The notes beneath the pieces were generated by a model. The model was not told where the DNA came from. It made no database searches and saw only the letters and a program-made list of their open reading frames with translations. From contig JAHDSB010000083.1 in assembly GCA_018433015.1 (NCBI GenBank), positions 1 through 50,538 of the forward strand: a stretch of 50,538 nucleotides of DNA, written 5' to 3'. The stretch is from Clostridia bacterium (GTDB taxonomy: Bacteria > Bacillota > Peptococcia > DRI-13 > SV3-B141). Shown piece after piece: positions 1-50,538 of the stretch; positions within the stretch are counted from its first letter, which is position 1, and each line of letters begins with the position of its first letter. Position numbers and translations under genes: made by a program.

Positions 1-97
1 ATTTTATACTTTCACTAGTTTAATTGCCTTAATTTTTCCTAAGATAAACCTGTATAAAAGCTTGCAAACACAGCTTTTTTAAACTAATCCAACTCTG

Positions 98-221
98 TGG
101 AATTTACTTTTACAAACTGGAATTTACCTTTTCAATTAACCATTCTGTGATAATCCTTATTTGAAAAAGTAAATTCCATCCTCTTAGATACTCCATGTGG
201 TAGTTACTTTTTCAAATAAGG
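98..221. repeat. array of four ~23-bp repeats, IS-end-like
   Basis: Four related copies of a motif close to GGAATTTACTTTTTCAAATA lie in 125 bp. Two direct copies start near 98 and 117, one inverted copy occupies 155-177, and one direct copy starts near 199. The inverted copy and the last copy share an exact 18-bp inverted repeat (155-172 against 204-221). Clustered, partly degenerate terminal repeats of this kind are known at the ends of some insertion sequences, notably the IS21 family, whose transposase binds several sites per end. The neighbouring gene remnant at 256 fits transposon damage. The element itself would lie outside the window or be lost; family assignment is inference. Confidence 0.45.
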
Positions 222-255
222 GGAGCGAAATAATATCCTTATCTAAAATCTTATT

Positions 256-631
256 GATATAACACCACTGGGGGCTGCTTTTATTTCTGTATTATTAGTA
301 ATTTCTTATGTTATTTTTGGAGGGGTTTGGGGTACCGGCTTTGTGGGCACTATGTGTATCAGCCTTCACTTTATTCTTTGTTACTAATAACTTAAACTCC
401 TTAATTTTACAATGGACTTTTCTCTCCATGGGATTGAGAGGTTCTGCCATTTGCTTACCTCTCTTATTCTTGATTTTTGGTAAAATTTTCGTTGCCTTAG
501 CTCCCTGTGCCACAATCTTCTGGTCTATTTGGGGCTGGAATACAATAGATCCCTTATATATTGGCCTTTTAGTAAGCTTATTAACTTTAGTATTAGGCTC
601 CTTATTATTTAAATCTCAAGAAATTAACTAA
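256..631 (+). pseudogene. sodium:solute symporter remnant (internally deleted, 5' truncated)
   Basis: Two pieces of a sodium:solute symporter (SSS family) membrane protein remain in different frames. From 256 one frame reads a mid-protein transmembrane stretch containing ISYVIFGGVWGTGFVGT. From about 346 another frame continues with NSLILQWTFLSMGLRG and the last two membrane helices (NTIDPLYIGLLVSLL), ending at the stop at 631. In intact relatives of about 450-500 residues these segments are well over a hundred residues apart, so an internal deletion has fused them near 345-360. The N-terminal part is missing and a stop precedes 256 in frame. Non-functional; originally an organic-acid or amino-acid/Na+ symporter, substrate unknown. 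Confidence 0.7.
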
Positions 632-656
632 TATGTGCAATAGCTAAAACTTGTTT

Positions 657-712
657 TATAAAAAAAGTAAAGCCAATTCTTTTACCTACTAAGGGTAAAT
701 AGAATTGGCTTT
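657..712 (-). terminator. intrinsic terminator of the thiolase operon
   Basis: On the minus strand a near-perfect stem (AAAGCCAATTCT pairing with AGAATTGGCTTT, extended by TTTACC/GGTAAA) is followed by ACTTTTTTTAT. It lies just past the thiolase stop codon. The plus strand lacks a clear T-run after the stem. Confidence 0.8.
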
Positions 713-733
713 GTGATTTGTACAACTATTTAC

Positions 734-1876
734 TTACAATTTTTCAAATATCCCAGCAGCACCCATACCTCCACCAATACACATGCTAACTAAACCATAT
801 TTTAAGTTTCTCTTTTCCATTTCATATAATAGTGTAGTAGTTATTTTGGCACCGGTACAACCTAGAGGGTGTCCTAAGGCTATAGCTCCCCCGTTAACAT
901 TGACAATTTCCGGATTAAGCCCCAGCTCATTCATACAATAAAGGGACTGGGAAGCAAAGGCTTCATTAAGTTCAATCAATTCTATTTCAGCCAAACTCAT
1001 CTTAGCTCTTTTCAAGACTTTAGGTATGGCATATACAGGACCTACTCCCATAATCTCAGGGTCACATCCTGCAACAGCAAAGGCTTTCAAGGTGGCAAGG
1101 GGTTTAAGATTTAAGGCAGCTGCTTTCTCTTCAGACATGATAACAAAGGCACTTGCACCGTCGGTAGTTTGGGAGGCATTGCTGGCTGTAACAGTACCAT
1201 TTTTCTTAAAAGCAGGCTTAGAAGCAGCTATCCTTTCTGCAGTCATATTATCCTTCAAATCATCGGTATCTACACTTATATTTTTACTAAATATTTGCAC
1301 CGGCACTATCTCATCTTTAAAACGACCTGATTTCACAGCTTGCTCAGCTTTGCGAAAACTCTTAAAAGCAAATTCATCCTGCATTTCCCGCGATATATTA
1401 AAACGTTCCGCTACTACTTCCGCCGTTAAACCCATGGCTAAATAATATTCAGGATAATTTTCCACTAGCTCAGGATTGGGACACGCTTTCATTCCCCCCA
1501 GGGGTACACAACTCATGCTTTCTATTCCTCCGGCTATAACCACATCTCCCCAACCCGACTTAATTGTACTAAAGGCCAAAGCTATAGCCTGGAGTCCTGA
1601 AGAACAAAAGCGATTTATGGTGATGGCCGGTACTTCAACGGGTAGTCCGGCTCTAATAGCAGCCGTCCTGGCCACATTAAACCCCTGTTCCAATTCGGGG
1701 AAAGCACATCCCATAATAACATCGTCTATCTCATTTTTATCTAATTCAGGTATTCTTGCTAGGCACCCTTCAATAACTGCGGCACATATTTCATCAGGTC
1801 GGGTATCCTTAAAGCTCCCGCGTTTAGCCCTTCCCATAGCTGTTCTAACAGCCGATACAATAACAGCATTTTTCAT
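734..1876 (-). CDS. fadA: acetyl-CoA C-acyltransferase (thiolase)
   Basis: Thiolase of 380 residues, the usual family size. It catalyses CoA-dependent cleavage of 3-ketoacyl-CoA (or the reverse condensation) in the cytosol. The nucleophilic Cys91 sits in [11 protein letters not shown], His336 in [10 protein letters not shown], and the second active-site Cys366 in CIGGGMGAA, so the active site is complete. The start has a strong GGGAGGTGAG ribosome site and lies only 13 bp after the stop of the upstream FadN-like gene, so the two are cotranscribed as in Bacillus fadN-fadA. It is the last gene of the operon, followed by a terminator. Chain-length preference and physiological direction cannot be read from sequence. 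Confidence 0.93.
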
Positions 1877-1889
1877 ATTCTCACCTCCC

Positions 1890-4235
1890 TCAATTTCTCA
1901 GAGCTTTTCCCTTTTTCAGCATATGCTCTATCCTCGCCTGAGTTTTAAGCTCACCACATAAACTGATAAAAGTCTCTTTCTCTAAATCTAACAGATACTG
2001 TTCACTAACTAGGGCATTGCTGGCAATTTTGCCACCGCACAAAACATAAGCTATTTTTTGTCCAATATATTCATCATATTCAGAAATAAATTCGCCCCTT
2101 TTCATTTGATATAAATTGTACGCTAATAAGGCATACAAACTTTCGCCACCAACACGATATTTTTTATTTTCCTGGGGCTGAACCATATTTTCTGACTGTT
2201 GCAAAACATCTTTTTTAGCCAAATACATTTGTAAATCTTTATTCATAGCAATAGAGTCTGAATTTCTTAAATATCCTATCTTTTTAGCATCCTGTTCATT
2301 AGCTGAGACCTTAGCTTTAGTAATAATATCAAAAGCTTTCATTACATAAGGTGCCATATCTATTTTAGAATCATCATTAATATGTTCCGTTGCTCGCAAA
2401 AGCATTTCTTTTGTGCCTGCTCCCGCCGGCAACAAGCCCACGCCAACTTCCACAAGGCCCAGGTAGGTTTCTGCAAAAGCTCGCACTTTAGTAGAATGTA
2501 AGACGATTTCCGCCCCACCTCCCAGAGTCATAGAATAGGGAGCAGCCACAATAGGTTTACTACAATATTTAAGAGCCATATTCATGCCTTGAAAATCAGT
2601 AACAAGATCTTCTATGGCCTGCCATTTCTTATCCTGGGCATTCTGTAAAATATATGGTAAATTTGCGCCTACACAAAAATGTTTACCTGTGCTGGCTATA
2701 ACCATTCCTTTAAAATCTTTTTCAACCTCAGCCAGAGCTTTGTGGGTAAACTGGACTACCTCATCAGTTATGCTGCTATTAGGGGAATGAAGAACAAAAC
2801 AAGCCACATTATCTCCCATATCAATTAAAGATGCATGTTCATTCTTCATTATTATCTGGCCTTGTTTTTTCAGTTGTACAGGATTTATTTTCTTTTTATT
2901 TAGGCTTAATTCCGGATCAGCATAGAAATTTTCTTTACCCATAGCTAACATATCCTTGACAAAATCCGGTATATTAACTTTTTCCTTTTCCATTCTCTCT
3001 ACTGATTGTCTAACACCTATCATATCCCACAGTTCAAAGGGTCCTACCACCCAATTGTATCCCCACTTCATGGAATCATCGATAGCTTTAGTATCATCTG
3101 CCACCTCAGAAATTAAACCAGCACAAAATAACAGGGTATCTCTTAGAACATCCCACACAAATTGGCCTGCCCTATCTTCCCCGGAAATTAAGGCTTTTAC
3201 CTTATCCTGCAATACTTTTGATTCTTTAGCCTTGGTAAGAGACTCAAATTCAATACCTTTTTTCCCTCTATACTCTAAGGTTTCCGGGACAATTACGAAA
3301 GTTTCTTTTCCTTCCTTCTTATAAAAACCGTGTTTAGATTTATCACCCAAAATACCATTTTGTAACATGATGTGCAGATATTGAGGTATTCTTAACATCT
3401 CTTTTTCTGTTGTATTGCTTGTATTGTCACGCAAATAATTAGCTACATTAACAGTTGTATCGATGCCAATCATATCAATTAGCCGGAAAGTACCTGTCCG
3501 GGGACGCCCGATTTCACTACCCGTTAGAGCATCCACTTCTTCAAAACTCAAACCATATTTCTCCATTTTATTGATTACAGCCGTAAGAGCAAAGACCCCC
3601 ACCCTATTAGCTATAAATCCCGGTGTATCCTTAGCTACCACAATCCCTTTCCCCAGCTTCTCCTCACAAAACTCCTGCATATACTCTATAACTTCCAGAC
3701 TAGTATCTTGACAAGGTACCAGCTCTAATAATTTCATAAAACGTGGCGGATTAAAGAAATGGGTAACAAAGAAGCTTTCCCTAAGCTCTTTCGGTAAGAC
3801 TTCACTCATAGCATTCACAGAGATACCGGAAGTATTAGAACTCAACAGTACCTTAGCTTTAAGATATGGTACTACTTTTTGATACAGAGACTTTTTAATA
3901 TCAATATTTTCTACCACTGCTTCCACAACCCAATCCGCTTCTTTTAATAACTCCAAATCATCAGTAAAATTACCGAAGGTAATTAAATCTATATTTTCCG
4001 GTACATATAAAAGCAGAGATTTTTTATTCTTCATTCTCTCTTGAGCTTTTAAGACAATCCTATTTTTTACTGCTTTATCTTGTAAGGTATAGTTTTTTTC
4101 CTTCTCCTCTTCCGTAAGTTTATCGGGGACAATATCGAGAAGAGTTACTTTTAATCCAGCATTAGCTAAGTGGGCTGCAATAGCAGCACCCATAACTCCA
4201 GACCCTAGTACTGCAACTTTTTTTATATCGTACAT
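1890..4235 (-). CDS. fadN: 3-hydroxyacyl-CoA dehydrogenase / enoyl-CoA hydratase (FadN type)
   Basis: Bifunctional beta-oxidation enzyme of 781 residues with the dehydrogenase first and the crotonase domain last, the order of Bacillus FadN rather than E. coli FadB. The N-terminal Rossmann motif VLGSGVMGAAIAAHLANAG binds NAD. HFFNPPRFMKLLELV marks the dehydrogenase active-site region, and the 3HCDH C-terminal domains follow to about residue 430. The hydratase part (about 470-690) has GKHFCVGANL (oxyanion hole) and LGLVEVGVGLLPAGAG, keeping the catalytic glutamate. The ATG has a GGGGGG ribosome site. It oxidises 3-hydroxyacyl-CoA to 3-ketoacyl-CoA, feeding the adjacent thiolase. The 83-bp gap upstream holds a GC-rich imperfect hairpin (about 4278-4310) that could affect operon mRNA. 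Confidence 0.92.
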   Translation of the reverse strand: MYDIKKVAVLGSGVMGAAIAAHLANAGLKVTLLDIVPDKLTEEEKEKNYTLQDKAVKNRIVLKAQERMKNKKSLLLYVPENIDLITFGNFTDDLELLKEADWVVEAVVENIDIKKSLYQKVVPYLKAKVLLSSNTSGISVNAMSEVLPKELRESFFVTHFFNPPRFMKLLELVPCQDTSLEVIEYMQEFCEEKLGKGIVVAKDTPGFIANRVGVFALTAVINKMEKYGLSFEEVDALTGSEIGRPRTGTFRLIDMIGIDTTVNVANYLRDNTSNTTEKEMLRIPQYLHIMLQNGILGDKSKHGFYKKEGKETFVIVPETLEYRGKKGIEFESLTKAKESKVLQDKVKALISGEDRAGQFVWDVLRDTLLFCAGLISEVADDTKAIDDSMKWGYNWVVGPFELWDMIGVRQSVERMEKEKVNIPDFVKDMLAMGKENFYADPELSLNKKKINPVQLKKQGQIIMKNEHASLIDMGDNVACFVLHSPNSSITDEVVQFTHKALAEVEKDFKGMVIASTGKHFCVGANLPYILQNAQDKKWQAIEDLVTDFQGMNMALKYCSKPIVAAPYSMTLGGGAEIVLHSTKVRAFAETYLGLVEVGVGLLPAGAGTKEMLLRATEHINDDSKIDMAPYVMKAFDIITKAKVSANEQDAKKIGYLRNSDSIAMNKDLQMYLAKKDVLQQSENMVQPQENKKYRVGGESLYALLAYNLYQMKRGEFISEYDEYIGQKIAYVLCGGKIASNALVSEQYLLDLEKETFISLCGELKTQARIEHMLKKGKALRN

Positions 4236-4318
4236 AGTAATCCCCCCTGTTATTAAATTTCATATGCAATATTTAGAGAGGGTCCCCTCCCCCTAAGGGT
4301 GAGAGGCCCTTTATCATG

Positions 4319-5632
4319 CTAACTCACTAAGCCATACTTTTTAGCATCGAAGAGCAGTTTTTCTCTAAAATCAGGATGAGCTATGCTAATCAAGGCTTTG
4401 ACTCTTTGTTCGATGCTCTTACCCCTAAGTTCAGCAATACCAAACTCTGTTACCACATATTGGGTATCCGTACGGGGTGTAGTAATAACAGCACCAGGGG
4501 GTAGCTCCGCCGTTATTCTGGACACTAAACTGCCATCTTTCTTTTCTGCTACTGATCTAAAGGCCAAAAAAGATTTACCTCCGGGGGACATCATGGCACC
4601 TCTAACAAAATCTAACTGACCTCCGGTACCACTAAACTGATTAAAACCTAATGATTCAGAACAGGCCTGACCGGTAAGGTCACACATTAAAGCATTATTA
4701 ATGGAGATAAACTTATTATTTTTAGCTATATTGTTAACATCAGCTATGTAGGAAATAGGATAGCATTTTAAATTTTTATTACGATTCATAAAATCATACA
4801 TTTTCTTTGAACCTATACCAAAACTACAGGTTATTTCTCCCGGATTTAACGTCTTTTGGCTGCCAGTTATTACTCCTTTTTCTGCTAAAGTCACCATAGA
4901 GTCTACAAACATTTCTGTATGAACACCTAAATCTTTATGATTCTCCAGGAAAAATCCAACGGCGTTAGCTACCCCACCCAACCCAATTTGAACTGTAGAA
5001 CCATTTTCAATGTACTCTACCATATAAGATGCTATTGTCTTCTCTATCTCAGTGACAGGAGGCTGGGGCAATTCTGCCAATTTATGATCTGCTTCACAAA
5101 TGTAATCCACATCCTCTACATTAATAAAGGCCTCTTTTTCCCCATACACATAAGGTGTTTCATTATTAATTTGAACTATGACTGTGTCTGCATATTTTAC
5201 AGCAATATTATTATTAAATGTCCCTAAAGGACCATAACTCATGTTGCCCTTTTCATCGGGGGGAGAAACTTCGGTAATAACTACATTGGGCTTAATTATA
5301 TTCTCCGTTAACCAGTCAGTGTGAGAAAACTGATAAGAAGTAACCTCCACATTACCTTGGGAATACATTTTTCTTTCATATGGTCCCATGAACACAGTAT
5401 GATGGTGTAGATGGCCTTTATACTCTGCTTTTAGATAGTCAAAGGGATATAAAAGCAAACCTGATATCATTTCTACATTTTCCAGCTCTTTATACCTCTT
5501 AGAAATAGCGTTAATTAAATCAAATGGTGCACTGGCACATGGCGGGTACCATACCCGATCATTAGATTTAATTACAGCTGCTGCATCTTCCACAGAAACA
5601 AGTTTGTGTTGATAAGTATCCTTCCAACTCAT
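4319..5632 (-). CDS. acetyl-CoA hydrolase/transferase family CoA-transferase (class I)
   Basis: Class I CoA-transferase of the butyryl-CoA:acetate / 4-hydroxybutyrate CoA-transferase family, 437 residues from the preferred start. Family marks include IQIGLGGVANAVGFF, LGVHTEMFVDSMV (the HTEM glutamate is the probable CoA-thioester carrier), FSGTGGQLDFVRGA and TEFGIAELRGKS. The start at 5632 is chosen because GGGAGGGG lies 6 nt upstream; an in-frame ATG 36 nt earlier lacks a ribosome site. The enzyme moves CoA between an acyl-CoA and acetate or another short acid. Between a crotonase and fadN it probably activates the acid imported by the transporter gene upstream. Exact substrate unresolved. 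Confidence 0.88.
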   Translation of the reverse strand: MSWKDTYQHKLVSVEDAAAVIKSNDRVWYPPCASAPFDLINAISKRYKELENVEMISGLLLYPFDYLKAEYKGHLHHHTVFMGPYERKMYSQGNVEVTSYQFSHTDWLTENIIKPNVVITEVSPPDEKGNMSYGPLGTFNNNIAVKYADTVIVQINNETPYVYGEKEAFINVEDVDYICEADHKLAELPQPPVTEIEKTIASYMVEYIENGSTVQIGLGGVANAVGFFLENHKDLGVHTEMFVDSMVTLAEKGVITGSQKTLNPGEITCSFGIGSKKMYDFMNRNKNLKCYPISYIADVNNIAKNNKFISINNALMCDLTGQACSESLGFNQFSGTGGQLDFVRGAMMSPGGKSFLAFRSVAEKKDGSLVSRITAELPPGAVITTPRTDTQYVVTEFGIAELRGKSIEQRVKALISIAHPDFREKLLFDAKKYGLVS

Positions 5633-5687
5633 AAAATCCCCTCCCATTGTTAATTTAATTTTCTGCATTTTCAGTTTTTCATTTTCC

Positions 5688-6470
5688 TTAAATCCCCTTA
5701 AATTCCGGTTCTCTTTTTTCTTGGAAAGCCTGGACCCCTTCCTTATGATCCTCTGTTTGCATACAAAGAGCTTGTAAATCCGTTTCTAATAGACAAACAC
5801 TATCTAAGTCTAATTCACAGCTCCTGTTAATGATCCGCTTCATAGCACCTAAAGCTACCGGGGCTCCTTTAGCTAACCTGGCAGCTAGCTTGTAAGTTTC
5901 CTCTTTTAATTCCTCTTCAGCCCATACCTGATTTACTACCCCCAGGTTTAAGGCAGTTTCCGAATTTATCAAATCAGCAGTAAACATTAACTCTTTGGCT
6001 TTATGAGTCCCAACAGCTTTAGGAAGTAAATACATACCACCCGCATCAGGAACTAAACCAACCTTAGCAAAACTTTGAGCAAAGCGAGCAGATTTGGCAC
6101 AATATACAATGTCACATGCTAGAGCTAAATTAAAACCAGCCCCTGCCGCCACTCCATTGACCATAGCAATAAAGGGCTTTTCTATATTCATGATTAACGA
6201 GACAATTTTCCCCGCTTTGGCTATGAAATTCCGAGCTTCTACCGTATTATCAATTGATACTAAATAAAACAAATCTCCTCCGGCACAAAAAGCTTTGCCA
6301 CTGCCCGTCAAGACTATCACCCGTACTTCTTCATCATTCCCTGCCTTCTCCAATGCTTCTAATAAATCATCAACCAACTCCTTATTCAGAGAATTCATAG
6401 CTTTAGGCCTGTTCAAAGTAATAGTCGCGATGGCATCATTTTTTTCCAACAAAACAGTTTTTTCTCCCAT
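5688..6470 (-). CDS. enoyl-CoA hydratase/isomerase family protein (PaaG-like)
   Basis: Crotonase-fold protein of 260 residues. The oxyanion-hole segments are GKAFCAGGDLF and GVAAGAGFNLALACDIVYCA. At the catalytic positions it reads SFAKVGLVPDAGGMYLLP. The first hydratase glutamate is missing and the second is Asp (PDAGG), the pattern of PaaG-type enoyl/oxepin-CoA isomerases rather than of true hydratases. It may therefore shift double bonds so that unsaturated acyl-CoAs can enter the FadN reactions. The ATG has GGAGGG 6 nt upstream. It is second in the operon, about 95 bp after the transporter and 55 bp before the CoA-transferase. Generic hydratase remains the alternative. Confidence 0.85.
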   Translation of the reverse strand: MGEKTVLLEKNDAIATITLNRPKAMNSLNKELVDDLLEALEKAGNDEEVRVIVLTGSGKAFCAGGDLFYLVSIDNTVEARNFIAKAGKIVSLIMNIEKPFIAMVNGVAAGAGFNLALACDIVYCAKSARFAQSFAKVGLVPDAGGMYLLPKAVGTHKAKELMFTADLINSETALNLGVVNQVWAEEELKEETYKLAARLAKGAPVALGAMKRIINRSCELDLDSVCLLETDLQALCMQTEDHKEGVQAFQEKREPEFKGI

Positions 6471-6565
6471 CAGTATCCCTCCGTATTTTTTTTGCGACAG
6501 CTTATGTTATCTAACCGTTATGTATCCAAATCACCCCCTCTAAGACATAACCAGGGAAAATTAAT

Positions 6566-7801
6566 TTACCCTGTAGTTTCTACTTGGGTCTTTCTTTTTT
6601 TCAATTGATGTTGTACAAATAAAGTTAAGACAAAACCAATAATCCCCATAACCACTGTAATAATAAAGGCTAAGGAGTACTCTCCTCCGCTGGTTTCCTT
6701 AACTCTGGCTGCTAATCTAGGCCCAATAATAGCGGCAGCAGCGAAAGCAGAAAACATAATTCCATAATTCTGGCCTAAATTTTTTAAACCAAACATATCT
6801 GCCGTTACAGTAGGATAGATACCTAATAACCCGCCAAAACATAGCCCTACTCCCGCAATAGTCAAGACAAAAGGAACAAAAGAACCTACTCTAGTTAACA
6901 AAAACATAGCCACGGCGGAAACGAGATAGATGCTGGCTAAGGCATAATAGCGACCTAGTCTATCAGAAACATATCCCCAAAATATTCGTCCACCCGTATT
7001 AGCTAAAGCTAAAATACTAACAGCTAGGGTTGCCTTGTCTACTGAAAGACCCACAACCTCTTGCCCGATAGGAGAAGCATGACCGATAATCATAAGTCCT
7101 GATACGGCTCCTAAGGTATACATAAGCCATAATATATAGAACATGGGATCAGCAAGCATTTGCCTCCACCCCATATCCAAGCCACTGACTCCTACAGCAG
7201 CAGGAGGGGGAGTCCATCCTTGGGGCTTATAATTGGGAGGTGGCATTTTTATTAGGGTTGTTGCAGACAAGATGGCAAGCAGATATACAACTCCCAGGAT
7301 TTTAAAGGTAGCTAATACATCATAAGTTTTAATTAAACTGTTAGCTATAGGTGCAAAAACTACGGCTCCCAAACCTAAGCCGGCAGCGATAAGACCGGAA
7401 GCTAACCCTTTCTTATCAGGGAACCACTTTACGGAATTAGCTACAGCACAGGAGTAGACTGTACCAACGCCTAACCCCCCTATAATACCGTGGGCTAAAT
7501 ACAAGAAACCTAAAGAGGAAGTAAAACCAGATAGTATAATTCCTATACCAAATAAGATTCCGCCTATCATCATCACAACAGTAGGTCCCCTTTTGTCCTG
7601 AATTCTACCGGCGATAATCATAGAAATAGGCATCATAGCAAGAGTCAAGGTAAAAGTCAGAGAGGTTTCACTTGGCGACCAACCAAACATTGTAATAAGA
7701 GGCATTTGAAAAACACTCCAGGCGTAAGCTGCTCCAATACATAAATTGCATAACATAGCAGCTCCTAGGATTAACCAGCGACTTCTCATTTTTTCATTCA
7801 T
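6566..7801 (-). CDS. MFS transporter, oxalate/formate antiporter (OFA) family
   Basis: Twelve-helix major facilitator protein of 411 residues resembling the OFA family of monocarboxylate or oxalate/formate carriers. It has GWSPSETSLTFTLTLAMMPIS after helix 1, the MFS loop motif GRIQDKRGPTVV, and VKWFPDKKGLASGLIAAGLG. AGGAGG lies 8 nt before the ATG. It is the first gene after a -24/-12 promoter and is followed by four acyl-CoA enzymes, so it probably brings in the short-chain carboxylate degraded by the operon, or exchanges it for the product. Substrate is not readable from sequence. Confidence 0.87.
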   Translation of the reverse strand: MNEKMRSRWLILGAAMLCNLCIGAAYAWSVFQMPLITMFGWSPSETSLTFTLTLAMMPISMIIAGRIQDKRGPTVVMMIGGILFGIGIILSGFTSSLGFLYLAHGIIGGLGVGTVYSCAVANSVKWFPDKKGLASGLIAAGLGLGAVVFAPIANSLIKTYDVLATFKILGVVYLLAILSATTLIKMPPPNYKPQGWTPPPAAVGVSGLDMGWRQMLADPMFYILWLMYTLGAVSGLMIIGHASPIGQEVVGLSVDKATLAVSILALANTGGRIFWGYVSDRLGRYYALASIYLVSAVAMFLLTRVGSFVPFVLTIAGVGLCFGGLLGIYPTVTADMFGLKNLGQNYGIMFSAFAAAAIIGPRLAARVKETSGGEYSLAFIITVVMGIIGFVLTLFVQHQLKKRKTQVETTG

Positions 7802-7839
7802 ATATCATCCTCCTTTTTATCGAATTGCTTATTATTAAT

Positions 7840-7855
7840 TGCAAGGAACATGCCC
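7840..7855 (-). promoter_or_regulatory. sigma-54 (-24/-12) promoter of the MFS/acyl-CoA operon
   Basis: On the minus strand the sequence reads GGGCATG-TTCC-TTGCA, against the consensus TGGCAYG-N4-TTGCW. The GG and GC pairs are exactly 12 nt apart. Transcription would start near 7829, giving a leader of about 30 nt before the transporter ATG. A sigma-54-dependent activator is encoded immediately upstream. Confidence 0.8.
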
Positions 7856-7958
7856 AGAATTCCCTTAGTAATGAGATTTATTAAGCACCTAGAAAAATGC
7901 TTGTTTCAGCCCTCTTAGACAAGGGATACTATTTTTTATAGATAAATCATTGCTTTTT

Positions 7959-8000
7959 TTGCACAAAGTTGCACAATTTGGACATGTGCTTTTTGCACAA
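7959..8000. promoter_or_regulatory. three TTGCACAA boxes, probable activator-binding sites
   Basis: TTGCACAA occurs three times in 42 bp (7959-7966, 7969-7976, 7993-8000); the first two are 10 bp (one helical turn) apart. They lie about 105-145 bp upstream of the -24 element, the usual position of enhancer sites for NtrC-type activators. Assignment to the neighbouring response regulator is inference from position. Confidence 0.65.
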
Positions 8001-8007
8001 TTTGGGC

Positions 8008-8031
8008 AAAAAAAAAGAGGCTAAAAGCCTC
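8008..8031 (-). terminator. intrinsic terminator of the two-component operon
   Basis: On the minus strand a GAGGCT/AGCCTC stem with a 3-nt loop is followed by nine T. It lies directly after the response-regulator stop, separating that operon from the sigma-54 promoter. Confidence 0.88.
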
Positions 8032-8039
8032 CATCTTTC

Positions 8040-9380
8040 CTAGGTGATTTTCAACTTCTTTAGTTTGTATTGCAAAGTTCTGCGGGAAATCCCTAACTCT
8101 TTAGCAGTTTTTTCTCTATGGCCAAAATTTCTCCGTAAGGCCTCAATAATTATGATTCCTTCTTGATCTTTAGCATTAAGGTAATTACCTTGTTTTATAC
8201 TTACATCACCAGTAAGAGAATAATTTCTCTTAATTCGTACAGGTAAATCTTCTAAAGTAACAGTATCCTCTACCGCTAAAGCAACTACACTTTCAATGGC
8301 ATTCTCTAGTTCCCTGATATTACCCGGCCAATTATAATATCTTAAAGCATCATATACATCAGGTTGAAAAGTAATTTTGTTTTTATTAAACTTCTCTTGA
8401 TATATTTTTAGAAAATATTCTATTAACAAACCTATATCTTCTTTTCGTTCCCGCAAGGGAGGTACATGAAGGGTTATTACATTGAGCCTATAATATAAAT
8501 CATCACGGAATTGACGATTCTTAACAGCCTCTTCCAAATTAGTATTTGTGGCGGCTACAATGCGGGCAGACATTTTTTTACTCCTTGTACTTCCTATCCG
8601 CTCAACTTTTCGCTCCTCCAAAACTGTTAGAAGTTTTGCTTGCAAATCCAGCGCTAAGGTACTTATTTCATCTAAAAATATGGTACCCTTACCTGCAATC
8701 TCAAACTTACCTGGTTTTGCATTAACTGCTCCGGTAAAGGCTCCTTTTTCATAACCAAAGAGCTCGCTCTCAATCAAATTAACAGGTAAACTGGCACAAT
8801 TTATATGCACAAAAGGCAAATTTTTTCTTTTTCCCATAGCATGAAGAGCCTTAGCTATTAAACTTTTACCCGTGCCACTTTCTCCCGTAATCAATACAGT
8901 AGAATCAAAATTTTTTATTCTGTCTAATACGTTCATAACCCTCTGCATAGCCATACTGTTTCCAATGATAAAAGTACTATTGTTTCCTTCCTTAAAACCT
9001 CCTGATTCAGCAACAGCTTTGGCTTTGAGAGCTTGATTAATTGACTTAACAACTTCCTCATTTTCAAAAGGTTTAGTTAAATAATCATAAGCACCTAATT
9101 TCATAGCTTCCACAGCATTACCTATTGTTCCATAGGCAGTCATCAGTATAACTATAGTATCACTTCTGCGTTCCTTTATTGTTTGGAGAACCTGAATTCC
9201 ATTTTTTCCGGGCATACGAAGGTCTATTAGCGCCACGTCATATAATGAGTTTTGTACTTTGGATATGGCTTCATCTCCATCCACAGCGATATCTACTAAA
9301 AAACCTGCTCTTTTTAAGGTTTCTTGTAAAACTTTAATGATATTAATCTCATCATCGGCTAAAAGAACTCTGACCATCAT
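8040..9380 (-). CDS. sigma-54-dependent response regulator (AtoC/NtrC type)
   Basis: Transcription activator of 446 residues. The receiver domain (1-115) has phospho-acceptor Asp53 in LIDLRMPGKNG. The AAA+ domain has Walker A GESGTGKS (166-173) and the sigma-54 contact loop GAFTGA (213-218). The C-terminal Fis-type helix-turn-helix ends in AKELGISRRTLQYKLKKL. All activation elements are intact. Its start overlaps the histidine-kinase stop by 4 nt (ATGA), so the pair is translationally coupled. Two successive ATG codons make the first residue uncertain. It probably binds the TTGCACAA boxes and drives the downstream acyl-CoA operon, by analogy with AtoC and the ato genes. Confidence 0.92.
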   Translation of the reverse strand: MMVRVLLADDEINIIKVLQETLKRAGFLVDIAVDGDEAISKVQNSLYDVALIDLRMPGKNGIQVLQTIKERRSDTIVILMTAYGTIGNAVEAMKLGAYDYLTKPFENEEVVKSINQALKAKAVAESGGFKEGNNSTFIIGNSMAMQRVMNVLDRIKNFDSTVLITGESGTGKSLIAKALHAMGKRKNLPFVHINCASLPVNLIESELFGYEKGAFTGAVNAKPGKFEIAGKGTIFLDEISTLALDLQAKLLTVLEERKVERIGSTRSKKMSARIVAATNTNLEEAVKNRQFRDDLYYRLNVITLHVPPLRERKEDIGLLIEYFLKIYQEKFNKNKITFQPDVYDALRYYNWPGNIRELENAIESVVALAVEDTVTLEDLPVRIKRNYSLTGDVSIKQGNYLNAKDQEGIIIIEALRRNFGHREKTAKELGISRRTLQYKLKKLKIT

Positions 9381-10873
9381 ATATCATTCACCCCTTCATA
9401 AGGTAGATATACTTTACATGTTGTCCCGGCTTTTTCACGAGAAGTAAAATTTATTTTTCCATGATGCTTTTTCACCACACTTTCTACTATTGCTAAACCT
9501 AATCCTGTCCCTTCCTCTTTAGTAGAATAAAAAGGGATAAATATTTTGTTTATTATCTCAGCCGGTATACCTATACCCGTATCACTTATAGTAATCTTTA
9601 TCATTTTTTTATCTTCAGATAAATCAGTGCTTACCCCTATTTTTCCGCAGTCTGGAATAGCCTGAACAGAATTTAAAAGAATATTTATAAAAGCCTGTTG
9701 CAATTGGATGGCATTACCTTTAATATTGGAAATGCTGCTTTCAAAATTAGTTTCAAACTTAATATGTTTAGCAGAACGACGAAAACGGATAAAATTTAAA
9801 CATTTATGTAAAATTTCATTAATATTTACATCACGATAAATATTTCTTTCTGATATGCGGGCAAAATTTAACATTTGTTCAATTACTTCATTAATCTTAT
9901 CTACTTCTTTAATAATTGGCTCTACAAATTCTTGTTGTTGCAAAGTAACATCTTCTTCTAATAGGCGTGCACACCCTCTTATACTCATTAAAGGATTTTT
10001 TATATCGTGGGCTATACCTGTAGCTAATTCTCCCAAAATAGCAAATTGTTTGATTTGCTCTAATTCCCGTTCTAATATTTTTTCTCTCGTAATGTCCGTA
10101 GTGATAATTACTACCCCTATAACCTGCCCTTGTCCATCATTTAAAGGTGAAAAAGTAGAGTTAATAATTTTAGTACCCTGGGAGGTATAAAAGAACTCAC
10201 TGCGCACCGTAAAAGTTTTATTACGCTGTATCACATGATTAACCGTTCTTTGCAACCTTTCCCGCTCTTTTTCTACTACACACTCATAAAGACTTTTCCC
10301 CTGAACATTTTCCAGAAAATCAAAAGCACAAGTAGAAAATTGATTTGCTGTTATAATTATCCCCTGTAGATCTAGAGTAATTATGGATACCTCGGCACTT
10401 TCTAATACATTATGAAGATAATTCTTTTCTCTTATCACTTTCTCATTTAAAACAATGTTCTCATAGGTAAATTTAGTCACAAAACACAACACAGCAGCAT
10501 CACGGATTGTATATATTTCACTGAAATTTGTTGAAATTATGAATACTCTGTATTTTGCGAAGTCTTTTACACTCACAGCCAATAAGCTCTGAAATTTATT
10601 ATTTTTAATTCGACAATTAAAAATCTTAGGCTTATCAAGCTTTAATAATTCTCCTTTTAAACTCTCTAAACCCTCTAATACAATACTGTCTTCGGTTAAG
10701 GAATTTCTAATAGCGCCATTAATCCTGACCTGCATGTTTTTTTTAATAATTGTGACAATTCCAAACCAATCAAAGCTAATCATGTGATGAATATTTAATT
10801 CTTGAAACATCTTTAAGCATTCCTGCACATTACACTCTATATCCAAATGCTTATCCATCTTTACATCACCCAT
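9377..10873 (-). CDS. cytoplasmic PAS-domain sensor histidine kinase
   Basis: Histidine kinase of about 498 residues with no membrane helix, so it senses an internal signal. An unrecognised N-terminal region (1-145) is followed by a PAS domain (about 150-265). The HisKA box has His289 in GELATGIAHDIKNPLMS, and the ATPase domain has ILLNSVQAIP, DTGIGIP and GTGLGLAIVES. It is the partner of the overlapping sigma-54 regulator. The start is uncertain: an internal ATG at 10858 has GGTGAT close upstream and may be the real one. The ligand may be an acyl-CoA or acid of the controlled pathway; that is inference. Confidence 0.88.
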   Translation of the reverse strand: MGDVKMDKHLDIECNVQECLKMFQELNIHHMISFDWFGIVTIIKKNMQVRINGAIRNSLTEDSIVLEGLESLKGELLKLDKPKIFNCRIKNNKFQSLLAVSVKDFAKYRVFIISTNFSEIYTIRDAAVLCFVTKFTYENIVLNEKVIREKNYLHNVLESAEVSIITLDLQGIIITANQFSTCAFDFLENVQGKSLYECVVEKERERLQRTVNHVIQRNKTFTVRSEFFYTSQGTKIINSTFSPLNDGQGQVIGVVIITTDITREKILERELEQIKQFAILGELATGIAHDIKNPLMSIRGCARLLEEDVTLQQQEFVEPIIKEVDKINEVIEQMLNFARISERNIYRDVNINEILHKCLNFIRFRRSAKHIKFETNFESSISNIKGNAIQLQQAFINILLNSVQAIPDCGKIGVSTDLSEDKKMIKITISDTGIGIPAEIINKIFIPFYSTKEEGTGLGLAIVESVVKKHHGKINFTSREKAGTTCKVYLPYEGVNDI

Positions 10874-10938
10874 TTTTATCCATATTCCTTCTTAATATAT
10901 AATATAGCATAAATTTCAGTTTAATACATACTCCCAGG

Positions 10939-11643
10939 TCAGTTATAATAGTTTACTATTCCTTGGGCTATAGCATAAGCAATTTTCCAACGAAAGTTAT
11001 TACTTTTTAATAACGCCCTATCTCTTTCATGAGACAAGTAACCAACCTCAACTATAACTGCGGGAACATTAGAATTTCTTAAAAGGTAATAATCACCCTC
11101 TACCGCTCTTCTCTTTGTATGACGCACATTAACTAATTGATGTTGAATTTCCCGAGCTAATTCCCTGCTCTTCTGTTTTCTTGTTCCATAAAAAGTTTGT
11201 GGCCCCCAATAAATACACTTTTTTTCACTATTACAATGAATACTTATTAAAATCTGAGCCCCGCTTCTTTGTGCAATTTCTAGACGTCTATTCAACTCCG
11301 CCAATTGAAAACTACCCTGGAGAGGTTTACTAGCACAATGTTCATCCTTGATCCTCGTTAAAATCACCCGAGCCCCTTGTTTCTTTAAGATTGTGGTCAG
11401 ATATTTAGCAATATGTAAATTTATATCTTTTTCATAAGTTTTTCTCCACACTGCTCCCGGATCTCTTCCGCCATGACCGGGATCAATACAGATAATTTTA
11501 TCCTTCAAGGTTCCCATACTGGCCAGTACAGGGATATCCCATTGCCCTTCTTGCAACCACCAATATCTTGTCAAAGTGAGGGATAAACAAAATAAGAAGG
11601 CGGCCCCAAGCCACCTTTTTGTTCTTTTATTTCTCAGTTTCAC
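10939..11643 (-). CDS. cwlD: N-acetylmuramoyl-L-alanine amidase, CwlD-like
   Basis: Amidase_3 family zinc enzyme of 234 residues, the length of CwlD. It has a single N-terminal membrane segment (AAFLFCLSLTLTRYWW), then IICIDPGHGGRDPGA (first zinc His), ISIHCNSEKK (further His) and VPAVIVEVGYLSHERD (catalytic Glu). In spore formers CwlD removes peptides from muramic acid so that cortex muramic lactam can form, which is needed for germination. The start is a GTG with GGGAGGT 5-6 nt upstream; that ribosome site can pair with an upstream segment (11645-11694). The Ku and spore photoproduct lyase genes upstream, on the same strand, support a spore role. Confidence 0.85.
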   Translation of the reverse strand: MKLRNKRTKRWLGAAFLFCLSLTLTRYWWLQEGQWDIPVLASMGTLKDKIICIDPGHGGRDPGAVWRKTYEKDINLHIAKYLTTILKKQGARVILTRIKDEHCASKPLQGSFQLAELNRRLEIAQRSGAQILISIHCNSEKKCIYWGPQTFYGTRKQKSRELAREIQHQLVNVRHTKRRAVEGDYYLLRNSNVPAVIVEVGYLSHERDRALLKSNNFRWKIAYAIAQGIVNYYN

Positions 11644-11644
11644 T

Positions 11645-11694
11645 GCTACCTCCCGCTAAATTACTTACCACATATATTTATGCTGGGAGGTAAC
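11645..11694 (-). promoter_or_regulatory. hairpin sequestering the cwlD ribosome-binding site
   Basis: On the minus strand GTTACCTCCC (11694-11685) can pair with GGGAGGTAGC (11654-11645), giving ten base pairs with one G-T. The second arm is the whole cwlD Shine-Dalgarno. The loop is about 30 nt. No T-run follows, so it does not look like a terminator. Translational control or coupling is inference. Confidence 0.5.
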
Positions 11695-11704
11695 TTTTTT
11701 ATGC

Positions 11705-12529
11705 CTAGGCACCTTTGGTTTTTTTACGTTTATTTTTCTTTTCTTTACTAGGTGCTTTCTGTTTCTGAGATGCTTCAATACTGGCCCGCAAGGCTTCCAT
11801 TAAATCTACAACTTTAGGCGCTTCCGGTTGTGCAGGAACAGCGATCTCATCCCCGCTTATTTTAGCGTGAATTAATTCCATTAATGCTTCCCTATATGTG
11901 TTTTTGTATTTTTCCGGTTCAAAGGTGGTCGTTAAGTTCTCTATTAAGCTAACAGCCATTTTCATTTCATTATCGTGAATATCAACCTGGTAATCAAGCT
12001 CAGGTATATATTGAGTAGAACGAATTTCATCAGGATAATAAATAGTTTCCATGACAAGACATTTATCATATGTTCTGAGTACGGCTAAGGATTCTTTTTG
12101 TCGCAAAACTACCCGCGCTATAGCAATACGACCGGTCTTTTTCATGGCCTCTAAAAGTAGTTGATAGGGCTTAGCTCCTAAATCTCCTGGAGCAACATAA
12201 TATGATTTAACAAAATATACGGGATCTATTTCTTTTAAACTAACAAAATCTAAAATTTCAATAGTCTTCAAGGTACTTAGAGGTATTTTTTCTAAATCCT
12301 CCTCTTGGATAACTACATATCTTCCTTTTTCATATTCATATCCTCTGACTAAATCTTGCTGCTGAAGTTCTGTTTTACAGACAGGACAAACCTTCTCATA
12401 TTTTATAGGAGTCATACATTCTTTGTGTAAAAAATTAAACTTAATATCTTTGGATTGAGTAGCTGTATATAATTTTATAGGAATACTAACTAATCCAAAG
12501 GAGATTACTCCTTTCCAGATGTTTCTCAT
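11705..12529 (-). CDS. ku: Ku protein (non-homologous end joining)
   Basis: Bacterial Ku homodimer subunit of about 274 residues that binds DNA double-strand ends and recruits LigD. The N-terminus IWKGVISFGLVSIPIKLYTAT is the family signature. The core beta-barrel and arch follow, with IEILDFVSLKEIDPVYF and a SYYVAPGD motif. A Lys-rich C-terminal tail (KEKKNKRKKTKGA) is typical of the DNA-binding extension. The ATG at 12529 is preferred, with AAGGTGA 6 nt upstream; an ATG 6 nt earlier is too close to it. The gene follows the spore photoproduct lyase by 11 bp, suggesting a joint role in repairing spore DNA at germination. No LigD gene is in the window. Confidence 0.93.
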   Translation of the reverse strand: MRNIWKGVISFGLVSIPIKLYTATQSKDIKFNFLHKECMTPIKYEKVCPVCKTELQQQDLVRGYEYEKGRYVVIQEEDLEKIPLSTLKTIEILDFVSLKEIDPVYFVKSYYVAPGDLGAKPYQLLLEAMKKTGRIAIARVVLRQKESLAVLRTYDKCLVMETIYYPDEIRSTQYIPELDYQVDIHDNEMKMAVSLIENLTTTFEPEKYKNTYREALMELIHAKISGDEIAVPAQPEAPKVVDLMEALRASIEASQKQKAPSKEKKNKRKKTKGA

Positions 12530-12540
12530 AATCATTCACC

Positions 12541-13563
12541 TTATACAATATAATTTAACGTTGCTTGGGGAAATATTTTTTCTACTCTGTCAGTAAAAAA
12601 TTCCTTTATTTCTGTCATCTCATCCTTAGGATAAACATACTTTCCATAACCGAATTGACCATATTTAAATTTCCGTTCTTCCTCTAACATAGGTAAAGTA
12701 GTAAAGGGAAAAATCTGCATGATATTTGCTTTAGCCCTGGCTGTAAAACGATGAGATATAATTTCAAAGGACAAATCCTGTTGGGATTGGGGAGATAATA
12801 CTTGCTCTAACTGTTCCAATAAAAAACTGTACTCCTCCTGCCAATTGGGATACACAAATACGGGAGCAATTAAAAATCCTACAGGATATCCTGCTGCAGC
12901 AACCTTACCGGCAGCCTCTATCCTTTCTTGTAAAGAAGGAGTATTGTGCTCATAATCTCCTATAATCCTTTGTGTATTAAGGCTGAAGCGGATACGTGTA
13001 TGTTTATTATGCACCAGGGCGAGTAAGGAATCTACTTCTGTAAATTTCGTTACGAAGCGGAATCGTCCTTTTTCTTCCTTGCTAAAGAACTCTATGGTTT
13101 TAGCTAAAGAACCGGTATAAGCTTCAAAAGGTAAAGGATCTGACGTAGCTGCACCTTCAAAATAAGTTATTTCCGGCTTTCTTTCTTCAATATAATCTTT
13201 GGTGCGTTGCAAGATTTCTTCAATATTAACATATACACGCAAATAGGGCTTTTTGCCCAAAGTAGTATTGAGGTAACAATACTCACATTTACCTATGCAA
13301 CTAGTACAAAGGGGTAACTGGTAGTGGGCCGAGGGTTTACAAGTTTCAAATTTTAGGGTCCTGCGTACACCTACCACAAAAGTTCTTTTGGCTTCCATAT
13401 ACGCTTCTTGCGGTGTTTTACCCGGAATACCGGTGACCCGATTATGACTACCAATAACCTTGAGCTCCACACCCTCTTTTTTAAAATGCCGCCATAGTTT
13501 ATCGCCTAAAGGATACTCTAAAGCATCCTGTTCAAAAAAAACACGCTTTGGTTGGAAAGGCAT
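12541..13563 (-). CDS. splB: spore photoproduct lyase family radical SAM protein
   Basis: SplB-family protein of 340 residues. In spores it repairs the UV lesion 5-thyminyl-5,6-dihydrothymine using SAM and a [4Fe-4S] cluster. The cluster motif is C89-IGK-C93-EY-C96-Y, and the tyrosines flanking C96 match those of characterised enzymes. The segment normally holding the hydrogen-donor cysteine (about residue 140, EAACTSD) reads EGAATSD here, placing Ala139 at that position. The protein is otherwise full length. It heads a likely operon with Ku. It may be a true lyase with a different hydrogen donor, or a family member with altered chemistry. Confidence 0.85.
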   Translation of the reverse strand: MPFQPKRVFFEQDALEYPLGDKLWRHFKKEGVELKVIGSHNRVTGIPGKTPQEAYMEAKRTFVVGVRRTLKFETCKPSAHYQLPLCTSCIGKCEYCYLNTTLGKKPYLRVYVNIEEILQRTKDYIEERKPEITYFEGAATSDPLPFEAYTGSLAKTIEFFSKEEKGRFRFVTKFTEVDSLLALVHNKHTRIRFSLNTQRIIGDYEHNTPSLQERIEAAGKVAAAGYPVGFLIAPVFVYPNWQEEYSFLLEQLEQVLSPQSQQDLSFEIISHRFTARAKANIMQIFPFTTLPMLEEERKFKYGQFGYGKYVYPKDEMTEIKEFFTDRVEKIFPQATLNYIV

Positions 13564-13685
13564 CCCCGTCTCTCACCCTTCTAAAGGAAATCATTTGTAG
13601 CATTTCCCTTTAACCTCAGCGTAATACTGTAAATAATATATAACCATTTTTTGCTATATCCTTATTAAACCCTAAATTACCATCA

Positions 13686-14471
13686 CTAATATTTAAGATA
13701 AGCTTCGGGCATACGGTCCTGAAAACAGGTCATGTATGCTCTCACTTTATCCACTTCCCCTAAATCAATATCTGTAAATATTATTTCTTCCTCTTCTGAT
13801 CCTTCCTGTAAAATCTTTCCTTGAGGATCTACAACCATAGAGTGTCCAAAAAATTTGGCCTTTCCTTCCTGTCCCACACGATTAACAGCTACAACGAAAA
13901 ACTGATTTTCAATAGCTCGGGCCTGTATCAGAGTCCGCCAGGGATGAAGTCTGGGATGGGGCCACTGGGCCGGTATAAATAAAATTTTAACTCTCTCCAA
14001 GGCTAAGGACCTTGCCAATTCAGGGAAACGTACATCATAACAGATTATCAAACCACACTTGATCCCATCTAATTCAAAAGTAATTCTTTTATTACCCGCA
14101 GACAGATATCTATTTTCATTCATTAACCCAAAAAGGTGAATCTTATTATACTGTGCAATTTCTTGACCCTTTCGGTCCAAGATATAGCTGGTATTATAGA
14201 TCTTATCATTTCTTTTATCTGCAATGGAGCCGGCAATGATATTAACTTCATATTTCTTAGCTAACTCTTTAATTTTACCAACATGAGGCTTTCCTTCGCG
14301 ATCAGCTATCTGAGCCAAGTCTTTTAAGGCATAACTTGTATTCCACATTTCCGGTAGAATAATAGTATCAGGGTCCTTTTTTAGTGCCTTTTCAATCAAC
14401 TTTTCAACTCGTTCATAATTTTCTTTTGGCTGACCATGAGTTATATTCATTTGCACTAAAGCTATTCTCAT
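13686..14471 (-). CDS. carbon-nitrogen hydrolase (nitrilase superfamily amidase)
   Basis: Nitrilase-fold amidase of about 261 residues, similar in size and motifs to omega-amidases of the YafV/NIT2 branch. The catalytic triad, counted from a TTG one codon earlier, is Glu42 (DTIILPEMWNTSY), Lys111 (QYNKIHLFG) and Cys145 (GLIICYDVRFPELAR). GAGGTG lies 8 nt before the ATG at 14471, which is preferred over the TTG. It follows the hydrogenase-like gene by 24 bp and is probably cotranscribed with it, but no mechanistic link is evident. Omega-amidases deaminate alpha-ketoglutaramate; other amides are possible. Confidence 0.85.
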   Translation of the reverse strand: MRIALVQMNITHGQPKENYERVEKLIEKALKKDPDTIILPEMWNTSYALKDLAQIADREGKPHVGKIKELAKKYEVNIIAGSIADKRNDKIYNTSYILDRKGQEIAQYNKIHLFGLMNENRYLSAGNKRITFELDGIKCGLIICYDVRFPELARSLALERVKILFIPAQWPHPRLHPWRTLIQARAIENQFFVVAVNRVGQEGKAKFFGHSMVVDPQGKILQEGSEEEEIIFTDIDLGEVDKVRAYMTCFQDRMPEAYLKY

Positions 14472-14495
14472 CAAGCCAACACCTCAACTTAGAAT

Positions 14496-15806
14496 CTATT
14501 TTTTCTCTCTTTCACTAAAAGAAGGTGGTAATTTACTAGATAGCTCTACCATATCCTCAGCTAACTCCGTTATTTTTTCCCTTAACTTAAAGATGCAATC
14601 AATTTGATCAGCTTGCCCCTGGACAATATCCTCTGCCAAGACACGACATCGAGGAGCTCCACAAGCCCCACAATCTAACCCGGGTAGAGACTTATGAATT
14701 ATATCAATAGATTCCATTTTTTGAATAGCCAAATTCATATCCTCATCCAACTTTAAAATACTTGTAGGTTTAACGCGCTTTGTCCAGATAAAGTCTTCCC
14801 ACTCTATGTCTGGGGATAATTCAGGTAACGATCCCGGATATTTTTGCGCACGGGCATCTATCCGGGCTTTAGCCATAAAAGGATTTTCCACTGTTAAAGG
14901 TCCCCCTACACATCCCCCTACGCATGCTAACCCTTCGATAAATTCGATATTCTTTAATTTACCCATTACTATATCTTCTAAAACCCGGGCAACATTTGCT
15001 ATTCCGTCTACAGCTAAGTAGTGTTCTTTATCAACAAGGTGGGCTTCCCCTCCTGATACAGCCCAAGAAATCCCAGATCCACTGGCTTTTTGCAAAGTAG
15101 GAACTTCCTCCAATTTCTTGATAGCACTTAAGAGGGGTCCGTATATATCAGCTATAGATATAACTCCATCCACATTGGAATCTTCCTTGCCCAAGGGGGT
15201 TTTTACGCTGGTAACTTTTGCAGCACAAGGCGAGATAAAGAATACTCCAACATCACTAATGGGATATCCCTCTTTTTTCATCTCTTTCTTAACTAAATAT
15301 GCTGCTGCTTCCATAGGTGAATCCAGGGGGAGTATATTGTCTACTAATTCCGGATAACGTACTCTAATTAATCTAACCACAGCTGGACAAGCCGAGGAGA
15401 GAATAGGTTTAGGAATATCGTTTTTCTCCAGAAATAAGCGAGTTACCTGGGATATAATCTCAGCGCCTCTTGCTACTTCCCACACTCGCGCAAACCCTAA
15501 CTGTAAGAGTCCATTCATTATTTTATCAATGGATACATGACTGGGAAACTGACCATATAAAGTAGGAGCAGGTATGGCCACAGGATAACGATACTCTTTT
15601 ATTCTTTCAAAGGAATCAGTAATGGCTAATTTAGCATGTTGAGGGCAAATACGGATACATTCTCCACAATCAATACAACGTTCATCCATGATTCTTGCTT
15701 TCCCATCTCGCACCCTGATGGCTTCTGTAGGGCATCGTTTTATACAATTAGTACAGCCCAAGCATTTCTCTTTATCTAAGGTTACTGAGTGAAAATAAGG
15801 CTTCAT
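14496..15806 (-). CDS. [FeFe] hydrogenase-like protein, group D (putative sensory type)
   Basis: Protein of 436 residues. The N-terminus has two [4Fe-4S] ferredoxin motifs (C15-LG-C-TN-C-IKR-C; C44-ID-C-GE-C-IRI-C). The hydrogenase large-subunit C-terminal domain follows. H-cluster motifs are SSACP (A139, C140), SPCAAK (C194, K197) and GLACVGGC (C295, C299), so all four cluster cysteines remain. The proton-relay cysteine before C140 is alanine, as reported for sensory hydrogenases. A C-terminal Cys-rich module (C-GA-C-GAPR-C) is an additional Fe-S domain. AAAGGAG precedes the ATG. The RsbW-like gene 14 bp upstream suggests that redox or hydrogen sensing feeds a phosphorylation/partner-switch pathway. 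Confidence 0.85.
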   Translation of the reverse strand: MKPYFHSVTLDKEKCLGCTNCIKRCPTEAIRVRDGKARIMDERCIDCGECIRICPQHAKLAITDSFERIKEYRYPVAIPAPTLYGQFPSHVSIDKIMNGLLQLGFARVWEVARGAEIISQVTRLFLEKNDIPKPILSSACPAVVRLIRVRYPELVDNILPLDSPMEAAAYLVKKEMKKEGYPISDVGVFFISPCAAKVTSVKTPLGKEDSNVDGVISIADIYGPLLSAIKKLEEVPTLQKASGSGISWAVSGGEAHLVDKEHYLAVDGIANVARVLEDIVMGKLKNIEFIEGLACVGGCVGGPLTVENPFMAKARIDARAQKYPGSLPELSPDIEWEDFIWTKRVKPTSILKLDEDMNLAIQKMESIDIIHKSLPGLDCGACGAPRCRVLAEDIVQGQADQIDCIFKLREKITELAEDMVELSSKLPPSFSEREKK

Positions 15807-15820
15807 CTTTTCTCACTCCT

Positions 15821-16258
15821 TTAACTGTTAATAATCATTTTAATAGTTGTTCCTTTATTCACAACGGAGTCAATAAAAAATTCATCAGCACAACTTTTCA
15901 TATTAGGAAGTCCCATTCCTGCACCGAAACCCATTTCCCGGATTTTTTCTGGGGCTGTAGAAAACCCCTCTTGCATAGCTTCATCTATATTGGGTATACC
16001 CGGCCCTCTATCTCGAGCAATTATTGTGATGCTTCCAGGGTCAATTTCCACATCTAATGTACCGCCCCACGAATGAATAACAATATTCATCTCTACCTCG
16101 TATGTTGCAATAGCAACCTTTCTAATTACACGACCGGAAAACCCAAGTTGTAATAACATCTTTTTTATCTTGGAACTAGCCTCTCCGGCCCGAATAAAAT
16201 CATCATGGGCTATATCAAATTGCATTTTCATAGGCTCATTCACATTATTTGTATCCAT
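15821..16258 (-). CDS. RsbW/SpoIIAB-type ATP-binding protein (anti-sigma kinase-like)
   Basis: Protein of 145 residues consisting only of a GHKL ATPase domain. It has the N-box region (VAIATYEVEMNIVIHSWGG), ARDRGPGIP (G1 box) and GFGAGMGLPNMKSCAD (G2 box). Such stand-alone domains act as anti-sigma factors and serine kinases of anti-anti-sigma proteins. GAGGGG lies before the ATG. It is the first gene of the operon with the hydrogenase-like sensor and the amidase. The N-box asparagine pattern is intact enough to suggest ATP binding. No sigma factor or STAS partner is in the window, so its target is unknown. Confidence 0.82.
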   Translation of the reverse strand: MDTNNVNEPMKMQFDIAHDDFIRAGEASSKIKKMLLQLGFSGRVIRKVAIATYEVEMNIVIHSWGGTLDVEIDPGSITIIARDRGPGIPNIDEAMQEGFSTAPEKIREMGFGAGMGLPNMKSCADEFFIDSVVNKGTTIKMIINS

Positions 16259-16361
16259 ATTTTCCCCTCACATATTCACCATCATAAAATTTCATATTAT
16301 TTGATTGTTCTTGTTTTTTCAGCAAACTCCTGCTTTATCTAAATTATATCAAATATACTTT

Positions 16362-16396
16362 AAAGAAAAAGGTGTCGACAATATCTGCCAACACCT
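16362..16396 (-). terminator. intrinsic terminator after cheW
   Basis: On the minus strand an 11-bp stem (including G-T pairs), starting AGGTGTTGGC and ending in ACACCT, has a 5-nt loop and is followed by TTTTTCTTT. It overlaps the cheW stop codon. Confidence 0.82.
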
Positions 16397-16853
16397 AGCT
16401 TACCGCTTCTTGCATTTGATCAAATTCCTCTAAGGAAAAGGCTTCTTTTAAGTCAATGATAATCACAAGTCTCTGCTCTAATTTTCCCACTCCCTTAATA
16501 CCAGCCCTTTTTGTTACCCTACTAATCAAAGCTGGGGCAGGTTCGATCATCTCACTGCTGATATTAAGCACTTCTGCTACTTCATTGGTGATTATTCCCA
16601 ACACCTGATTACCACCATTTACTACAATTATTCTACTATTTTCATCTGTTTCTGTTTTAGTTCCATAGTAACGTTTGTTCAAATCAACTATGGGGATAAT
16701 GTTGCCTCGTAAATTTAAAATTCCTTCGATTAAACCATTGGTATTAGGTAATTTTGTAATTTCCTGAACATGCACAATTTCCCGGACATTACTGATATCG
16801 ATGCCATATTCTTCAGTACCTAACCTAAATACAACAAATTGTAACTCGCTCAT
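16395..16853 (-). CDS. cheW: CheW-like chemotaxis coupling protein
   Basis: Single CheW domain of 152 residues. It starts QFVVFRLGTEEYGIDISNVREIVH and includes ILNLRGNIIPIVDLNKRYY, the usual receptor/CheA docking surface. CheW links chemoreceptors to the CheA kinase at the inner membrane. GGGGGA lies close to the ATG. No chemoreceptor, CheA or flagellar gene is nearby; a terminator follows and 67 bp separate it from the sirtuin gene upstream, so it seems a stand-alone unit. It could serve a chemosensory array encoded elsewhere. Confidence 0.9.
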   Translation of the reverse strand: MSELQFVVFRLGTEEYGIDISNVREIVHVQEITKLPNTNGLIEGILNLRGNIIPIVDLNKRYYGTKTETDENSRIIVVNGGNQVLGIITNEVAEVLNISSEMIEPAPALISRVTKRAGIKGVGKLEQRLVIIIDLKEAFSLEEFDQMQEAVS

Positions 16854-16920
16854 TTCTATTCCCCCTGCTACGGCGTTCCTTAACTTTTTACTAATTATAT
16901 CTCTATTCTATATTCTTCTC

Positions 16921-17673
16921 TTAATTCCTGCTATTTCCTTGATCAATGATTTCTTGTAATTTTCGTAATACTTTCCCTGCTTTAGCATGAATAACAAGAT
17001 CGGCTTGATTATCCATTAACGTAGGCTCCATGTTGATAATGACAAGTTTCGCCCCCACATCACGAGCTAATAAAGGAAAATAATTAGCCGGTGATACTTC
17101 TAAAGAGGACCCGATGACTACAAAAAGATGGGACCTTTTTGTTTCCATTTCTGCATGTCTCAAGGCCTCATGAGGTAGACTTTCTCCGAAAAGTATTACC
17201 TCAGGTTTTAAGTAACCATTACACTCTTTACATAAAGGTATATCTTTTTCTTCTAATATTTCTATGGGATATTTTTGACCACATGATAAACACTTAGCTT
17301 CTCGTAAGTTACCATGCAATTCAATTACTCTGCCGGCTCCGGCTTTTTGATGGAGACTATCTATATTTTGCGTAATAATAGCGTTTAACAGCCGCTTTTT
17401 TTGGAGTTCAGCTAAAACTAAGTGCCCCTTGTTGGGTTGGGCCTTAGAGAGGCAGGATAATCTTTTGCGATAAAACTCATAAAACTCCTTAGTATTTGCA
17501 TATAAAGCTTGTATAGAAGCTATTTTTTTCGGATCATATCCTTTCCACAAACCCTGAGGAGAACGGAAATCCAAAAGTCCTGATTCCGTACTCATTCCAG
17601 CTCCCGTTAAAACTACTCTGTATGAAGAATCTAGCCACCACTTTGCCAAAACATTAATGCTATCGGATTGCAT
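16921..17673 (-). CDS. cobB: NAD-dependent protein deacylase (sirtuin, CobB type)
   Basis: Sir2-family enzyme of about 250 residues that removes acetyl or acyl groups from lysine using NAD. It has VVLTGAGMSTESGLLDFRS (NAD binding), TQNIDSLHQKAG, catalytic His in VIELHGNL, and a zinc ribbon C-LS-C ... C-KE-C. The start at 17673 has GAAGGTGA 5 nt upstream; a longer reading starting inside the response-regulator gene has no ribosome site. It follows that gene by about 10 bp, so it is the third gene of a kinase-regulator-deacylase operon. In an acyl-CoA-degrading cell it could control enzymes by deacylation; that is inference. Confidence 0.92.
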   Translation of the reverse strand: MQSDSINVLAKWWLDSSYRVVLTGAGMSTESGLLDFRSPQGLWKGYDPKKIASIQALYANTKEFYEFYRKRLSCLSKAQPNKGHLVLAELQKKRLLNAIITQNIDSLHQKAGAGRVIELHGNLREAKCLSCGQKYPIEILEEKDIPLCKECNGYLKPEVILFGESLPHEALRHAEMETKRSHLFVVIGSSLEVSPANYFPLLARDVGAKLVIINMEPTLMDNQADLVIHAKAGKVLRKLQEIIDQGNSRN

Positions 17674-17683
17674 AAAATCACCT

Positions 17684-18385
17684 TCAGACTTGCTTAACAT
17701 TACGGATCATATAACCTACACCACTACAAGTTACAATATATTCCGGATTCCCCGGATCTGTTTCTATCTTTTGTCGCAATCTACCAATACTCACCCTTAA
17801 GTAATGAGTACAATCTTTGTATTCCTTGCCCCAAATAGATACAAGCAATTCCTCGTGAGGAACAACTTTATCAACATTATTGGCCAGATATGTCAAAAGT
17901 TTAAATTCTGTAGGTGTCAAATGAGCTGTTTGCCCGTTAATTATTACCTGACGTTGGGCCAGATCTATTAGTAAATTTCCGATTTTAATCTTGTCAGAAG
18001 GGGTCTGGGCAATATTACTTTTTACTCTGCGCATAACAGCATTTAAACGAGCCAATAACTCTTCCACAGCAAAGGGCTTGGTAATATAATCATCAGCCCC
18101 TGCATTTAAACCTTCCACTGCATCTTGAATGTCATCCCTTGCTGTAATCATTATGATGGGTACGTCTGATACATTACGTATTCTCCGACAAACTTCAAAA
18201 CCATCCATTTCCGGAAGCATAATATCTAATACTATTACATTAGGATTTGCTAATTTAAACTGCTCCAAAGCTTCCGTTCCTGTGGTTGCCGAATAAACTT
18301 CATAACCACTTGCTCGCAAGTTTGCCCTAATAAAACGTAAAATGTTGGACTCATCATCAACAACCAGAGCTACAGGTTTTTTCAT
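17684..18385 (-). CDS. OmpR/PhoB-family response regulator
   Basis: Response regulator of about 233 residues. The receiver domain has phospho-acceptor Asp54 in VIVLDIMLPEMDG and the switch Lys in DDYITKPFAVEELLAR. The C-terminal winged helix begins near residue 130 (LTPTEFKLLTYLANN) and ends RQKIETDPGNPEYIVTCSGVGYM, as in KdpE/PhoB relatives. GGAGGAG lies 5 nt before the ATG at 18385; a GTG further upstream overlaps the kinase stop and is unlikely. It is partner of the large kinase immediately upstream and precedes the sirtuin. Target genes are not evident. Confidence 0.92.
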   Translation of the reverse strand: MKKPVALVVDDESNILRFIRANLRASGYEVYSATTGTEALEQFKLANPNVIVLDIMLPEMDGFEVCRRIRNVSDVPIIMITARDDIQDAVEGLNAGADDYITKPFAVEELLARLNAVMRRVKSNIAQTPSDKIKIGNLLIDLAQRQVIINGQTAHLTPTEFKLLTYLANNVDKVVPHEELLVSIWGKEYKDCTHYLRVSIGRLRQKIETDPGNPEYIVTCSGVGYMIRNVKQV

Positions 18386-18401
18386 ACAAACTCCTCCTCT
18401 A

Positions 18402-21095
18402 TTATTCACAAGGTATCGTAAAATAGAACTGGCTGCCTTCTTCCAGCTGACTTTCTACCCATATTTTTCCGCCATGTGCTTCAATTATACCTTTAGTAAT
18501 AGCAAGACCAACTCCACTACCACTGGTTCTTTTGGAATGGGCACCGTTAATTCTGTAGAATCTCTGGAATATTTCTGCGTAATAGCGAGGATCTATACCT
18601 ATTCCTTGATCCATAACACCTACTTTAACCATATTATTTTCCGCATCGTATTCAGTTTTAATAGTTATACTCGAGTCTGCTGAAGAATACTTTATGCCAT
18701 TTTCCATCAGGTTGCTAAGAACCTGCTCAATCCTATTTTTATCAATCAATGTATAGGGTAAATACCCCGGGTTATCTATAATATATTCAACCTTTGGAAA
18801 TCTTAGTTTAAAACGCTCAACTACTCTTTTAATAACCTTTTTTATATCATATGAAAATAAATCTAAATTTAAAGCTCCTGATTCTATTTTAGACATATCC
18901 ATGATATTGTCAATCAATTCACGTAATCGTTTACTCTCCTCAACAATAGCCTGAATAAATTCCTTTTTTTCTTCTTCCGGCCACTCCACGTCTTCTCGCA
19001 AGAGGGATTCTGCACTACCACGAATTGTGGTTAAAGGTGTACGAAGCTCATGGGAAACAGTAGAAAGGATAGAATTTTTTAAAGCTTCGACTTCTTTTTC
19101 TCGCGTATAATCCCGAACTATAAAGCCATAACCAATAAAGTTATCGTGGGAAATAACAGGAAATCCTAAAATCAAATAATGATATGTTTTGTCTTTTCGT
19201 TCTACTGATCCATCCCGGTGTTCAAGGACCCGCTGGTTCATAAAATCTTCCCACATAGCATCGTAGGGAATATCCACTTTTTGTTTTGTATGTTTGTAGT
19301 TTTGTAAATCCTGGAAAGTACGACCTTGCCAAGAAAAATTCTTTAATAAAAACATCTGCATAAAAACAGGATTTACATAGAGTATTTTACCTTTGGCATC
19401 AAATAAAATTAGCCCTTCGTGCATGCTGTTCATTACAGCCTGTAAGGTATGATGCTCTTCATTTATAACATTAAACAAGGAGACATCACTAATTACTACA
19501 CCCAATTGTTTGCTAATGGCCTTAAGTATAACCAACTCCTGATTATAAAACCGATTATAGTGACGGCTGGCTAAAGAGATAACTCCAATAACTGCATCTC
19601 TGTGCAAAATAGGTACACAAATGAAAGACTTAATTTTATTGTTACCTTGCATCCCATACTCATCATATATATCATCAAGATTCGGTACAACCAAATCACT
19701 GTTTTTTTCTACAACCTCTTTGCTAAATTTCAAAGTATATTTACTGTAAGTTTCCTTTTCTACTTCCGGACACTCACCGCCCCACAAGGTATGCCCTACT
19801 GTATCACTATCTTCCTTTATCAAATAAATCGAGGCTACTTCCACACCGAATAAATCCATGATCTCCCTTAAAACTCCTGCCAAGACATCATTTAACTGAT
19901 CTGTCTTACTCCCGGCTGAGGCAACGGCGTAGAGAGCTGCCAACTCTTTATTTTTCATAATAAGAGCTCTTGTTCTCTCTTTTACTCTATTTTCTAATTC
20001 ATCGCCGTGTTTTTTTAACAAATCATTGGTTTTTTCCAGATTAGCGGCCATGTAATTAAAGCTCTGACCTAGTGTTTCTATTTCCAAAGGAAGCCTTTTA
20101 TTAGTAAATTTAACTCGATGAGCTAAATTCCCCTTAGAAAGTTCGTAGCTGGCATTATCCAAATTAGTTAGCGGGTTGGAAATGTTTACAACTAATAAAT
20201 ATCTTATAACAGCTATTATTAAAAATCCAAAAAATACTAAACAAAAAGAAAAGAAGGCTGCTCCATATAAGGGCATCATAACCTCATGCTGTGTAGCTGC
20301 TACCCACAGGCCCCATCCGATATCATAGATAGTTAGAAAGCTGGCAAATTCTTGCCGCTTATAGATGGGTGAATAGTATTTTAGGGAACCACTACCTTTT
20401 TCCTGTATAGCTTTAATAACAGGGAGTGTAATAGTACCAAGATCTTCGTTATTCTTATCAGGGTGATCTATAATTTGTTGCTTATCATCTATTAATACTG
20501 TATATCCAGAGGAATAAATTTTATTTTTAATTAATATTCCGTGTAAATAATTTAAATCTAAGGTTCCCATTACAAAGCCATAAAAACCTGTGCCATCTTT
20601 GCGTAACGGAACTGCTATAAATACCGTTTCTTTTCCATCAATATCTCGGATAACTGGACTAATATAGGGTTTTCCCCTGGTAATAAAATATGGATAAGTT
20701 ATATTGGAAAATAATAAATCCTCTTTTTTTTGGCTATACTCCGGCTTGATTTTAATGTTTTTAGAACTTAATTGATAATTAGGGGTAGCTAAATATATTT
20801 CAGAAAAACCTTTATAATGATTTACTACTTCATTCAAAACTCCTCTTAATTCGGCAGGTGATATGTCCATTTGGGCTGTTTGTTTAGCTAGTGTGTCTAA
20901 TGCTAGTAGTTGTAATTCCAAAAAACTCTCTATATCTCTAGCTACTTCCTGGGCTAAGGCCAGGTGTTGGCTTTTTAAATCTTCCCCTTTTTGCAGATAA
21001 TTTGCAGTTAGTGTCAAACCCATGATTAATATTGGAATCAGGGCTAACAAGGCTATTATGCTAACATAATGGTTTATCTGTAAGTACTTCTTCAA
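18402..21095 (-). CDS. membrane sensor histidine kinase (Cache-HAMP-GAF-PAS-HisKA-HATPase)
   Basis: Large sensor kinase of 897 residues. A first membrane helix (about 12-32) is followed by an extracytoplasmic Cache-like region (about 35-275), a second helix (FFSFCLVFFGFLIIAVIRYLL) and a HAMP/coiled-coil linker. A GAF domain (about 395-540) and a PAS domain (about 555-675) come next. The HisKA box has His682 in VSHELRTPLTTIRGSAES, then the ATPase domain with NLMENGIKYSS, DQGIGID and GSGVGLAITKG. The start is TTG, with AGGAGGGG 7 nt upstream. It combines an external ligand sensor with two internal sensor domains and presumably phosphorylates the regulator encoded directly downstream. Confidence 0.92.
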   Translation of the reverse strand: MKKYLQINHYVSIIALLALIPILIMGLTLTANYLQKGEDLKSQHLALAQEVARDIESFLELQLLALDTLAKQTAQMDISPAELRGVLNEVVNHYKGFSEIYLATPNYQLSSKNIKIKPEYSQKKEDLLFSNITYPYFITRGKPYISPVIRDIDGKETVFIAVPLRKDGTGFYGFVMGTLDLNYLHGILIKNKIYSSGYTVLIDDKQQIIDHPDKNNEDLGTITLPVIKAIQEKGSGSLKYYSPIYKRQEFASFLTIYDIGWGLWVAATQHEVMMPLYGAAFFSFCLVFFGFLIIAVIRYLLVVNISNPLTNLDNASYELSKGNLAHRVKFTNKRLPLEIETLGQSFNYMAANLEKTNDLLKKHGDELENRVKERTRALIMKNKELAALYAVASAGSKTDQLNDVLAGVLREIMDLFGVEVASIYLIKEDSDTVGHTLWGGECPEVEKETYSKYTLKFSKEVVEKNSDLVVPNLDDIYDEYGMQGNNKIKSFICVPILHRDAVIGVISLASRHYNRFYNQELVILKAISKQLGVVISDVSLFNVINEEHHTLQAVMNSMHEGLILFDAKGKILYVNPVFMQMFLLKNFSWQGRTFQDLQNYKHTKQKVDIPYDAMWEDFMNQRVLEHRDGSVERKDKTYHYLILGFPVISHDNFIGYGFIVRDYTREKEVEALKNSILSTVSHELRTPLTTIRGSAESLLREDVEWPEEEKKEFIQAIVEESKRLRELIDNIMDMSKIESGALNLDLFSYDIKKVIKRVVERFKLRFPKVEYIIDNPGYLPYTLIDKNRIEQVLSNLMENGIKYSSADSSITIKTEYDAENNMVKVGVMDQGIGIDPRYYAEIFQRFYRINGAHSKRTSGSGVGLAITKGIIEAHGGKIWVESQLEEGSQFYFTIPCE

Positions 21096-21182
21096 GTGTT
21101 AACCCCTCCTTTTGGAAATTATTCTTTATTTACTTTTGTTTTCCTGCCAGGAGAAGAATAATTTACTAGGTTTTTCAATAAT

Positions 21183-21219
21183 ATGAAAGGCTTCTAGTTC
21201 ATTCTTAGAAGCCTTTCAT
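21183..21219. terminator. hairpin at the end of the NUDIX gene
   Basis: ATGAAAGGCTTCTAG pairs with CTTAGAAGCCTTTCAT over 13 or more bp and contains the NUDIX stop codon. The T-run (ATTATTTTTT) lies on the plus-strand side; on the minus strand the tail is only moderately T-rich. Transcription stop for the minus operon is likely but not certain. Confidence 0.5.
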
Positions 21220-21597
21220 TATTTTTTGTGCCATCTTAAAATCAGCGGGAGCTAAAGGATACTTAAAAAAGTCCCAAATATCAATCCATTGATAATCGCA
21301 ACATTCCAGCACTAAAGGTATCCCCTTTTTTATTATACAATAATAGAACAGGATAATTATATTTTTATCCTGCTCCCTATGAGTAATCACATCAGCTATT
21401 TTCATAACCTGAATATTTAAGCTAAGTTCTTCTTTTATTTCTCTCTGGAGAGCAATTTCAGGTGTTTCTCCATTTTCAATTTTACCTCCAGGAAATTCCC
21501 AGAGTCCAGGCAACACCTTTTTTTCGAAGCGCTGGGCAATTAAAATTTTACTATTGTTCCTAATAATTGCTGCACTTACCAGTATATTGCTTACCAT
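21205..21597 (-). CDS. mutT: NUDIX hydrolase, MutT-like (8-oxo-dGTP diphosphatase family)
   Basis: Short NUDIX protein of about 130 residues. It has a complete NUDIX box: GGKIENGETPEIALQREI followed by KEEL, matching Gx5Ex7REUxEExGU. PGLWEFPGGK is the MutT-type lead-in. MutT enzymes hydrolyse oxidised dGTP to prevent mutation. The start at 21597 has GGAGAGG 4 nt upstream; an ATG 15 nt earlier overlaps the upstream stop but lacks a ribosome site. It is cotranscribed with the HEAT-repeat gene upstream. Substrate specificity within the MutT/YtkD group cannot be fixed. Confidence 0.87.
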   Translation of the reverse strand: MVSNILVSAAIIRNNSKILIAQRFEKKVLPGLWEFPGGKIENGETPEIALQREIKEELSLNIQVMKIADVITHREQDKNIIILFYYCIIKKGIPLVLECCDYQWIDIWDFFKYPLAPADFKMAQKIMKGF

Positions 21598-21611
21598 ACA
21601 ACCTCTCCGCA

Positions 21612-23249
21612 TTAATTATTATATTTGGGCTGGCTTAAAGCTCGTTTCCTAGCATCTTCCACCCTTGTACTTCTATCTTTTCTATGGTTTTTTATTATAT
21701 TTATAGCTTGTGTAGTACCGATCAAAGCTAAGGATTCGATAGCCCGAATTCTCAATTCAGCCTTGGAAGCTTGAAGAAGAGGAACTAAATACGGACACGC
21801 TCTATCACCAATTAGCGCTAGAGAGTATTTTACTAAATCAGCTTCTTTTTTTGTTCCTTTTAGTTTCTCAATCAACAGCGGAATAGCTTTGACACTTTCT
21901 AAAACCCCTAATCCAATAATAGCAGCATCTTGTAAACTATAATATTTAGAGGAAAGGCAAGACAGAAGATACGGTTCTATTTTACTGTTATATTTCTCGC
22001 ATAACGATATAATAATATCTTCTTGTTCCTCCGGTTTTAAATGCTCTAGCGCTTTGAATATACTGGGGAATTCATATTTATCTTCCTGAATTAATTCTCG
22101 AATTTCTGCTGCCGATAAGGATATTTTTTCTTTACTTTCCAGCTTCTTTCTCTTTTCAAATAAGCTGTATACTTTTGTATCCATGTGGTTCTTTTTCTGT
22201 AGATTAACTATCTGCGCATAATAATTAACATATTCTTTATGCGGCTGATAATACTTTAGAAAAAGAGTACTGCTCAAATTATAAAAATCTTCTGTTACAT
22301 CTATACGGTAGGCAGAATTCTTATGAGTGGCTGCTAAGGGAACTGCCTCTTCAGCTAGAGGAGAGGTCCAAACAATTTTTGCTAATTCCGGTAACTCAGA
22401 CATGGTTTTTTCAAAAATTTTCCTAGCAAAATCCTTATCTTTCTGTTCCGTCAACATTCCACCATTTAGAAATGCTACATAATATTCAACAGGTTTGTTT
22501 TGCTCGTCCAGTCCTATTTTTCTACTAACCCAAAGAAATATAAGATCTTCTGTAATATTTTTTCTTCTGCTTCTTTGTAATTTAGTTAGGGCATGTAAAA
22601 TATAACGCGAAACAATTTCTTCGGCATCTTCTACTTTCCCAACTCTTTTTATCAACTGCTCGTAATTTAGATAGAATCCCCAAGCTTTTCCCAGAATTAT
22701 TTCTTCCGATAATATTTTATCGCTTAATACTTTTGAACTGAATTTAGGAAGCAACAAGGGTTCTTTTCCTTCTAAATAACGCAAAATATCATAACTAAGA
22801 GTAACAGGTAAATTTATGGCCTTTAACCCTGAGCAAACGTAGACATCCTCCAGATATATTATATAAAAAATATTAAGCTTTTTCTTTTCTATCATATAAA
22901 GAAGGCTATAATAGTCGGTAGGCTCGTCTAACTTAAAAGTAAATGTTGCACAATTACCTTCTCCATAACTTAATTCCAGATCAATACTTTTATTTTTATG
23001 GAAGGTGAGGTTAAAAATCTCTTTTTCTTCCAGATAATCATCTAGTTCTTCTTCCAAAGAAATAAAATAATATAAATCAACTGATCCCTCAGAATTCAGC
23101 ATATGACAAGAATACTCTCCTCTGTCAAAATACTCAATTATATTACGATGCCTGGTTATAGTTAGATAAGGTTCTTCTGGAGTAGGCGATTTGCATAATG
23201 TATATAATTTAAAATTTTGATTGCTTAGTAAATTAAAATCGTTGTTCAT
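21612..23249 (-). CDS. HEAT-repeat protein of unknown function
   Basis: Protein of 545 residues. The first 390 or so match no family I recognise. They are acidic and lack membrane segments or a signal peptide. From about 395 the sequence becomes alpha-helical repeats of the HEAT / PBS-lyase type, with repeat cores such as LQDAAIIGLGVLESVKAIPLL, VKYSLALIGDRACPYLVPLL and LRIRAIESLALIGTTQAI. Such repeats usually form protein-binding scaffolds. GGAGGTTTAA precedes the ATG. The MutT-like gene follows immediately. Function unknown. Confidence 0.75.
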   Translation of the reverse strand: MNNDFNLLSNQNFKLYTLCKSPTPEEPYLTITRHRNIIEYFDRGEYSCHMLNSEGSVDLYYFISLEEELDDYLEEKEIFNLTFHKNKSIDLELSYGEGNCATFTFKLDEPTDYYSLLYMIEKKKLNIFYIIYLEDVYVCSGLKAINLPVTLSYDILRYLEGKEPLLLPKFSSKVLSDKILSEEIILGKAWGFYLNYEQLIKRVGKVEDAEEIVSRYILHALTKLQRSRRKNITEDLIFLWVSRKIGLDEQNKPVEYYVAFLNGGMLTEQKDKDFARKIFEKTMSELPELAKIVWTSPLAEEAVPLAATHKNSAYRIDVTEDFYNLSSTLFLKYYQPHKEYVNYYAQIVNLQKKNHMDTKVYSLFEKRKKLESKEKISLSAAEIRELIQEDKYEFPSIFKALEHLKPEEQEDIIISLCEKYNSKIEPYLLSCLSSKYYSLQDAAIIGLGVLESVKAIPLLIEKLKGTKKEADLVKYSLALIGDRACPYLVPLLQASKAELRIRAIESLALIGTTQAINIIKNHRKDRSTRVEDARKRALSQPKYNN

Positions 23250-23366
23250 TTAAACCTCCATATGAAGAACTGGCTTCAAGTATTGTAACATAAAATAACA
23301 ATTTTAGTTAGTCGCTTTTTAAAATTAGATATCTTCCCTTCTTCCCTTTATTATATCATTTATAGG

Positions 23367-23401
23367 CTCCTAAATTTAACAAATTTGATTTAGGAGTTTT
23401 T
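23367..23401 (+). terminator. orphan plus-strand terminator-like hairpin
   Basis: CTCCTAAAT pairs with ATTTAGGAG and is followed by TTTTTAT on the plus strand. No plus-strand gene ends before it; the gene to its left runs the other way. The rest of the 294-bp intergenic stretch (23250-23543) is AT-rich, and I see nothing else definite in it. Confidence 0.45.
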
Positions 23402-23543
23402 ATACAAAAGTACTTTCTCCCCTATTTTTTATTCAGCTTTACTGGTAAGAGTGGGACTTTTTCTTAGCATAAAATAAAGAAGTTATGTTAATAATAAATT
23501 AAGATTTTAAATATTAGTAAATGAAACAAAGGAGGGCTACAAC

Positions 23544-23792
23544 ATGACAGTAGGCACACAAATGCATCAGACCCTTGCAGGACTTGAATCCGCCACCGCT
23601 TCTTTGAAAACATTTGCCTTACAAACTGAAGATCAAGCCGCCAAACAGATGTTTAGCCAATATGCTCAACAGTTAAATTCCATCTGTCAAGGAATGAACG
23701 CACGTATTAGTTACATTGAACAGCAGGAACCCCAATACAAAGTTTTAGATAACGCTCAACAACAACAGCAAAACGAAAATCAACAGCAATAA
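23544..23792 (+). CDS. DUF1657 family small protein
   Basis: Helical protein of 82 residues. The core MTVGTQMHQTLAGLESATA ... QYAQQLNSICQGMNARISY ... EQQEPQYK matches the DUF1657 family of Firmicutes, with conserved EQEEPQYK-like ending. The C-terminal tail is Gln-rich (AQQQQQNENQQQ), longer than the usual 68-70 residues. Family members occur in spore formers, often beside spoVA-type genes, and a forespore role is suspected but not proven. AAAGGAGGG lies 7 nt before the ATG. It is monocistronic, with its own terminator. No spoVA genes are nearby. Confidence 0.82.
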   Translation: MTVGTQMHQTLAGLESATASLKTFALQTEDQAAKQMFSQYAQQLNSICQGMNARISYIEQQEPQYKVLDNAQQQQQNENQQQ

Positions 23793-23813
23793 ATAGATTA
23801 GTAAAGTTAAACC

Positions 23814-23854
23814 AACCATCAGTAGGATAAGTCTACTGATGGTTTCATAATTTT
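23814..23854 (+). terminator. intrinsic terminator of the DUF1657 gene
   Basis: AACCATCAGTAG pairs with CTACTGATGGTT across a 7-nt loop and is followed by TCATAATTTT. A similar ACCATCAGT/ACTGATGG stem recurs at 41959-41986. Confidence 0.72.
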
Positions 23855-23858
23855 AGGA

Positions 23859-24773
23859 TTAAAAAATAATTTTTTCTTCCTTAGTCCTTAACTTATACCA
23901 TAAACTAATGAAAGAAAGGCTTAATAAAAGCAGTCCGAAAATTATATTCCAATATACAAATCCTATTTTATAACGCGCCATAATTAATAAAAGTAAACTA
24001 TAAGAAAAATAGGATATAAACTTATTTCCTCGAAAAGCTTGTTTTTTAATAATACTTAAATGCTTTTGTCGTTTCTCTATTTCATTCTCAATAATGTTAT
24101 TTACTTCTTTCAATGAAGGATAAAATGAACTTGTTGCTAAATAATTTTTTAACTTTTCCCCTTCATATAAATTAACTTTAATTCCATAACGTTCTTTAAT
24201 ATTTAGGACTCTACTATTGAAATCACCATTTGTAAAAATGCGTAATTGTTGTATATCTAGATTACTATATTTTTTCATTAAAGCTAAAACATCCCTTACT
24301 TCAAGAACATCACCATCTTCAACAAAATAATAATAAATTATTATCTTATCTCTGCCATAGGTCCCTTCCAGGTAATCATTTGTTAATTTAAGGTTCTTAA
24401 CGGGAAAATTAATTTCGATTGTCTGTTTTAAGGCTTGTAACACATCATTATGGGAAGCTGTTTCTAAACGTTTCTTGAACTCTGCTTCGCTAATATTCTT
24501 GCGACATACTTTCACTAAACTTTTATATTCTCTTTTATTATATATCCATATAAAGCTCAAAAAAATAACGCTTGCTATACTTATATTAACTACTAGATCC
24601 CCATAAGTAACGGCATTCCAAAAAGCATAAATATTCAAACCTAAAAATACAAGAATATATAGAAAAAAATTCTCCCCTGTGGGTTTTTTATTTTGCTGTA
24701 AGAAAAAGGCTCTCGTCAAACGTTTTTTCTTCCATTTACTATAGATCTTGATAATCTTTTTTGTCATTTGCAT
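23859..24773 (-). CDS. membrane protein with a possible degenerate Mrr-like domain
   Basis: Protein of 304 residues, not assigned to a named family. Two membrane helices lie near the N-terminus (FFLYILVFLGLNIYAFW; VVNISIASVIFLSFIWIY) and one or two near the C-terminus (FSYSLLLLIMARYKIG; IIFGLLLLSLSFISLWY). The cytoplasmic middle (about 95-225) has a stretch RIFTNGDFNSRVLNIKERYG followed by KVNLYEGEKLKNYL. It resembles the closing part of Mrr/restriction-endonuclease-like folds (TN-x-F ... I-x-L-x-D-x-x-L-x-x-L), but the usual QxK catalytic strand reads YYYF. A nuclease function is therefore doubtful. AGGAGGG precedes the ATG. It appears monocistronic. Confidence 0.6.
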   Translation of the reverse strand: MQMTKKIIKIYSKWKKKRLTRAFFLQQNKKPTGENFFLYILVFLGLNIYAFWNAVTYGDLVVNISIASVIFLSFIWIYNKREYKSLVKVCRKNISEAEFKKRLETASHNDVLQALKQTIEINFPVKNLKLTNDYLEGTYGRDKIIIYYYFVEDGDVLEVRDVLALMKKYSNLDIQQLRIFTNGDFNSRVLNIKERYGIKVNLYEGEKLKNYLATSSFYPSLKEVNNIIENEIEKRQKHLSIIKKQAFRGNKFISYFSYSLLLLIMARYKIGFVYWNIIFGLLLLSLSFISLWYKLRTKEEKIIF

Positions 24774-24899
24774 TTAATATCCCTCCTGTTATACATTTTT
24801 CCCAAATTTATTCTTCTCAAACCAATAGAGAGTAAAATCAAGTATGAGTAAATCTATTTAGGAAATACTAAAGTAAATTCGTTTTCTGGGGGATTTTTT

Positions 24900-26210
24900 T
24901 TGAACAAAAAGCATTTCGACTGTATAGTAGTAGGTGCCGGACCGGCTGGATCTACAGCGGCCTTAACTATTGCCCGGGAAAATATGTCAGTTCTTTTAAT
25001 AGAACGGGGCACCTCCCCAGGGGCAAAAAAGTTATTTGGAGGTTTGATTCATAGAAGTGCCGTAGATGAAATCATTCCCGGTTTTTGGGAAAGAGCTCCC
25101 GTGGAACGGGCCATTGTAACAGATGAATTATGGTTGTTGGATCAGACTTCAGCAGTGAAAATAGGTTTCACAGGCCTCAATTATGCTAAACCACCCTATA
25201 ATAAGTTTTCTGTTATTCGCTATAAGTGGGATAAGTGGCTGGCAGATGAAGCAGTTAGAGCAGGTGCTTTCTTGCTTAATAATACAGTGGTACGCCATTT
25301 AGTCACTGAACAAACAGGTTTAAAAGCAAAAAAATTTATAGGTGTTGAATTGGACAACGGTGAACAAGTTTATGCTAATATAATAATTTTGGCAGAAGGT
25401 GCTAATGCTGCTTTAACAGAAGAAGCCGGGTTAAGGAAACCTATTACTGCTAAAAACTTGAGTCTACATACTATGGAGCTATATTCACTACCCGCAAAAA
25501 AAATCGAAGAACGCTTCAACGTAGGACCTAATGAAGGTGCAGTGATAGGAGCTATTGGTTATCCCTTCGCAGGAGCTATTGGCAAAGTAGGAATTTGGCT
25601 CCAAAAAGATACTATCGCTTTGACAGTAGGGGCACTTTTAGACCAAATAGTAACGGGAAAACTCAATCCCTATCAATTAATAATACAAACAAAAAAACAT
25701 CCCCTAATCAACAGCTTATTAGCAGGATGTAAACTATTATCTTATGGAAGCCATACTATCCCTAAAGGAGGTTATGACACTCTTCCGCAACTTTTTTCTA
25801 ATGGAATTATGGTTGTGGGAGATGCGGCAGGATTTATTAGCGGACGTCGTGGAGCTGATCTTGCTATGCTCTCCGGAATGTATGCGGGGGAGACAGCAGC
25901 ACAAGCCCATGCCAAAGGGGATTATAGTACTAAAGTATTGAAAGCTTATTTAAATAAAATACAGGATAGTTTTTTTTATAAAGATATTAAAGCTAGCAAA
26001 GAATCCTCTGATTATTTTCATAACTATCAAGATGCTGATTTCTTAATCACAAAGACTGCAAATGAATTAGCATATGAATTTTTCCATGTAGGTTTAGAGA
26101 ACAAAAAAGAAAAAATGAAAAAAATGAAAAATATTGCTTTATCAATACAACCAGTTTTAAAAACTAGCGAAGACTTATACCAAGGTGTTCAACATTGGGG
26201 GTTTTTCTGA
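24900..26210 (+). CDS. fixC: FAD-dependent oxidoreductase FixC (ETF:quinone oxidoreductase-like)
   Basis: Flavoprotein of 436 residues. The N-terminal dinucleotide motif is CIVVGAGPAGSTAALTIA and a second FAD motif is GIMVVGDAAGFISGRRGADLA. This is the FixC / ETF-QO family. It takes electrons from electron-transfer flavoprotein and, with a FixX ferredoxin, passes them to the quinone pool or to a bifurcating partner. The start is TTG, with GGGGGA upstream. Its stop overlaps the fixX ATG (TGATG). No fixA/fixB (etfBA) genes are adjacent, so the ETF partner must be elsewhere. It fits disposal of electrons from acyl-CoA oxidation. Confidence 0.9.
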   Translation: MNKKHFDCIVVGAGPAGSTAALTIARENMSVLLIERGTSPGAKKLFGGLIHRSAVDEIIPGFWERAPVERAIVTDELWLLDQTSAVKIGFTGLNYAKPPYNKFSVIRYKWDKWLADEAVRAGAFLLNNTVVRHLVTEQTGLKAKKFIGVELDNGEQVYANIIILAEGANAALTEEAGLRKPITAKNLSLHTMELYSLPAKKIEERFNVGPNEGAVIGAIGYPFAGAIGKVGIWLQKDTIALTVGALLDQIVTGKLNPYQLIIQTKKHPLINSLLAGCKLLSYGSHTIPKGGYDTLPQLFSNGIMVVGDAAGFISGRRGADLAMLSGMYAGETAAQAHAKGDYSTKVLKAYLNKIQDSFFYKDIKASKESSDYFHNYQDADFLITKTANELAYEFFHVGLENKKEKMKKMKNIALSIQPVLKTSEDLYQGVQHWGFF

Positions 26211-26479
26211 TGGAAGATTTGGCCCGAGTTTTAAAACATGTTGATATAAAAGTAGCCACTGATAGCCATATTTACCTTAAAGACCCTGATATATGTAAAG
26301 ATTGCGCAGAAAAGCCCTGTACTTTATTTTGTCCCACTGGGGTATTTTATTGGGACAAACATTTAAACATCACTTATGAACACTGTATTGAATGTGGAGC
26401 GTGTCCTTTTGGATGTCCCTTTAATAATATTATTTGGACTTATCCCCCGGGGGGCTACGGCGTAGAATATCATAGCTAA
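26210..26479 (+). CDS. fixX: FixX-like ferredoxin
   Basis: Ferredoxin-like protein of 89 residues. It has cysteine motifs C-KD-C-AEKP-C-TLF-C-PTG and C-IE-C-GA-C-PFG-C, and the FixX-specific start LARVLKHVDIK and end NIIWTYPPGGYGVEY. It is the Fe-S partner of FixC in the membrane-bound ETF:quinone branch. The ATG at 26210 overlaps the fixC stop, with a G-rich stretch (GGGGG) upstream; a TTG 15 nt earlier is less likely. A weak ATTATTCCT/AGGAATAA hairpin follows (26483-26524) without a clear T-run. Confidence 0.9.
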   Translation: MEDLARVLKHVDIKVATDSHIYLKDPDICKDCAEKPCTLFCPTGVFYWDKHLNITYEHCIECGACPFGCPFNNIIWTYPPGGYGVEYHS

Positions 26480-26585
26480 ATATTATTCCTAGTAGCATAG
26501 AAAATTTACAGCTCAGGAATAACAAGGTCTCCCCATATATCTTATGATTCCTACGTAGACACTTTTTTATATGTTCAGCAACTGT

Positions 26586-27935
26586 CTATATGCTAAGCTG
26601 CATTAATTCTCTTTTTATTCTAATGGCCAACACAATGGTAACTATTGTTGAAATTATATCTGCAACTGGTTGGGAATATATTACTCCATCCAATTGAAAA
26701 TACATAGGAAGCAGCAATATTACAGGGATTAAGAATAAGCCCTGACGACCGATATTTAGTACTCCTCCCCATAGTGCTTTTCCTATTGACAAATACAAGG
26801 TAGCATAGGCAAACTGAAAGCCAAAGGTAAAAAACATAATAGTATTAACTTTTAAAGCTTTTTCCGCAATTACAATAACAGCTATATCTTTACTTAAAAT
26901 AGATACTATTGGATGAGCAAATAAGAAAACTACTAACGTCCAAAGTACACAGTAAATGGTTGTCCATTTGATACTAACTCGAGTTGCTTCTCTCAATCTG
27001 ATATAATTTTTTGCTCCATAATTAAAGCCAGCAAGGGGTTGAAACCCTTTCATAAATCCAAATACAACATTTGTCCCCAGCGTAATAATTCTAAGTACAA
27101 TTCCCATGGCTGCCACTGCTTCGTCGCCATAATAGCTAGCTGTTTTCGAAATAAGGCTCATAGAAAATCCCGTAAGGAACTGCAATAACATCATAGAGAT
27201 ACCAATTTTAATTATTTGGGAATATGTATCTAATCGGGGCTTAAAGTTAAATAATCGAAAATTTATGTAACTATTTTTCCCATAGAAAAACCGAATGTAT
27301 ATTAAAGATGTAATAATCTGTGATATGAGCGTAGCAATAGCAGCTCCCTTAACTCCGTTGTTTAAAGAATAGATTAATATAGGATCTAATATCATGTTCA
27401 ATACAGCACCGCTTATCATGGCCTTTAAAGTAATATTACTTGCTCCTTGTGCAACAGCAAGATTTCCTGCAGTAACATTTCCTGTGCTAAATAACATACT
27501 AATAACAAAAATAAAGCCATACGTTTTAGCATAAGGTAAAATAGTATTCGTAGCACCCATACTTTTTAAAATTGGTACAAGAAATACTAAAACAATAATG
27601 ACTAAGAGTATCCCTATTATCAAACTAGAGTATAAAGATGTAGCTGCTACTTCATTTGCTTTTTTATTTTCTTTTGCTCCTAACAGTCTAGAAATATAGG
27701 ATGCACCCCCTATACCAAAGGTTAATCCAATTCCAGAAAAGTATAAGGATAAGGGAAAAGCTACTGAAACTGCAGCTACTTGCTGGGTGCCTAACCCTGC
27801 TACAAAATAAGTATCAACTACATTATAAAGAGCCATCACCAACATACTAACTACCATGGGTATTCCTAGTTTAAATAATGCTTTTGTTACATTTTCTTCT
27901 CTCATCAAAGTTATTTTTTCATTTTGTTTTTGCAT
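26586..27935 (-). CDS. MATE family efflux transporter
   Basis: Twelve-helix multidrug and toxin extrusion protein of about 449 residues. It begins ALFKLGIPMVVSMLVMALYNVVDTYFV and has GAKENKKANEVAATSL and GFMKGFQPLAGFNYGAKNY, the DinF/NorM-type repeat signature. The start at 27935 (ATG) is chosen because GAAGGAG lies about 8 nt upstream; a TTG further out overlaps that site. It is divergent from the AraC-type gene, which probably regulates it. It exports cationic drugs or metabolites using Na+ or H+; substrate unknown. Confidence 0.92.
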   Translation of the reverse strand: MQKQNEKITLMREENVTKALFKLGIPMVVSMLVMALYNVVDTYFVAGLGTQQVAAVSVAFPLSLYFSGIGLTFGIGGASYISRLLGAKENKKANEVAATSLYSSLIIGILLVIIVLVFLVPILKSMGATNTILPYAKTYGFIFVISMLFSTGNVTAGNLAVAQGASNITLKAMISGAVLNMILDPILIYSLNNGVKGAAIATLISQIITSLIYIRFFYGKNSYINFRLFNFKPRLDTYSQIIKIGISMMLLQFLTGFSMSLISKTASYYGDEAVAAMGIVLRIITLGTNVVFGFMKGFQPLAGFNYGAKNYIRLREATRVSIKWTTIYCVLWTLVVFLFAHPIVSILSKDIAVIVIAEKALKVNTIMFFTFGFQFAYATLYLSIGKALWGGVLNIGRQGLFLIPVILLLPMYFQLDGVIYSQPVADIISTIVTIVLAIRIKRELMQLSI

Positions 27936-28119
27936 TTTATTTTTCTCCTTCAATCGTATTAAGAAACCTTCAATTATTTTTTCATTATACTCTGATATTA
28001 AAAAACATCTACCCTACTGCTATTTTGTTTGTTTGTTTTTAGAAATCCCTACATCCCTAGTACTACCAAGCATTACAGAAGCATATTAATTTGTTTTTTT
28101 GTAATATCGTGATAATAAT

Positions 28120-28147
28120 TTGCTCTATTCCATTTATTTTTTATAAT
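28120..28147 (+). promoter_or_regulatory. sigma-A-type promoter of the araC gene
   Basis: TTGCTC and TATAAT are separated by 16 bp, 34 bp before the ATG. The -10 is perfect, the -35 weak. The rest of the 246-bp divergent intergenic region (27936-28181) is AT-rich, with no operator I could define. Confidence 0.5.
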
Positions 28148-28181
28148 AAAATGATGACAGTATCAAAAAAGAGGTGATTCC

Positions 28182-29159
28182 ATGACTCAATCCATTATTG
28201 AATACTTTCGCAAAGCTCCAGAACAATTTCATTTTGTGTTTATACCAGAACTCTCTAAAGCTAAAGATAGATATTATAAAATGGTTTCAACCTATGGCGA
28301 GGGTAACTTTCGTATTCTCGATTTAAATAGCATGTTTCTGATACTCATTGCCAGTTTTATTCCCAAACAATCCTTTGTAAAAATTTCTAATATTCAGCAA
28401 GACTATATAGAGATTAGTCAATTTGAAACAAACACCAGTACATTTAAAGTAGGGGCACAGAAAATACAAAATGTGGGACAAGGCATTTGTTGTTATATAA
28501 ACACTAATAAAGTAGTACAAGTATATTGTGAAGCAGAAAAGCTCACTAAATTTACAAAAATAATTATTACAAAAGATTATTTTGATTCTTTCCTCAAAGC
28601 GCGTTACGGAGATAATTATGATAACTTTAAAGATGCTATGCAATTTGTATCGCCCGATCCAAATTCTCCAGAACTTAATTTTGTATTTCAACAAATTAGA
28701 GACTGTAAAGCACTTGGTAATTCACAACATCTTTATATGGAAAGTAAAGTTTTAGAAGTTCTTTCGCTAGTTACACATGATCTTAACCAATCTCAAAAAA
28801 GAACAAAACTTTCTGTTAAATTAGATAAAAAAGATAAACGATTATTAAGTAAGGTAACAACCTTTATGAAAAAAGATCTATCAGCATACCACTCTCTGGA
28901 AGATTTGGCGTTCGTTGCAAGCATGAGTAAAACCAGATTTCAAATGGCCTTTAAACAAGTCTATGGAACAACAACTTATCAGTATCTAAAAAAATTACGC
29001 ATGAACTACGCTTTAATACTCCTGCAAAATTCAGATTATAGTATACAAACGATTGCTAATAAAATTGGCTATAAGAACACCGGTCACTTTGCTGGTATTT
29101 TTAAATCCACTTATGGGATTACTCCTCAAAAATATCGAATAATTCACCATATACCCTAA
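28182..29159 (+). CDS. AraC family transcriptional regulator
   Basis: Regulator of 325 residues. The last 100 residues hold two helix-turn-helix motifs (LEDLAFVASMSKTRFQMAFKQ; IQTIANKIGYKNTGHFAGIFK) and the terminal GITPQKYR typical of AraC/XylS proteins. The N-terminal 220 residues form a sensor region without a recognised family, similar in layout to PchR-type regulators. GAGGTGA lies 6 nt before the ATG. It is divergent from the MATE exporter, a common arrangement for local control. Inducer unknown. Confidence 0.9.
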   Translation: MTQSIIEYFRKAPEQFHFVFIPELSKAKDRYYKMVSTYGEGNFRILDLNSMFLILIASFIPKQSFVKISNIQQDYIEISQFETNTSTFKVGAQKIQNVGQGICCYINTNKVVQVYCEAEKLTKFTKIIITKDYFDSFLKARYGDNYDNFKDAMQFVSPDPNSPELNFVFQQIRDCKALGNSQHLYMESKVLEVLSLVTHDLNQSQKRTKLSVKLDKKDKRLLSKVTTFMKKDLSAYHSLEDLAFVASMSKTRFQMAFKQVYGTTTYQYLKKLRMNYALILLQNSDYSIQTIANKIGYKNTGHFAGIFKSTYGITPQKYRIIHHIP

Positions 29160-29212
29160 GAAAAGAGAAGATCTTTTTGTAATTTAAATTGAATTTTTTA
29201 AACATAATAATT

Positions 29213-29265
29213 CAATCCTTTATAAAAAAAAATACAGCCATTCCCAATTACTAATAAAAGGATTG
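29213..29265. repeat. inverted repeat downstream of araC
   Basis: TCAATCCTTT..AT pairs with AT..AAAAGGATTGA across about 30 nt. No strong T-run follows, so a terminator role is weak. The rest of 29160-29365 is AT-rich and shows no gene. Confidence 0.4.
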
Positions 29266-29365
29266 ACCGTATCTATCTTTTATTATAGCTCGGCAAAACT
29301 GCCTCTTTTATTCAGCAAAGATTAGGCTGATATCATTATCCTTAACTAATTATTGACGGTGAAGC

Positions 29366-29399
29366 AAAAAAAATGGCAGGCTAATGCCCTGCCATTTTT
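29366..29399. terminator. bidirectional intrinsic terminator
   Basis: AAAATGGCAGG pairs with CCTGCCATTTTT across CTAATGC. T-rich tails occur on both strands (TTTTT on plus, TTTTTTTT on minus). It ends the ydjM-like gene and could also stop readthrough from araC. Confidence 0.88.
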
Positions 29400-29403
29400 G
29401 TGC

Positions 29404-30348
29404 TTATTCTTCTAAATATATTTTGTGAGTAAGATTAAAAGGTTGAAATATTGCTTCCTGAACTTGTAATTGCTCGTCCATTATTAGAGTACCACTATGC
29501 AGAAATCTATCTTTCACTCTATAACGTAAATCAACAAAGCGTCCCACAATTTTATCATTTTTCTTTTTATATTCTATGTGGTAAAAGGGTGTAAAATCAT
29601 GAAATACTCTACCTAGCAAGGTAGCATTAATAGCCTTAATAATCTCTCCCGTCATGCTATGCAGACGACGCGTAATTTTGAATTTTCTTCTTAATAAATC
29701 TACTGTTCCGACTATTTTCTTTCTTTTTGTTAAAACTATACAATCCCAGCGGAAAAAGTTATATTTGGAGGGAAGAATGTTAATTTTTGCCTCGGGAAAC
29801 CTTTTTAACAGTCGTACACTTACTAATCTATAAGCCCAGTTACGCATTAAGAAACGTACAAATAAATAAGTGCTAAACACTGTCAGCATTATCCATCCAT
29901 AGAGAGGATGAGGTTTGAACATTAACATAGTTAGACACAAACTAAACAATACGGGATCAAATAGCATTAACAGATTTGCTGCCCACTTTTTTCGGCTGAA
30001 GGGCCAAAGAATTTTTACCCCATAAGAATTCAATAAATCCAACATACTATGGGATAGTGTTCCTATAAAAGCCCACAAAGCTAAAGTGCCAACACCATAC
30101 TGAGGGTAAATAATACTTAATATTACTCCTAAAGTAACGGCAATAAGACCCAGTCCAGGTAAGGAATGGGAAAAACCTCGGTGCTGCTTTAAATAAGAAA
30201 ATTCACCCCATAATCTCGTTACTATATCAAAATCCGGGGCCACAGCCCCTAATGTTGTTGCAACCACAATTCCATTGTTTATAGTAAGGGGTTCGGCCCC
30301 TAAACTACCAAGTACTAGACCTACCGCAGCATGCGTTATTGGATCCAT
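29404..30348 (-). CDS. YdjM-like membrane-bound metal-dependent hydrolase (DUF457)
   Basis: Protein of 314 residues. It starts MDPITHAAVGLVLGS, then DFDIVTRLWG and QHRGFSHSLPGL, the His/Asp signature of the YdjM/DUF457 family, with five or so membrane helices in residues 1-165. The C-terminal 150 residues are soluble and basic, an extension beyond the core. GGAGGGG lies close to the ATG. These proteins are predicted zinc hydrolases, and E. coli YdjM is SOS-regulated; biochemical activity is unknown. It lies 98 bp after obg on the same strand. Confidence 0.82.
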   Translation of the reverse strand: MDPITHAAVGLVLGSLGAEPLTINNGIVVATTLGAVAPDFDIVTRLWGEFSYLKQHRGFSHSLPGLGLIAVTLGVILSIIYPQYGVGTLALWAFIGTLSHSMLDLLNSYGVKILWPFSRKKWAANLLMLFDPVLFSLCLTMLMFKPHPLYGWIMLTVFSTYLFVRFLMRNWAYRLVSVRLLKRFPEAKINILPSKYNFFRWDCIVLTKRKKIVGTVDLLRRKFKITRRLHSMTGEIIKAINATLLGRVFHDFTPFYHIEYKKKNDKIVGRFVDLRYRVKDRFLHSGTLIMDEQLQVQEAIFQPFNLTHKIYLEE

Positions 30349-30446
30349 GGCTTCCCCTCCTCTAATCCCCGTTTAAATTAATGTCACTTTTCCATTATAT
30401 CACCTGGGAGGGAAAAAAAGGTTGGTACTTCTTAGCAGAAAGGTTA

Positions 30447-31754
<1,308 letters not shown>

Positions 31755-31792
31755 TCAAACTTAAAATATCTTATACACTTTCCATTATAACT

Positions 31793-32350
31793 CTATTTCT
31801 TTAAACCTATACAAATACTGCATTCTTCTTGAGCTTGTTCTTTAAATGATAATAAGAAGTTACCCTCTTGCATATTTATCTTATTGACTGATTCCTCTAT
31901 TATAAAGATAATCTCCTTAACATTTCCTTTTATATGTAATTCTACCTTGTTTTCATCTTGGTCTTTTTTTATTTTTATACAGCATTTTATTATGTTATTA
32001 ATAAAATGTATTTTTAGATAATCTAATAACTCTAGCAAAAGTCCTGTTATTTCTTTATCATAAGCTTGCCAACTATCAAGATTTTCTTCCAAGGAGAAAC
32101 TTAATAAATCAACTTTTTCTGCATTAATAATAATATATGATGACAATAAAAATCCTTGTAAGTACGGTAATTTTAGCTTTGCTAACCTGCTACATTCCTG
32201 CAGAGGCTTTACAGCTTTCACAATATACTCCTGAGCTTTCTCAGGTTTACCTAATTGTAAATAGCCCTTTATTATTTGCAGTTCATTCAGAAAATCATGA
32301 CGCTGCAAACTGTGAGCTTCTAATAATCCAGCGACTACTTTATCTTCCAT
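31793..32350 (-). CDS. spo0B: Spo0B-like sporulation phosphotransferase
   Basis: Protein of 185 residues. The N-terminal helical hairpin EAHSLQRHDFLNELQIIKGYLQLGKPEKA matches the Spo0B alpha-helical domain, with phospho-acceptor candidate His18. The C-terminal part resembles a degenerate histidine-kinase ATPase domain with no nucleotide-binding motifs, as in Bacillus Spo0B. Spo0B passes phosphate from Spo0F to Spo0A. Its place between rpmA and obg is exactly the Bacillus gene order. GGTGGTGAG precedes the ATG. Most clostridia lack a Spo0F-Spo0B relay, so the real partner is uncertain. Confidence 0.82.
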   Translation of the reverse strand: MEDKVVAGLLEAHSLQRHDFLNELQIIKGYLQLGKPEKAQEYIVKAVKPLQECSRLAKLKLPYLQGFLLSSYIIINAEKVDLLSFSLEENLDSWQAYDKEITGLLLELLDYLKIHFINNIIKCCIKIKKDQDENKVELHIKGNVKEIIFIIEESVNKINMQEGNFLLSFKEQAQEECSICIGLKK

Positions 32351-32396
32351 CTCTCACCACCCCTTTAAATTAGGGTTGTAAAATAATCATTAAAGT

Positions 32397-32428
32397 AATA
32401 AAAAGTCCCGGTCCATAAACCGGGACTT
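32397..32428 (-). terminator. intrinsic terminator after rpmA
   Basis: On the minus strand AAGTCCCGGT pairs with ACCGGGACTT across a 6-nt loop and is followed by TTTATTAC. It separates the ribosomal-protein unit from spo0B-obg. Confidence 0.88.
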
Positions 32429-32432
32429 CAGC

Positions 32433-32723
32433 TTATCTTGCTGCTTCGCAATAAATACTAACTTGTTTTTTATCTTTGCCTTTTCTCTCGAATTTAACAT
32501 AACCATTAATCAAAGCAAATAATGTATCATCTTTACCAATGCCTACGTTTTCTCCCGGATGAATCTTAGTACCTCTTTGTCTAACCAGGATATTTCCAGC
32601 ATTAACCAATTGACCATCGTAACGCTTTACTCCTAATCGTTTTGCATGGCTATCACGTCCGTTACGAGAACTACCAACACCCTTTTTGTGAGCAAACAGT
32701 TGTAGGTTTAGTTTGAACAGCAT
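32433..32723 (-). CDS. rpmA: 50S ribosomal protein L27
   Basis: Ribosomal protein of 96 residues. The N-terminus [20 protein letters not shown] contains the Firmicutes extension with the cleavage motif LQLF before AHKKG, which must be removed by the Prp protease for L27 to enter the peptidyl-transferase centre. The gene overlaps the end of prp by 16 nt, consistent with translational coupling. Confidence 0.98.
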
Positions 32724-33085
32724 TCAGTCCACCTCCTCTTTCTGACTTGTAGATACTGTCCATATGATTCTTCCATACTGCGAAGTCCAAGCTCCATTGT
32801 ATGAATAATTATCTGAGATTTTTCCAGTTCTATTGAATCTAATCCTTCCGCCAGCCAGCACTCCAAGAATCCATCATCTTCTATCGTCCAGGTAAATTTT
32901 CCACTTAAATAAGCGTCCAATCCCAATAGCGCTGTCTGGGAAAGAATCGATACAGCAGCACAAACAATATCTTGGCCTGCTTCAGCCATACCGGCATGCC
33001 CTTTAATGACAAAACCTTTGATAACTGTTGTTTCATCTAAAACTGAGGGCATAGCTTGTTGATAAAAAATATCAGCGTAAATCAT
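32708..33085 (-). CDS. prp: ribosomal-processing cysteine protease Prp
   Basis: Protease of 125 residues that trims the N-terminal extension of L27. Catalytic His30 (IKGHAGMAE) and Cys42 ([14 protein letters not shown]) are 12 residues apart, as in characterised Prp. The start overlaps the rplU stop by 4 nt (ATGA) and the end overlaps rpmA. The adjoining L27 carries the matching cleavage motif, so enzyme and substrate are encoded together. The N-terminal strand is a little longer than usual. Confidence 0.95.
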
Positions 33086-33396
33086 TGTGCTACTATTTGT
33101 TCAACAACTACCTTTGTATAAGGCTGGCGATGACCCATTTTTTTGCGATATTTTTTCTTAGGCTTATACTTGAATACAATGATTTTCTTACCCTTACCTT
33201 GTTCCATTGCCTTTAATACTACTTTAGCACCGGAAACAAAAGGTTTTCCCCAGGCAGCTTTCTCATCGTTTACAACAGCTAAAACCTTATCGATCTCTAC
33301 AGTTTCGCCTTCGGTCACATCTAACTTTTCTACGTTAAGAATGTCACCTTCTTGGACTTTATACTGTTTTCCACCTGTTTCAATAATAGCATACAT
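33082..33396 (-). CDS. rplU: 50S ribosomal protein L21
   Basis: Ribosomal protein of 104 residues beginning [18 protein letters not shown], with the basic motif [17 protein letters not shown] near the C-terminus that contacts 23S rRNA. It is the first gene of the rplU-prp-rpmA unit, behind a strong promoter and a leader of about 106 nt. GGGAGGTG lies upstream of the ATG, with slightly long spacing. Confidence 0.98.
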
Positions 33397-33503
33397 CTTC
33401 GTTTAACACCTCCCGACCTAGACTCGCCATTATTCGGTATACGAAGATAATCGTAATTTAATAACCTTAAATGAGCGGTTTGGCAGGCACACATCGCCTA
33501 CGG
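33397..33503 (-). ncRNA. L21 leader (5' UTR of rplU)
   Basis: The transcribed leader between the promoter and rplU contains a GTAGGC/GCCTGC stem (about 33484-33502) and a segment ATAATGGCGAGTCTAGGTCG just before GGGAGGTG. Position, length and the closing segment resemble the L21 leader described upstream of rplU in Firmicutes, thought to let L21 control its own synthesis. Assignment is from memory of the family, not an alignment. Confidence 0.55.
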
Positions 33504-33509
33504 TAAAAA

Positions 33510-33538
33510 ATTTTATCATGACCACTTACCTCTGTCAA
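33510..33538 (-). promoter_or_regulatory. sigma-A promoter of rplU-prp-rpmA
   Basis: On the minus strand TTGACA and TAAAAT are separated by exactly 17 bp. This is the best vegetative promoter in the window; the start point would be near 33503. Confidence 0.85.
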
Positions 33539-33564
33539 GGTACTTAGCCAATCTTGTATTTATT

Positions 33565-35043
33565 TCAAGTATATAAGGGCGTTATATTATATTTATTTAT
33601 ATGCCAATCAGATCTTTCCTTAATAATAAGTCTAATATTAAAATTTTCCTCTAACTCCCGGCGCTTTTCGCCCTCTTCTCCCACTAAAAATTCTATTACT
33701 TGGGAATGAGCTTCTATCATAAAAACCTTTGCTGTTTTAAGTTTGACAGCTTCCAATAATTCTTTTCTCAAGGCCAAATAAATTGTGTCTTCAGATAGTA
33801 TACGACCTTTTCCTTCACAATATGGACAGGTTCTTTCCAGTGTACTGGTAAGAGACTGCCCCACCTTTTTCCTAGTCATTTCTACAAGACCCAAACTAGT
33901 GATGCCCAGGATATGGGTTTTTACTTTATCTTTTTTCAATTCCTCTTCCATAGCCTTAAGAACTTGCTCTTTATGCTCTTCTACATGCATATCTATAAAA
34001 TCAATAATTATAATACCACCAATATTTCTTAACCTTAACTGGCGTATTATTTCGCGAGCAGCCTCTCTGTTAGTCTTAAATACTGTATCGGCTAAATCTG
34101 TGCTTCCCACAAATTTTCCTGTATTAACATCAATAGCAGTCAAGGCTTCTGTCTGGTCAATAATGATGTAACCTCCACTTTTGAGCCAAACCTTTCTTTT
34201 TAAAGCCCGTTCTAATTCCTGATCTACGGCGTATCTTGCTAAAAGATTTTGTGTATCGGAAAGTACAACTCTGCTTTTCAATTCTGGTTCACTAACATCT
34301 AAAAACTCAATAATCTGTTCCAAGATAGTACGTGAATTGACACTTAATTTCTTAACGTCTTCATTAAATACATCTCGTAAAGTACGCTGAACTAACTCCA
34401 GATCCCTATGAATTAAAGTGGCTCCTGCCTTTCTGTTTCCCCTCTGTTGTATCCGCTCCCATATTTTTAACAGGCTATTAATATCCTGCTGGAGCTCTTC
34501 TTTTTGCACCCCTTCCGCTACTGTCCTCACAATGACACCCATATGATCAGGTCTTATCTCTTCTGCAATAGTTCTTAAACGCTCCCGTTCTTCTTCATCT
34601 TCAATTCTACGTGATATTCCAATATAATCGGCGGTCGGCATTAATACCAACATTCTTCCCGGTAAAGTAATTTGGGTTGTTACCCTGGCTCCCTTTGTAC
34701 CCACCGGTTCCTTTTCAATCTGTACAATTATTTCCTGTCCTACCTTAACAACATCACAGATATTAGGACGAGTTCCTTCTTTATTCTCCGAATTGTCATA
34801 TCCTAATAAAGTATTAGCTAAAGCATCCTCCACATAGAGAAAAGAGTTTTTTTCCAGTCCGATATCAACAAATGCTGCCTGCATTCCCGGCAGTACATTA
34901 CGTACAATTCCCTTATAAATATTACCTACTAATCTCGAATTAGGGGCCCTTTCAAGATATATCTCAACTAGCTGTCCATCTTCTAATACAGCTACTTTCG
35001 TCTCTTCATCATCAATTTGGACTAGAATTTCTTTAAACATCAC
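33565..35043 (-). CDS. rng: ribonuclease E/G family protein (RNase G)
   Basis: Endoribonuclease of 492 residues. The S1 domain near the N-terminus (RLVGNIYKGIVRNVLPGMQAAFVDIG) is followed by the RNase-H-like and DNase-I-like parts, with YIIIDQTEALTAIDVNTGKF and GGIIIIDFIDM holding the catalytic aspartates. CPYCEGKGRI is the zinc-link CPxCxGxG motif. The C-terminal degradosome extension of RNase E is absent, so RNase G is the better name. GTG at 35043 and ATG at 35040 are both possible starts; GGGAG lies 7 or 10 nt upstream. It follows the TIGR03936 gene by 25 bp. Confidence 0.93.
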   Translation of the reverse strand: MMFKEILVQIDDEETKVAVLEDGQLVEIYLERAPNSRLVGNIYKGIVRNVLPGMQAAFVDIGLEKNSFLYVEDALANTLLGYDNSENKEGTRPNICDVVKVGQEIIVQIEKEPVGTKGARVTTQITLPGRMLVLMPTADYIGISRRIEDEEERERLRTIAEEIRPDHMGVIVRTVAEGVQKEELQQDINSLLKIWERIQQRGNRKAGATLIHRDLELVQRTLRDVFNEDVKKLSVNSRTILEQIIEFLDVSEPELKSRVVLSDTQNLLARYAVDQELERALKRKVWLKSGGYIIIDQTEALTAIDVNTGKFVGSTDLADTVFKTNREAAREIIRQLRLRNIGGIIIIDFIDMHVEEHKEQVLKAMEEELKKDKVKTHILGITSLGLVEMTRKKVGQSLTSTLERTCPYCEGKGRILSEDTIYLALRKELLEAVKLKTAKVFMIEAHSQVIEFLVGEEGEKRRELEENFNIRLIIKERSDWHINKYNITPLYT

Positions 35044-35068
35044 CTTCCCACTCCCTTACAGTGCCGTC

Positions 35069-35758
35069 CTATATCGCCATAGGTGTAATAAGCTTTCCAT
35101 CTACCTTAATATATAACCCTTCTCTATGAATACGCATATTCTCACCTAAGGGAATTTCACACAGTTCTTTAATCATTTTTACTACTTCCTCTGGCTTTAC
35201 ATTACCCTTACTGCCTGTCTGTAATTCCATCTCTATCTTAATTTTATCATCTATAACTTGCCCCACTAAACTAAATATCCCCTGTTTAATATCGACCTGG
35301 CGTATACCTCTTTTTCCACGACGTTCTACTTGATAAGTGGGAACTTGCCAAACTTTCGTTAAAGCTTCGTCAAATTCAGCTTGAGAGATTGATCCTAGCA
35401 TAGGAATTTCTACTTGGTAGCGAGCTACATTTATAACTGCCATTAACCCTTGTTTTCTGGTATCAATCTTCTTGATTTCTAATATCTTTACCGCAGAAGG
35501 CATAGCTACATCTAAGCTTTCCTTAATCTGCTCCAAAGGGAGTTCCCTGGTAAGTTCCACGTCCACATATTCTCCTTCACTGGTCACTCCCACAGCCAAA
35601 GCAGATCCAAATGATATCTTGGGATGTGGATTAAAACCTTGGGAAAAAGCTAACGGTAACTTAGCCCTGCGAAAGACTCTTTCCATAGTCCTCAACAAAT
35701 CTAAATGAGACATGAACCTCCCCTCAGTAGTTTTGCTATATTTTAAACGCACTATCAT
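35069..35758 (-). CDS. TIGR03936 family radical SAM-associated protein (DUF2344)
   Basis: Protein of 229 residues beginning IVRLKYSKTTEGRFMSHLDLLRTMERVFRRA and FSQGFNPHPKISFGSALAVG, the DUF2344 signature. In many bacteria it is fused to, or sits beside, a TIGR03960 radical SAM protein; here it overlaps that gene by 4 nt (ATGA). It lies directly upstream of rng, the usual clostridial order. A role in rRNA or tRNA modification has been suggested from context; I can confirm only the family. Confidence 0.9.
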   Translation of the reverse strand: MIVRLKYSKTTEGRFMSHLDLLRTMERVFRRAKLPLAFSQGFNPHPKISFGSALAVGVTSEGEYVDVELTRELPLEQIKESLDVAMPSAVKILEIKKIDTRKQGLMAVINVARYQVEIPMLGSISQAEFDEALTKVWQVPTYQVERRGKRGIRQVDIKQGIFSLVGQVIDDKIKIEMELQTGSKGNVKPEEVVKMIKELCEIPLGENMRIHREGLYIKVDGKLITPMAI

Positions 35759-37641
35759 CGACCTTTTTCATCCTTCCTTATCATCAACTGTACATCTAAA
35801 TTTTGACACACACCGCATACAGAACAATTGTTAAACCTGCAATCACCTGTAACAGCGGCTTCATATGCCCTATCCCTTTCGCGCCATAAAAATTTCTTAC
35901 TAACACCCATATCTAGATGATCCCAAGGCAAATTATCTGTAAACTCCCCTCTTCTATATGCTATTTTTTGCGGGTCATATTTACATTCTTCAAATACCTG
36001 TTGCCATACATTATACTGGAAATGCTCCGTCCAACTGTCAAATTTGCATCCCCCTTCCCAGGCCTTTTTCAACACTTGCCCCAGCCTTCTGTCACCTTTT
36101 GCAAATACTGCCTCTAAAAAGCTTAAAGGTGCATCATGATAGTTGTATACTATTCGTCTATCTCTAATTTTATCCTTTATATATCTCTGTTTTTCTTGAA
36201 GCACTTCCAGGGTATCCTGAGGTTCCCATTGAAAAGGGGTATGGGGTTTGGGCACAAAGGAAGATACACTAATGGTAACTTTTGGCTGTCTGCCCCTCTT
36301 CTGTTCCTTCATGATGTCAATGCCCTTACGCAGAACTTTATAGGCTAAATCCACAATGCCATCAAGATCTTCAAAGGTTTCAGTAGGCAAGCCCAGCATA
36401 AAATAAAGTTTGATATGAGACCACCCTGCCTTAAAGGCGGAGTCCGTAACCTCCATGAGATTTTCTTCTGTTACTCCTTTATTAATTACGTCGCGTAAAC
36501 GTTGTGTTCCCGCTTCCGGAGCAAAAGTCAAGCCAGTCTTTCTAACCTGTTGAATTTCCTTTGCTAAATCCATAGAAAAAGAGTCAACACGCAAGGAAGG
36601 CAGGGAAACCCCGATCCTATCTTCCTTATACTTTTCCGTGAGGTCATTAACAAGCTCTTTAACAGTAGAATGATCACTTGTACTGAGAGATGTTAAAGAA
36701 ATCTCGTTATATCCGGTAGTAGTTACTAACTCTTCAGCTTGCTTTACCAAAAGTTCCTTGCTTCTTTCCCGCACAGGCCGGTAAATCATACCTGCTTGAC
36801 AAAAGCGGCATCCCCTAGTACATCCTCTTAATACTTCTAGCATAATTCTATCATGGACTATTTCTATATAAGGTACTATGGGCTTTAGAGGAAAATAACT
36901 TTCATCTAGATCTTTTATAGTTCTTTTCACCACTCGGGGCGCTATACCTTGTTCCTCAACCTTTATTTCTCTAAAAGAACCATCCTCATTATATTTATCC
37001 TCATAAAAGACCGGCACATACACACCGGGAATCTGGGCTAAATCATGGAGTAAGATGTTTTTTTCCTGTTTTCCCTCCCGCTTCTGACGGTGTTCTGTTA
37101 TAGTCTGTAATACTTCCAGTATAACATTTTCTCCTTCTCCTATAACAAAAAAATCAAAGAAGTCTGCTAAAGGTTCGGGATTGCACGTACAAGGCCCCCC
37201 CGCCATAATAAGAGGATCATCATTACTTCTTTGAGCAGCTTCTAGAGGAATACCCCCTAACTCTAACATATTTAAAATGTTAGTATAACTCATTTCGTAT
37301 TGAAGGGTAAAACCTATACAATCAAACTCTTTAATGGGATGATAAGATTCTAAGCTAAATAAGGGGATTTTTCTTTCCCGTAGGATTTGTTCCATATCCG
37401 TCCAAGGAGCAAAAACCCTTTCCATTAAATAATCTTTTTGCTCATTTACTAAATGGTATAAAATCCGCATGCCTAAATGGGACATCCCTACCTCATATAA
37501 ATCCGGGAAAGCAAAAAGTGTACGAAGCTTTACAGATTCCCACTCCTTCTTAACTACATTATATTCGTTACCAACATAACGCAGGGGTTTAGTAACATTG
37601 GATAATATCTCATCTTCAACAAAATCCTTTAATCTATTCAA
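35755..37641 (-). CDS. TIGR03960 family B12-binding radical SAM protein
   Basis: Protein of about 628 residues. The N-terminal half resembles a B12-binding-type Rossmann region (AFPDLYEVGMSHLGMRILYHLVN). The radical SAM core has LRGCTRGCRFCQAG (CxxxCxxC) and later GLTFAPEAGTQRLRDVINKG. A Cys-rich C-terminus (C-RFNN-C-SV-C-GV-C) may bind another cluster. The start is probably the TTG at 37641, with AGAGGAGG about 10 nt upstream and the residues LNRLKDFVEDEI as the family N-terminus; an ATG 45 nt earlier has no ribosome site. Substrate unknown. Confidence 0.9.
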   Translation of the reverse strand: MNRLKDFVEDEILSNVTKPLRYVGNEYNVVKKEWESVKLRTLFAFPDLYEVGMSHLGMRILYHLVNEQKDYLMERVFAPWTDMEQILRERKIPLFSLESYHPIKEFDCIGFTLQYEMSYTNILNMLELGGIPLEAAQRSNDDPLIMAGGPCTCNPEPLADFFDFFVIGEGENVILEVLQTITEHRQKREGKQEKNILLHDLAQIPGVYVPVFYEDKYNEDGSFREIKVEEQGIAPRVVKRTIKDLDESYFPLKPIVPYIEIVHDRIMLEVLRGCTRGCRFCQAGMIYRPVRERSKELLVKQAEELVTTTGYNEISLTSLSTSDHSTVKELVNDLTEKYKEDRIGVSLPSLRVDSFSMDLAKEIQQVRKTGLTFAPEAGTQRLRDVINKGVTEENLMEVTDSAFKAGWSHIKLYFMLGLPTETFEDLDGIVDLAYKVLRKGIDIMKEQKRGRQPKVTISVSSFVPKPHTPFQWEPQDTLEVLQEKQRYIKDKIRDRRIVYNYHDAPLSFLEAVFAKGDRRLGQVLKKAWEGGCKFDSWTEHFQYNVWQQVFEECKYDPQKIAYRRGEFTDNLPWDHLDMGVSKKFLWRERDRAYEAAVTGDCRFNNCSVCGVCQNLDVQLMIRKDEKGR

Positions 37642-37801
37642 TATATAATTGCCTCCTCTGCAAGAATAATTATCACATATCCTCATTAGCGTTATTCATA
37701 CACATGTATAATATACAATTCTTTCCTTAACTTAGCAATGTAAAACCTTAACATGTCCAAAAAAGCTATGATAGAAAATTGAACTGTTATTTATAATTAT
37801 A

Positions 37802-37837
37802 AAACAAAATACCGCTATTTCTAAAGAGAAACAGCAG
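37802..37837 (-). terminator. intrinsic terminator after the SpoIVFA-like gene
   Basis: On the minus strand an 11-bp stem with two wobbles (CTGCTGTTTCT with AGAAATAGCGG) is followed by TATTTTGTTTTA. The remaining 37687-37801 stretch shows no gene. Confidence 0.72.
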
Positions 37838-37867
37838 CAGGATATTTATTTTTTATATAAATTAGCT

Positions 37868-38596
37868 TTAGGTGCTCTTACTATCCGGCAAGAATAAGCC
37901 AGCTGGATCCAGGGGTTCTCCCTCATGAAAAATTCCAAAATAAAGCTGAGGATTCTTAGCATTTCCTGTCTTACCGACTTTTGCTATTACTTGCCCCATT
38001 TTCACTTCATCATTAATATTTACTAATATTTCACTACAATGGGCATATCTTGTTATGTATCCCTCCTCACTTTTTATTTCCACTATTCTTCCTTGTTCTT
38101 CTTCGTTAGCAATAAGACAAACTACCCCGTCCATCGCAGCTTTCACAGGGGTGCCCTCCGGTGTTGCTATTGTGATACCATCATGAAATACTTGTGCTTG
38201 ATTTTCTCCTATAATCCAACCAAAAGGTTTTATAACTTGCCCCGAGGCAGGAACAGCAATCGGACCTAATTCTGAGGGGCTCTTTACAGTATCAAAAACT
38301 GCCCTGTCTAAAGTATCTCCCCACAACCCCACATCCGAGAAAAATCTGAGGACTGGCTCAATATCATAATCTGTTGTAAACCATGTCCTGATAGTACTCT
38401 GACAGGACGACATGAAAGGTCCTTGTAATTGAAAGGTCCCCCATATTAAAAAGAATATTAGAAGAGCCGCAAAGGTCTGCCACATTAATTTTTTCCATCC
38501 GCTGTGCTCTTTTTCTTTTACGAAAGGCGACTTTTTCTTATCTCTATATCCTTTTTGATTATAATAACGTGGTCCCGGTTCCCATAGCTTACCCAT
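37868..38596 (-). CDS. spoIVFA: SpoIVFA-like M23-family protein, degenerate
   Basis: Protein of 242 residues. A basic N-terminus precedes one membrane helix (FAALLIFFLIWGTFQL), with the rest outside the membrane and ending in an M23 peptidase-type domain. The zinc ligands are lost: HxGxD reads HDGIT and the HLH motif reads LYF, so it is not a peptidase. SpoIVFA, the partner that holds and inhibits the pro-sigma-K protease SpoIVFB, has this architecture and lies upstream of rplU in Firmicutes, matching this locus. AAGGAGGGG lies near the ATG. SpoIVFB is not encoded downstream. A SpoIIQ-like role is the alternative. Confidence 0.72.
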   Translation of the reverse strand: MGKLWEPGPRYYNQKGYRDKKKSPFVKEKEHSGWKKLMWQTFAALLIFFLIWGTFQLQGPFMSSCQSTIRTWFTTDYDIEPVLRFFSDVGLWGDTLDRAVFDTVKSPSELGPIAVPASGQVIKPFGWIIGENQAQVFHDGITIATPEGTPVKAAMDGVVCLIANEEEQGRIVEIKSEEGYITRYAHCSEILVNINDEVKMGQVIAKVGKTGNAKNPQLYFGIFHEGEPLDPAGLFLPDSKST

Positions 38597-38700
38597 ATCT
38601 CTCCCCTCCTTACATAAGCCGTTATATCTAAAATATATTGTCCCTTAAAAGATATTATGACTAGGATATAATAATATCTACAACTTGTTTCCTCAATAAC

Positions 38701-38729
38701 TTGACTTACAAAAAATTTCCCGCTAGAAT
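38701..38729 (+). promoter_or_regulatory. sigma-A promoter of metH
   Basis: TTGACT and TAGAAT are separated by 17 bp. The start point falls about 16-18 nt before the metH TTG codon, leaving no room for a SAM, T-box or cobalamin riboswitch in the leader. The rest of 38597-38700 shows nothing recognisable. Confidence 0.72.
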
Positions 38730-38752
38730 ATGCTAAATTGGAGGTGTAACGT

Positions 38753-41167
38753 TTGTCTAATTTTTTAAATGATTTAAAGCATACAGTGTTACTAGGAGAT
38801 GGGGCTATGGGAACTATGCTTGTTAAGCATGGACTTCCTCGAGGCCATAATCCTGAATTGTGGATGCTGTCTAATCCGGAAGTAATAAAGGAAATCCATA
38901 CCGCTTATCTGGAAGCAGGTTCACAAGTAATTCTAACTAACACTTTTGGTGCCAATAGATTAAAGCTTCAAGAATACCATGCTTCTTCACGAGTTGAAGA
39001 GATTAATATAACTGCCACCCAGCTTGCTAGAGCAGCTAAGGGAAATAAAAAGGCTTATATAGCAGGAACTGTTGGACCAACGGGACAATTTCCCGCACCT
39101 CTAGGTAATTTTTCTTGGAGCCAGCTGGTGGAAGTGTTTAAAGAACAGGTAACCGCCTTAGAAAAGGCTGGTGTAGATTATATTTTCCTAGAAACATTTT
39201 CTGATCTAGGAGAAATTCGGGCAGCTTTATATGCTGCTAAAAACTATACACAACTACCTGTAGCTTGCTCTTTAACATATACTGAAGGACGGACTCTCAC
39301 AGGTACAACCCCTGAAGTTGCTGCAACAGTTTTATCATCCTTAGGAGCAGACCTCATTGGTGCCAATTGTTCCACCGGTCCTCAGGAATTGCTGGAGGTA
39401 ATGAAGTCCTACCGCCAGGCTACCCATTTACCGCTGTTGGTAGAACCTAACGCTGGCATGCCGGAAATGAAAGATGGCATTACTGTTTATAATGAAACTC
39501 CGGAAAACATGGCTGCTTATGTGGAAGCTTTTCGCCTAGCCGGAGTTAATCTAATTGGGGCTTGTTGCGGTACCACCCCGGAACATATCCAAGCTATGGC
39601 TCAGGCTCTTAAAAATCCTCAACCTATCTTTTCTAAATCTGTTGAGGATTTTCCAACTCGCCTTGCTAGTAGAACAAGAACAGTGTCTCTAGGTAAAAAT
39701 GAATTGCCGCTCATTATAGGTGAAAGAATAAATCCTACGGCTCGTAAAGCCATAGCTCAAGCGTTTAAGGAAGGAAACTGGAGCCTTATTACTCAGGAAG
39801 GTAAAAGCCAACTAGCTAATGGTGCTCAGGTTTTAGACCTAAATGTTGGTGTTCCCAGCTGTGATGAAAGTATCCTCTTAGCAGAGGGGGTTCAAAAATT
39901 ACAAGCTGCTCTAGATTGTCCCCTAGTACTAGACTGTACTAAGCCGGAAGCCCTAGAAAAAGGGCTCCAGGAGTTTCAAGGAAAAGCCCTGATAAATTCT
40001 GTTAATGGTGAGAAGAAAAGCCTGGAAAATATTCTACCTTTAGCCAAGAAATATGGAGCTGCAGTAATTGGACTAACCTTAAATGAGAAAGGAATACCCG
40101 AAAAAGCCGAAGAAAGATTTAAAATTGCAGAACAAATAGTTAAAGCTGCTTTATCATATGGTATTCCTAAAGAAGATATAATTATTGATTGTTTAGTCCT
40201 CACAGCTGCTGCTTCACCTGATTTAGCTAGAGAAACATGCAGAGCCATAAAAATGGTAAAACAACATCTGGGAATTACAACAGTCCTGGGCCTAAGTAAC
40301 GTTTCCCACGGACTACCTCAACGTTCCTGGCTCAATGCAGCTTTCTTAGCCCTGTGCTTAGGAGCCGGTTTAGACACAGCCATAGCTAACCCCCTGGATT
40401 CCAGAATTAAAGAAACGTTAGCTTCTGGAGCTCTTCTTACAGGCCGTGATCCCAATGCTAAAAACTATATATCATTGTCAGAAAATGTAGATAAAAAACC
40501 ATCTTCTACCGCTCCAGAAACAAAAAAGAATGATAGTGATTTAGAAACCCTCAGTACTTATATCTTTGAAGCTCAAAAAGAACCCATCGTTCCCCTGTTA
40601 AAAGAGTTAATTAAAACCCATGAGATAGTTACCATTATTAATGAAGCTATTATACCTCCGTTAGAAAAAATAGGGAATTTATTTTCGGAAGGAGAAATCT
40701 TTTTACCACAGCTTATTCATGCGGGAGAAGCTACTAAAATAGCCTTTTCCTTTTTAAAAGAACAATTACCTGATAATTCCCTCGCTATTAAAAGTAAAGG
40801 TACTATTGTCATCGGCACTGTACAGGGGGATGTTCATGATATTGGAAAAAATATTGTCAGCGCCCTTTTAGAAAATCATGGCTATAAAGTTATAGATTTA
40901 GGCAAAAATGTGCCTACCTCTTTATTTATAGAAACTGCCAAGAAAGAAAATGCTCAAATAGTAGCTCTTAGTGCACTAATGACAACTACCATGGTTGAAA
41001 TGAAACCAGTTATTGATAACATTCGCAAAGAAAATTTGCCTGTGAAAGTAATTGTCGGAGGCGCTGTAGTTACAGCAGATTATGCCAAGGACATTGGAGC
41101 AGACGGATATGGTAAAGATGCTGTGGAAGCTGTGAAAATCGTCGGTGAGCTGCTTAAAACTCTTTAG
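38753..41167 (+). CDS. metH: cobalamin-dependent methionine synthase (MetH, short form)
   Basis: Protein of 804 residues. The homocysteine domain (1-290) has GDGAMGTML, the zinc cysteines in IGANCSTGPQE and GACCGTTPEH. The pterin-binding domain (about 315-575) includes IGERINPTARKA and LDLNVG. The cap and B12 domains (about 600-804) end with DVHDIGKNIV, the His loop binding cobalamin. The SAM-binding reactivation domain of E. coli MetH is absent, as is common in anaerobes, where a separate protein does this job. It transfers a methyl group from methyl-folate to homocysteine. The start is TTG, with GGAGGTG 6 nt upstream. The ANTAR gene follows by 34 bp. Confidence 0.95.
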   Translation: MSNFLNDLKHTVLLGDGAMGTMLVKHGLPRGHNPELWMLSNPEVIKEIHTAYLEAGSQVILTNTFGANRLKLQEYHASSRVEEINITATQLARAAKGNKKAYIAGTVGPTGQFPAPLGNFSWSQLVEVFKEQVTALEKAGVDYIFLETFSDLGEIRAALYAAKNYTQLPVACSLTYTEGRTLTGTTPEVAATVLSSLGADLIGANCSTGPQELLEVMKSYRQATHLPLLVEPNAGMPEMKDGITVYNETPENMAAYVEAFRLAGVNLIGACCGTTPEHIQAMAQALKNPQPIFSKSVEDFPTRLASRTRTVSLGKNELPLIIGERINPTARKAIAQAFKEGNWSLITQEGKSQLANGAQVLDLNVGVPSCDESILLAEGVQKLQAALDCPLVLDCTKPEALEKGLQEFQGKALINSVNGEKKSLENILPLAKKYGAAVIGLTLNEKGIPEKAEERFKIAEQIVKAALSYGIPKEDIIIDCLVLTAAASPDLARETCRAIKMVKQHLGITTVLGLSNVSHGLPQRSWLNAAFLALCLGAGLDTAIANPLDSRIKETLASGALLTGRDPNAKNYISLSENVDKKPSSTAPETKKNDSDLETLSTYIFEAQKEPIVPLLKELIKTHEIVTIINEAIIPPLEKIGNLFSEGEIFLPQLIHAGEATKIAFSFLKEQLPDNSLAIKSKGTIVIGTVQGDVHDIGKNIVSALLENHGYKVIDLGKNVPTSLFIETAKKENAQIVALSALMTTTMVEMKPVIDNIRKENLPVKVIVGGAVVTADYAKDIGADGYGKDAVEAVKIVGELLKTL

Positions 41168-41201
41168 CCATAAGATCTCAAAATAAAGGTGATGTAAGAA
41201 T

Positions 41202-41774
41202 ATGTCCATTACCGTTATGGTGTATAGTTCTAAACCTGAAAATCGCAAAAATATTGTTGGTCTTCTACAGAAAATGGGGCTAAGCGTTATAACTGAAGCA
41301 TCTGATACTCAACAGGCTCTACGGCTTGCCCGTTCCTCACGGCCAAATCTTATCATTTATGATATAGATTCCTTTGAGTATAGAAGTTTAGAGACTGCTA
41401 CTATCCTGGCTAATGAGAAAATCGCGCCCCTTCTTTTAATAACAGATCCCCACCAACAAAGAGTTATAGCGGCTATGAGAGAAGATTATATAATGTCTTA
41501 CGTAGTAAGACCCCTTACTAGATGGACTCTACAATCGGCTATTCATACAGTACTATCTGCTATCAATAAGCTGAAAGAAAAAGAAAGTGAAATAACTAAG
41601 TTAAAGAATAATTTAGAAACCCGCAAGCTGGTGGAAAAAGCAAAACATCTGGTTATGAAAGAACTTAGCCTCTCAGAAGATGAAGCTTACCGCCGCATGC
41701 AAAGATTAAGCATGAATAAAGGTGTTCCCCTTAAACAAGTAGCTGAAGCTATTATATTAAAATATGAATTATAA
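41202..41774 (+). CDS. ANTAR-domain response regulator (RNA antiterminator)
   Basis: Protein of 190 residues. A receiver-like domain (1-115) has Asp in LIIYDIDS at the phosphorylation position, then a coiled-coil linker. The ANTAR domain (about 130-190) reads KLVEKAKHLVMKELSLSEDE, AYRRMQRLSMNKGVPLKQVA, EAIIL. ANTAR proteins bind paired hairpins with AxxGxx loops and prevent formation of overlapping terminators; in clostridia they commonly control nitrogen genes. Such hairpins lie immediately downstream, before amt. AAGGTGATG precedes the ATG. It may be cotranscribed with metH. The kinase partner is not adjacent. Confidence 0.9.
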   Translation: MSITVMVYSSKPENRKNIVGLLQKMGLSVITEASDTQQALRLARSSRPNLIIYDIDSFEYRSLETATILANEKIAPLLLITDPHQQRVIAAMREDYIMSYVVRPLTRWTLQSAIHTVLSAINKLKEKESEITKLKNNLETRKLVEKAKHLVMKELSLSEDEAYRRMQRLSMNKGVPLKQVAEAIILKYEL

Positions 41775-41885
41775 ATTAATATGCTCCTCACTGGCGAAGA
41801 GCGAATAATACAAAATAATTCTCAATATAGCCTTGCAACCAACGAGGCCTTTTGTTATTATATAAAAAACTTAATAAACCATCGA

Positions 41886-41901
41886 TGGGCAAAGACGTCC
41901 A
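41886..41901 (+). promoter_or_regulatory. candidate ANTAR-binding hairpin, first terminator
   Basis: TGGGC-AAAGAC-GTCCA forms a 5-bp stem (one G-T) with hexaloop AAAGAC, which has A at position 1 and G at position 4 as ANTAR sites require. Its 3' strand GTCCA is also the 5' arm of the terminator at 41897-41940, so the two structures exclude each other. Confidence 0.6.
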
Positions 41902-41948
41902 GAAACAGAAAGATTTTTTCTGCTTCTGGACTTTTTATTTTTTATTCC
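41897..41948 (+). terminator. intrinsic terminator 1 in the amt leader
   Basis: GTCCAGAA..CAGAAA pairs with TTTCTG..TTCTGGAC and is followed by TTTTTATTTTTTATT. A strong Rho-independent terminator more than 150 nt before amt. Confidence 0.85.
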
Positions 41949-41993
41949 GGTTCAGCTAACCATCAGTAAGGAAAAATCACTGATGGAAGTTTC

Positions 41994-42024
41994 ACTTTAA
42001 AGCAAAGTAGAACAAAGGCGTTCT
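41994..42024 (+). promoter_or_regulatory. candidate ANTAR dual hairpin (P1-P2) before amt
   Basis: P1 is ACTTT-AAAGC-AAAGT (41994-42008). P2 is AGAAC-AAAGGC-GTTCT (42009-42024), a perfect 5-bp stem with a hexaloop having A1 and G4. The two are directly adjacent. The P2 loop and 3' strand form the 5' arm of terminator 2. This is the geometry of an ANTAR antitermination site; the 5-nt P1 loop deviates from the six-nt consensus. Confidence 0.65.
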
Positions 42025-42070
42025 CATTTAATAGACACTTTTCTGTCTATTAATAGGGAATGCCTTTTTT
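42014..42070 (+). terminator. intrinsic terminator 2 in the amt leader
   Basis: AAAGGCGTTC pairs with GAATGCCTTT; inside it TTAATAGACA pairs with TGTCTATTAA. TTTTTT follows immediately. It ends about 37 nt before the amt ATG, so amt can be expressed only if it is bypassed. Confidence 0.88.
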
Positions 42071-42106
42071 AAATATAAATTATCATATTTGAGGGGGTTA
42101 TTCGTA

Positions 42107-43371
42107 ATGACAGAGGAACTAATTACAAGTCTTGATACCATCTGGGTTCTTTTATCCGCTATTCTCGTCTTCATCATGCACGCTGGTTTTGCTATGGTAG
42201 AAACAGGTTTTACACAACAAAAAAATGCCGTAAATATCATCATGAAAAATTTTCTCACAATTGCTTTAGGTGTTATCCTTTTTTATTTTGTAGGATTTGC
42301 TTTTATGTTCGGTCAAGATAAAGCTGGTCTCATAGGAATGTCCGGATTCGCATTATTAAATATTAAGGAAGGTTCTTTTTCTATTCCTACCAGCGGTTTC
42401 TGGTTCTTTCAAGCGGTTTTTGCTGCCACCTGTGCTACTATCGTCTCTGGAGCATTGGCAGAACGCACAAAGTTTTCTGCCTATTGCGTTTTTACTATTA
42501 TCATTACCTCCTTTACTTACCCCGTGGTTGGGCACTGGATCTGGGGTGGCGGTTGGTTAGCTGAAAAAGGATTTATAGATTTAGCTGGATCCACTGTAGT
42601 TCACAGTGTAGGCGGTTGGTCTGCTCTAATAGGTGCATATTTAGTAGGCCCTCGAATCAATAAATTTGGGCCGGATAAAAAGATAAATGCTATCCCCGGT
42701 CACAATATTCCCTTAGGTGCTTTAGGAGTTTTTCTCCTCTGGTTCGGTTGGTTCGGTTTTAATTCAGGAAGTACCCTCAGCGGTTTAACACCAGATATAG
42801 CTCATATTGCCACAACCACTCTGTTAGCTGGAGCAGCTTCTACGATTTCTTCTTTACTGTACACTTGGCTAGTTTACAGGAAACCTGATGCCAGTTTAAC
42901 CTTGAATGGTGCGTTAGCAGGATTAGTAGCAATTACAGCCGGAGCTCAAGTTGTATCCCCTCTCAGTTCCTTAATAATAGGAGCTTTGGCCGGTGTATTG
43001 CTTGTTATTTCTGTAACCTTTATAGAAAAGTCCTACACATTGATGACCCAGTAGGGGCTATTTCTGTCCACGGTGTGTGCGGGAGTTTTGGAACCCTCTG
43101 TATTGGTGTCTTTGCAAGAGAAGGAGGTCTCTTATACGGAGGCAGGTTCTCACTTCTCTATATCCAAGGACTGGGTGTCTTAAGTGTAATGCTCTGGTCT
43201 CTAGCTTTAGCTTATCTAGGTTTTTATTTAATTAAAATAACAATAGGGCTTCGTGTTTCTCGCAAAGAGGAGATAGAAGGCCTGGATTTAGGAGAACATG
43301 GACTTAAAGCTTATGATTATAATTACATTAAGTCAAACAATATCGTTCTTTCGTCCCTTACCAAAAAATGA
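42107..43371 (+). pseudogene. amt: ammonium transporter Amt, frameshifted
   Basis: Ammonium channel of about 420 residues, full length if read through one frameshift. The first part (from ATG 42107, with GAGGGGG upstream) contains MHAGFAMVETGF, SGALAERTKFSAY and the pore histidine in VVHSVGGWSALIGAY, then stops at 43052-43054. The natural continuation (VLHIDDPVGAISVHG, second pore His, VCGSFGTL) is in the -1 frame. The break maps to the AAAA run at 43026-43029, where one A appears missing. This could be a real inactivating deletion, a homopolymer error in the assembly, or less likely recoding. It precedes glnB and glnA, as in many Amt-PII units. Confidence 0.85.
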
Positions 43372-43387
43372 TAACGGAGGTTTTACA

Positions 43388-43765
43388 ATGAAAAAAGTAG
43401 AAAGTATAATTCGTCCTGATAAACTTAACGAACTTAATTCTGCTTTGAGCCGCTTCGGAATTCAAGGAATGACCGTAACACAAGTTATGGGCTGCGGTTT
43501 ACAAAAAGGAAGGCATGAAGTCTATCGAGGAACCGGTTATGACATTAATTTATTACCCAAAATAAAGATAGAAATAGTTGTCCCTGCTGACTCTGTCTCC
43601 GACCTTATTACTTTAATTAAAGATACAGCGTACACAGGCGATATTGGCGATGGCAAACTTTATTCTCCCTGTAGAAAATGCTATTCGTATACGAACGGGA
43701 GAAGAAGGGAAAAATGCTATATAAAAACTTGTTCTGTAAATGAAATATTGCTAAAATATACCTGA
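43388..43765 (+). CDS. glnB: PII-family nitrogen regulator, apparent C-terminal frameshift
   Basis: Starts MKKVESIIRPDKLNELNSAL and contains the T-loop (YRGTGYDINLLPKIKIEIVV) and B-loop (TGDIGDGK) of PII, so ATP/2-oxoglutarate binding is largely present. After GDGKL the frame changes. The expected ending ILPVENAIRIRTG is found in another frame, with its own stop at 43722-43724, whereas the open frame runs on with unrelated residues to 43765. About two T seem missing near 43659-43661. The C-loop arginines that bind ATP are therefore lost unless this is an assembly error. GGAGG lies before the ATG. Its usual partner is the adjacent Amt. Confidence 0.8.
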   Translation: MKKVESIIRPDKLNELNSALSRFGIQGMTVTQVMGCGLQKGRHEVYRGTGYDINLLPKIKIEIVVPADSVSDLITLIKDTAYTGDIGDGKLYSPCRKCYSYTNGRRREKCYIKTCSVNEILLKYT

Positions 43766-43767
43766 TG

Positions 43768-43789
43768 TGCAATAATATTATTTATTGCA
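43768..43789 (+). promoter_or_regulatory. hairpin in the glnB-glnA gap
   Basis: TGCAATAA pairs perfectly with TTATTGCA around a 6-nt loop, between the glnB stop and the glnA ribosome site. No T-run follows. It may act in mRNA processing or stability; the loop does not fit the AxxGxx ANTAR rule. Confidence 0.45.
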
Positions 43790-43808
43790 AAGAACGAGGA
43801 GGTATAAT

Positions 43809-45146
43809 ATGCCAAAATTAAGCAAAGATGACGTTTTACGACTTGTTGCAGAAAATAATGTCCGCTTTATACGTCTACAATTCACCGACATCATTGGCAT
43901 CCCTAAAAATGTTTCAATTACTGTTAAACAACTAGAAAAAGCTCTTAATAACGAGTTAATGTTCGATGGATCTTCCATCGAAGGATTTGTGAGAATTGAA
44001 GAATCTGATATGTATTTACATCCGGATCCTAATACTTTTCTTATTTATCCCTGGACAACTTCCGAAGGTAGTTCGGTGGCACGTTTGATTTGTGACATCT
44101 ATAATCCAGATGGGACACCTTTTGCCGGTGATCCCCGCTATGTTCTGCGGCGTGCATTAAAAGAAGCTGCAGATCTGGGTTATACCTTTAATGTAGGGCC
44201 AGAAGCAGAATTTTTCTTATTTCATACGGCCCCCGATGGATCTCCTACCCTCAATACCCATGACAGAGCCGGTTACTTTGATCTCTCTCCCGTAGATTTA
44301 GGCGAAGATGCCCGCCGAGATATGGTTCTGGCTTTAGAGAAAATGGGGTTTGAAATCGAGGCTTCCCACCACGAAGTAGCTCCCGGTCAACATGAAATCG
44401 ACTTTAAATATTCTGATGCCTTAGATATAGCAGATAAAATAATCACCTTCAAAATGGTGGTACGGACTATTGCCCAACGTCATGGGCTTCATGCTACTTT
44501 CATGGCTAAGCCCATCTACGGCGAAGCCGGTAACGGTATGCATATGAACCAATCTTTATTTAATAAAGATAATCAAAATGCATTTTACGATCCTTCTGCT
44601 CCGGATGGTTTAAGCAAGATAGTCTATCAATATATGGCCGGTATTATGAAACATGCTAGAGCCATTACTGCTATTACTAACCCCACTGTTAACTCTTACA
44701 AACGGTTAGTTCCTGGGTATGAAGCACCTATATACATTGCTTGGTCTGCTCAAAACCGCAGCCCACTCATTCGTATCCCAGCTAAAAAAGGGTTATCTAC
44801 ACGCATTGAATTAAGAAATCCGGATCCAACCTGTAACCCTTATTTAGCTTTAGCTGTTGCCCTGATGTCAGGTTTAGACGGAATAAAGAATAAGTTAACA
44901 GTACCTCCACCTTGTGACCTCAACATCTATGAAATGTCTCCCGCAGACCGGAAAAAAGCAGGTATAGATAACCTTCCCGAAACTCTACAAGAAGCATTAA
45001 AAGAGCTGGAAAAAGATGAGGTTATTGTTAAAGCTCTAGGCCCTCATGTACTAGAACATTACCTAGAAGCTAAAAATAGTGATTGGTACGACTATCGGAC
45101 TAAAGTACATCAATGGGAATTAGACCACTATTTGACAGTTTATTAA
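43809..45146 (+). CDS. glnA: glutamine synthetase type I (GSI-alpha)
   Basis: Enzyme of 445 residues making glutamine from glutamate, ammonia and ATP. It has [21 protein letters not shown], including the Arg and Glu used in feedback inhibition of GSI-alpha, then [11 protein letters not shown] (metal ligands), [11 protein letters not shown] and [17 protein letters not shown]. The short length and lack of the adenylylation-loop insertion are typical of Firmicutes. The ATG at 43809 has GAGGAGG 6 nt upstream; an ATG 24 nt earlier is not supported. It is the last gene of the amt-glnB-glnA unit and converges with the glutamate synthase operon. Confidence 0.96.
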
Positions 45147-45160
45147 TACAGAATTTAAAA

Positions 45161-45199
45161 GAAAAGCCCTTGACTAACAAAATTAGCCAAGGGCTTTTC
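45161..45199. terminator. bidirectional terminator between glnA and glutamate synthase
   Basis: GAAAAGCCCTTG..CTAA pairs with TTAG..CAAGGGCTTTTC. CCCCTTTTTC follows on plus and TTTTAAATTC on minus. It serves both convergent operons. Confidence 0.88.
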
Positions 45200-45208
45200 C
45201 CCTTTTTC

Positions 45209-45949
45209 TTACCATTTAGCATACAAATTACCATAGGGACGTTTATTATAAGGAATCAATTTGATGAAGGACTTACTCATGATTTTTTCCCTATCCATTT
45301 TAAAGTATTCAGCAAAGTTTACTACATATTTATTGATAATATTCAAATCCTCTTCTGTTACTGCCATTTTTTTTACCTCTTTTCCTAACTGCGCAGGGTC
45401 AACATCTCCCCGTAAATAAATAACTCCTCCATGCATACCGGCCCCACAATAATTCCCTACTAACTTTTCTTCCTGTTTTAGATTCAAACCTAAGACTATC
45501 TGAATGCCTCCTGCCATATATTCGGCAAAAAAATCGCCAGCTTTACCTCCTACTACAATCACAGGTTGCTTAGCTAGGTATCCTTTCATATGAATCCCTA
45601 CCCGATAGCCCACATCACCTTGAATATATAGTTCTCCACCCCGCATGGAATAACCTAAGGTATCCCGGGAATCTCCATAAATAATAATAGTACCAGCATT
45701 CATAGTATTACCCACACCGTCCTGGGCATTGCCGTGTACTTCTATAGTAGGACCATCCATGAAAGCTGCTAAGTCACTGCCAGGAATTCCGTTTATAATA
45801 ATTTTGCAGTTACCCTTTAAACCATCACCAATAAAGCGCTGACCATTAACATTATCAAGGACAAGCTCTTTTATCCCACTAGATAAATAGCTTTTTATTT
45901 TAATGTTTAACGCTTTATAATCTAAGCTTTTCGCATCTAACGCTCTCAT
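45209..45949 (-). CDS. glutamate synthase GXGXG-domain subunit (GltB domain 3)
   Basis: Protein of 246 residues forming the beta-helix GXGXG domain that in bacterial GltB is the C-terminal part (also in FwdC). Repeats include GNAQDGVGNTMNAGTIIIYG, GDSRDTLGYSMRGGELYIQG and KAGDFFAEYMAGGIQIVLG. Here it is a separate subunit of an archaeal-type split glutamate synthase. GAGGTGG precedes the ATG, 24 bp after the domain 2 gene. The role of this domain is structural, lining the path between the amidotransferase and synthase sites. Confidence 0.92.
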   Translation of the reverse strand: MRALDAKSLDYKALNIKIKSYLSSGIKELVLDNVNGQRFIGDGLKGNCKIIINGIPGSDLAAFMDGPTIEVHGNAQDGVGNTMNAGTIIIYGDSRDTLGYSMRGGELYIQGDVGYRVGIHMKGYLAKQPVIVVGGKAGDFFAEYMAGGIQIVLGLNLKQEEKLVGNYCGAGMHGGVIYLRGDVDPAQLGKEVKKMAVTEEDLNIINKYVVNFAEYFKMDREKIMSKSFIKLIPYNKRPYGNLYAKW

Positions 45950-45973
45950 TTTACCACCTCTTGCCCTTTTATA

Positions 45974-47473
45974 TTATTCCCCTACACTTTTAATACCGAG
46001 GACTTGCAATTCTTTTTCTGTTAAATCAAGCCCCCGTAACATCAAACGATTTCCCCGCAAGCTTTCTATGGCGTTAATCCCCATACCACCTAACATTTCT
46101 TTAATTTCATGCTTCCAGGCCTGCAATAAATTAGCTGCCTTTCTCTGGCCTTCTTGGGGGTTCAAGCGCTTAACCAAGTTGGGATCTTGGGTAGCTATGC
46201 CCCAACTACATTTTCCGGCATAACATTTCTGACACATATGACAGCCTAAAGCTATCAGAGCGCTTGTACCGATAGTAACTGCATCTGCTCCCAAAGCTAT
46301 AGCCTTAACTACATCGGCACTATTTCTGATACTCCCTGATATTACTAAAGATACCTGATTACGAATACCTTCTTCCCGGAGACGGGAATCTACAGCTGCT
46401 AAGGCAAACTCAATAGGGATTCCCACATTGTCTCTAATCCTCAAAGGAGCCGCACCTGTTCCCCCCCGATATCCATCTATAGCTATAATATCGGCACCGG
46501 CTCTGGCTATACCCGAGGCAATAGCTGCAATATTGTGCACAGCAGCAACCTTCACTATAATTGGCTTTTCATAATTAGTAGCCTCTTTGAGAGAATAAAT
46601 AAGTTGACGCAAATCTTCAATAGAATAAATATCATGATGGGGTGCTGGAGAAATTGCATCTGATCCTTCGGGAATCATTCTCGTTTCCGATACTTCTTTC
46701 CCAACTTTTTCTCCCGGTAAATGTCCGCCAATCCCCGGTTTTGCCCCCTGACCTATCTTAATTTCAATGGCAGCCCCTTCTTCCAAATACCTAGCATGAA
46801 CCCCAAACCGCCCAGAAGCCACCTGGACTACAGCATGCTTCCCATATTCATAAAGATCACTATGGAGTCCTCCTTCTCCTGAATTAAAAAAGGTACCTTC
46901 CTGCCGAGCTGCCCAGGCTAAAGATTTGATGGCATTTAAGCTGATTGCTCCAAAAGACATGGCAGCAAACATGATGGGAACTTCTAATTCCAAATTTGGA
47001 GGAATGCTCTCTTTTAACTTGCCATTTTTGATAGCTAGTTTTTCAGGTTTTCTCCCCAAAAAGGTTTTTAATTCCATAGGTTCTCGCAACGGATCAATAG
47101 ATGGATTGGTTACTTGGCTGGCATTAAGTAAAATATGATCCCAATAGATAGGATGGGAACAACCATTACCCATACCTGCTAATAATATTCCACCGGTTTC
47201 AGCCTGTACATAAATGGCTTTCATAGCTTCCTCAGACCAATTGGCATTAGTCCTCATTTGATTAGGATTTTTGCGAATTGATATTGCCCTAGTGGGACAC
47301 ATTACCACACAACGTTGACAATTAACGCAATTAGCTTCTTCAGCGCAAACCTGAGCCGCTTCCTTATCAAAAAAGTGAACTTCATAGGAACACTGTTTAA
47401 TGCAAACCCTACAATTGTTACAGCGGGTATTATCACGCTCTATAGTAAAATCAGGTAAAATATAACTTTTCAT
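45974..47473 (-). CDS. glutamate synthase, FMN-binding synthase subunit (GltB domain 2) with ferredoxin domain
   Basis: Protein of 499 residues. Two [4Fe-4S] motifs lie at the N-terminus (C-NN-C-RV-C-IKQ-C; C-VN-C-QR-C-VVM-C). The TIM-barrel synthase domain includes MFAAMSFGAISLNAIKSLA, GQGAKPGIGGHLPGEKV, ADIIAIDGYRGGTGAAPL and GADAVTIGTSALIALGC, with the Fe-S cysteines in HMCQKCYAGKCSWGI. It makes glutamate from 2-oxoglutarate and ammonia delivered by domain 1. Electrons probably come through the ferredoxin motifs; no NADPH subunit (GltD) is present here. Confidence 0.93.
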   Translation of the reverse strand: MKSYILPDFTIERDNTRCNNCRVCIKQCSYEVHFFDKEAAQVCAEEANCVNCQRCVVMCPTRAISIRKNPNQMRTNANWSEEAMKAIYVQAETGGILLAGMGNGCSHPIYWDHILLNASQVTNPSIDPLREPMELKTFLGRKPEKLAIKNGKLKESIPPNLELEVPIMFAAMSFGAISLNAIKSLAWAARQEGTFFNSGEGGLHSDLYEYGKHAVVQVASGRFGVHARYLEEGAAIEIKIGQGAKPGIGGHLPGEKVGKEVSETRMIPEGSDAISPAPHHDIYSIEDLRQLIYSLKEATNYEKPIIVKVAAVHNIAAIASGIARAGADIIAIDGYRGGTGAAPLRIRDNVGIPIEFALAAVDSRLREEGIRNQVSLVISGSIRNSADVVKAIALGADAVTIGTSALIALGCHMCQKCYAGKCSWGIATQDPNLVKRLNPQEGQRKAANLLQAWKHEIKEMLGGMGINAIESLRGNRLMLRGLDLTEKELQVLGIKSVGE

Positions 47474-47496
47474 ACCATCTAACCTTTCTTATTTTT

Positions 47497-48630
47497 CTAG
47501 GAATTTATAGCAAGTTTTTCTTCTCTCTGGGAATATTTAGGTTTTGTCATATCCTCAACAATTCCCACAACTGGTTCTCCTCCCCGCGGTGCCCATACAA
47601 CATCAGGTTGAACACATACTGCACGGATAGCGGCTTCCTCACTAGCTACATATAGAAAATCATCCTTAGTAGCTGCTACAGATGGACGCAGTTTAATACG
47701 ATCATTCAAAGCTATCATACCTTCCTTACTACCAACTAAGATAGAAAAGGGACCATTGACCAGTAAACTTCCGTAAACAGCACGAATAGCTTGGACTAAC
47801 TTTCGTTCTGACGGTTTCATTTTTTGAATTTCCTGCCACAACGGACTAGCCACGGTAGCACTAATCATTTCAGGAGAGAATCCTTGTCTCCTTTTTAAAA
47901 AGTCAAAAATGTAGGCAATAACTTCCGTATCTGTTTGTAATGCACATTTATAACCGTACATCTCTAGGAAACGACGATTTGCCTCATAAGAGGATATTTC
48001 TCCGTTATGGACCACAGAACAATCTAGAAGAGCAAAGGGATGAGCTCCTCCCCACCAGCCTGGTGTATTAGTGGGAAACCGACCATGGGCAGTCCAAATA
48101 TATCCTTGATATTCTTCAAGCCGATAAAAATCCCCTAAATCTTCAGGATAACCTACCCCTTTAAACACCCCCATATTTTTACCGCTGGAAAAGAGGTACG
48201 CTCCCTCCAACTCACTGTTAACTGTCATAACAAAGCGGATGATATATTCGTCTTCCGTCAAGTTTATTTTTCTTATTAACTTGCTTTTCGGCTGTACAAA
48301 ATACCGCCAGATAAGGGGAACATCCTTTATACTAGAAACCTTACGTGTAGGTATAGGTTCTGACTTTACTACAATAAATTGTTGTTGTAATATTTCTTCT
48401 GTTTTTTCTTTATTGCTTGAATTATCAAAAAAGAAATGGAAAGCATAATACTCTTTAAAATCCGGATAAATACCATATGCCGCAAATCCTCCCCCTAGAC
48501 CGTTAGACCTTTCATGCATTACAGCTATGGAGTTGATTATATCTCCGCCATTAAAACATTTTCCTTTTTTGTTCATAATCCCACTGATAGCACAACCTGA
48601 TGGTATTCTAACCTGCCCCTCACGTAACAT
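47497..48630 (-). CDS. glutamate synthase glutaminase subunit (GltB domain 1)
   Basis: Class II glutamine amidotransferase of 377 residues that releases ammonia from glutamine. The candidate nucleophile is Cys13 in PSGCAISGIMNKKG, so a short N-terminal segment must be removed for the cysteine to act as the free N-terminus. Further motifs are GYIWTAHGRFPTNTPGWWGG, ALLDCSVVHNGEISSY and QTDTEVIAYIFD. GGAGGGGG precedes the ATG. It is the first gene of the three-gene operon (glutaminase, synthase, GXGXG). The upstream gap contains the terminator of the MFS gene and AT-rich DNA. Confidence 0.92.
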   Translation of the reverse strand: MLREGQVRIPSGCAISGIMNKKGKCFNGGDIINSIAVMHERSNGLGGGFAAYGIYPDFKEYYAFHFFFDNSSNKEKTEEILQQQFIVVKSEPIPTRKVSSIKDVPLIWRYFVQPKSKLIRKINLTEDEYIIRFVMTVNSELEGAYLFSSGKNMGVFKGVGYPEDLGDFYRLEEYQGYIWTAHGRFPTNTPGWWGGAHPFALLDCSVVHNGEISSYEANRRFLEMYGYKCALQTDTEVIAYIFDFLKRRQGFSPEMISATVASPLWQEIQKMKPSERKLVQAIRAVYGSLLVNGPFSILVGSKEGMIALNDRIKLRPSVAATKDDFLYVASEEAAIRAVCVQPDVVWAPRGGEPVVGIVEDMTKPKYSQREEKLAINS

Positions 48631-48799
48631 CTTAAATCCCCCTCCATAATTCTTGCTTTTATATTTATTATTCTACTTTTATTATATTTATATATTTATA
48701 TATATTTATTAGATAAAGACAGCTACAAAAAAAGTTATGTATATTATAACAGCTTCCATCCAAAGATAAAAGGTTTTTTTGTCTTAATAATGTATACAT
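48631..48799 (-). promoter_or_regulatory. upstream region of the glutamate synthase operon
   Basis: This AT-rich stretch contains TATAAT on the minus strand (48743-48748) without a good -35 partner, so any promoter there would need activation. A perfect 10-bp palindrome, ATGTATACAT (48790-48799), lies upstream. I see no other structure. Confidence 0.35.
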
Positions 48800-48848
48800 A
48801 AAAAAATATTGTATACTGTTCTATAATAGTGAACCCAGTATACAATAT
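48800..48848 (-). terminator. hairpin with T-run after the DHA2 exporter
   Basis: On the minus strand ATATTGTATACTG pairs with CAGTATACAATAT (13 bp, 17-nt loop) and is followed by TTTTTTTAT. It fits a terminator for the exporter gene. The two GTATAC half-sites could also be protein-binding sites. Confidence 0.62.
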
Positions 48849-48887
48849 AACTTGAGCAATATATTATATATAAAATTAATGTGGTTG

Positions 48888-50312
48888 TCAGTTATTGCCA
48901 CTGTTTTTTAATCTTGGTTCGCGAGCTAGCGACACTATCATCCCTGCGATAGCGAATACAGTAGCAGTTAAATAGGCATCATGCTGAGCTAAAAGAAAAC
49001 CTTGTTGATAAGAATAACCACCACCAGCAAATCCCTCTGTATAATAAGCTAGCCTGCTGCTAAAAACAGCACCGCTAATTGCTATTCCCATAACTTGTCC
49101 CACACAACGCATGGTTGCTATCATTCCCGAACCTATCCCCACCATATTTTTAGGCACATTACTAATAATAGCATTATTATTAGGAGATAAGAAAAATCCT
49201 GTTCCAAATCCTACTAAAATTAGACCTAGAATTACCGGCCAAAATCCACTAATTCTATATAAATTGCTTAGGAGAAAAACTCCCCCGGCAATTACACCCA
49301 TACCTAGAGATGAGAGGATTCTTGAACTTACCCTATCAGAGAGGCTTCCACTAATAGGAGAAGTGACCATCATTACCAAGGGAAAAACTGTCATAACCAG
49401 ACCTGCCTGACGAGATGGCATCTGAAGAACATTGATTAAATAGAAGGGCATTAAGAAAATAACCGCATATTGAGTTAAATAATTTAAAACGGCTGTAAGA
49501 TTAGCTGCTGAAAAAAGTCTGTTATGAAAAAGTTTTAGAGAAAGCATAGGAAACTTTACATGCTGTTCCCAATAAATAAATAGTGCAAAAGATATAAAGG
49601 CAGCACTAAATAAACTTATTATAATAGGTGACATCCATCCCCAAGCTTGCCCGTGACTCATAGCCAATAAAAAGGTCACTAATGTTATAAAAACAAAGAC
49701 AGCACCACCTAAGTCAAACTGTTGCTTGCTTCCACGTTTTTTAGGCAAGATGTTCCACGCCCATATTATCCCAATAACACCTATGGGGAGATTGATATAA
49801 AAAATTGACTGCCAGCCAAAAGAACCTACTAATAATCCACCAATTGTAGGTCCTGTTGCTAAGCCTAAAGAGACAAACATAGAATTGATCCCTATTGCTT
49901 TACCTCTTTCAGCAACACCAAAAGTATCAGCAATAATGGCCTGGACAACAGAGGTAATCATTGCTGCACCTAAGGCTTGTATAGCCCGAGCAGCAATCAA
50001 ATAGTTAATATTTCCTGCTTGACTACAAAGAAAGGAAGCTATTGTAAACAGGGTAAAGCCCCCCAAGTATATAGGTCTGTGACCATACATATCCCCGATC
50101 CTTCCAAATGTTAAAAGCAAACTGCTCATCAACAATAGATACACCATTACTACCCACTCCACACTACTTAAAGGAGCTTGAAAATGAGCAGTGATATTAG
50201 GTAAGGCAATATTAACAATACTGGCATCGAGAGTAGACATAAAAACTCCCAAAGAAGTTGTTGAAAGAATTAACCATTTCCTTTTGTTTACTATTGCAGT
50301 TGAATCCATCAT
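48888..50312 (-). CDS. MFS transporter, DHA2 family (EmrB/QacA-type drug exporter)
   Basis: Drug:H+ antiporter of about 474 residues with 14 predicted membrane helices. Family motifs are FMSTLDASIVNIALPNI (motif D1 of 14-helix exporters), FGRIGDMYGHRPIYLGGF (motif A) and GPTIGGLLVGSFGWQSIFYINLPIG (motif C). The start is set at ATG 50312, with AAAGGGTG 6 nt upstream; an ATG at 50309 and a GTG at 50321 are alternatives. It appears monocistronic, with no regulator beside it, although a mobile element begins immediately upstream. Substrate unknown. Confidence 0.92.
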   Translation of the reverse strand: MMDSTAIVNKRKWLILSTTSLGVFMSTLDASIVNIALPNITAHFQAPLSSVEWVVMVYLLLMSSLLLTFGRIGDMYGHRPIYLGGFTLFTIASFLCSQAGNINYLIAARAIQALGAAMITSVVQAIIADTFGVAERGKAIGINSMFVSLGLATGPTIGGLLVGSFGWQSIFYINLPIGVIGIIWAWNILPKKRGSKQQFDLGGAVFVFITLVTFLLAMSHGQAWGWMSPIIISLFSAAFISFALFIYWEQHVKFPMLSLKLFHNRLFSAANLTAVLNYLTQYAVIFLMPFYLINVLQMPSRQAGLVMTVFPLVMMVTSPISGSLSDRVSSRILSSLGMGVIAGGVFLLSNLYRISGFWPVILGLILVGFGTGFFLSPNNNAIISNVPKNMVGIGSGMIATMRCVGQVMGIAISGAVFSSRLAYYTEGFAGGGYSYQQGFLLAQHDAYLTATVFAIAGMIVSLAREPRLKNSGNN

Positions 50313-50401
50313 TATGAACACCCTTTTCTGTTTAGAAACTAATAATAATTAATATTTTTTTATTATTATAACTAATTTTAACATATTTTTAATAAATTAA
50401 A

Positions 50402-50538
50402 AGAGGACGTCTGAAATCTTGTGTAAATGGTAATAATAACCAATAAAAAGGAGTGACCATTTATGCAAAATTTACAAGAAGCAACAATCAGAGATTTAGC
50501 CAAAAATTGTCGAAGCGTAGAGGAAATTCAAGAGGCTC
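50402..50538 (+). mobile_element. left end of an IS256-like insertion sequence (cut by window edge)
   Basis: The segment GGACGTCTGAAATCTTGTGT followed by AAAT (50405-50428) resembles terminal inverted repeats of IS256-family elements, which often contain a TTGTGTAAA core. A well-positioned ORF begins 35 nt later. The other end is outside the window, so neither the inverted repeat nor a target duplication can be checked. Confidence 0.5.
50463..50538 (+). CDS. partial CDS, possible IS256 (mutator-type) transposase N-terminus
   Basis: Twenty-five codons are visible, beginning MQNLQEATIRDLAKNCRSVE, with AAGGAG 9 nt before the ATG. The helical start resembles the N-terminal region of mutator-type transposases, in which a short helical segment precedes the conserved LGYEKH region; that region is beyond the window. 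The IS-like terminal sequence just upstream supports the call. The gene is cut by the window end, and other identities remain possible. Confidence 0.5.
   Translation, partial: MQNLQEATIRDLAKNCRSVEEIQEA

Follow-up and report, generated by a model that had tools for sequence, protein, structure and literature searches.

Two putative single-hairpin ANTAR-type attenuators in series in the leader of amt-glnB-glnA in a Clostridia bacterium

The ammonium genes amt, glnB and glnA of this bacterium follow a gene for an ANTAR regulator, which raises the question of whether the leader between them (41775-42106) is an antitermination switch and, if so, of what kind. The initial annotation of the window, by which is meant the whole stretch of 50,538 nucleotides analyzed here, proposed that the ANTAR protein controls these genes through two serial switches, each with paired hairpins, and with phosphorylation of the protein. 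Antitermination in two units has held up, with the layout seen in a relative (G003); the paired hairpins and the phosphorylation have not. ANTAR-type antitermination before amt-glnB-glnA is well supported by sequence comparison. With a probability of roughly 70%, the leader would contain two serial single-hairpin attenuators under a NitR-like ANTAR protein.

The first of the three genes, amt (42107-43371, plus strand; PF00909), encodes an ammonium transporter and is the sole amt in the genome. It is followed on the same strand by glnB, encoding a P-II protein (43388-43765; PF00543), and glnA, encoding a type I glutamine synthetase (43785-45146; PF00120 and PF03951). There are apparent frameshifts toward the 3′ ends of amt (near 43020-43045) and glnB (near 43650), which may represent assembly indels or sequence error, or gene decay.

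The two intrinsic terminators that had been noted before amt are borne out by folding. Terminator 1 (41897-41948, plus strand) has a stem at 41897-41931 and the T-rich tail TTTTTATT, with a folding energy of −18.6 kcal/mol; terminator 2 (42014-42070, plus strand) has a stem at 42014-42067, a T tail and an energy of −27.5 kcal/mol. Compared with shuffles, the terminators with their flanks gave z values of −3.9 and −7.8, respectively. The claim that hairpins with AxxGxx loops can form in place of the terminators likewise stands. In switch 1 the hairpin is TGGGC-AAAGAC-GTCCA (41886-41901, plus strand; 5 bp, −5.0 kcal/mol), and in switch 2 it is AGAAC-AAAGGC-GTTCT (42009-42024, plus strand; 5 bp, −3.2 kcal/mol). 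Both have the properties sought in the terminator-overlapping hairpin, P2: at least 3 bp, a hexaloop with A at position 1 and G at position 4, here closed by a C-G pair, and construction from the 5′ arm of an intrinsic terminator. GTCCA is common to the first hairpin and terminator 1, and terminator 2 includes the loop and 3′ arm of the second hairpin. When both strands were searched for A1/G4 hexaloop hairpins overlapping terminators of at least 11 pairs, the real 50-kb window yielded two, both in the amt leader, against 0.125 per shuffled window (40 shuffles).

A pattern scan found a candidate promoter, TTGCAA-17-TATTAT, at 41833-41861 (plus strand), a match that is at chance level by itself. 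It would put the start near 41867, with about 19 nt between there and the first hairpin. Promoter-like sites picked out by eye in relatives are similarly placed relative to the hairpin; all of these starts are guessed from sequence resemblance to promoters. The ACTGGC hairpin that had been noted at 41783-41802 does exist (−5.2 kcal/mol, with a C.A mismatch). It lies about 85 nt before switch 1 and upstream of the candidate promoter, and is rejected as a distant P1, the upstream partner of P2, on account of its distance and place. Two other structures were seen in the leader: an inverted repeat, GCCTTG-CAACCAA-CGAGGC, at 41830-41848, followed by a T-rich stretch and overlapping the candidate −35, where the ANTAR transcript might end or an operator might lie; and a strong hairpin at 41960-41986, between the two switches, in which CCATCAGT and ACTGATGG are separated by 11 nt and for which no counterpart was seen in G003. 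No Rfam family, riboswitches included, reached its gathering threshold in the window, and the weak matches in the leader (E < 10) were far under threshold and unrelated.

The ANTAR gene (41202-41774, plus strand) encodes 190 amino acids with a degenerate receiver and an ANTAR domain. The ANTAR domain is clear (PF03861, 70.8 bits; curated cut-off, 27.3), and the receiver scored 31.1 bits (PF00072). In an alignment with 6wsh, the EutV residues Arg142, Glu160 and Tyr164, which contact the loop G4, correspond to R141, E159 and Y163, and the plug residue Met172, which is essential in EutV, to M171 (Walshe et al., 2022; PMC8934654). Thus, as far as sequence can tell, the protein is plausibly able to read G4. 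Of the features of a phosphorylated EutV-type regulator, only Asp54 is found: the acidic pair is lost, with YSS where VDD is expected, as it is in the order-level orthologues; the conserved Lys is replaced by Arg103; and the neighboring genes that were read include no kinase. The protein is therefore unlikely to be a phosphorylated response regulator of the normal kind, and the proposed control by phosphorylation gives way to an AmiR-like control by a partner protein, to which the altered receiver points. The genome encodes one further ANTAR protein. On contig 33 (L002:43-2400; L071), a sensor-kinase-like gene and a EutV-like regulator are accompanied by a textbook dual hairpin and terminator before an eutA-like gene, a same-genome example of the classical site. 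This second protein could act on the switches of the amt leader instead.

The published motif consists of two hairpins (Ramesh et al., 2012; PMC3369931). In the model drawn from the crystal structure, P1 is the recruitment hairpin and P2 the antitermination hairpin, and lengthening the linker between them abolishes antitermination (Walshe et al., 2022; PMC8934654). A P1 was sought in the 45 nt before each hairpin as a hexaloop with a purine at position 1 and G4, at least 4 bp, ending no more than 14 nt from P2. It was found in 8/8 dual sites of the order (five ANTAR-linked leaders and three further amt switches), against a shuffled rate of approximately 1–3%, and in neither switch of the window; the A1/G4 hexaloop hairpin expected 2–25 nt upstream of P2 in the dual motif is thus not recognizable at either. 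Before switch 2 there are only 3-bp alternatives, with the loops AAAGCA (1 nt away) and GATGGA (18 nt away). The 30 nt before switch 1 contain one G and no hairpin, and if the candidate promoter is right, there would be no room for a P1. A hexaloop ATCGAT at about 41881-41886 was rejected as P1; it has only 2 bp and competes with the switch 1 hairpin. The pairing of hairpins as first described is thus not supported, for lack of a recognizable P1 at either switch, and the element is filed as an ANTAR-like variant rather than a classical member. The absence of P1, a defining part of the published motif, counts against the reading preferred here, as does the weak binding of P2 alone by NasR, at approximately 12 µM (PMC7496416).

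The covariance model search that had been suggested was carried out with a model built from 14 dual sites, all at other loci. Eight of its 10 pairs have changes on both sides, a covariation that is supportive rather than independent evidence, since seeds and patterns were partly chosen for pairing and A1/G4. The two amt-leader sites ranked first and second in the 101 kb searched. The 42009 site scored 23.4 bits (E 1e-4), with the model taking the hairpin as P1 and an unrelated stem as the second half; the 41885 site scored 14.1 bits (E 0.04), matching the P2 half alone. An arrangement in which the 42009 hairpin serves as P1 and the apical hairpin of the terminator as P2 was rejected, the apical loop being CTTTTC. 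Over the whole genome the model alone is not specific enough, as 41885 ranks with chance matches and 42009 is not reported; the genome-wide statistics rest on pattern and covariance model searches together. The contig scan gave no close relative, with no locus exceeding 54% identity, and the best orthologues of the ANTAR protein are 45–56% identical and from the same order, so that any covariation comes from sites outside the window.

In other members of the order, hairpins and terminators occupy the corresponding position, after the orthologous ANTAR gene and before amt or glnA. Classical dual sites are present in these leaders in G001, G003, G004, G008 and G010. They consist of P1 (e.g., CGATAC-AATGAC-GTATCG; in general GATAC-xxxGxx-GTATC), a linker of 7–9 nt and a P2 (e.g., GGAC-AAAGAT-GTCC) that overlaps the terminator. 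Dual sites before amt were also found in G002 and G009. In G003, where the gene order ANTAR-amt-glnB-glnA is that of the window, there are likewise two serial switches, the second of which, GAGAAC-GAAGGC-GTTCTC, is without P1 and is the counterpart of switch 2. Switch 1 has its counterpart in TGGGC-AATGGC/AATGAC-GTCCA (L005/L007). A second amt in G010 is preceded by a P1-less switch and then a dual switch in one leader. Two switches in one leader had been considered unusual, a view contradicted by the tandem switches in G003 and G010 and by the multi-site units already on record (Ramesh et al., 2012; PMC3369931). Elsewhere in these genomes, a dual-hairpin ANTAR-like site with a terminator was seen in the nifH leaders of G008 and G001 (L174, L175), and a conserved GAGGAC-AATGGC-GCCCTC, with an A.C stem mismatch and overlapping a terminator, in the asnB leaders of G001, G008, G004 and G003 (L090, L112, L116:553, L134:334). 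The asnB leaders are possibly a further target of the same regulon.

The P1-less form is not confined to amt leaders. The pattern GRRCAADGRYGYYC had eight matches in the genome, against nine in the control. Three of these lie over terminators: both switches of the window and a site in the leader of glnN, a type III glutamine synthetase (GSIII) gene named from its sequence rather than by profile search. The other five (L083-L086 and L089) have no terminators. The glnN leader has GAGAGC-AAAGGC-GTTCTC and a terminator, the counterpart of switch 2; it has no P1, and the 30 nt upstream of its hairpin are devoid of G. Stem extension outside the search pattern was greater at terminator-linked matches than at unlinked ones (p 2e-4), indicating conservation of the hairpin and not of the terminator alone. 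The near-invariant 17-mer RGNGCAAAGGCGTTCYC is present before glnN in each of eight genomes with an ANTAR orthologue (with its terminator in 7/7 relatives from the order), in 0/17 other genomes of the order and in one further genome of a phylum sample of 299; the 8-versus-17 co-occurrence follows phylogeny, so that common ancestry is a confounder. In five of the eight genomes there is just one ANTAR gene. None of 10 copies of the element had a P1. Extra copies were observed in G001 and G008 (L125/L155 and L133 loci); the one in G001 is followed by a long leader and then a membrane-protein gene, and the one in G008 is a second, unassigned copy.

It is tentatively proposed, at somewhat under even odds, that these elements form a class of single-hairpin, P1-independent ANTAR antiterminators, fixed before glnN in the ANTAR-bearing families of the order and arranged serially before amt, with one ANTAR protein per genome serving dual and single sites. 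All eight glnN leaders (L077, L093, L094, L109, L113, L127, L130 and L140) also contain a GTATAC hexamer (GTATAT in L140), often as TTGTATAC, at −75 to −88 from the hairpin loop. The same hexamer occurs three times in the glt leader of the window (minus strand, 48792-48843), and no hexaloop hairpin with terminator was found there on reading through 48640-48890. It may serve as a DNA operator for a second nitrogen regulator in the glnN and glt leaders.

These observations are best read as a NitR-like regulon under an AmiR-style ANTAR protein with a pseudo-receiver, acting at both dual- and single-hairpin antiterminators. We infer the binding of this protein to the leader hairpins, the nature of its signal and the effect of the series. 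By default, each segment of the nascent RNA would fold into its intrinsic terminator, and transcription would end at two successive points. Once active, the ANTAR protein would hold the short C(A/G)xxGxxG hexaloop hairpin built from the terminator's 5′ arm; the held hairpin would exclude the terminator, and polymerase would read through. Two attenuators in series would be expected to multiply repression, lower leakage and give a sharper, steeper response. Given the degenerate receiver, the protein probably takes its signal from a partner protein and not from phosphate. The neighboring candidates are P-II and glutamine synthetase, which are encoded in the same operon and have counterparts, a P-II protein and glutamine synthetase, that control TnrA in Bacillus (PMC6316151).

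The simplest alternative is that the two terminators are unregulated and merely end the ANTAR transcript, the alternative hairpins being accidental. Both do lie downstream of the ANTAR gene, and the hairpins are weaker than the terminators. This is nevertheless very improbable, in view of the shuffled-window rate given above, the recurrence of hairpin/terminator pairs at the same place across the order, and like elements before glnN and amt at sites away from the ANTAR gene. A different objection is that the switches are classical dual ones with odd P1s: the AAAGC hairpin (41994-42008) or a bulged AAAGCA for switch 2, and for switch 1 a hairpin that is weak or far away. The AAAGC hairpin adjoins switch 2 and was first annotated as a 5-nt P1, and such variation has been accepted in actinobacterial surveys (PMC8164766). 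However, its energy is only −0.2 kcal/mol (z −0.39), it has no linker where the dual sites of the order have 7–10 nt, it has no counterpart in switch 2 of G003 or in any glnN leader, and Met172 of EutV has been proposed to exclude smaller loops (PMC8934654). With the poverty of G upstream of switch 1, this makes the odd-P1 explanation improbable.

It is also unlikely, on present evidence, that the attenuators answer to another factor, whether a different RNA-binding protein or a small molecule (glutamine, for example), through a hairpin that only resembles the ANTAR hexaloop. The absence of P1 would suit such a factor, ANTAR binding itself is deduced, and the one-hairpin class is more rigid in sequence than the dual ANTAR sites. 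Against this, the loop and closing C-G pair are the same as in dual sites, one-hairpin and dual units stand together in one G010 leader, the one-hairpin class occurs within the order only alongside an ANTAR orthologue, and no riboswitch reached its threshold in the Rfam search.

In the literature searched, with most subscription journals outside its scope, no report of natural one-hairpin ANTAR antiterminators was found, and the single-hairpin form is counted as new since published models require two hairpins. If the reading is right, the conserved P2-only sites would be natural P1 deletions on which the need for recruitment is directly testable, as is whether a higher affinity, the abundance of the protein or closeness to the promoter can take the place of P1. 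Such sites would escape surveys demanding both hairpins. In an order that has been little studied, the regulon would join amt, glnB, glnA, glnN, nifH and perhaps asnB.

It is already on record that ammonium genes can be preceded by ANTAR switches, several of them in one unit. Ramesh et al. (2012; PMC3369931) described sites before amt, P-II and glutamine synthetase genes; in Desulfotomaculum acetoxidans, six transcription units carry at least 13 sites. The window shares with these nitrogen RNAs the A1/G4 hexaloop over a terminator, the genes and the multiplicity of sites; it differs in that the published motif has two linked hairpins, whereas here only the terminator-overlapping one is recognizable. 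The nearest functional precedent is NitR of Clostridium saccharobutylicum, which is likewise an ANTAR protein of a glutamine synthetase gene cluster and is described as an inducer of GS/GOGAT genes when nitrogen is limiting (Stutz et al., 2007, as cited in PMC6316151). As summarized in PMC8934654, AmiR of Pseudomonas aeruginosa is a pseudo-receiver ANTAR protein controlled by AmiC, a likeness suggesting that a partner protein, not phosphate, exerts the control; no AmiC-like gene was noticed beside the ANTAR gene among the genes read. With EutV and the eut leaders of Enterococcus faecalis (PMC8934654), the system shares the G4-contact residues and a hairpin that would exclude the terminator, but EutV has a phosphorylatable receiver and a kinase and requires a P1 at a set distance, whereas the protein of the window has a degenerate receiver and P1-less sites.
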